Source of the DNA: a virus
Virus record (IMG/VR): IMGVR_UViG_3300018421_000105
Location: 1 to 32,047 of that record
DNA: 32,047 nt
Reading direction: 5' to 3' (one strand)
Part shown: piece after piece, positions 1-32,047 of the stretch
Layout: every line of letters begins with the position of its first letter
Numbering within the stretch: position 1 is the stretch's first letter
Position numbers and translations under genes: made by a program
The notes under the pieces: model-generated
What the model saw: only the letters and a program-made list of their open reading frames with translations
Told to the model about the DNA's origin: nothing
Databases searched by the model: none

Positions 1-308
1 AGCCAGTCGAGCACAGCACCGACGCGCTCTGCCTGCTCTGGTGTGTCCCACTGGTAATCGCTCAAGAGGTGCTTGTGAGCAACGAACGGCAGGCGAGCTC
101 GCTCGAGATGCTTGAGCTTCTGCCTGAGCGGGTGACAAGTCGGGCAGCGTTTGGCGATGCGCGCTTGACCGGGCTCGCCCTCAACACTGATCCAACCCTG
201 CTCGCACTCGTCGCAGTATGGCAGAGGCGTCGTCGTCAAGACGCCCGAGCTGCTTACCCACTCACTAGCAGGAAAGTTTTCTGCATTGATCTCTCTATAG
301 TTTACCAT
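1..308 (-). CDS. DnaC-like helicase loader, N-terminal part (runs off left edge)
   Basis: Reading the minus strand from ATG at 308 gives an open frame of 102 residues to the window edge. It begins MVNYREINAE. Residues 32-58 hold two Cys pairs (CDEC at 32-35, CPTC at 55-58). A segment RLPFVAHKHLLSDYQWDTPE follows at 72-91. A Cys-pair region followed by a 'LP...L.xYqw.tpeQ' stretch is typical of the N-terminus of phage DnaC/IstB-type AAA+ helicase loaders; the ATPase motifs would lie outside the window. Its ATG overlaps the 3' end of the initiator gene (initiator stop at 304-302), so the two are translationally coupled. Together they resemble the lambda O-P pair: initiator plus a loader that brings the replicative helicase to the origin. 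The family call rests on the N-terminus only; a different zinc-ribbon replication protein remains possible. Confidence 0.68.
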   Translation of the reverse strand, partial: MVNYREINAENFPASEWVSSSGVLTTTPLPYCDECEQGWISVEGEPGQARIAKRCPTCHPLRQKLKHLERARLPFVAHKHLLSDYQWDTPEQAERVGAVLDW

Positions 309-1498
309 CCGTTTACTTTCGTCGTCGTGTGATCGGTGCCGGTTGCCCAAGCTCGATCGATCTCTTTCATTCGTTGCTGTTGTTCTGCTGTGACTGTGTA
401 GACGTTGCTCGCCTTGGGAGGCGCTGCGGGTGTCGAGATGCTTGGGAGGTGTCCCGAAGCTTGAAGCGTCACCCAGTCGATCGCGCTTTGTGGTGCGATG
501 AGCTCCTGAGTCATCTTGTTAAATAACTCATCACCGATCAAGAGCGCATCGCGCACATCGTAGCGTTTGTGGTGCTTGACCTGTCGGTGTACCTCTTGCC
601 GGTACGCGAGGCGATCATCAATGCGCGAGACATACCAGAGACCGTCGCGCAGCTCCTCGGTGATCGGCTCAGGCTCGTGCTTGTCCCACGCATCATCCCA
701 AGCGCGCTCGAGCGTCTTATCAGTCGGCTCTTGATCTGAGCAGATTAGTTTTGAGTGTGGGTATGTATGAGGCCGATCGTTTGGCACATGCTGCTTGCAT
801 CGATCACACCAAACACTCCCCCTCTCAAACTCCCAATACAATTCGCTCGACTCCTCGCGCGCCTCTAGCTCTTGCTCTGCCTCTGTATTGAGAGAAGATT
901 GATCTATATTGATATTATATTGATCTATATTGTTATTGGGTGGCGAAAGTGACACCCCCCCTGTGTCACTTATGACACTACCCCAGTGGCGTTTATGACA
1001 CCCCTCTAGTGTCACATCTGACACCCCCTCTGTGTCACTTTCGCCACTAGTGTCATTGATGACATCAGTGACAGATTCGACCTCTTTACCACTTTTGTCA
1101 CCCATGTCACTTTCGCCACTAGTGTCACTTTCGCCACTAGTGTCATGTGTGACACTGCTAGGTTTAATCTCTGCCGGTGGCGCTGTCTGTGGTCGACCAT
1201 CGAGTATGCTCTTGACGAGCTCCACGTTGAGCCTTGTGTCTGCCTTGTGATGTAGGCGAGGTGTGTCAGAGCGCAGCTCGACAAGGCGCTCGAGCCAGCC
1301 TGCTTTCTTGAGTGATGCCAGATGGCGTTTGACCTGTCGCTCGCCTTGGCTTGACACCTTGGCAATATCTCGCGCGCTCACTTGCCCTGTCCATGTGTGC
1401 CAGTCGAGGCGAGTGCATAGCATGATCAAGGTGTATTTCTGCGCTGTGGTTAAAGTCTCATCGAGGCCGATCGCCCGACGAACATCAAACTCTTTCAT
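302..1498 (-). CDS. Winged-helix replication initiator containing the origin
   Basis: This is a 398-residue protein starting MKEFDVRRAIG. The start at 1498 is chosen because AGAGGAG lies just upstream and a good promoter (1527-1555) lies between it and an earlier in-frame Met. Residues about 15-75 form a winged helix-turn-helix (QVSARDIAKVSS followed by QVKRHLASLKKAGWLERL), the type found in phage replication initiators and DnaD/RepA-like proteins. Residues 116-187 are an acidic Ser/Thr/Gly linker with SGESD repeats, which is also where the DNA iterons lie. Residues 231-253 carry a C-x2-C-x9-H-x8-C zinc module. The C-terminal third (VHRQVKHHKRYDVRDALLIG) is helical and probably contacts the loader encoded by the next gene. 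The expected role is binding the iterons and melting the adjacent AT-rich DNA. The fold is clear; the initiator role is inferred from fold, neighbour and the embedded array. Confidence 0.78.
   Translation of the reverse strand: MKEFDVRRAIGLDETLTTAQKYTLIMLCTRLDWHTWTGQVSARDIAKVSSQGERQVKRHLASLKKAGWLERLVELRSDTPRLHHKADTRLNVELVKSILDGRPQTAPPAEIKPSSVTHDTSGESDTSGESDMGDKSGKEVESVTDVINDTSGESDTEGVSDVTLEGCHKRHWGSVISDTGGVSLSPPNNNIDQYNINIDQSSLNTEAEQELEAREESSELYWEFERGSVWCDRCKQHVPNDRPHTYPHSKLICSDQEPTDKTLERAWDDAWDKHEPEPITEELRDGLWYVSRIDDRLAYRQEVHRQVKHHKRYDVRDALLIGDELFNKMTQELIAPQSAIDWVTLQASGHLPSISTPAAPPKASNVYTVTAEQQQRMKEIDRAWATGTDHTTTKVNGW
897..938. other. AT-rich probable DNA-unwinding element with two 13-mers
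   Basis: A nearly pure A/T stretch in an otherwise GC-rich gene. The 13-mer TTGATCTATATTG occurs at 899-911 and again at 920-932, exactly 21 bp (two helical turns) apart, with a diverged copy between them. Each contains GATCT, like the GATCTnTTnTTTT 13-mers of E. coli oriC. It abuts the iteron array at 940. The unwinding role is inferred from position and composition. Confidence 0.65.
940..1155. repeat. Eleven-unit iteron array of 16-bp dyads, 23-bp then 18-bp phasing
   Basis: The unit is two 6-bp half-sites in inverted orientation with a 4-bp centre; half-sites are GTGTCA or GTGGCG. Units start at 940, 963, 986, 1009, 1032, 1050, 1068, 1086, 1104, 1122 and 1140: four steps of 23 bp, then six of 18 bp. 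Exact GTGTCA-N4-TGACAC occurs at 963, 1009 and 1140; GTGGCG-N4-TGACAC at 940 and 986; GTGTCA-N4-CGCCAC at 1032 and 1122. The units at 1050 and 1104 have one change, and those at 1068 and 1086 are degenerate. The 23-bp part uses C-rich 7-bp linkers. An 18-mer TGTCACTTTCGCCACTAG is exact at 1033, 1105 and 1123. Two-fold units fit binding by a dimer. Confidence 0.9.
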
Positions 1499-1526
1499 GA
1501 GAGCTCCTCTCGTTGGTGGTGCTCTA

Positions 1527-1555
1527 TATATAGGTGAGCGCTCGCGCCTCGTCAA
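1527..1555 (-). promoter_or_regulatory. Sigma70-type promoter for the initiator-loader operon
   Basis: On the minus strand, TTGACG (1555-1550) and TATATA (1532-1527) are separated by exactly 17 bp. The predicted transcript would begin near 1520, about 20 nt before the initiator ATG at 1498, with AGAGGAG in between. This placement excludes the earlier in-frame Met at 1558 as the translation start. Confidence 0.7.
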
Positions 1556-1570
1556 CACAATTTGAATATT

Positions 1571-1624
1571 TTATGTTCACCCACTTGACAGAGGTACTAA
1601 AAGATATTAAGAGATTGTACATAA
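1571..1624 (+). promoter_or_regulatory. Divergent control region with candidate rightward promoter and operator half-sites
   Basis: This is the AT-rich spacer between the divergent initiator and regulator genes. TTGACA at 1585-1590 is a perfect -35 box, but the -10 is poor (TAAGAG at 17 bp, or TATTAA at 14 bp). An inverted pair TTATGT (1571-1576) and ACATAA (1619-1624) flanks it and could be operator half-sites for the HTH protein encoded just downstream. AGGAGG at 1634-1639 serves the ATG at 1647. The promoter assignment is tentative. Confidence 0.4.
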
Positions 1625-1646
1625 CCTTTTAACAGGAGGCAGTCAC

Positions 1647-1883
1647 ATGACTCTCAACCAACGGCTAAAGCAGGATCTCAAAGCCGATCGATACAACCTG
1701 GGCCACCTCGCAAAAGAGGCAAGCGTTTCTCGCTCATACCTCTACACGATCTTGAGCGGCAACCTTACACCATCAATTCACGTCGCGACCTGCCTCGCGA
1801 TGTCAGCTAACAAGCTCACCAACAGCACAAGCTACACCCCCGATATGTTTATGACCCTCGCCACACAGGAGCTCGACAAATGA
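1647..1883 (+). CDS. Small XRE/Cro-type helix-turn-helix regulator
   Basis: A 78-residue protein with AGGAGG seven bases before its ATG. Residues about 17-40 (NLGHLAKEASVSRSYLYTIL) form a classic Cro/C1-type helix-turn-helix: 'lAkeasVSrsyLytIlsG' with a recognition helix. The rest is a short helical C-terminus, so there is no cleavable repressor domain. It sits at the divergent promoter region facing the initiator operon and most likely represses or balances early transcription there. It overlaps the next gene by 4 bp (ATGA). Whether this is a lysogeny repressor or a Cro-like early regulator cannot be told; no integrase is present in the window. Confidence 0.75.
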   Translation: MTLNQRLKQDLKADRYNLGHLAKEASVSRSYLYTILSGNLTPSIHVATCLAMSANKLTNSTSYTPDMFMTLATQELDK

Positions 1884-2260
1884 GCATGACTATCCTTATC
1901 GCCTCTCTCATCGCCCTCGCCTTTGGTCTCGCTGGGCTCATCGCTGATAAGCTGACCAAGCCTGCACCGGAGCCTGAGCGCAAGCCTGAGCCCTTCACCT
2001 CTCGTCAATTCAAGGCCGATGAGATTGCATACCTCGTGCACCAGATCGCCATACACGACGCGATTCACCCGATCAACCCTGCCAACTATCACGACTCAAC
2101 ACAGCACAGTATCGAGCGCTGGGTCAGTGATCGCACCGGTCGTCGCTTTCAGATGACAAGCAAAGACTGGTTCAACATCGCTCGAGCTTGGTACGTCTCG
2201 CGCGACCAAGGCCTTTACGCTCGCTGTGATGAGCTTAAGCAACGACTCTCGAACATCTAA
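1880..2260 (+). CDS. Membrane-anchored protein of unknown function
   Basis: I do not recognise the family. The 126-residue product starts with a hydrophobic segment (residues 3-22, ILIASLIALAFGLAGLIAD). A Pro/Glu/Lys linker follows (PAPEPERKPEP), then a soluble, Trp- and His-containing C-terminal domain of about 85 residues (QIAIHDAIHPINPANYHD, WFNIARAWYVSRD). Positive charges following the segment suggest an N-out/C-in anchor with the domain on the cytoplasmic side. Its start overlaps the regulator's stop by 4 bp, so the two are co-translated. The early-operon position suggests a role in host takeover, exclusion or membrane tethering of replication, but that is speculation. Confidence 0.6.
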   Translation: MSMTILIASLIALAFGLAGLIADKLTKPAPEPERKPEPFTSRQFKADEIAYLVHQIAIHDAIHPINPANYHDSTQHSIERWVSDRTGRRFQMTSKDWFNIARAWYVSRDQGLYARCDELKQRLSNI

Positions 2261-2287
2261 ACAACCCCAACGAATGGAGCAAGACAT

Positions 2288-3211
2288 ATGAGCATCTACA
2301 CACCAAAGACTCTCGACCAAGCAAAAGAGATCGCATCTCTTATCTCTGACAACCCTCGCGACTGCCTGCGCCTGCACGCTGCCTTTGGCGCTCACTTTGC
2401 CGGTGATATGGCAGTGACCCAGAACAACGCATACATGCTCAAAGGCAAGCCGAGCTTGAACGCTGATGCGATGTCAGGCGTCGTGCGTCGCTCGGGTCTC
2501 TGTCGCTATATGGTGATCACGAGCTGGGATGATACACACTGCACATATGAGTGTGCGCGCACCGATGAGCCCGAGGCGATCAAGCATGTGTTCACCTATA
2601 CGATGCAGATGGCAAAGGCGCAGGGCTTGACTCGTAATCGTAACTGGCAACAAATGCCGATGCAGATGCTCAGAGCTCGTGCGCTCACGATGATGCTGCG
2701 CGCTGTGTATCCCGATGCAGTCTCAGGCATGTACAGCCCAGACGAGATCGCGGATAACATGAGCATGAATGATGATGAGCGCGCGCAGATCAGTGCCGAC
2801 TCACTAGGTGAGGAGCTCCGCACACCGACCAGGCAACCAAGCGCAGCACCGAGGCCGAGCGCGCCACCCAAGCAACACAAGGCCATCGAACACAGCGCGC
2901 CACCGGTCAACGACGAAGAGGCGCAGGCATTACAGCAGGTTGCTCGTGAGCTGTATGAGGTCTCGCAGATCGGTGATCTTGATGAGGAGACAGGCGAGGT
3001 AAGCGATCACGCTTGGGAGAATCAAGACGACGTACAGCAGATCATCACGCGAGGGCAGAGCGTGAAAACTAAAGCTGATCTCGAGGTGTTTGTCTGTGGA
3101 CTCTGGGCGCTTGCCAACAAGCCCAACAACGCAACGCCAGACGCGATCGACGAGCTGCACAAACGAGCAGTCAAGCTCGGCATCTCAGATGCTCGGCTCG
3201 GCATCTTTTAG
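2288..3211 (+). CDS. RecT-like single-strand annealing protein
   Basis: A 307-residue protein. The conserved core spans residues about 30-158: NAYMLKGKPSLNADAMSGVV (48-67), a MAKAQGL segment (108-114), then NWQQMPMQMLRARA (119-132) and YPDAVSGMYSPDEIAD (141-156). This pattern (a 'K.gWq..P..ML.aRA' helix followed by '.pd...GiYs.dEi.d') is seen in the RecT/Redbeta-type annealing proteins of many phages. Residues 170-200 are a Pro/Ala/Ser linker, and the acidic C-terminus resembles the host-SSB-interacting tails of annealing proteins. It would anneal complementary single strands during phage recombination and replication. No partner exonuclease lies in the window. GGAGC precedes the ATG. It is the last gene of the plus-strand unit before the terminator. 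Confidence 0.7.
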   Translation: MSIYTPKTLDQAKEIASLISDNPRDCLRLHAAFGAHFAGDMAVTQNNAYMLKGKPSLNADAMSGVVRRSGLCRYMVITSWDDTHCTYECARTDEPEAIKHVFTYTMQMAKAQGLTRNRNWQQMPMQMLRARALTMMLRAVYPDAVSGMYSPDEIADNMSMNDDERAQISADSLGEELRTPTRQPSAAPRPSAPPKQHKAIEHSAPPVNDEEAQALQQVARELYEVSQIGDLDEETGEVSDHAWENQDDVQQIITRGQSVKTKADLEVFVCGLWALANKPNNATPDAIDELHKRAVKLGISDARLGIF

Positions 3212-3291
3212 ACAGGCTTGACGAGGCGCTCGACCTCTGCCATAAAGAGAGCCTCCTTGAATGGAGCTGCCTTTGGCGAGGCAACTTTATG

Positions 3292-3350
3292 ACCCTTAAG
3301 CACAACCCCTTTAATGAGGGGGGGGCTCAGTGTTTAAGGGTTTCTTATTA
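3292..3350. terminator. Bidirectional hairpin terminator between convergent operons
   Basis: A 12-bp stem pairs ACCCTTAAGCAC (3292-3303) with GTGTTTAAGGGT (3330-3341), with one G-T wobble. It encloses a smaller CCCCT/AGGGG stem. A T-rich tail (TTTCTTATT) follows on the plus strand. It lies between the RecT-like gene ending at 3211 and the minus-strand peptide ending at 3348, so it can stop both transcripts. The rest of 3212-3347 holds no supported gene. Confidence 0.75.
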
Positions 3351-3482
3351 GCAGGCGAGCGCCCCATACGCGATCACAGCGACGAGGGCAAAGGCCCAAG
3401 CGTTGTCGCCAATAGAGCTCGCGATCTCGTCTGCAAAGTAGCTGAGCAGGCAGACGAGGATCAAGACGAGGGTCGAGTGCAT
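3348..3482 (-). CDS. 44-residue hydrophobic membrane peptide
   Basis: The ATG at 3482 shares a base with the stop codon of the ribonucleotide reductase gene (TAATG), the coupling used elsewhere in this genome. The 44-residue product reads MHSTLVLILVCLLSYF at the start and NAWAFALVAVIAYGALAC at the end: two hydrophobic segments separated by a short acidic loop (ADEIASSIGD). It ends in tandem stops (TAA TAA), just before the terminator. Two short helices with a polar turn fit a small holin or other inner-membrane peptide, but there is no motif to prove a function. Codon choice resembles the neighbouring genes, which supports a real gene. Confidence 0.6.
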   Translation of the reverse strand: MHSTLVLILVCLLSYFADEIASSIGDNAWAFALVAVIAYGALAC

Positions 3483-5488
3483 TACAGAGTGATGGTGCAT
3501 TGTCCTGCTGAACATGCCGGCTCGAGCTGCGCGGCAAAGTAGTCGGAGTCAAGGTGTTGAAGGTCTACACCTGACCAGTCGATTTGCGCAAGCTTTAACC
3601 AGAGCGCCTCTGCCTCTGTGCCCTCTTCTACTGTTTGGTAGGGCGCATTGTTATATGCCGAGTCGCCAAACCAACCGAGGAGCGCGACGCCTCTGAGCTC
3701 GCCTCGTGCCTCCCATAGAAAATCCGCTACATCATCCCATTCGTGATTCTTCACTGTGCAGGTGTTGCTCACGTTGTGCGTCAAGCCCTCGACTCGGGTT
3801 TGCTTTGAGCCCGGCAAGACCCAGTGCTGATACACGAGGCGCACGCGCTCAAGATGTGCGAGCGCTGAATCATCCTCACGAGTCAATGCGCCCTCTGGTG
3901 CTGAGCAGGCAAACGCGACGACCCCAGTGTGCTCATCGATGCTCGTGCAGGCGTCTGGTACCTTGCGCTCGAGCTCTGCCCATACCGGGTTTACTTTCGC
4001 AATCCTCATGCGCCTGACATAGCGTCGCGCATGGAAAGGGTGCACACCGGCAGATGTACCAGCGACTGTTGAGGTGTTACCCGATGGCTTGACTGTAGTC
4101 ACACGCGAGGCAGGCTTGATGCCGATCGCCTTTGCTGTCTTAGCGTTGGTCTCGATACAGACGCGCGCACCCTCCTCGAGCAGCTCTGGGTCAAACATGA
4201 GATCAGGAGCTGCACACATGCCGGTGATGCTCACACCGAGCAGCGCCTCTTGCTGTAAGATGACCTTGGTCACTAAAAGCAAATAACCTTGATAAGTATA
4301 GCCTGCTTGCAGTGTTCCTATATGTGCAGCTGCCTCGCACGCCTCGAGGAACTGCTCGCGCGTCTCGATCTTGGCTGCGTTGATCTCGGTCAAGTTACAG
4401 ACGGCCCAACCAGAGACCCACTCATAACCGAGGCGCTCAAAGTGCTCGCGACGCTCGAGCAGGTCAAGCGTGATCTCTGTCACTTGATTGCCTTTGGAAT
4501 CTGTCACAACATATGGAAAGAGACCAATTTCTGCGCATGGGTTCGTGCCGTGATGCTCGTTAGCGCACCACATGACACCGGGCTCACCCCACTGTTTCGC
4601 GAGCTGCACAATCTGATCGACTGTTGACCGGTCGGCATCGGTGATCGAGAGCCCTGCGCTGATGTTCGCGTATGCTCGTGCAGGATGATCGATGTACCAG
4701 TCACCGGTCTTGCTCTCGAGCATCAGGTGATCGTCCTCGTCAAAGATCGCGATCGAGGCAGAGCGACGCACGCCACCTGACAGCACTGCCTCGCTCAAGA
4801 GCATCATGACATCAAAACAGTCGATCGAGCGCAGGCGAGGCATCTTGGTCAGGCATAGCCTGCTCAGCATCTTGTCGATCTGCTCAAGCGCTTTCTCGAG
4901 AGGCCCATGACCTGGTGCGAATCCTCCTGAGCTGATCGGTGCGCCCTTGGCTCGAATCAGTGAGAAATCAAAGCGCCAGTCGATATAATCCTCATAATAC
5001 CCTCGGTGCAGATAGCTCTCGATAAGCATGTTGACTGCCGTTGCCCACCCCTCGATCGAGTCGCTGATCGTATGCACACGACGCTCGCGCCTGATCATCT
5101 CGCTCGGTGTCAGCAGACGAGGCAGGCGCTTGATGTCTTTCTGCCTGAGCGAGAAGCCAGTGCCACAACCTGAGAGCAGGAGCCAGAAAGCCTCGCTAAA
5201 GAATCGAGGACGATCGCAAGGCGAGTATGTGCAATTATAGATGCGCATATTATTGCGCTCGATAGGACGCCCTCCAAACTGTGTCGAGCGCTGCGATGGG
5301 AACACACGTTGCTGTCTCACGAGCTTAAATGCGCTCATCGTCTGCCCGACGACTTGAGGGTATCTCTTAAGGTGCATCGCCTCGACTCGCGACACTGCAT
5401 GATCCCATAACTCTCGACCACCACCACCGACCAAGGGCCGAGCATACTGCGCACTAAAGGCGACACGCCCTAGTAGTTCATTCTGCAT
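3482..5488 (-). CDS. nrdJ: Class II (adenosylcobalamin-dependent) ribonucleotide reductase
   Basis: A 668-residue enzyme of the monomeric class II type, somewhat shorter than the Lactobacillus leichmannii enzyme. It reduces ribonucleotides to deoxyribonucleotides using a B12-derived radical. Key residues are visible. NCTYSPCD carries the first redox Cys (C86). NPCAEIGL holds the thiyl-radical Cys (C318) and Glu320. VCNLTEIN holds the second redox Cys (C364). The C-terminal CSAGQC (C659, C664) is the shuttle pair that re-reduces the active site. No small radical subunit gene lies nearby, as expected for class II. AGAGG precedes the ATG. A perfect GGGCC/GGCCC hairpin (5498-5510) sits just before the Shine-Dalgarno site. 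It supplies dNTPs for phage replication and ties the phage to hosts that make or import cobalamin. Confidence 0.93.
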   Translation of the reverse strand: MQNELLGRVAFSAQYARPLVGGGGRELWDHAVSRVEAMHLKRYPQVVGQTMSAFKLVRQQRVFPSQRSTQFGGRPIERNNMRIYNCTYSPCDRPRFFSEAFWLLLSGCGTGFSLRQKDIKRLPRLLTPSEMIRRERRVHTISDSIEGWATAVNMLIESYLHRGYYEDYIDWRFDFSLIRAKGAPISSGGFAPGHGPLEKALEQIDKMLSRLCLTKMPRLRSIDCFDVMMLLSEAVLSGGVRRSASIAIFDEDDHLMLESKTGDWYIDHPARAYANISAGLSITDADRSTVDQIVQLAKQWGEPGVMWCANEHHGTNPCAEIGLFPYVVTDSKGNQVTEITLDLLERREHFERLGYEWVSGWAVCNLTEINAAKIETREQFLEACEAAAHIGTLQAGYTYQGYLLLVTKVILQQEALLGVSITGMCAAPDLMFDPELLEEGARVCIETNAKTAKAIGIKPASRVTTVKPSGNTSTVAGTSAGVHPFHARRYVRRMRIAKVNPVWAELERKVPDACTSIDEHTGVVAFACSAPEGALTREDDSALAHLERVRLVYQHWVLPGSKQTRVEGLTHNVSNTCTVKNHEWDDVADFLWEARGELRGVALLGWFGDSAYNNAPYQTVEEGTEAEALWLKLAQIDWSGVDLQHLDSDYFAAQLEPACSAGQCTITL

Positions 5489-5519
5489 AATACCTCTGGG
5501 CCATCGGCCCCGGTTAAAG

Positions 5520-5954
5520 TCAGCGACTGATCAGATAGACAGCCGTGACGCCTGTTGAGAGGGCGAGCGCGAAAGTCGCACCACGCCACCACCAAAGATC
5601 ATCGCGAGCGAGATCGCGTTGCTTGAACGCCTCTTTGATCTCACCTTTGAGGAGCTCCTGCTCTGCAAGGTATGTCTTATGAACCTCACGATGAGCTTTC
5701 TGCACTTGTGCAAGCTGATCAACAAAGCTCGCCTTTAAGCGTTTCATGCGATCTTCCCAGTAGACTTTCGCATGTAGTTGATCACCCTGAAGCTGTGCAA
5801 AGTCTTCGAGCTTCAAACAAAACTCATCGCTCGGCTCAACATAGCGCGCTTCAAGTGTCTCGCCTGTGGTGAGAGTTAGAGGCTCACTAATATCAATCGC
5901 GAGAGGCGCTGCCGGTGTCGCGAGAATCGTTAGGCTTAGGAGGATATGAATCAT
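5520..5954 (-). CDS. Membrane protein with signal-like N-terminus, coiled coil and C-terminal TM
   Basis: A 144-residue product. Residues 1-20 (MIHILLSLTILATPAAPLA) look like a cleavable signal peptide. Residues about 60-115 are charged and helical (YWEDRMKRLKASFVDQLAQV onward), a likely coiled coil. The end (WWWRGATFALALSTGVTAVY) is a transmembrane helix. This layout, an export signal plus a periplasmic coiled coil plus a C-terminal anchor, resembles single-molecule spanins, but there is no lipobox Cys after the signal. Its start overlaps the upstream gene by 62 bp in another frame, a nesting often seen in spanin genes. I cannot assign a family; a lysis-accessory role is a guess. Confidence 0.6.
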   Translation of the reverse strand: MIHILLSLTILATPAAPLAIDISEPLTLTTGETLEARYVEPSDEFCLKLEDFAQLQGDQLHAKVYWEDRMKRLKASFVDQLAQVQKAHREVHKTYLAEQELLKGEIKEAFKQRDLARDDLWWWRGATFALALSTGVTAVYLISR

Positions 5955-6249
5955 GAGTCAGCTCGCAAATTTTGCACCTGAGCCGCTTATACTCTGCCAG
6001 CTTGCTCGTGCAAAGCTTGCGCTCAGTTAGGCGCTCATCTTCACACCGATCGACGACAGGCGTCAAGAGCTTCTGCTCACAGATGTGTAGCTGCTCGATC
6101 GCATCTTCGAGTGACGCCTCGCAGGTCTCGCACTCTACATCGACGAGCGACGCGCCAAGATACGCACCGACACCGAGCAAGATCATGCTCCAAACGATCA
6201 CGATCACGACGCTCTGAGGTAGGTTGATGTCACCAGGTAGCTTGATCAT
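5893..6249 (-). CDS. Cys-rich membrane-anchored coiled-coil protein (possible i-spanin)
   Basis: A 118-residue product. An N-terminal transmembrane helix (residues 13-35, SVVIVIVWSMILLGVGAYLG) is followed by a helical domain with eight cysteines (CETCEASLED, HICEQKL, RCEDERL, LCTSKL, RCKICEL) and a Pro-containing tail. A single N-terminal anchor with a periplasmic helical domain is the topology of phage i-spanins (Rz). Its 3' end overlaps the next membrane gene by 62 bp. The many Cys could form interchain disulfides. The gene overlaps the upstream one by 4 bp. The family is not recognised, so the spanin suggestion rests on topology and gene overlap only. Confidence 0.6.
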   Translation of the reverse strand: MIKLPGDINLPQSVVIVIVWSMILLGVGAYLGASLVDVECETCEASLEDAIEQLHICEQKLLTPVVDRCEDERLTERKLCTSKLAEYKRLRCKICELTHDSYPPKPNDSRDTGSASRD

Positions 6250-6521
6250 TTAGCTGTCTCGTACACACTTAGCATGCGCTCGATGCGCGTGAGCTGTTGC
6301 CCAAGCGCCTCAAGCTTCACCTCAATCTTTGCGCTCTGCACCTCAATGGCCTGGGTGCGCTTGTTGAGCGTCTTAGTCTCAGCCTCCAAGGCCATGATCT
6401 GAGCGGCCTGTTGATCGCACTTGCTTTGAAGAGTGCCGATGTCGCGCATCGTGATCATGACCCAACCGAGCACAGGAATGAGGGCGATAGTGATGATGTC
6501 CTTGATCTTGTCCCAGTTCAT
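6246..6521 (-). CDS. Small TM plus coiled-coil protein, holin-like
   Basis: A 91-residue product. Residues about 7-26 (KDIITIALIPVLGWVMITM) form one transmembrane helix. The remainder is a continuous heptad-like coiled coil (LQSKCDQQAAQIMALEAETK onward, to IERMLSV). Small proteins of this shape occur among phage holins and lysis accessories, though in XhlA-type proteins the order is reversed. It is joined by 4-bp overlaps (ATGA) to the adhesin gene upstream and the Cys-rich membrane gene downstream, so the three membrane genes form a cassette at the end of the late operon, where lysis genes are often placed. The function is not proven. Confidence 0.55.
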   Translation of the reverse strand: MNWDKIKDIITIALIPVLGWVMITMRDIGTLQSKCDQQAAQIMALEAETKTLNKRTQAIEVQSAKIEVKLEALGQQLTRIERMLSVYETAK

Positions 6522-7012
6522 GCTGGTATCTCCATAATTCTGAAGGTAGGGAAGCCACAGGTGTTAAAGGTCGCGAGTCCATCACTGTTGACATTATATG
6601 TCCAACTTGTACCACTCTTGCTTGTTTCCCTCAGACTAATCTCAAGCCCTCCACTAGGAATATTAGCATCTAAAATGAGCGCACAGCATACCAATCGGCC
6701 CTGTCGAGCATGAGAGCCTGTTGAGACGTTTAAGTTGATAAATGTCCCGCTCCCAATATAAGTACTATTTGTGTGATCATACAGTCTCCAGTTCGCGTTA
6801 CCATTAAGGCCACCACAGCGCGCACCTGGCCCACCCTCTATATAATAATGATAACCCTTTGCGAGTGTGAATATGGTTGAGCTATATGTGGCGTGCGTAT
6901 ATATCGTGCTCGGTGCTGTATAAGTCAGATCAGCCGAGCTGATGTTTAGCTGTCTATAGGTATCAACTTTGACGTTGGGGATACGGTCAAGTGTGTCAGG
7001 TAAGTAGCTCAT
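6518..7012 (-). CDS. Small beta-rich adhesin-like protein (C1q/TNF-type jelly roll suspected)
   Basis: A 164-residue, Ser/Thr/Gly/Tyr-rich product beginning MSYLPDTLDRIPNVKVDTY. Alternating hydrophobic strands such as FTLAKGYHYYIEGG and LVCCALILDANIPSGGLEI suggest a beta-sandwich like the C1q/TNF fold often used at phage fibre tips. It is the third of three consecutive small genes after the long tail fibre. It is more AT-rich than the tail genes upstream, as expected for fast-exchanging receptor-binding genes. The fold call is by pattern only. It could be a receptor-binding tip, a head decoration or a fibre chaperone. Confidence 0.6.
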   Translation of the reverse strand: MSYLPDTLDRIPNVKVDTYRQLNISSADLTYTAPSTIYTHATYSSTIFTLAKGYHYYIEGGPGARCGGLNGNANWRLYDHTNSTYIGSGTFINLNVSTGSHARQGRLVCCALILDANIPSGGLEISLRETSKSGTSWTYNVNSDGLATFNTCGFPTFRIMEIPA

Positions 7013-7021
7013 CGCCTCTCC

Positions 7022-7450
7022 TTATTGATTCAGATAGAAGCCCATCAAGCGAGTTTCACCAACGTCAGAGTTGGCAGCATCAGTGGCGATGTGATACCTT
7101 AAAAAGGTGTCACCTGAGTCACATACTGAATATGTGCCATCATCATGCTCTGTCCTGACTGTGCTATTGCAGCTGATTTGCTCACCCCATCCGCCATTTT
7201 GCAAGGTGTTGTCGATCTTGAGCGCCACCAAGTGTCGGTCTGTTGGTGCGGTCGTTCTAATCTCACCATGCACAAAGGCAGCCTGAGCCAGATCAAGGCC
7301 ACCATTGGCTCCGCTGTCAGCTGAACAGTCGTTATAAGCTTGCACCTCTATAATGGTGTCATTTGCGCCAGCTGGTACAGTTTGAGCGATTGTATTGTAG
7401 GCGTTGAACACAGTCAGCTCTACAATGTTAGTCGGTGGTGTGTAGCTCAT
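7022..7450 (-). CDS. Small beta-rich adhesin-like protein
   Basis: A 142-residue product starting MSYTPPTNIVELTVF. It has several Cys (YNDCSADSG, ISCNSTV, SVCDSGD) that could form disulfides, and ends with a strand GETRLMGFYLNQ. The amino-acid make-up (Asn, Thr, Asp, Gly, aromatic) is that of an extracellular beta protein. It overlaps the preceding gene by 4 bp. It is one of three similar-sized genes following the long tail fibre and is probably a virion surface or receptor-binding component. No family is recognised. Confidence 0.6.
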   Translation of the reverse strand: MSYTPPTNIVELTVFNAYNTIAQTVPAGANDTIIEVQAYNDCSADSGANGGLDLAQAAFVHGEIRTTAPTDRHLVALKIDNTLQNGGWGEQISCNSTVRTEHDDGTYSVCDSGDTFLRYHIATDAANSDVGETRLMGFYLNQ

Positions 7451-7923
7451 GGTGTGACCTCCATAATAAACACAGTAGTTTCAGTACGGACAGAGGAGCT
7501 CGTAGCCAACGTCACAGCTTTGAGCCTGACTGCTGAGGTAGGGGAGCGCGTGATATAATTTGCTGTACAGGTCGCTGTATCACCATTAGTGCCTGTGTGG
7601 TATTCCCAATTCGCGTCATAACCACCATCTGAGGTAGTCAAAACTGTGCCACTGCTATCAATCCACGCGAAACTAAATGATGATGTAGTGCTAGACCTAT
7701 CGACCTGAATAGAGGCTTGAATGTAATAGTGCTTCGATGTATCGAGCGTGATCTCGCCTGTTGAGGTGTTGAGGCTCAGAGCAGGTGTTGAGGTTGATGC
7801 GATAGTGTCGAATGCGACCACATCACCAGAGCTCGCAGTCTGTGCGCTTGAAAGTGTGATCTCAATCAAACAGGTAGACGCTGGGCCTTTTGTTGAACCT
7901 GTAGGTGCTAGTTTATAGGTCAT
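7447..7923 (-). CDS. C1q-like beta-sandwich adhesin candidate
   Basis: A 158-residue product starting MTYKLAPTGSTKG. The pattern VAFDTIASTS, ITLDTSKHYYIQASIQVDRS, FSFAWIDSSG and a closing VFIMEVTP strand strongly resembles C1q-like jelly-roll domains, where a 'Y.i.as' strand and a final hydrophobic strand are hallmarks. It directly follows the tail-fibre gene with a 10-base gap. It is a plausible receptor-binding or fibre-tip protein. The fold is inferred from the residue pattern and was not confirmed by a search. Confidence 0.62.
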   Translation of the reverse strand: MTYKLAPTGSTKGPASTCLIEITLSSAQTASSGDVVAFDTIASTSTPALSLNTSTGEITLDTSKHYYIQASIQVDRSSTTSSFSFAWIDSSGTVLTTSDGGYDANWEYHTGTNGDTATCTANYITRSPTSAVRLKAVTLATSSSVRTETTVFIMEVTP

Positions 7924-7933
7924 GTTTTACACC

Positions 7934-10306
7934 TTAAATGATGAACCAGTTAGAGCCATCCGTGATGAGCGTCACACTTGCCTCCTGTGCCGTTAAGCCA
8001 AAAGTACTCGCTCCATCAATTGTCTCTGAGCCGTTAGGGTCAATCGTGATCGCGTTGGTTGAGCGGTTCTTGATCTGATACTTAAAGCCAGATGTACAAG
8101 TGGCCGCTGCAACCAAATTGACAGTGATTGGTGTGGTTGGCGTGTAGATATACGCCTCTTCATTAGCAGATGGTGCGCTAAGCGTCTGATCAGCTGAAGG
8201 TGAGGAGACTGTGACGCTAGGAGCTGAGCCGCCGCTTTGCGCTGTGGCCTCCCAATCTCCTGAGGTGCTGTTGTAGGCGATCACGTCCCCATTATTAGGA
8301 GCTGCTGCGCTCACATCACCAATGTCATTGAGCGCTGCCACGCTTGCGCTTGGTAGGTTGGTGAGCTGTGAGCCATCGACAGCAGGTAATCGTGCTGAGC
8401 CGTCAAGCTGTACAATATTACCCGCTGAGGTGCCCACGTCCTCACCTGCTGCCGTTCCGTACAAGTTTGAGATCTCAGAGGTGGTATATTGAGAAGTCCA
8501 AACGAGCACGCCTGTCTGGTAAGGCCGCAGGGTCTTGAATCCGCTCTGGGTGCCATCTGCCCAGCTTGTGGCTGGCCCTTTGTATGTGATGTTGCCTGAT
8601 GACGCATTACGCACAGAGATGATGCCGCCTGTTACATCTGATGAGCCACCATTAGGAATCGTCACAGCGACACCCGACACAATAACGTCATAATGCTGAC
8701 GCCTGTTGTCATCAATCGCCGTCAGGGTGCCGCCTGATGAGACGCTAGTTCTAAAGCGCTCAATAGGTAGCGCTGACGCCTCCCAATCTCCTGAGGTGGA
8801 GTTGTAAATGATCACATCACCATCACTTGGAGCTGCCGCGCTCACATCACCAATGTCATTAAGAGCCGCCACACTTGCCGTGATGCCTGTGAGTAGTGAG
8901 CCATCGACCGCAGGCAACTGAGCCGAGCCGTTAAGCTGTACGACGTTGCTCGCGCTCGTGCCGACATCGAGCGCGGCTGCTGTGCCGAGCGTCGGTGTGC
9001 CGGTCAAGTCACTGTATGCACCGGTCGTCGCTACAGTCGCGAGCGTCGGTGTGCCGGTCAAGTCACTGTATGCACCGGTCGTCGCTACAGTCGCGAGCCC
9101 TGACACCTCAGAGGCAGCGACCGCGCCTGACTCCCAGTCGCCTGACGTGGAGTTGTATTTGATCACGTTGGTGTCGCTTGGAGCTGCTGCGCTCACATCA
9201 CCAATGTCATTCAAGGCCGCGACACTGGCGCTGACTGTGCTATTTTCCCACTCGCCTGATGTGCCGTTATAAACCAGCGCCTCGCCATTTGATGGGCTCG
9301 AGATGCTGACACCATTAAAGCTCTCAAGCCTAGTCGCTGTGATCTCTTGTAGGGAGCTCGTCCCAACCCAAACAAATGAGCGCGCCTCAGATGGCTCAAC
9401 CGTGAAGCTTGTCACAGAGGAACCAGAGAGCAGACGTGCAGTAGGGCAGTTAATCACTGCTTGGCCTGTCGTCTGAGAATTAAAGAAACTAATAACACCA
9501 CCAATTGCCGCGCTAGTGGCAGAGGGCAGGGTGATCGGGTTGGCTGGGCTGGCTAGGGCGATGTCATAGTGTTGCCTGCGGTTGTCAGCGATCTGGGTTA
9601 GAGTAGGCCCAAGACTGGCAATCTGAGTATTATAAAACAGAGTCCCATTTGGCAGATTAGTTAGCTGTGAGCCGTCAATAGCTGGGAGCTTGGCAGAGCC
9701 ATCAAGCTGCACTACATTTCCCGCCAAGGTGCCCACGTCCTCAGCTGAGGCTGTGCCCAAGGTGGGCGTCCCGCTCAGGTCAGAGTAAGCGCCTGTAGTG
9801 GCCACAGTCGCGAGAGTCGGTGTGCCTGTGAGATCGCTATATGCACCGGTGCTCGCCACAGTCGCGAGCCCGGAGATGTCAGCAGTCGAGAGAGTGACTG
9901 CACCGGTGCGCCCTGCAACGCTCGTCACGCTGTCAGTCGAGTCAATCTTGTCGATCTTATTTGGGTCTACAGTCCCGCCCATATCTGCATTAACTAGCAG
10001 GTGATCACCGACTGCCCACACGATGCCTTGGTAGGTGCCTGCACCATCGATCACATAGAGATCGCCCTGCTCTGCATTTGAGAGGTCGAGAGGCGCGCTC
10101 GCGTCAAAGGTGCCCTTGTAGGTTACGCCACCAACGACAGCAGTATCGATGACGCTCTTGACCTTGGCAGGCGTCATCGCTGTCAAGTCATTAGTGCCGG
10201 CAGTCGCCTCAGCACTCGTCGCGATCCTGATTTTACCGCTTACTGTCTCGCTTGCGTCTGGTACAGATGCAGCGCCTGCGCTCGGTGGTAGAAATAAGAC
10301 TGACAT
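7934..10306 (-). CDS. Long tail fibre with tandem repeats
   Basis: A 790-residue fibre. The N-terminus (SETVSGKIRIATSAEATAGT and AMTPAKVKSVID) is the common phage tail-fibre attachment repeat. The shaft contains repeats of two kinds: LNDIGDVSAAAPS...VI.YNSTSGDWE (four full copies plus a partial one) and ATVATTGAYSDLTGTPTL (several copies, two of them identical in DNA). A third recurrent unit reads VVQLDGSAKLPA-DGSQLTNLP. The C-terminal part (TNAITIDPNGSETIDGA) is beta-rich and resembles host-recognition ends. AAGGAGCTCC precedes the ATG. The fibre presumably trimerises and contacts the host surface, perhaps together with the three small adhesins that follow. Repeat number probably varies between relatives. 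Confidence 0.85.
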   Translation of the reverse strand: MSVLFLPPSAGAASVPDASETVSGKIRIATSAEATAGTNDLTAMTPAKVKSVIDTAVVGGVTYKGTFDASAPLDLSNAEQGDLYVIDGAGTYQGIVWAVGDHLLVNADMGGTVDPNKIDKIDSTDSVTSVAGRTGAVTLSTADISGLATVASTGAYSDLTGTPTLATVATTGAYSDLSGTPTLGTASAEDVGTLAGNVVQLDGSAKLPAIDGSQLTNLPNGTLFYNTQIASLGPTLTQIADNRRQHYDIALASPANPITLPSATSAAIGGVISFFNSQTTGQAVINCPTARLLSGSSVTSFTVEPSEARSFVWVGTSSLQEITATRLESFNGVSISSPSNGEALVYNGTSGEWENSTVSASVAALNDIGDVSAAAPSDTNVIKYNSTSGDWESGAVAASEVSGLATVATTGAYSDLTGTPTLATVATTGAYSDLTGTPTLGTAAALDVGTSASNVVQLNGSAQLPAVDGSLLTGITASVAALNDIGDVSAAAPSDGDVIIYNSTSGDWEASALPIERFRTSVSSGGTLTAIDDNRRQHYDVIVSGVAVTIPNGGSSDVTGGIISVRNASSGNITYKGPATSWADGTQSGFKTLRPYQTGVLVWTSQYTTSEISNLYGTAAGEDVGTSAGNIVQLDGSARLPAVDGSQLTNLPSASVAALNDIGDVSAAAPNNGDVIAYNSTSGDWEATAQSGGSAPSVTVSSPSADQTLSAPSANEEAYIYTPTTPITVNLVAAATCTSGFKYQIKNRSTNAITIDPNGSETIDGASTFGLTAQEASVTLITDGSNWFII
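8986..9098 (-). repeat. Perfect 54-bp tandem duplication in the tail-fibre gene
   Basis: The 54-bp unit at 8986-9039 is repeated without a mismatch at 9040-9093 and continues for five more bases. It encodes 18 residues (ATVATTGAYSDLTGTPTL) twice. Diverged relatives occur at about 9770-9870. Identity at silent positions shows a recent duplication by slippage or recombination, in frame. Confidence 0.9.
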
Positions 10307-10317
10307 AGAGGAGCTCC

Positions 10318-10692
10318 TTAGATAGCGGCAAAGCCTGCGATGATGCGCACTGTGTCTGATGCGCCTGCTTTCTTGTATGCGATGGTCGTGATCTTGGTGC
10401 GCAAGGTCACGATGTCATCAGAGAAGATCTGCCCGACTGCGATCTCGTTGGTCGTTGGATCGCTCGCGAGGGTGCGCGCTCGGTACTTGATAAACATCAC
10501 GTCGCTGCCCTCGTTGGTGACTCCGAGCCATTCAAACGCGAGCCCAGAGGCACATGCGCTGCCGGTGGTCGAGTCAATGAAGTCGCTCGAGCCGAGATCA
10601 TGCCAGTCGGTATCGCTGACAGATGAGAGGTCGAGCACAGCTCTGATAGAGCCTGAGATGATAGGATCTTGTACTTTTAAGCGTGGCGACAT
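10318..10692 (-). CDS. Small virion protein of unknown function
   Basis: A 124-residue product starting MSPRLKVQDPIISGSIRAVL. It is beta-rich with no signal peptide or membrane helix, and ends in DTVRIIAGFAAI. It lies between the peptidoglycan hydrolase and the tail fibre. The position suggests a tail-tip or fibre-attachment protein, or a trimeric adaptor. I do not recognise a family. Upstream spacing is 2 bp after the hydrolase stop, so it is translated in the same unit. Confidence 0.6.
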   Translation of the reverse strand: MSPRLKVQDPIISGSIRAVLDLSSVSDTDWHDLGSSDFIDSTTGSACASGLAFEWLGVTNEGSDVMFIKYRARTLASDPTTNEIAVGQIFSDDIVTLRTKITTIAYKKAGASDTVRIIAGFAAI

Positions 10693-10694
10693 AA

Positions 10695-11408
10695 TTAAGC
10701 CTCGTAATCTTCTGAGAGAAGTCGATAGATGTGAGCGACGTTGCTCATGTGTCTAGTGCGCTTGATAACGCCCTCGATTCGCCCCTCTGGGCCTTCCCCG
10801 TGTGCGTTGCCCTCGATCGTGTGAAAATAGCCGTCACCATCAATCGCGCTCACACACAGCACGATGTGATTGCCATACGCAGGCGACTTTTCAGCGCTCG
10901 TGTAGACTGTGACAATATCACCAGGCAGAGGGTTCTCACCATCGCGACAGCGTGAGCTCGCACCCCAATTTGTCCACATGCGATAACAACTCGGGAAAAT
11001 TTTCTTGCGGATCGATGGCAAGACGCTCTGCCCATACGCAAACGCAACAAATGCACCGCACCAACTAAATTGCCCGTTGCGCGTGTAGTCATCTTCCCAA
11101 GTCCACCCGATGCCCTCACTGCCTTTAATGTAGGTGTTGATGCGTTGCCAGTCGCCTCCATACTCAGGCTCGGTCACGTTGCGATCCCATTCAGCCGACG
11201 CGCGCTTGACTGCCTCCTCGCTTTGAGGGCAGGCATATACAGCGCGAGCAGGTCTTGTGTCGACCTCATCAACAGTCAAGTCGATCTGAGCTTGAGCAAG
11301 CGCGCGCTTATAGCGCCTGATCTCGTGCTCTGTGCTCTCTTTGATGTCAGCAAGAGCGAGCGTGAGCTCTTTGATCTCAATCTCTAGGTCGCGCTTAGTC
11401 TTAGCCAT
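10695..11408 (-). CDS. CHAP/NlpC-like peptidoglycan hydrolase
   Basis: A 237-residue enzyme. Residues 4-45 are a charged coiled coil. The catalytic domain spans about 85-232: the nucleophile Cys117 in QFSWCGAFVAFAYG, the catalytic His181 in YGNHIVLCVSA, and a polar third residue in TIEGNAHG (Glu199 or Asn201). LPGDIVTVY at 161-169 matches the 'pGDiv.f' strand between Cys and His in CHAP and related cysteine peptidases. It would cut peptide cross-links or amide bonds in cell-wall peptidoglycan. It lacks an export signal, so it is either an endolysin released through a holin or a virion-borne enzyme used at entry. Its place among tail genes favours the second, but no other endolysin is visible in the window. 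Its ATG shares a base with the tail-tip stop (TAATG). Confidence 0.78.
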   Translation of the reverse strand: MAKTKRDLEIEIKELTLALADIKESTEHEIRRYKRALAQAQIDLTVDEVDTRPARAVYACPQSEEAVKRASAEWDRNVTEPEYGGDWQRINTYIKGSEGIGWTWEDDYTRNGQFSWCGAFVAFAYGQSVLPSIRKKIFPSCYRMWTNWGASSRCRDGENPLPGDIVTVYTSAEKSPAYGNHIVLCVSAIDGDGYFHTIEGNAHGEGPEGRIEGVIKRTRHMSNVAHIYRLLSEDYEA

Positions 11409-14400
11409 TATGAATACCTCTGAGCCTCTGTAGACGAGCCTAGCACCGGAGGGCTCGCATTACTAGCAAGATAAGCGTCTGCCTGCTGTGTGGAGCTCGC
11501 GCTCGTGTAGGTCGTTGGCTCGAGTGTGCCACCGGTCGCACTGACACCATGCGCGCTCGTGAATGTGAGCACGTTGCCGGTGATCGATGCAATCTCGAGC
11601 CCTGTGATCGCGTTGTCGTGATCACCCTCTGGCAGATAGTCGACTACATCACCGACGCGATAAAATGATGAATCATCGACGCTCAGGTCTGAATAGATGT
11701 CAGTCGCGATCTCGAGCTCTGTGGTCGAGGTGATAGTGATCACCCTTGCCGATTGATTCCATGCTACAGGAGCGAGCCCGGTTGCAATAATGTCGAGCTG
11801 CGCACCCTCGCCCATAAGCTCTTGATTGATGCTCTGAATCATGCCGACTGCATCAGTCACTCCCCAGTCATCGCCATACCCTTTAAGCAGAGGCGAGCTT
11901 ACATTGACGTATGAACCGACATCGAGGAGCATCGACGCGCCTGAACCGACCGAGCCTCGCCACATGCGAAGCGGGTTGCTCAGGAGCTCCCACATGCGAG
12001 AGATGACAGGCAGGAAGAAACCAAAAGTATCGCCTGCTGTGCCACCGATGTCGCGCGAGGTGAGCGCATACAGATCAAGCTCGAGCTTTGAGCGCTCGCC
12101 CCCATACCGATTTATCGCCTCTTGATTGTTATAGACTGCCTCTACACCAAAGCTCTGATCTTGTGCCTTGTAGTCGTATCGGATAACGGTCTGCGTCACG
12201 ACATCTTCATATATCGACCAGGTAGGAGGCTCATCTGCGAGCCAGTCATCGGCACCGATTGAGACGCTCGCCTCGGCTGCGCGCTCTGCACCGATCGGCT
12301 GTAGATAGATCGCGCTCGAGCCGTCAAGCTGGCGCTTCATTACCATCACGCAGCCCATCGCCTTTAACAAGCTGTCGATCAGGTCACGATATACGAGCCC
12401 ATCTGAGGAGATGTCGCCCGAGAACACAAAGGGGCTCGTCGCGTCGTATGCTCTAAAGCTCGCTTCATTCATGCTCTGGTAAGGCAGACTGAGCCCAAGC
12501 GCGAGCCGATCATATGAGCCGTTCTTTAGGCCACCCCCGCCAGACTGCAAGAGCTTAAGCATGAGCTCACCTGGGCGCTCACGATCAAAGCGAGCTGCCG
12601 CGAATATCTCAACGCGATCACCCTCTGCCCAGTCACCAAACGAGCACAGATCATCCCACTGTTGACGAGGGTCGAGATGTATCAGATAGCCGACTGTTGA
12701 GCCGTCAAAGGTTGCAGTCGTCTGGTGCGTCGCTTTCATAAACTGCGAGCGTGTTTGACCTGCGACTCGATCATGATACTTGATCTGAATCCAATAGACA
12801 TCGCCCGGTGTCGCGCTCGATGGTAGCCAGTCGAGCCGATCCTCGACTAAGATCGTGAGCTCACGCCATTGATAGTACCCTCGAGCGACATCATTGACTG
12901 CCTCACGAGCGACCATGCTCTGAGCGTTGCTCGGTGCTGTGACGATGCGACGATTACGGCTACGATTTAAAGGCCAGTTGTCAGGCTCGCTCGCATCATC
13001 CTCATGTCTAAAGTCGATCGGATACCAAAGGCGCTCGCGTCTACCAAAGGCGTCGCGCTGCGCTTGAAAAGCATAGTGCTTGGGATAGTAACCGGTGCGA
13101 TTCAGAGCGATATACTGAAAGCCGTATGAGTCCCAAATAATTTGCGGTCGGGCTCGATTCGGTGCATCTGTTGGCCTTACAGTCACATGCTCATCTGAGC
13201 TCAACTGCCATCGAGCAAACGCGCCATCGTATCCCTGCGACGATGTCGGCCCAAAGCTCTCAAGCTCCTCACTCACAACCTCGGGCCATCGCTTCACCTC
13301 ATCACTACCAAGCTCAACATATTTAAGCTCGGGCTCACTGCGTAGCGTTACAGGTATCAGAGGATAGTTCGTGCTCGTGTCAATATTGGCGCTCGATGGC
13401 GTGTGATCATACGTCACCTCGGCACCATTGATCGACAGAGGATAAACGCGCGTATTTCCACCAGTCAGTAGAGGGAAACGAGGGTGACATCGATCTGTAC
13501 CTGTGTCGACATCGCGAGGCCCACCAAACCAAAACAAGTCAAGCGACTCGATAGAGCCCTCTAGTATAAAGGTGTGATTGATCGGATCGACTGATAGGCG
13601 CTGAATATCATAGTCAATATCTCGATCGAGCTTGACTGCCCACTCGAGCTTGTTGCCGATGCCCTCACCATAATAATGATAACCATGCAAGAGTTTTGTG
13701 CTCGTGCTCTTGACTGCATAGCTTGAGTCAAGCAGAGCAGTGAGAGGCATGATCGAGAGGGAGACTGTGCCACCTTGGTCGACGATCGGGCTTGACTCGA
13801 TAAAGCCTTTCATGACCTCGGTAAAATCAGAGAGCTCGCCCCCTGGGTATTGATCAGCCATATAGAGCGAGGCGCGCCTGCCTCTAAAGGTTGTGATCGC
13901 TGTGCTGACCTCTGGCACGTTGGTGCCCTCTTGTATGATTCGGTGCGCCTGCCTCTGAGAGCCACCGACCGCACGATTCGTAAAAGAGACGCTTGTGCCA
14001 CCAAGAATTACACCGATGCGCAACGTCTCAGCACCGATGTGCAAGAGCCCCGGATAGCTAGGAAAAGCAGACGAAATCGAGGTATCAACATCAAACGAGC
14101 CTGAGTCGGTCTCGTATAAAATATCATCGACGATCTGCGCTCGAGTGACACCACTCGCACGAGCTCCACATCGACCAAAGATCACAGCAGGGTCGGCATC
14201 ATCACCGCGCAAACGATCGCTCGCAAGCGTGATCGAGATTGCACCATACTCAGCGACGCCCCCGCTCGGGTCGACATTACCTGAGAAGGCACCGACGCTC
14301 ACGATCGCCTCGACATCTTGATAAGAGATGCCCGATGTGATCTCGGCATCTAAATTCTTGGTCGTTGGGTCAAAGCTGCTCGACAGATAGCGCACCGGCA

Positions 14401-14455
14401 AGCCTGCGACCTCAAGTGCAAATACCCTGCGCGCGCGATCATCGGTGATGCTCAT
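11408..14455 (-). CDS. Large tail-tip / baseplate hub-like protein
   Basis: A 1015-residue protein in the slot where siphoviruses encode the tail-tip or central fibre protein. The N-terminal 250 residues have beta-rich segments such as LHIGAETLRIGVILGGTSV. The middle contains YRDLIDSLLKAMGCVMVMKR followed by LQPIGAERA, a hub-like pattern in which a helix precedes a strand pair. The C-terminus is Ser/Thr-rich and may contact fibres. There is no signal peptide and no transmembrane helix. It likely closes the tail tube and holds the fibre and the hydrolase encoded next. Assignment is by position and size; no diagnostic motif is present. Confidence 0.65.
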   Translation of the reverse strand: MSITDDRARRVFALEVAGLPVRYLSSSFDPTTKNLDAEITSGISYQDVEAIVSVGAFSGNVDPSGGVAEYGAISITLASDRLRGDDADPAVIFGRCGARASGVTRAQIVDDILYETDSGSFDVDTSISSAFPSYPGLLHIGAETLRIGVILGGTSVSFTNRAVGGSQRQAHRIIQEGTNVPEVSTAITTFRGRRASLYMADQYPGGELSDFTEVMKGFIESSPIVDQGGTVSLSIMPLTALLDSSYAVKSTSTKLLHGYHYYGEGIGNKLEWAVKLDRDIDYDIQRLSVDPINHTFILEGSIESLDLFWFGGPRDVDTGTDRCHPRFPLLTGGNTRVYPLSINGAEVTYDHTPSSANIDTSTNYPLIPVTLRSEPELKYVELGSDEVKRWPEVVSEELESFGPTSSQGYDGAFARWQLSSDEHVTVRPTDAPNRARPQIIWDSYGFQYIALNRTGYYPKHYAFQAQRDAFGRRERLWYPIDFRHEDDASEPDNWPLNRSRNRRIVTAPSNAQSMVAREAVNDVARGYYQWRELTILVEDRLDWLPSSATPGDVYWIQIKYHDRVAGQTRSQFMKATHQTTATFDGSTVGYLIHLDPRQQWDDLCSFGDWAEGDRVEIFAAARFDRERPGELMLKLLQSGGGGLKNGSYDRLALGLSLPYQSMNEASFRAYDATSPFVFSGDISSDGLVYRDLIDSLLKAMGCVMVMKRQLDGSSAIYLQPIGAERAAEASVSIGADDWLADEPPTWSIYEDVVTQTVIRYDYKAQDQSFGVEAVYNNQEAINRYGGERSKLELDLYALTSRDIGGTAGDTFGFFLPVISRMWELLSNPLRMWRGSVGSGASMLLDVGSYVNVSSPLLKGYGDDWGVTDAVGMIQSINQELMGEGAQLDIIATGLAPVAWNQSARVITITSTTELEIATDIYSDLSVDDSSFYRVGDVVDYLPEGDHDNAITGLEIASITGNVLTFTSAHGVSATGGTLEPTTYTSASSTQQADAYLASNASPPVLGSSTEAQRYS

Positions 14456-14458
14456 CGA

Positions 14459-15094
14459 CTATGCTCCTGTGTAGATGTCGAAGATATAAACGCCATAAAG
14501 CACAGCGTCCTCAGCCGTGACTCTGATCACGAGCTCATCACCTCGATTTGCGCTCGGCACATAGAGAGGGCGAGGCAAGGTCGGATAAGTCGTTGTCGCT
14601 GTGGCGACATAAGGTCGAGCGCCTGTGTTGCACCGATATGCACCAAGCGCCTCGCCTGTGTATGTGCGTTGTAGATGATCGGGCGAGCTAAACAAGATGC
14701 CGTCGTCGATCTTGGTGCCGACTGCACCCCCTGAGATCTCATAGAGCTCGACCAAGATTTGCGGGTCGCTGTCTGCCCTCTGAGTCGGCCCATACACGAG
14801 CTCGAGCGCGATATACTCTGAGGTCGGCTGCGAGAAGTAAAATAGATCATGCTCATCGGTTGCGCCCTTGGCTAGATTACCGATGCCGAGGTAATAAGAC
14901 GCTTTGATGTATTGATTAAGCACAGGGTGCCAGGTTGAGCGACCGACCGGATAATACCCTGCCGCTCTAAACTTGACGTTTGTCAATTGCTTGAGCGCGA
15001 GCGCCATCTGTGAAGCTGCCGAGCCCATAACGATTCGCCCGTTATAGCAGCCCTCTTCGCTCGGCATGATGTGGTAATTTGTTGGCGTCGTCAT
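14459..15094 (-). CDS. Tail-module protein of unknown function
   Basis: A 211-residue product starting MTTPTNYHIMPSEEGCYNGR. It has beta-rich stretches (IALELVYGPTQ, QILVELYEISGG, DELVIRVTAEDAVLYGVYIF) and reads like a beta-sandwich of the kind found in tail-tip accessory proteins. It lies 3 bp after a gene of similar character and 3 bp before the hub-like gene. No family is recognised; by position it is a tail-tip component. Confidence 0.62.
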   Translation of the reverse strand: MTTPTNYHIMPSEEGCYNGRIVMGSAASQMALALKQLTNVKFRAAGYYPVGRSTWHPVLNQYIKASYYLGIGNLAKGATDEHDLFYFSQPTSEYIALELVYGPTQRADSDPQILVELYEISGGAVGTKIDDGILFSSPDHLQRTYTGEALGAYRCNTGARPYVATATTTYPTLPRPLYVPSANRGDELVIRVTAEDAVLYGVYIFDIYTGA

Positions 15095-15097
15095 GTC

Positions 15098-16162
15098 TCA
15101 CACTCCCCAGATCGAGATGCTTTGAATCTTGGGGTCAGTCCAAGGTACGACCGATGCATCGATTAACGTGCTCTGATTGTGCGATGTATTATCAGGGCCG
15201 ACCCTAAAGATGTTAAGCGCGAAGCGTCGCGATAAATCCTCGTCTGGGTCGATCTGTATTGTGAGCTCGGCAGTCTGCCAGCCGTTGCCGGTAAACGTCA
15301 CGCGCTCGCCCATAAAGTCGACGCCTACACTTGACGCATTATCGACGAGGTAAGCATGCAGGTTAATCGTGTATGTGTCTTTGTCGACTGCCTCTTGCGG
15401 GATATGCACAGGCACCATGAAGGTGAAGATGTCACCAAGCCCAAGATAGAGAGCAGGCGCAGGGTCGGTGATGCTGAGAGGAGCTGCAAGCAAGTTGTCG
15501 ACGCCTGACCAAGACAGATAAGAGATCGGGCGCTTGCGCAAGGTCTCGATATTGCGCAGCATGTCGACGCCAAAGCGAGCGCTTAAAGGGTAGTCGTTGC
15601 CGACTCGGTTGATACCGAAAGGCACATACTTGTCAGTCGTGCCGAGGTAGCGTGCGCCTGTGTCGACTGGTGAAGTTTTAGCGACCCAGTGACCAGCGAT
15701 GCACCTTATCTCGTGATGATTTGGTGTGCCGGTCGTGTGCTTGATCTCAACTGTAAGCGTTGCATAGGTCGCAGTCGATGCGCTCGTAATCACGATAGAC
15801 GACTCGATAACGTGTGGCCCTGCACCGGTCGAGAGTACCTCATCGGTATACGTCGCAGCTCCAAGCGTTAAAGTCGATCGGATACCACCGGGCCCAAGCG
15901 CGATAAAGTGAAGATGAAAATCATAATGATCATTCGAGATCACCGGCAGACGATACTCGAGCATCGTCGCGTATGCTGTGCCCTTTTGCGTGCATTGGCC
16001 CTCGGCCCAAGCCTGAGAAAGCACGTTGTGCGTGCCACCGACTGCCCAAAGATAGTTTGATGTCTCTGCCATCGAGGTTACAGCGCCCTCGCCTATTGGC
16101 TGACCTGCCACAGTGGTGAGCTCGCTTGCGAGCGTTGGTGGTGATGCAAAGCTATTACTCAT
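15098..16162 (-). CDS. Tail-module protein of unknown function
   Basis: A 354-residue product starting MSNSFASPPTLASELTTVAG. It carries many predicted beta strands (YDFHLHFIALGPGG, STATYATLTVEIKHTTG, DTYTINLHAYLVDNASS, ELTIQIDPDEDLSRRFALNI). Two halves of similar character may be two beta-sandwich domains. It overlaps the previous gene by 4 bp. It lies in the row of distal tail proteins between the tape measure and the hub. No diagnostic motif was found. Confidence 0.62.
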   Translation of the reverse strand: MSNSFASPPTLASELTTVAGQPIGEGAVTSMAETSNYLWAVGGTHNVLSQAWAEGQCTQKGTAYATMLEYRLPVISNDHYDFHLHFIALGPGGIRSTLTLGAATYTDEVLSTGAGPHVIESSIVITSASTATYATLTVEIKHTTGTPNHHEIRCIAGHWVAKTSPVDTGARYLGTTDKYVPFGINRVGNDYPLSARFGVDMLRNIETLRKRPISYLSWSGVDNLLAAPLSITDPAPALYLGLGDIFTFMVPVHIPQEAVDKDTYTINLHAYLVDNASSVGVDFMGERVTFTGNGWQTAELTIQIDPDEDLSRRFALNIFRVGPDNTSHNQSTLIDASVVPWTDPKIQSISIWGV

Positions 16163-17379
16163 AGGTGCTCGAGCCTCATTGATACCGGTACGCGCCTCTT
16201 AAGCGACCCAAAGGCGAGGTCATATGAGGCAGACACGAGCGAGCATCGCAAGCGCCCACAATCGCCATTATCCTCACTCGTATAAATCAGATCATAGGCA
16301 GGCTGAGTCGACGTCACGAGCGCAGTTCTTAGCGATCGTCGCGAGTCTCCCCACGTCTGATACATGTTGACCCTTTCACCATTCGCGCAGTAAGGCACAA
16401 AGGCATCGGTGAAATGCCGGTACAAGTCGCGCTGATCGAGCAGAGCATCAAGATCAAAGGCAAGCACCGAGGTTGTGTATGTGCCGATGAGGTTGCTCGT
16501 GTAGCCTCCACCGATCTTGCGCCTCGCTTGGGTGACTGACTCGACCTGATAGTGATGATCTTGAAAGGGTCGCGAGGGAAAGAGCGCACCCGGCATAGGA
16601 TAGTCAGCAGTCAAGCGCTCGACATAATCAGGCAAGGTCGAGCCCATCGCGACCGGCACCTCATTACCTGAGAAGCCGAGGCGATCTCTGAAGCTCGTAT
16701 CAAGCCAAGCAAACGAGGCAGACGCCATCGACCAGACCTCAACATGACCTTGATCATTTAAGATCACGCGCGCCTCCATTAAACCCTGATCGCGCATGAG
16801 CTCCTCGAGGCAGTTGGTCGGGCTCAGATCATCGAGATCAGCTGAGCCTCGCTCGCGCATACCTGCGATGATGTCTTGTGCAGGCCAAGGGCGATTTGCG
16901 AGCTCGCGAAAGGCGTCAAAGGTAGTGCCGAACGTATCCCCGAACTGATAGCGCTCGCCTCGGTAATTGCCTCGAGTCCACTCTGCCGAGCCTGTAACGC
17001 TGAAATTAAGACCATCTGCGACAGCAGTCTGTGAGCCGAGCCCTAGCACATCGTCATCAAGAGGCGCGACTGTAAAGACATCGTCGCTCGTGACCTTAAC
17101 CCGGTCATCTGCCGTTAAGGTCACAGACCAAGACAGATTAAAAGTCGCGAGTGTGCTGAGCGCATCGGTAAAGGTGCCCATCGCGCGCGATGGTGTATTG
17201 TCACCGACGCCTCGACCGTTCAGAAAGTAAACACCATCTTCATACACACCCTCGCCTGCGCTAAAGGTCGGCATCGTGATGTTTACGCCATTATAAGAGA
17301 CGACATCGACAGCAGACCAGGGTCGAGCGTCAAAGGCTGCGAGCAGAGCAAAGTCGGGCGCTGGTGTATTGTATGGCAT
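16159..17379 (-). CDS. Distal-tail position protein of unknown family
   Basis: A 406-residue product starting MPYNTPAPDFALLAAFDARP. It is the first gene after the tape measure (2-bp gap), the slot held by the distal tail (Dit) protein in many siphoviruses. It has beta strands in the N-terminal half (LATFNLSWSVTLTADDRVKV). A helical segment LSPTNCLEELMRDQGLMEAR precedes further strands, and the C-terminus closes with RRVPVSMRLEHL. The Dit suggestion is from position only; it is longer than simple Dit proteins and may carry an extra domain. Confidence 0.6.
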   Translation of the reverse strand: MPYNTPAPDFALLAAFDARPWSAVDVVSYNGVNITMPTFSAGEGVYEDGVYFLNGRGVGDNTPSRAMGTFTDALSTLATFNLSWSVTLTADDRVKVTSDDVFTVAPLDDDVLGLGSQTAVADGLNFSVTGSAEWTRGNYRGERYQFGDTFGTTFDAFRELANRPWPAQDIIAGMRERGSADLDDLSPTNCLEELMRDQGLMEARVILNDQGHVEVWSMASASFAWLDTSFRDRLGFSGNEVPVAMGSTLPDYVERLTADYPMPGALFPSRPFQDHHYQVESVTQARRKIGGGYTSNLIGTYTTSVLAFDLDALLDQRDLYRHFTDAFVPYCANGERVNMYQTWGDSRRSLRTALVTSTQPAYDLIYTSEDNGDCGRLRCSLVSASYDLAFGSLKRRVPVSMRLEHL

Positions 17380-17381
17380 AG

Positions 17382-19346
17382 CTACCTCGCGAAATTGAAC
17401 CGAGGCATACCTCGGTTGTTGCCGTTATAGGTGCGCACAATATCACCGATCATCGCGCGCTTCGCTGCCTCTTTGGTGTCGTATATCACAGCGCCCCCAA
17501 AATTAAGATTGAACACCATTTCGCGAGACTCTGCCTCGTCTCGCTGTGGAGCTGTTGCGACTTGAGGCGCTCCGGTTGGCGATGCTGTTGCGCCACTAGA
17601 CCCACCACTGCCACCGGCCCCGAGCAGGTTTGCGCCTAAAGCAGAGGCAGTCGCAGCAGATGCAAAGATACCGGCAGCTGTAAAGTGGCCGATCGCCCCC
17701 TTACCGTCACCGACTGCAACAGATGCAAAGCCCATCGCTGTCTCCATAATCGCGCGCGCACCAGCCTCGATTGCTAGGCTCTTAAGTATGAGACCGATCG
17801 ACTTTTCAAAGCTCTCACCAAAGAACAAGCTCGCAGCAACAGATTGCGCAATACCTTTCCCATAAAAAGCAAAGAACTCTTGATACTGTTGCATCTGCTT
17901 TTCTGCGAGCGCCTGCTGTTTCTTTGCTTGCTGATCAAAAAGCTTATCCTCAAGCTGAAAGCGCTGCACCATCATCTCAATAGAGCGATCGTGCGCTTGC
18001 TGCTCTCGTGCAAGTCTCTGATCTTCAATCTGCTTTACTGCGAGATCATGCTGTCGCTCGACAAGCTCACGTTGTAGAGCGTCCTCTTGAGCCAAGGCCA
18101 GCCCGAGCTGATACCGCTCTTGTGCAAGCGCGATCTGCTGTGCATAGCCCTCTTCAGTCAGCTTGATGTCTAGCTGTCTGATCTGGCTCTCTTTAACGAG
18201 GCGCATTTGCTCCTCGCGTAGTGCCTGCTGTGCAAGCTTCTGCTGATCAATTGCCTTTGTCTCTGTCTTGCGCGCTTGTGTCTTATCGGCTGAGATCTTG
18301 GCAATCTCTTGTGAGAGCTTCTGATCTTTAAGCCCCTCTTCATTTAACGCCTTAAGCGCTGCCGTCTGCCCATCGACCAAAGTTTTCAGTTGAGTGCGGT
18401 TCAGCTTCTCGACCGCATCGAGCTGTGTCTGCTTGGTGCGCTCGACCTCGCGCAGTGCTGTGAGCTTGGCTGCCTCGTCTTGTGCCTGTACCTCTGCTCT
18501 GAGTGCATCAACCGACGCGCGCCTTGCTATGAGCTCTTTTGCCTTGGTTTTAAGGCTCTCCTCTGTTTGATCTTCGAGCGATTTGTATCTCTTCTCGACC
18601 GCATCGAGCGCAGCTTGCTGCTTTGTCATAGACCCGCTCAGGATCTCAAAGACTTTCGCAGATTGCTGTTGAGCCTTGATTACTCCCTGGTACGCCTCTT
18701 TGACGCGCTCACCTGCGCGAGCTCTCTCATTTGAACTAGCCGCCTCATCTGCGTAGATCTTGCGCGCGCGCTCACCTGCCTCGTTGAGGGCTTTCTGCGC
18801 GTCGACCTCAGCTAAAATCACCTTACCTGCGCGCTCGACTTGCTTCTCAAGTAGCTCCTTTTGAAGCTGCGCTTTAAGGTTGGCGCGACTGAAATCAAGC
18901 AGCTCTTTCTTGGCAGGTATCAGACCTTTCTCAGCAAGAGCCTCAAGCTTGCTCTGTAGGTCAGATGCAGCAGCTGCAAGCGCCTCTTGTCTATCCTCTG
19001 CCTCACGCGCTGCGCCTGATAGCTGTCTGTATGCCTCATAAGCTGCACCTACCGCAGTCGTTAAGAGCGCAAGAGGGCCAAGCAAGGCAGTGATGCCAGC
19101 GCCACCAGAGGCAACCGAGCCAATCGCCTCGCGCATACCTGTGAAAGCGGCTGCACTTTCCCCGACTGCATTTGATACAGCGTTAAGGCTCTCACCCATC
19201 TGCTGATTTGTCTTGCCGACTATATCCCCGACGCCTTTAAAAGTCTCGCCTATACCCTCGGCACCCTCTTTGACCTGATCAAGACTCTTGAGCGCGTCTT
19301 TCTGGCCTTTTAATTCGACCTCGATCTCAATAGTGTTCTGCGTCAT
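17382..19346 (-). CDS. Tape measure protein
   Basis: A 654-residue protein dominated by coiled coil (residues about 115-500, rich in Lys, Glu, Gln and Ala). A hydrophobic segment near the N-terminus (GITALLGPLALLTTAVGAAY) and a second hydrophobic block near the C-terminus (GHFTAAGIFASAATASALGA) match the usual tape-measure layout of helical rod plus membrane-active parts. The last residues end in PRFNFAR. It sets tail length. At the usual 0.15 nm per helical residue this gives a tail of roughly 100 nm. The start overlaps the chaperone extension by 4 bp, and the upstream frameshift module confirms the identification. Confidence 0.9.
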   Translation of the reverse strand: MTQNTIEIEVELKGQKDALKSLDQVKEGAEGIGETFKGVGDIVGKTNQQMGESLNAVSNAVGESAAAFTGMREAIGSVASGGAGITALLGPLALLTTAVGAAYEAYRQLSGAAREAEDRQEALAAAASDLQSKLEALAEKGLIPAKKELLDFSRANLKAQLQKELLEKQVERAGKVILAEVDAQKALNEAGERARKIYADEAASSNERARAGERVKEAYQGVIKAQQQSAKVFEILSGSMTKQQAALDAVEKRYKSLEDQTEESLKTKAKELIARRASVDALRAEVQAQDEAAKLTALREVERTKQTQLDAVEKLNRTQLKTLVDGQTAALKALNEEGLKDQKLSQEIAKISADKTQARKTETKAIDQQKLAQQALREEQMRLVKESQIRQLDIKLTEEGYAQQIALAQERYQLGLALAQEDALQRELVERQHDLAVKQIEDQRLAREQQAHDRSIEMMVQRFQLEDKLFDQQAKKQQALAEKQMQQYQEFFAFYGKGIAQSVAASLFFGESFEKSIGLILKSLAIEAGARAIMETAMGFASVAVGDGKGAIGHFTAAGIFASAATASALGANLLGAGGSGGSSGATASPTGAPQVATAPQRDEAESREMVFNLNFGGAVIYDTKEAAKRAMIGDIVRTYNGNNRGMPRFNFAR

Positions 19347-19765
19347 GTTTGAGACTCCTGCAAGGCTTGCTCGCGCTGTCTTGCGATCATCTCCTCAGTA
19401 GAAGAGTGCAAGATGTCGAGCGCTTCGATTATTGCACATGTAGGGCGCGGGTAGCTAGTCGCGATTGAACCGAGCCCTTGCCGGTGCCGATGGTAGACAC
19501 TAATCAGAGGCGCGAGCCGGTTGGCATCTGCAATCGGGCAGCTCCTGACTTTGAGCTCTGCAAAGTCGCTCCCGCAATTTGGCGCGACGCGATAACCAGG
19601 CACATAAAGCCCTGCCTCATCACGTTGAGCCAAGGGCAGACCCTGCACAAAGCGCTCGCCACAGTTACCACGCAAGCGCCTCAGAGCAGGCTTTGCTCTG
19701 CATTGATCACACGACCAGCCTCGCCCCTTGCTATTAGGTAGCCATACAGACGAGGCGAGCGCTAT
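19343..19765 (-). CDS. Tail-assembly chaperone extension (T part), read by -1 frameshift
   Basis: This is the frame entered when ribosomes slip back one base at GGGAAAA (19771-19765). The frame is open from the slip site with no good start of its own (a TTG at 19675 is the only candidate). It adds 140 residues to the 168-residue upstream chaperone, giving a fusion of about 308 residues. The added part contains CDQC, NCGERF, NCGSDF and a further Cys, a likely zinc-binding fold, and ends 4 bp inside the tape-measure gene. In lambda the equivalent gpG-GT coats the tape measure during tail assembly. Genetic position, slip site, stem and continuous frame all agree. Confidence 0.88.
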   Translation of the reverse strand: MALASSVWLPNSKGRGWSCDQCRAKPALRRLRGNCGERFVQGLPLAQRDEAGLYVPGYRVAPNCGSDFAELKVRSCPIADANRLAPLISVYHRHRQGLGSIATSYPRPTCAIIEALDILHSSTEEMIARQREQALQESQT

Positions 19766-19771
19766 TTTCCC
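19718..19771 (-). promoter_or_regulatory. Programmed -1 ribosomal frameshift site with stimulatory stem
   Basis: On the minus strand the codons read TCG GGA AAA TAG, so the heptamer G GGA AAA (19771-19765) is in the correct X XXY YYZ phase, one codon before the stop. After an 8-nt spacer an 8-bp stem pairs GCCTCGTC (19756-19749) with GGCGAGGC (19725-19718), one G-U wobble, loop of 23 nt. Lambda G/GT uses the closely similar GGGAAAG. Confidence 0.88.
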
Positions 19772-20268
19772 GAGACTCCGAGCAGGCTGATGCGCTGAAT
19801 ATGTTGCACAAGCTCTGAGATGACTTGCAGTCGATGCGACTCTGGCTTGATGCGATCGATCATATCACCGGCAGGCTGATCATCGATCTCGACAAGCGCG
19901 ACGCGCACCATCTCAACAAAGACGCGCGACAAGTACGCTTGATAAGACGCAAGCGCCTCGCGCTCATCTTCTGCGAGCTCGTGATGCCAGCGCGCTTTCT
20001 CTCGCTCGTCGCTCGGTGCGTCTAGCCAAAGGATGCGCCCGAGCTCACTGCGCGTGTATGCACCGGCTCTCACCTCTGCCTGCTCTCGATCACTTGGGGA
20101 GAGCGCTTTGATCTTGAATCGTGTTGCACCCTCGTGCGCCTCGAGCGCGCTGAGCTCACCTGCCTCGAGGTAAGCTTGCATCTGCTCAGGCGAGCAGGTC
20201 ACAGCAGGGTCGCAGGTCACGACGACCTCGATCGTTAAATCAGAGTCAGGCAGAAATGAGAGAGCCAT
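19762..20268 (-). CDS. Tail-assembly chaperone (G part)
   Basis: A 168-residue acidic, mostly helical protein starting MALSFLPDSDLTIEVVVTCD and ending LLGVSGK. It lies between the tail tube and tape-measure genes and ends in a -1 slippery heptamer one codon before its TAG. That is the diagnostic layout of siphovirus tail-assembly chaperones, where the short form and the frameshifted long form together hold the tape measure ready for tube polymerisation. Residues 1-55 are beta-rich; the remainder contains helices such as ELAEDEREALASYQAYLSRV. It is not part of the finished virion in related systems. Confidence 0.88.
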   Translation of the reverse strand: MALSFLPDSDLTIEVVVTCDPAVTCSPEQMQAYLEAGELSALEAHEGATRFKIKALSPSDREQAEVRAGAYTRSELGRILWLDAPSDEREKARWHHELAEDEREALASYQAYLSRVFVEMVRVALVEIDDQPAGDMIDRIKPESHRLQVISELVQHIQRISLLGVSGK

Positions 20269-20270
20269 AT

Positions 20271-21569
20271 TTAGGAGCCTTTGCCGAGTGCGAGTCTAAA
20301 TGGTGAGTTGTATACATCAAAAGTATCTGCAACGTCACCACCAAAGCGACTCATCTTGTAGGTTAAAGGCTGGCGCACGATGTCGTTACCGCTTGGGTCG
20401 TACTTGCTCGGGTCGTTGGTGAGGTAGGCAGCCGGCAACATAAACGCACCACCTTGCCCGGCTGCGATCGGCCCAAAACCGACAAGCACTTGCCTGAGCT
20501 GACGATTAAAGAAATCGTTGTTGATGGTCGTGTTCGGTGTTGTGACTGTGAGGCTTAGCTCGACATCGACGTCTGACACCTCCATATCACGCATCGCTAA
20601 GATGCTGTTACTGTGACCGATCGGTGTGAGCGTGTTGGTGATCGTCAAAGTAAAATCTTCGACATCAAGCGAGATGCGCCCGAGTGTGTCACCTGTAGAG
20701 CCAACATCTGTGAGGCTCGTTGGAGCTGCGTCGCTGATGACAACATAAGAGCCTCGGAAGAAACAAGGCGCGCCTGAGTTGTACGAGGGCTCGACCGGGC
20801 CGACTGCGTTGCCGTGATCGTCTTGAATGATCGCAGCTTGATACACCAGATCAGCCATCACTCGACCATTATCGAGAGAGAGAGTCATGCTCTCTAATCG
20901 GCATCCGTAGGCGTATGACCTGAAGTCGACGCCATCGACGCGAAACGAGAGACTGTGCTGGGTCGTGCCGAGGTTGTCACGAGTCGGGCAGTACCAGGTC
21001 TGCAAAAGTCGCATCGTCGGTGTGCCTGTGAAGCTCGAGCTAAATGCAGGACTCACAGAGATGTCGCCTGATACGTTGTTATCAGTGACCGAGCTATACT
21101 CAGCGCGACCGCCCAGATCGGCACCGATGATCGAGCCGGTGACGTAGTTGGTTGAGGTAGTCGTCGGTGTGAAGTTGTTGACGTCAACAACGCTCGTCAC
21201 TGCATCGCTGTGAGTCAAGCCTGCCTGAGTAAGGAAGCCTGCACCGAGGAGCTCGCCCAAATAGTTCGAGCTGTAGTTGTTGACCGAGCTGCCGACTGTG
21301 GTGAGGTCAAGACGAATCTCAACTGTGCCGGTGCGACGACGAACACGAGAGCCACCAGACCAAACAGTATCTGGCTCAGGTGGCAAGCTGTATGTGCCGT
21401 CGCGCGCGTCGTTGCGCTCAGAGACAACGACATCACCGTAAACGATAATCGGGTCTCGCTCACAGGGAATCGAGGTATAAGTAAGCCCTGAATAGCTGGG
21501 CAGGCCATCGACGAGAGAGCCGAAACTGCCCTCTGTCGCGACGCTGATTGATCGATGCGTAACGCTCAT
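20271..21569 (-). CDS. Major tail tube protein
   Basis: A 432-residue beta-rich protein starting MSVTHRSISVATEGSFGS, directly upstream of the chaperone pair and downstream of tail-completion genes, the standard slot for the tail tube. Repeated beta segments (TGTVEIRLDLTTVGSS, RISLDVEDFTLTITNTLTPI, DVDVELSLTVTTPNTTIN) fit a tube subunit with an added Ig-like domain, and the protein is larger than the typical 150-250 residues. Two genes on (minus direction) is the tape measure, and no sheath gene is present, which supports a non-contractile tail. The 4-bp overlap with the tail-terminator gene indicates coupling. Confidence 0.8.
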   Translation of the reverse strand: MSVTHRSISVATEGSFGSLVDGLPSYSGLTYTSIPCERDPIIVYGDVVVSERNDARDGTYSLPPEPDTVWSGGSRVRRRTGTVEIRLDLTTVGSSVNNYSSNYLGELLGAGFLTQAGLTHSDAVTSVVDVNNFTPTTTSTNYVTGSIIGADLGGRAEYSSVTDNNVSGDISVSPAFSSSFTGTPTMRLLQTWYCPTRDNLGTTQHSLSFRVDGVDFRSYAYGCRLESMTLSLDNGRVMADLVYQAAIIQDDHGNAVGPVEPSYNSGAPCFFRGSYVVISDAAPTSLTDVGSTGDTLGRISLDVEDFTLTITNTLTPIGHSNSILAMRDMEVSDVDVELSLTVTTPNTTINNDFFNRQLRQVLVGFGPIAAGQGGAFMLPAAYLTNDPSKYDPSGNDIVRQPLTYKMSRFGGDVADTFDVYNSPFRLALGKGS

Positions 21570-22030
21570 GATAACGCCTCCAAATAAAGCAAGTCGAAAG
21601 GAAGAGAGAGCACGAGCGACGTGATCTCTGTTGTAGGGTCTAAGATAGGCTCATATACAGGCTCGCCCGGTATTACGCTTACGATACCAGTCGAGGCGAG
21701 GTCGTATTGTGGCCCCTTCAAGGTCAAGAGCAGGCTCGCGCCATCCTCAGCGATCAAGCGCTCGAGATAGTGAAGCTCGCCTATGTCATAGCGCACACGA
21801 CAAACGACACGAGCACGCCTGCGACCTGACAGACCTGCCTCACCATCATCGATCGCAAACGCCTCGAGCCTCAGCTCAAAGTATCGGTTCGTGTTCTGGT
21901 GCGCCTCAAGAGGAGCGACGCGACCTGATGAGTTAATCGCGACAAAGCCGTGATGTGTGTCTGTCTTTGGTAACGTCGCTTCGATCTGATCTTCGAGATA
22001 AGCGAGCGCGCTGTATATGCCTTGGCTCAT
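21566..22030 (-). CDS. Tail terminator-like protein
   Basis: A 154-residue product starting MSQGIYSALAYLEDQIEATL. The N-terminal helix followed by strands (YFELRLEAFAIDDGE, RARVVCRVRYDIGELHYLER, SLVLSLPFDLLYLE) matches the alpha/beta pattern of tail terminators such as lambda gpU, which cap the tube and join it to the head. Position between the tail-completion protein and the tube supports this. There is no sequence motif, so the call is positional. It overlaps both neighbours by 4 bp. Confidence 0.62.
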   Translation of the reverse strand: MSQGIYSALAYLEDQIEATLPKTDTHHGFVAINSSGRVAPLEAHQNTNRYFELRLEAFAIDDGEAGLSGRRRARVVCRVRYDIGELHYLERLIAEDGASLLLTLKGPQYDLASTGIVSVIPGEPVYEPILDPTTEITSLVLSLPFDLLYLEALS

Positions 22031-22542
22031 CGTCTACCTCTCTTGATCTTCGCTGTGAGCTCTGCCTGCACCGCAGACACTAACACATTTACATCACGAG
22101 GAGATAGGCCGATAAAGGGCCGATCAGCGTGCACATCATACCCATAAGAGCGCACCCGATTAGTGAGCCCGATGATAAAGCGAGCGTCGGTCGCCTCCAT
22201 TAGTACGAGATTATTCATCATCGCACCAGACAAGACGAGATCAACAAGCGCGCTCGAGCCTGCGCCATAGCGTCGACTCTTGACCTTGTACTCTCGATAA
22301 CCCCCCTGATAATAGACGCTCTGCCCGGTGCGCGAGACTCGCCCACCTTTAGGGCTCAAGACTGCGCTCGATCGAGGTATATAGATTGGGTTTGTCGAGT
22401 ATGGCTTGAAAGGCTTGCCATCTGCGTCGATACCCTTGCTCGTGCGTAACTTAATCGCTGCGACTGTATTTAGACCGAGACGAGCTGAGTCGCGCGCAGT
22501 CCACAGAGACGAGGGCAGATTTAGCCTGACTTTAGCGTGCAT
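22027..22542 (-). CDS. Virion morphogenesis / tail-completion protein (Mu gpG / HK97 gp10-like)
   Basis: A 171-residue basic protein. GIDADGKPFKPYSTNPIYI (residues 37-55) is the conserved 'G.d..G.pf.p.s' strip of the Mu gpG and HK97 gp10 families. RPFIGLSPRDVNVLVSAVQ (143-161) matches the 'r.flGls..d...i' C-terminal element. These proteins join head and tail at the neck. It lies between the head-tail connector and the tail terminator, as expected. The basic tail (KIKRGRR) may contact DNA or the connector. Confidence 0.75.
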   Translation of the reverse strand: MHAKVRLNLPSSLWTARDSARLGLNTVAAIKLRTSKGIDADGKPFKPYSTNPIYIPRSSAVLSPKGGRVSRTGQSVYYQGGYREYKVKSRRYGAGSSALVDLVLSGAMMNNLVLMEATDARFIIGLTNRVRSYGYDVHADRPFIGLSPRDVNVLVSAVQAELTAKIKRGRR

Positions 22543-22543
22543 C

Positions 22544-23491
22544 TCAGTGCCTCATGCCTCGAGTCGGTGTAAAGGTCTTATCGTACTCTGTCTTGCTGTA
22601 AGATCGCCAGCTTGCGCGCATATCGCGCCAGGTGCCACCCTGCTTAGCGATGTCGAGCTCATTATCATCGACGATATTATCACCATCACGATCGAGGGCG
22701 AGTGAGCGCAGGCTGATCTCGAGAAGCTGTTGACAGCGCTCGCGCATAGCGTTCGCTGCGTCTAGCTGATTCATCGACTCATACACGCGAGCTGCTGTGC
22801 AGTATGCGTGTGCGTTTGCAAAGCTCGTCGCGTTAAAGATCTCATCTTCTGTTACGTCGACCTCATCTTTGAGGTGATCACGAATCACGAGGATGATCTC
22901 TTGTAGAGCTGCATCGATCTGAGCATCAAACGAGCTCTGGCGTCTTGGAATCATATCAGCCAACTGAGGGAACTGCCCAACCAAGTCATCGTGAGACAGA
23001 CCTGTGTCAAAGGGTCGAGGCGTGATCTTAAGCAGACCCTTTGCAAGCTTGGTGTCGAGCTGTTGACCGAGGTCAAGCACATAGCTCACCTGCCAAGGGT
23101 AATACCCGGTCGTGTCTGTGATGGTGGTTGATACAGTCGCGTAATACATACCGAACACGAGCAGAGCACTCTCGCTCAGGTCGATCTCTCGCGATAAGGG
23201 CTCAGCCAAGATCGCAGTCGTGCCAACCATGCGCACCACCGATACCGAGTAGATGCAATCGCCCTCGGTCACGAGGTAGGCTTTGACTTGATCAGCTTGT
23301 AACGCAGTCGCTTGCGCGTTCACTGTGAGCGTGCGTCGATCGTTAGCGATAGCAGATACAGTCGCATCGGCTCGGCTTGCTGTCATAGTGACAGGCGACG
23401 CACTGCCGACTGTGAGCGATGGCGCTGAGTCGAGAGGCCCAGGTGCGACCCATTCAAAGGTGAGCGTCTGCCCTGTTATGCTCTTGATCAT
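22544..23491 (-). CDS. Head-tail connector (adaptor) with an EF-hand-like loop
   Basis: A 315-residue protein beginning MIKSITGQTLTFEWVAPGPL, with AGGAGG in front of its ATG. The N-terminal half is beta-rich. The C-terminal half is helical (FDAQIDAALQEIILVIRDHL, then FANAHAYCTAARVYESMNQL) in the pattern of gp6/gp15-type connector subunits. Residues 267-278 read DRDGDNIVDDNE, which matches the calcium-binding EF-hand loop (Asp at 1, 3, 5, 9 and Glu at 12). Between the minor head and neck genes, this fits a ring protein under the portal. Calcium binding is suggested by the motif alone. The fused beta domain makes it longer than usual connectors. Confidence 0.65.
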   Translation of the reverse strand: MIKSITGQTLTFEWVAPGPLDSAPSLTVGSASPVTMTASRADATVSAIANDRRTLTVNAQATALQADQVKAYLVTEGDCIYSVSVVRMVGTTAILAEPLSREIDLSESALLVFGMYYATVSTTITDTTGYYPWQVSYVLDLGQQLDTKLAKGLLKITPRPFDTGLSHDDLVGQFPQLADMIPRRQSSFDAQIDAALQEIILVIRDHLKDEVDVTEDEIFNATSFANAHAYCTAARVYESMNQLDAANAMRERCQQLLEISLRSLALDRDGDNIVDDNELDIAKQGGTWRDMRASWRSYSKTEYDKTFTPTRGMRH

Positions 23492-24399
23492 TGTCTGCCT
23501 CCTGCGTTGGCTTTCGTTATATCTGCGTTAGTCGCTCGTGTGAGGCCGGCAGCCTCGACAAAGCTCTCAGTTACAGGCGACCAACTATGCCGGCAATTAT
23601 AGCCACCGCACGACGTCTTGACCGGTAAGCCTTGCCCATTATCAAGACGATTCATCTGCGCCTCACTTACGACCTTATTGATTAAGGGTCGACAGAAAGC
23701 GCGCGTAACGCCATCGCGAGGGCCGGTGTAAAGATACAGATCAAGATCAAAGGCTTGAGCTGCTGAGGCTGTAACAGCACGACCGAACTGTGAGAGCTCA
23801 GTATTGACTTGTGTCATTTGTGTACCCACAACCGACTCGAGCCGTTGATCCATTGCCTTGATTGCGCTCGCCTTTGGTACGCCAACAGTCATACCCTCAA
23901 GCGCTGTGCGCGTCGCCTGTAAGGTGCTCGGCAAGATGACATCTTGAAACACCTGATCAGCAGTCGCGAGCTTAAGCGCGTCGATGCTCGGCAACTCTGC
24001 CGGGTCGACTGCGCCTATAATAGTTTGTAGTGTATCAAGCGCAGCGACCGCGATTGCGTCTGATGCGCCTATAAAATCATCGACTGCCAAGCCCAGACCG
24101 CTTGCAAGTATGAACTCGCTCAGCTCGTCTCGACTCAGCATAAGCAACTGCTCGGCTGAAGTCAGCTCAAGTGCGCTCGATAAATTAGCACTTAACTCTC
24201 GATGCGATCGCTTAAGTGATCGTCTAAAGTCTTTGTCTGCTTTGACCGCAATCTTTAAGGCTGCGATCTTAGCAATAAGTATTTGCCTCTGTGGCCCCTT
24301 GGTATCACGAAGCTGCGCTGAGAGATCATCGATCGCTATTTGATCGGCATCCTTCTCAGCGAGCGTCGTGATATGAGGGCGACCACATGAGCAGAGCAC
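23488..24399 (-). CDS. MuF-like minor head protein
   Basis: A 303-residue protein with a GTG start at 24399 (TAAGGTGATC, overlapping the capsid stop, provides the ribosome site). Residues 1-150 are helical. The C-terminal region is the Mu gpF/SPP1 gp7 domain: DGVTRAFCRPLINKVV (229-244) followed by CGGYNCRHSWSPV (264-276), where 'gy.CrH.w.Pv' is the hallmark. The conserved C236, C264, C269 and H271 may bind metal. These minor head proteins sit near the portal and may be ejected with DNA. Here the gene lies downstream of the capsid gene instead of just after the portal. It overlaps the connector by 4 bp. Confidence 0.82.
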   Translation of the reverse strand: MLCSCGRPHITTLAEKDADQIAIDDLSAQLRDTKGPQRQILIAKIAALKIAVKADKDFRRSLKRSHRELSANLSSALELTSAEQLLMLSRDELSEFILASGLGLAVDDFIGASDAIAVAALDTLQTIIGAVDPAELPSIDALKLATADQVFQDVILPSTLQATRTALEGMTVGVPKASAIKAMDQRLESVVGTQMTQVNTELSQFGRAVTASAAQAFDLDLYLYTGPRDGVTRAFCRPLINKVVSEAQMNRLDNGQGLPVKTSCGGYNCRHSWSPVTESFVEAAGLTRATNADITKANAGGRQ

Positions 24400-24407
24400 T
24401 GATCACC

Positions 24408-25415
24408 TTATGCGAGGCAGTCAGTCAGGACAAACCCGAGGTTGCTGTCGATCACCTTGAAGAGGTGAGACTCGTCTGCCCAGACGTTGCGACGAGTGAG
24501 GTCGAGCGCGTCATACTGGCCAGCTTTCATGCCCTCAAACTCCATGTTAGCAGCTGCGATCGGCATCATGCGAACACCTGAGCGAGACTGCACAGCGTCG
24601 GAGCCATGGAGGATACCCATGAAGAGGGAGTCGCGAGTCCACACATAACCCTCGCTTGAAGTCGCACCAGGCACTGCGCTGTCAACACGAGCGCCACCGA
24701 CGAGGATATTAGGAATCCCGAGGATGTCGCGAAGAGTGTTGATCACTGCCTCATCGCTCAAGATGAGGTTGCCAGAGGCGACGCCATTTGGAGTCGAGCC
24801 AGCTTGGAAGTACCCACGGAGCTCAGGCGAGCGAGCGAGCGCCCTGAAGAGATCGCGACCCATCACGAGAGAGTCTGGGTTGATGCCGTGCGCGTTTGCA
24901 AACACAGTGTCCTTGAGCTGGTGCAGGTAGCTGAGAGGCTCAGCACCGGCAGCGTCGAACGTACCACCAAACTCAGAGGTGGAGTCGTTGCTGTTGAAGT
25001 TAGCAGTACCGAAGAGAGTATTAGCTGCGCGCTGCTCTTTTGCGAGCTTCATAACGCGAGCGACTTTCTTGACGATGCGAGCCTCCTCGCTCCCAGGGTA
25101 TTGAGAGTCGATGATGTCTTCCATCGCGATCGAGTCCTCAGCAGAGTAAATCTCACAGCGATAAGTCGTGCTCGTGCGATCAAAGCCACCGATGCGAGCG
25201 CGTGAGGCACCGGGTGCGCGCTCGAGATCGAGCCCTGCGCCTGCGCCCATAAAGTTGCGCGAGGTCTCAAGCAGGAGCGTGCCGGAGCGCTCAGGCACCT
25301 TGATATTTTCGCAGACCTTATCAGCGATGAGGCTTGCGTCGCTAGGGACTGCCTCAGCGACTAGGTTGCTTAGGATCTCGTCGACTGGGTGGATATTACG
25401 ATATGAACTAGCCAT
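24408..25415 (-). CDS. Major capsid protein
   Basis: A 335-residue protein starting MASSYRNIHPVDEIL. The mixed alpha/beta pattern fits an HK97-fold shell protein: an N-terminal arm, a charged spine helix around EEARIVKKVARVMKLAKEQR, the central loop with GYFQAGSTPNG, and C-terminal strands. It is preceded by a 12-nt Shine-Dalgarno match, the strongest in the window, as expected for the most abundant virion protein. It follows protease-scaffold and cement genes in the order common to many phages. It is expected to be assembled on the scaffold part of the upstream fusion and then matured. Confidence 0.82.
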   Translation of the reverse strand: MASSYRNIHPVDEILSNLVAEAVPSDASLIADKVCENIKVPERSGTLLLETSRNFMGAGAGLDLERAPGASRARIGGFDRTSTTYRCEIYSAEDSIAMEDIIDSQYPGSEEARIVKKVARVMKLAKEQRAANTLFGTANFNSNDSTSEFGGTFDAAGAEPLSYLHQLKDTVFANAHGINPDSLVMGRDLFRALARSPELRGYFQAGSTPNGVASGNLILSDEAVINTLRDILGIPNILVGGARVDSAVPGATSSEGYVWTRDSLFMGILHGSDAVQSRSGVRMMPIAAANMEFEGMKAGQYDALDLTRRNVWADESHLFKVIDSNLGFVLTDCLA

Positions 25416-25418
25416 TTT

Positions 25419-25430
25419 GGATCACCTCCT
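25419..25430 (-). promoter_or_regulatory. Extended Shine-Dalgarno site of the major capsid gene
   Basis: The minus-strand sequence AGGAGGTGATCC is complementary over 12 nt to the canonical bacterial 16S 3' end (GGATCACCTCCTTA). Nine bases separate AGGAGG from the ATG. Other genes in the window use shorter sites such as AGGAGG or GAGGAG. Confidence 0.85.
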
Positions 25431-25432
25431 AC

Positions 25433-25810
25433 TTAAGCGAGTGGTGCGAGGCCACGGTTGAACAGGATAAAGAACTGCTCATTCAGGCTTGCGCTTGTCT
25501 GGTTGATGTTGGGGAGGCTGAAGCCGACAGGGTAGTGAGAGCTTGCAGCTGCCTGCACCTTGCCACCGGTGGTCACTGCGAGGACAGTTGCCGAGGTGAG
25601 GGTGAGAGAGCCACCAGCGATCACGCGAGACTCGCCTGAAATAACGACGTCAACGACGTCACCTGCATCGCCTGCGCGCTGAGCGACTCCGATGATGGTG
25701 TTAGCAGTTGGGTCGGTTGCGACTGCGATCTTGCCGTCTGAGTCAATGGCGACGAGCGCGAACTCAGTCACAGCAGATGCACAAACAAAGGTCTTGATGA
25801 TCTGATTCAT
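25433..25810 (-). CDS. Capsid cement / decoration-like protein (DUF2190-like)
   Basis: A 125-residue beta-rich protein. ATG at 25810 is chosen over an upstream GTG because AAGGAG stands seven bases before it and only one base before the GTG. The sequence (FALVAIDSDGKIAVATDPTA, IIGVAQRAGDAGDVVDVVIS, SLTLTSATVLAVTTGGKVQA) follows the pattern of the DUF2190-like small capsid proteins that follow a protease and precede the capsid gene. These stabilise the mature shell. The position and size agree; the family name is by pattern. Confidence 0.7.
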   Translation of the reverse strand: MNQIIKTFVCASAVTEFALVAIDSDGKIAVATDPTANTIIGVAQRAGDAGDVVDVVISGESRVIAGGSLTLTSATVLAVTTGGKVQAAASSHYPVGFSLPNINQTSASLNEQFFILFNRGLAPLA

Positions 25811-25821
25811 GATCACGCTCC

Positions 25822-27780
25822 TTAGTTAAAGACGCTGTTATATGCGTCTGGGTTATTGGTACGGAATAGATTTAGAGCCTCGCTGAAGTTAAGCCCCTTC
25901 TCTTCTGCGAGAAGCTTGACCTGCTCAGCGAGCGTGGCCTTGTTGAGCTCAGCACCTGATGCGCCATGCCCAATCTCATTCAAAGGCACTGCTGATGAGG
26001 CAGGGCGCTCGCTGAACATCTGCCAGAACTCAGGCATATTCTCGCGAACGTCCCAAGCGCGAGCGGCTGCTGTCTCCTCGCTTGGGCTGACCTTGCCCTC
26101 GCGTAAGAGAGACGCGACTGCCTCACGACGCTCAACGTCGCGCTTCTCAGCCTCGATCACCTCGAGGCGCTCAGAGAGCTTCTGATTTTGCGCGCGAAGT
26201 TGCATGACCTCTGCGAGCATATTGGGCTCAGCTGTCTCGCTGAGATGTGCCGCCTCGGTCATTTTCTTCTCTTTATCGTCGTAGCTGTCGCCCATCTTCT
26301 CGGGCTCTGCCTCTTTCTTGATCTCGTCCTCGGCTGGCTTCTCAGCATCAACCTCGACCTCGATCTTTGCCTCATTCTCAGAGGTCATGTCTTTTACCTT
26401 CTGCTCGAGCTCTTGCACCATCGCGTCTTTCGCAGCGAGGGCAGCACGAAGCTCGTCAATGTTCATAGACTCTAAATCCATGTTCATTTGCTCCTGTTCA
26501 CTTAGTGTTACCCGATCAATGCGATCATGCGATTGAGCAGGTCTTGGGGTTAAGGTGACAGCAAGCAACTGAGCATCGCCTACCTTGTCGCCACCATTAC
26601 GAGTATAAATCTCACCATGCAGATACTCGGGCGAGCTCCACAGCACACCGCCTGCCTCTTGCACGACTTTAAGGCCGCGCTCGTTATAGGCTGGTACTGC
26701 GTAAAGCCCATCTTCGCGCAGGTCGAGATCGATGATCATGCCAAGCGCGTTGCCCGACTCAGGGGGCGCAGGTGTACCACCGGCAAAGGGTGAGGTCGCA
26801 TGTTGCCAGTCGATAATCACTGGGTCTGCGTCGCGTCGATCATAATAGACGCGCACCATCTCCTCGAGGAGCTCCTGCGAGACAGGCGCACCGATCGCCT
26901 CACCATTCATGCGCGAGCTGACTTGACCGAGCGCGAGCGTCTTAAACGGCTTGCCGACTGTGAGACCCTCGGGCACATCATAGGTCTGCTCTGCTCTGAC
27001 TTGAATCGCCTCGCCATAAGCGCGAAGCGTTGCTTTCTTGTCTGCTGTATCCATTTGACTCACTACCTTTCGAGCCCAAGAAAACCCAGCATCACCCCCC
27101 CAACCATCCCAAGCTTGCCGGCCTTTGCCGTAGCTCTCCCAGGTCGAGCCCTGCTTGTCGACCTCGTGACGCTGAAAGTAAGAGAGCATCCTGCGCACAG
27201 TCTCAGGTGATAGCGTCTTACCTGCGATCAAGTCACGAGCTCGCGCGATACCGACCGGTGTCATGCCTCTCTCGCTTGGTGGCTTGTCAGAACGACGACG
27301 CAGAGCGCGCTCGGCTGCCTTGCTTGCACCCTGTGGAGGCTTGAAATCGATGTGATCGTATTTCTTAGGCGCGAGTAGAGCTGCCTCTGACTTTGCCTCG
27401 GTCTTTTGAGGATGACCAGTAGGCAATAAGTCGAGGTCGCCTGTGTATGCCTCTTTGCGCTCACCTGTGCCGACGAGCTTTAAGAAAGCTTTGACGCGAC
27501 CATATGCCCACTGATTGCGAGTCATGCCCGGACGATGTGAGACGCTGAAAGCGCCTGCTCCTCGCCTGAATACAGCTTTAAGCGAGCCGAGGTCGACTTT
27601 CTTGCTCTTTGCTTTGTATCGGTCGTTATGCTTGTCGACCATACCTTGCAGAGCGCGCGCTACGCTCTCAGAGATCTCAATACCACCTCGCTTGCCTGAT
27701 GCTGAGCCTTGCGGATTGGTCTTGCTCCCTTTGATCTGATCACGCTTAGGCGCTGGCGTTTGGGCTTTAGTCCTAGCCAT
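25822..27780 (-). CDS. Prohead protease fused to N-terminal helical domains and C-terminal scaffold
   Basis: A 652-residue protein; the start at 27780 is chosen because AGGAGG lies seven bases upstream (an earlier Met at 27822 lacks this). Residues 36-125 hold a basic domain (KAVFRRGAGAFSVSHRPGMT). Residues 140-240 hold a second domain (SPETVRRMLSYFQRHEVDKQ and WGGDAGFSWARK) known as an accessory of phage head proteases. Residues 310-420 carry a Mu gpI/U35-like protease: DWQHA (His327) and LWSSPEYLHG (Ser382 or Ser383). Residues 431-652 are acidic coiled coil, the probable scaffold. It would guide capsid assembly and cleave itself and the shell. It overlaps the portal gene by 8 bp. Confidence 0.82.
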   Translation of the reverse strand: MARTKAQTPAPKRDQIKGSKTNPQGSASGKRGGIEISESVARALQGMVDKHNDRYKAKSKKVDLGSLKAVFRRGAGAFSVSHRPGMTRNQWAYGRVKAFLKLVGTGERKEAYTGDLDLLPTGHPQKTEAKSEAALLAPKKYDHIDFKPPQGASKAAERALRRRSDKPPSERGMTPVGIARARDLIAGKTLSPETVRRMLSYFQRHEVDKQGSTWESYGKGRQAWDGWGGDAGFSWARKVVSQMDTADKKATLRAYGEAIQVRAEQTYDVPEGLTVGKPFKTLALGQVSSRMNGEAIGAPVSQELLEEMVRVYYDRRDADPVIIDWQHATSPFAGGTPAPPESGNALGMIIDLDLREDGLYAVPAYNERGLKVVQEAGGVLWSSPEYLHGEIYTRNGGDKVGDAQLLAVTLTPRPAQSHDRIDRVTLSEQEQMNMDLESMNIDELRAALAAKDAMVQELEQKVKDMTSENEAKIEVEVDAEKPAEDEIKKEAEPEKMGDSYDDKEKKMTEAAHLSETAEPNMLAEVMQLRAQNQKLSERLEVIEAEKRDVERREAVASLLREGKVSPSEETAAARAWDVRENMPEFWQMFSERPASSAVPLNEIGHGASGAELNKATLAEQVKLLAEEKGLNFSEALNLFRTNNPDAYNSVFN

Positions 27781-29188
27781 TTTTGCGCCTCCTGATCGCT
27801 GCCTCTGCGAGTGAAGCGACATTACCTGCGCTTGCTGTTCTCTCGAGCGCAGATCGTTGTGCCTCCTCGGGCAGGTCGCCAGCTCCTAGTCGCTCCCTGA
27901 TGGCGCGCTCTAGCTCGTCGTCTGGTGTAAGCAGACCAGACGTTACGAGCTGAGGTAGCATCGCAAGAGAATCGGCTAGATCGTCGGTGTCTAGCCCGGT
28001 GTGCACGAGGCGAGGTAACTTGCTTGGGTCGACTGTGCCGTAATTCCATCGAATCAACCTGCCGATCGTGCCTGCGCCTCGTCGGTCGACCCCAGAGACA
28101 GCAGACGCGACAATATCACAGAGGTTAATCGCAGCTCGTCGGAACACTGACAAGTGCACCTCGCCAACAGAGCGAGAGCCGGTGTCAGTTATGCCGAGGT
28201 TGGCAAACTGCGCGAGGAAGGCTTGCGAGATTTGGTTGTCACACTCTTTGATGATGTCGAGTGGGCCTTGCGCGTAAAGGTTTGGCGCGCTTGCATACTG
28301 ATCAAAGCTTACGACCGGGTTGTCGATGAGGTATGCTTGCTCAGCTGAGAGGAAAGCTTGCGCCTGCGCCTCTGCCTCATCGATCATCGCGTTAATGTCT
28401 GCATCGGTTAAGCCGTGCATCTCAGCGACTGAACGATCAACCTTAACGCGAGGCGTCGGCACTGCCCAACGATCGACACCGACGCACATCAGATTGCTGA
28501 CCTTTTGCTTTGTGCGCCACCACCACCAAACAGGGCGCAACATACCAGAGCCCTCGAAATTGCTACCGGTGCGATTCAACGTGAGCAAGATGAGCTTGTT
28601 TGATGGGATCGGTTCAGGCGTCTTTCCTACACCGACAACCTGCTGTTGAACACCGTCAAGCTGTTGATTATCACGACTCAACCAGCGCAGATGCGCGCTC
28701 GGCTCTCGATCAGCATACAGGTCGAGCCAGACTCGAGTTTTGCCGTTGAAGTCAGGGCCGACTCGATAGACCTCTTCAGCGTAGCGATACCCAAGCGGCA
28801 CAAACTCGAGCAGGTATGAGAGTTGCTCTTCCCAAGATTGAGACATCTGCCCTGCATACCCATCGAAGCCAAAGCACTCGTTACCAAAGCGCGCGAGCTC
28901 GTTGCACACTGGGTCGAGATCGTTTGCTGACTCAAAGCGCCAGGTCGCGCTGAGCAGGGTCTGGCGTAGCATATGCCAAGATCGACGCACGACCGGATCA
29001 GTGCGCAGCATGTCCTCAGCCTCACGCACCCAGTTGAGCCCGGTGAGCTGCGCGTTGCGCTCATAGCCTGAGATCATACCACCGGACAGCATGGTGCCGG
29101 TGATGCCTCGTGTACTAAAACGAGGGTGGAGCCCCCTCATGTGTCGAGGCGTCTCCTCTGTATCGGCTTTGTAGTCTAGCTTGCGCAT
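27773..29188 (-). CDS. Portal protein (DUF935 / Mu gp29-like)
   Basis: A 471-residue protein starting MRKLDYKADTEETPRHMRGL. The run AEDMLRTDPVVRRSWHMLRQ followed by ATWRFESAND (a 'll..d..v.......r...l...W.i..' pattern) is typical of DUF935/Mu gp29-type portals. SNKLILLTLNRTGSNFEGSG matches the 'p.dkfl......g...G.g.lr' wing motif, followed by the WWWWRTKQK helix. The DNA-packaging portal ring it forms sits between terminase and protease genes here, as in many phages. It ends in a basic tail (RRRKNG). GAGGG in the palindrome CCCTCGAGGG (29192-29201) precedes its ATG. Confidence 0.85.
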   Translation of the reverse strand: MRKLDYKADTEETPRHMRGLHPRFSTRGITGTMLSGGMISGYERNAQLTGLNWVREAEDMLRTDPVVRRSWHMLRQTLLSATWRFESANDLDPVCNELARFGNECFGFDGYAGQMSQSWEEQLSYLLEFVPLGYRYAEEVYRVGPDFNGKTRVWLDLYADREPSAHLRWLSRDNQQLDGVQQQVVGVGKTPEPIPSNKLILLTLNRTGSNFEGSGMLRPVWWWWRTKQKVSNLMCVGVDRWAVPTPRVKVDRSVAEMHGLTDADINAMIDEAEAQAQAFLSAEQAYLIDNPVVSFDQYASAPNLYAQGPLDIIKECDNQISQAFLAQFANLGITDTGSRSVGEVHLSVFRRAAINLCDIVASAVSGVDRRGAGTIGRLIRWNYGTVDPSKLPRLVHTGLDTDDLADSLAMLPQLVTSGLLTPDDELERAIRERLGAGDLPEEAQRSALERTASAGNVASLAEAAIRRRKNG

Positions 29189-29251
29189 GAGCCCTCGAGG
29201 GTATCAATAGATGATCGTTGGGCTTATACATGCGTCGGTTTTAGTGTTGGC

Positions 29252-29440
29252 TTAATCGGGCGCTTTGTCAAGCCCTGTATGAGGCCACCTGCCTCGAGCC
29301 TTTAGCGCCTCAAAGTCAGTCGGGCGCTCATCGGTACAGATCGATCTTGCGAATCGCCATCGATGAGGCTTGCCGAGCTCCTGCCACGATCGACAGCGCT
29401 CGCACCATGCAAAGTCAATCGTCGTATTTTGCGAGCTCAT
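29252..29440 (-). CDS. 62-residue CCHC zinc-module protein
   Basis: The product starts MSSQNTTIDFAWCERCRSW. It holds a C-x2-C-x9-H-x8-C motif (C13, C16, H26, C35) followed by TDERPTD. The same motif with identical spacing occurs in the replication initiator (C231, C234, H244, C253), including W before the first Cys, R between the Cys pair, PH at the His, IC at the last Cys and a shared PTD. It probably binds zinc and may contact nucleic acid or a common partner. It overlaps the DUF3310 gene by 26 bp. The function is unknown; homology with the initiator module is the only clue. Confidence 0.62.
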   Translation of the reverse strand: MSSQNTTIDFAWCERCRSWQELGKPHRWRFARSICTDERPTDFEALKARGRWPHTGLDKAPD

Positions 29441-29684
29441 GTGTGAGATACCAGAGCGCTTTCTGCAAGTCTTCTCGCGCGTTCCCCTTATGACCTGAGC
29501 GAGCGACGTACTTGACGACGTTACCGAGCGCGAAGCTCAAACCCCAAGCTTCAATCGCATCGATCACTTCGACGCCTGACTCAGCATGATAGTGCTGAGG
29601 ATGATCTACGGCAGAGCTTGGCTCGTCTGCTGTGAGGTCGATACGTTGCAGATCCTCTTCTGATAGATAGGGATAACTACTCAC
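29415..29684 (-). CDS. DUF3310 family protein
   Basis: An 89-residue product with a GTG start at 29684 (reads SSYPYLSEEDLQRIDLTAD after the start). An upstream in-frame Met would overlap the previous gene heavily, so the GTG that overlaps the previous stop is preferred. The C-terminal two-thirds is DUF3310: VDHPQHYHAESGVEVIDAIE, then FALGNVVKYVARSGHKG, then DLQKALWYLTHEL. This family is widespread in phages, is suggested to act on nucleotides (His/Glu-rich helical fold), and has no settled function. Its neighbours here are the methyltransferase and small membrane gene. Confidence 0.82.
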   Translation of the reverse strand: MSSYPYLSEEDLQRIDLTADEPSSAVDHPQHYHAESGVEVIDAIEAWGLSFALGNVVKYVARSGHKGNAREDLQKALWYLTHELAKYDD

Positions 29685-29916
29685 GATCGATCTGCTTTCT
29701 AAGAGCCTCAATCTGGCCCTCGAGTTTGAGGAGCTCATCATGATAGTCATCCAATCTCCCAATGATGTCCTCCTGCTCTTGGCGCTCAAGGTCAAAGCGC
29801 TTGTTTACAAACGTCCACATCATATACATGAGTCCGACAGTAACGACCGCGACAAGGTTATTCGGATCTAAGACTTTCTCCAAAATCGAAGGTGGGATGT
29901 TCGATGGTGTCGTCAT
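29677..29916 (-). CDS. Small TM plus coiled-coil protein
   Basis: A 79-residue product with AAAGGAG before its ATG. A hydrophobic segment (residues 21-38, LVAVVTVGLMYMMWTFV) is followed by a charged coiled coil (RLDDYHDELLKLEGQIEALR). The topology resembles the 91-residue protein at 6246-6521, but the sequences are not obviously related. Proteins of this shape may be holin-like or scaffold small membrane complexes. It overlaps the methyltransferase 3' end by 59 bp, so both are translated from the same mRNA in different frames. Confidence 0.6.
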   Translation of the reverse strand: MTTPSNIPPSILEKVLDPNNLVAVVTVGLMYMMWTFVNKRFDLERQEQEDIIGRLDDYHDELLKLEGQIEALRKQIDRE

Positions 29917-30646
29917 GTGACTCTCCTTTAATATCGTAGTTTCGCCAAATTACCTCTGTAGTTTTATATTGCTGACCTACATTTGTATATAAATCAGTAA
30001 ATGGCAGCCAACTTTGAGAATTGCTATTTTCACAGACTTGCACTTGACCTGTCCTGCTTTTGCACCAGTCTGCCAGATGATTGTAATCTATCTTATTATG
30101 TTTATATGCGCGTCCTGCATTACACTGATATGGCGGGTCAATAAACCAACTAGCATCCATGTTATCAACGTCTATATAGCTTCTTTGGTGAATCTTCCAA
30201 TGCTTTACAAGCTCAGATGTCTGCGCAACAAGCTCTCGTCTCCTAAGACTCCACACATTTGCATTTGTAGTATTTAGTTTTCTCTCCTGCCACGGCGTTA
30301 GTTTTTTATGGCTGCTGGTAACACTCACACCCAACCAATACCCAATCAAAAGTTTAGCCTCTTGATGTATGCTCAGATCATCAACTGACTCTCCTGGTTT
30401 CAGCAATGGGAGCGATCTTATCTCTGATGGATTTGCGTTGATAACGTAATCCCATACTGAACAGACTTCGCTGTATAAATCGTACAAAACAACATCATGC
30501 CAGTGATATCTTAAAGAGTAGCACGCGCCACCTGCAAACGGTTCTATGATTGTTTTCTTTGTCGGTCTGCAATACTTGAATGCTGCTCTGCGTTTGCTTC
30601 CATAGTAGTTCAAAACTTGATGTGCTTTTTTTTGATATGATAGCAT
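29858..30646 (-). CDS. D12-class DNA adenine (N6) methyltransferase
   Basis: A 262-residue enzyme. The ATG at 30646 (GAGGAG upstream; TAATG overlap with the terminase stop) is chosen over earlier Met codons inside the terminase gene. Motifs: NYYGSKRR (13-20), the D12-type 'Y.GsK' substrate motif; EPFAGGACYS (35-44), the SAM-binding site; and FIDPPYQ (168-174), the catalytic DPPY. It would methylate adenine, often in GATC for this class, though specificity cannot be read here. The gene is more AT-rich than its neighbours: two 60-base lines counted by hand had 42% G+C, versus 63% in one line of the terminase, which suggests recent acquisition as a moron. It may protect DNA from restriction or mark origin GATC sites. 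Confidence 0.88.
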   Translation of the reverse strand: MLSYQKKAHQVLNYYGSKRRAAFKYCRPTKKTIIEPFAGGACYSLRYHWHDVVLYDLYSEVCSVWDYVINANPSEIRSLPLLKPGESVDDLSIHQEAKLLIGYWLGVSVTSSHKKLTPWQERKLNTTNANVWSLRRRELVAQTSELVKHWKIHQRSYIDVDNMDASWFIDPPYQCNAGRAYKHNKIDYNHLADWCKSRTGQVQVCENSNSQSWLPFTDLYTNVGQQYKTTEVIWRNYDIKGESHDDTIEHPTFDFGESLRSE

Positions 30647-32016
30647 TAAAAGCTCCTCGAGTCTGTGGTGATGCCTGATCGTCGGTTGCGGTTGGGCTTG
30701 CGTCGCGAGGTGTATGAGCTCCGGCTTACCTCGTCTGACCAATAATTGAAAATACAGTCATACCTCAACGCGTCGAGAGGATCCTCTCGACCGTCTTTGC
30801 GCGGCTGCTCTTTGTTGTCCCAAGCATAAGACATGAGCGCCTTTCGCAGACTGTTACCTGTAGCACGCTCGCCCTTTGTCCATACCTCGCGCGTGATCAA
30901 GTAACGACTGCGAGCAAAGGCGCGCTTGAGCTTCTGCACACCGTTAAGCACATCTGTGCGCACTGGGTCGGTTGTGTGTCTCAAAGGCATACCGATGCCT
31001 CCTGCCTCGACTGCTTTGGCGATCTCACGAAACGCGCTGCGCCCTGTCTGGTCGTTGCGTGCATTGCCTGCCTTGTCTGCGCATCCTGCATCGAGCCAGA
31101 TACGAGGGCCGGGCGCTTGATCTTTGAGCGCACGAGGCCAAGCGATACGCAGGATCATCTCAGCAAGCTGCCTGATCGTGACCTCTTGCGGGTTGATCTC
31201 GTGCACTACCACCGACGCTTCGCGCGCCTCGTCATAAACCAAGATCAACACGCTCGGCTTTCTGAATCCCCAGTCGATCGCTATGCGCCCTGTCATCTCA
31301 GGCGAGTATTTAAAGTCGTCGATCACATGTGACTCGATGTCAAACTCTTGATACACGAGCCCGCTTGGTGGCTTTGGTCGATTCATGACCATCGCCTCGC
31401 GCTCATCTTCGGGCAGGAGCTCGGTTGCTTCAAACCAAGCTTCACTCAAGTTTGCCTCGTTTACATACGAGGTAAAGAGCAGAGGAGGGTTGCCGGCATC
31501 CTCTGCCATCTGGCACCACCAAGCATCTGCAACCGGTAGACCGACAAGAATCAGCGTCGGGCTCGGCCCTGATCGCAGGCGACCGAGCGCCTTATGCGCG
31601 ACCTCAGCGCTTAGCGTTTGGCACTCATCGATGAGCGCGACACCAGAGGTCACATTGATACCCTCGAGCGGGTTGTGCGAGGCATCGCGCGTGCCCGGTC
31701 GAAAGTAACTGCGACAGAGTACTGCGCTACCGGTGTATGTGTCGACCCACTGCCTGAGAGTGTGGTTATATGTCCACCCTCGAGGCATGAGCCATTTTTC
31801 AATCTCAGGCATAAGCACCGAGTTGTATCTGCTGTTCGTGTCGGTGATGAGCAGGCTTGTCGTGCCCGGCCTTGTCTTAGCGATAAACCACAGCGCGAAC
31901 ACGAGGGAGCTCGTCTTGCCTGATCCCCAACCACAGCGCGCAGCGATCACGCGATCAGAGCGCCTTATGCCTCCGATCACCTCAAGCTGTAGATCATTTA
32001 AGATCAGATCACTCAT
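30646..32016 (-). CDS. terL: Large terminase subunit
   Basis: A 456-residue packaging motor. Walker A is GWGSGKT (residues 29-35, Lys34), Walker B is VALIDE (126-131), and the region between supplies the adenine-binding helices. The RNase H-like nuclease has IAIDWGF (Asp248), WLDAG (Asp309) and DPLDALRYD (Asp412, Asp415). It translocates DNA into the prohead through the portal and cuts the concatemer. Length is usual for terL. It overlaps the methyltransferase start by one base (TAATG). An upstream gene ending in the last 39 bases of the window may be the small subunit. Confidence 0.95.
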   Translation of the reverse strand: MSDLILNDLQLEVIGGIRRSDRVIAARCGWGSGKTSSLVFALWFIAKTRPGTTSLLITDTNSRYNSVLMPEIEKWLMPRGWTYNHTLRQWVDTYTGSAVLCRSYFRPGTRDASHNPLEGINVTSGVALIDECQTLSAEVAHKALGRLRSGPSPTLILVGLPVADAWWCQMAEDAGNPPLLFTSYVNEANLSEAWFEATELLPEDEREAMVMNRPKPPSGLVYQEFDIESHVIDDFKYSPEMTGRIAIDWGFRKPSVLILVYDEAREASVVVHEINPQEVTIRQLAEMILRIAWPRALKDQAPGPRIWLDAGCADKAGNARNDQTGRSAFREIAKAVEAGGIGMPLRHTTDPVRTDVLNGVQKLKRAFARSRYLITREVWTKGERATGNSLRKALMSYAWDNKEQPRKDGREDPLDALRYDCIFNYWSDEVSRSSYTSRRKPNRNRRSGITTDSRSF

Positions 32017-32047
32017 GATCAGCCTGTAGCAGGTATGCGATCAAAGC
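32009..32047 (-). CDS. C-terminal end of a gene entering from the right edge
   Basis: The minus strand has one frame open from the window edge to TGA at 32011-32009, ending in residues ALIAYLLQADHE. The other two frames close within the edge region. The stop overlaps the terminase ATG by 8 bp, a normal spacing for this genome. The gene before terL is often the small terminase, but 12 residues cannot show it. Confidence 0.4.
   Translation of the reverse strand, partial: ALIAYLLQADHE

Follow-up and report, generated by a model that had tools for sequence, protein, structure and literature searches.

A nine-dyad iteron array inside the initiator gene of an uncultured phage is a candidate lambda-type replication origin

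What is the function of a dense series of inverted repeats that lies not between genes, but inside a putative replication initiator gene of an uncultured phage? We addressed this question for the array at positions 940–1155 of the window, i.e., the whole 32,047-nucleotide stretch of viral DNA analyzed here. The initial annotation had read the array as a lambda-like origin with more units, and this reading is well supported. Multiple inverted repeats, which are candidate initiator sites, lie within the gene for an O-like initiator; an AT-rich candidate unwinding element of approximately 40 bp is adjacent (898–937, 85% AT, the highest for any 40 bp of the window); and a helicase loader is encoded beside the initiator. 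The AlphaFold2 model of the initiator has an N-terminal DNA-binding domain, a flexible middle, and a separate C-terminal domain, and the N-domain and iteron types of relatives change together. We infer that these repeats are very probably the iterons of an in-gene phage replication origin of the lambda type, as regards both initiator binding and origin activity.

The composition of the array was determined by comparing it with those of relatives, all of which were metagenomic virus contigs; their initiator N-domains fall into four types (A–D), each with its own iterons. Eleven inverted-repeat units had been listed, and 16-bp units are indeed present at all eleven positions, separated by four steps of 23 bp and then six of 18 bp. 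There are likewise exactly eleven GTGTCA/TGACAC hexamers (GTGTCA at 963, 1009, 1032, 1050, 1122, and 1140; TGACAC at 950, 973, 996, 1019, and 1150). The eleven-slot register therefore stands, but the number of dyads is nine: seven units match GTGKCR-N4-YGMCAC exactly, two (1050 and 1104) have one mismatch, and the units at 1068 (GTGACAGATTCGACCT) and 1086 (TTACCACTTTTGTCAC) are degenerate, neither being a dyad. Across 14 type-A sequences, the nine dyads are retained, no arm having more than one mismatch. The two slots spanning the 54-bp step (three times 18 bp in the register) are not conserved as dyads in these sequences, which rules out eleven equal units. Each retains a single arm (GTGACA, which is GTGGCA in L084, and TGTCAC), and hence the array consists of nine dyads and two conserved half-sites. 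Between the dyads of the 23-bp block lie 7-bp linkers, C-rich on the plus strand as first described and G-rich on the coding strand; this G-richness persists in relatives. GTGTCA and GTGGCG replace each other at the same slot between relatives and so seem to be alternative forms of a single half-site, RTGKCR.

Table 1. Features of the putative origin region (window coordinates)
Feature	Coordinates	Strand	Remarks
O-like replication initiator gene (P0001)	305..1498	−	398 aa; stop codon at 302–304
N-terminal winged-helix DNA-binding domain (aa 1–95)	1214..1498	−	AlphaFold2 prediction
C-terminal helical region of initiator	341..835	−	exchanged independently of N-terminal domain
DnaC-like helicase loader gene, start only	3..308	−	cut by window end; ATG overlaps initiator stop
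AT-rich presumed DNA unwinding element (DUE)	885..939		directly adjoins last dyad
Iteron array	940–1155		within initiator gene (minus strand)
DUE-proximal block	940..1047		five dyads at 940, 963, 986, 1009, 1032; 23-bp steps, all three codon frames
Dyad GTGTCATTGATGACAT	1050..1065		one mismatch; 18 bp from unit 1032
Gap with degenerate slots 1068 and 1086	1066..1103		interior not conserved; a half-site is retained at either end
Dyad ATGTCACTTTCGCCAC	1104..1119		one mismatch; neighbor at 1122 is 18 bp away
Two distal dyads, starting at 1122 and 1140	1122..1155		18-bp step

Database searches place the initiator among the O-like replication initiators of PHROG, with modest scores (family 270, replication initiation protein, 1.7e-5; family 391, O-like, 1.4e-4). 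Against Pfam, P0001 matched HTH_36 just under the cutoff (4.7e-5) and gave no match to PF04492 (Phage_rep_O), to which a relative, L064, scored 0.02. The initiator is outside PF04492 by this test, yet appears to work like lambda O. Searching it by tblastn against cultured phages, lambda included, yielded no match, and a sequence search of solved structures yielded no relative. AlphaFold2 confidently predicted a winged-helix N-domain (pLDDT ~83–90 over residues 1–70) with a recognition helix at approximately residues 53–65, then a disordered linker, which is the part encoded by the array, and a separate helical C-terminal region. A zinc-ribbon-like insert in the initiator (residues 229–263) is absent from several relatives; a 62-residue open reading frame elsewhere in the window (29252–29440, minus strand) carries a WCxRC...H...IC motif and resembles this insert (E 1.8e-5).

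The closest PDB fold matches of the N-domain were MarR-type winged helices, though none were below E 0.001. Given the likeness to MarR-type repressors, and that dimers bound to dyads are typical of operators, the array might instead serve transcriptional repression or autoregulation by the winged-helix protein. We regard this as very improbable: the array is located mid-gene, away from the promoter, beside the 40 bp with the highest AT content of the window, and the protein has its matches among replication-initiator families. Furthermore, no exact dyad of the array type was found in the intergenic region 1499–1646, nor anywhere else in the 32-kb window beyond the seven in the array.

The sequences flanking the array are consistent with an origin. 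The AT-rich region (gene nucleotides 560–600) is 97% identical to that of L083, whereas the segments on either side are 72% and 62% identical. Though the loader gene is cut by the window end, its full-length homologue in L013 matches the DnaC-like helicase loaders of PHROG 50 (1.3e-17). Scans of bacterial and archaeal genomes for the host yielded no relative, and the major capsid protein (MCP) and RecT had distant matches in cultured phages, with ~25% identity or less among the matches listed. The loader and a host helicase are presumed partners of the initiator. Other genes in the vicinity include a small, weakly repressor-like helix-turn-helix gene (1647–1883, plus strand) divergent from the initiator, and a ribonucleotide reductase gene (3482–5488, minus strand), perhaps of class II (B12-dependent), with a weak insertion-domain match.

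Relatives also share the spacing of the array. Read along the coding strand, the steps are 18, 18, 54, 18, 23, 23, 23, and 23 bp from first to last. This layout is exact in near relatives (L024 being truncated) and also in L083–L085, in which the N-domain is ~75% identical and the array begins 39 nt earlier in the gene. In L082 (N-domain 84% identical), four units next to the DUE are still spaced by 23 bp, but the distal part has lost 36 bp (2 × 18) relative to the window, which indicates that the 18-bp and 23-bp blocks evolve differently. The two blocks may also differ in how dimers pack on them, as the initial annotation had suggested. As the array is coding, its indels have to be multiples of three, and this alone restrains changes in spacing; coding constraint thus contributes to the stability of the layout by disfavoring non-triplet indels.

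A variable block of this kind could also be envisaged in a copy-control element. Plasmid iteron arrays also serve copy control, and the variable 18-bp block could have such a role; the array would then be a centromere-like partition site or an incompatibility or copy-control locus and not itself the origin. However, the array sits within the initiator gene at a fixed position against the AT-rich element, and no partition genes were recognized among the scanned proteins, which covered some of the window's genes; we consider this explanation very unlikely.

Selection acts at the DNA level on the dyad arms. In 20,000 synonymous recodings of the peptide encoded by the array, exact dyads averaged 0.10 (maximum 3), compared to the 7 observed; allowing up to one mismatch, they averaged 1.03 (maximum 6), compared to 9. 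Permuting the initiator gene's own codons produced at most 2 exact dyads, again compared to 7. Between the window group and L083–L085, the arms differ at 13.9% of sites without codon periodicity (15.3% at third positions), while the differences reach 46.9% in the centers, 46.2% in the gap, and 58.8% at third positions of the adjacent N-domain. This conservation of the arms amid drift indicates selection on DNA. The initial annotation had held that a linker peptide conserved without dyad phasing would speak against an origin, and the opposite is seen: relatives keep the dyads and their phasing as the centers and gap drift. That the repeats instead serve the protein, as a low-complexity DTSGES linker with DNA similarity left by tandem duplication, is hardly credible, even though hexapeptide repeats are encoded in frame by the 18-bp block, the steps of type C are all divisible by three, and L008 contains an in-frame duplication. 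With steps of 23 bp, dyads fall in each of the three reading frames, and the 23-bp block encodes unrelated peptides; arm third positions are as conserved as other positions, and the linker is predicted to be disordered. The recoding, which destroys the dyads, and the frame analysis led us to reject the array as a by-product of protein repeats.

The co-variation of binding domain and iterons further supports the reading of the array as an origin. Type B initiator genes contain GTGACAGAAAGTCAC units, which in L007 step by 23, 34, 23, 34, 23, 22, 23, and 22 bp and in L008 number 11 following a 57-bp (23 + 34) in-frame duplication. Type C genes contain TACGACAGAATTGGTCA units, often 24 bp apart, and type D is similar. 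No mixture of types A and B occurred in a set of 38 distinct sequences, while types C and D were only weakly separated, their iterons being similar. In types A and B, the last dyad ends right at the AT-rich element. The two halves of the initiator have been exchanged independently: the window and L008 share 43% identity in their N-domains and 97% in their C-domains, whereas the window and L017 share 96% and 46%, respectively. Identity between the window and L008 DNA rises from ~0.5 to 1.0 at gene nucleotide 560, where the last dyad ends, and hence the recombination breakpoint sits at the last iteron. Loader identity tracks that of the C-domain (rho 0.54) and not that of the N-domain (rho −0.02), though these pairs are related and non-independent, such that a p-value is not meaningful. 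By these comparisons, the binding domain travels together with its iterons as a single cassette, and the C-terminal domain with the loader.

L082 (4001–5005) differs from the window in its predicted recognition helix, where Lys57 is replaced by Phe, and at base 1 of the dyad arm, where G is replaced by C or A. It is grouped in type A by its N-domain, yet its arm consensus is shifted, and we predict it to be a close natural specificity variant. The phage family as a whole provides natural variants: roughly four cassettes of binding domain and iterons, joined to C-terminal domains that are interchangeable, in addition to L082. These variants make it testable whether such origins are opened by iteron geometry or by iteron sequence, and what role the distal iterons have.

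These observations can be accommodated in a model of origin firing. The winged-helix domain of the initiator would bind each 16-bp dyad (arms RTGKCR, with a free 4-bp center) as a dimer. Approximately nine dimers on the 18/54/18/23 layout could then form an O-some-like complex that strains the adjoining AT-rich element until it opens, upon which the C-terminal domain may recruit the DnaC-like loader encoded by the neighboring gene, together with the helicase of the host. The core is probably formed by the five 23-bp units closest to the DUE. The 18-bp block, whose step corresponds to about 1.7 helical turns, is probably auxiliary and may raise the local concentration of initiator or stabilize the complex. 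More tentatively, and with less chance of being correct than not, the nine-dimer complex may combine two structurally distinct parts, an invariant 23-bp core beside the AT-rich element and a variable, tightly packed 18-bp block that regulates firing, with geometry rather than iteron sequence being what is conserved across the interchangeable cassettes of binding domain and iterons.

Comparison with known systems shows which aspects of the array are ordinary and which are distinctive. In phage lambda, O dimers bind inverted-repeat iterons within gene O beside a 40-bp AT-rich region (PMC5043065), and iterons are known to differ from one O-like protein to another, lying in each case within the gene (PMC8022706). 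The lambda origin (J02459, 39034–39118) resembles that of the window in its in-gene inverted-repeat iterons, its adjoining AT-rich region of 40 bp, and the loader gene that follows, although this loader is P rather than DnaC-like. The occurrence of two phases in one array had been considered unusual, but this is rejected by comparison with lambda and sampled O-like genes. The annotated lambda iterons step by 20, 24, and 23 bp, with 23–24 bp nearest the AT-rich side, and our repeat search recovers them. In a small survey of twelve other O-like genes, the same search gave steps of 20, 24, and 23 bp for Providencia PSTCR7lys and 20, 24, and 24 bp for Erwinia Midgardsormr38, while reading dyads by eye suggested ~20, 24, and 23 bp for 720R6 (E. 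coli) and a P22-like phage. Escherichia phage Turner (L108, 652–764) has at least five dyads in its lambda-like O gene, stepping by 29, 19, 24, and 23 bp, and its iteron (about TTACCYGAATCAGGTAA) differs from that of lambda. As lambda and five sampled O-like genes share such layouts, mixed phasing, with 23–24 bp by the AT-rich side, appears normal for these origins. The iterons of these phages differ in sequence from those of lambda; the Providencia and P22-like iterons resemble each other. The O-like gene of Shigella phage SfIV (L109, 594–1535) has a non-lambda spacing, with seven repeats related to TCAAAATCTGA at mostly 15-bp steps.

The Stx lambdoid phages P27 and 933W offer a parallel for the distal units. 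In these phages, good binding is confined to the four iterons closest to the AT-rich region, whereas the distal two are poorly bound yet required for replication (PMC7466680). Like the window, these phages contain extra distal iterons added in frame; in contrast, they have six iterons of lambda sequence, the two extras adding 13 residues (39 bp) (PMC7466680). Lambda itself has four iterons of 18–19 bp, compared to nine dyads of 16 bp in the window, and lacks both the 18-bp block and the 54-bp step. Four or five units were likewise counted in the surveyed genes of the P22-like phage, Midgardsormr38, PSTCR7lys, Turner, and 720R6. Hence, as far as searched, three aspects are new, i.e., how many sites there are, the regular 18-bp block that includes a 54-bp step, and the fixed nature of the layout: the lambda-type origins compared have four to six iterons, whereas the uncultured phage family represented by the window has nine or more sites.
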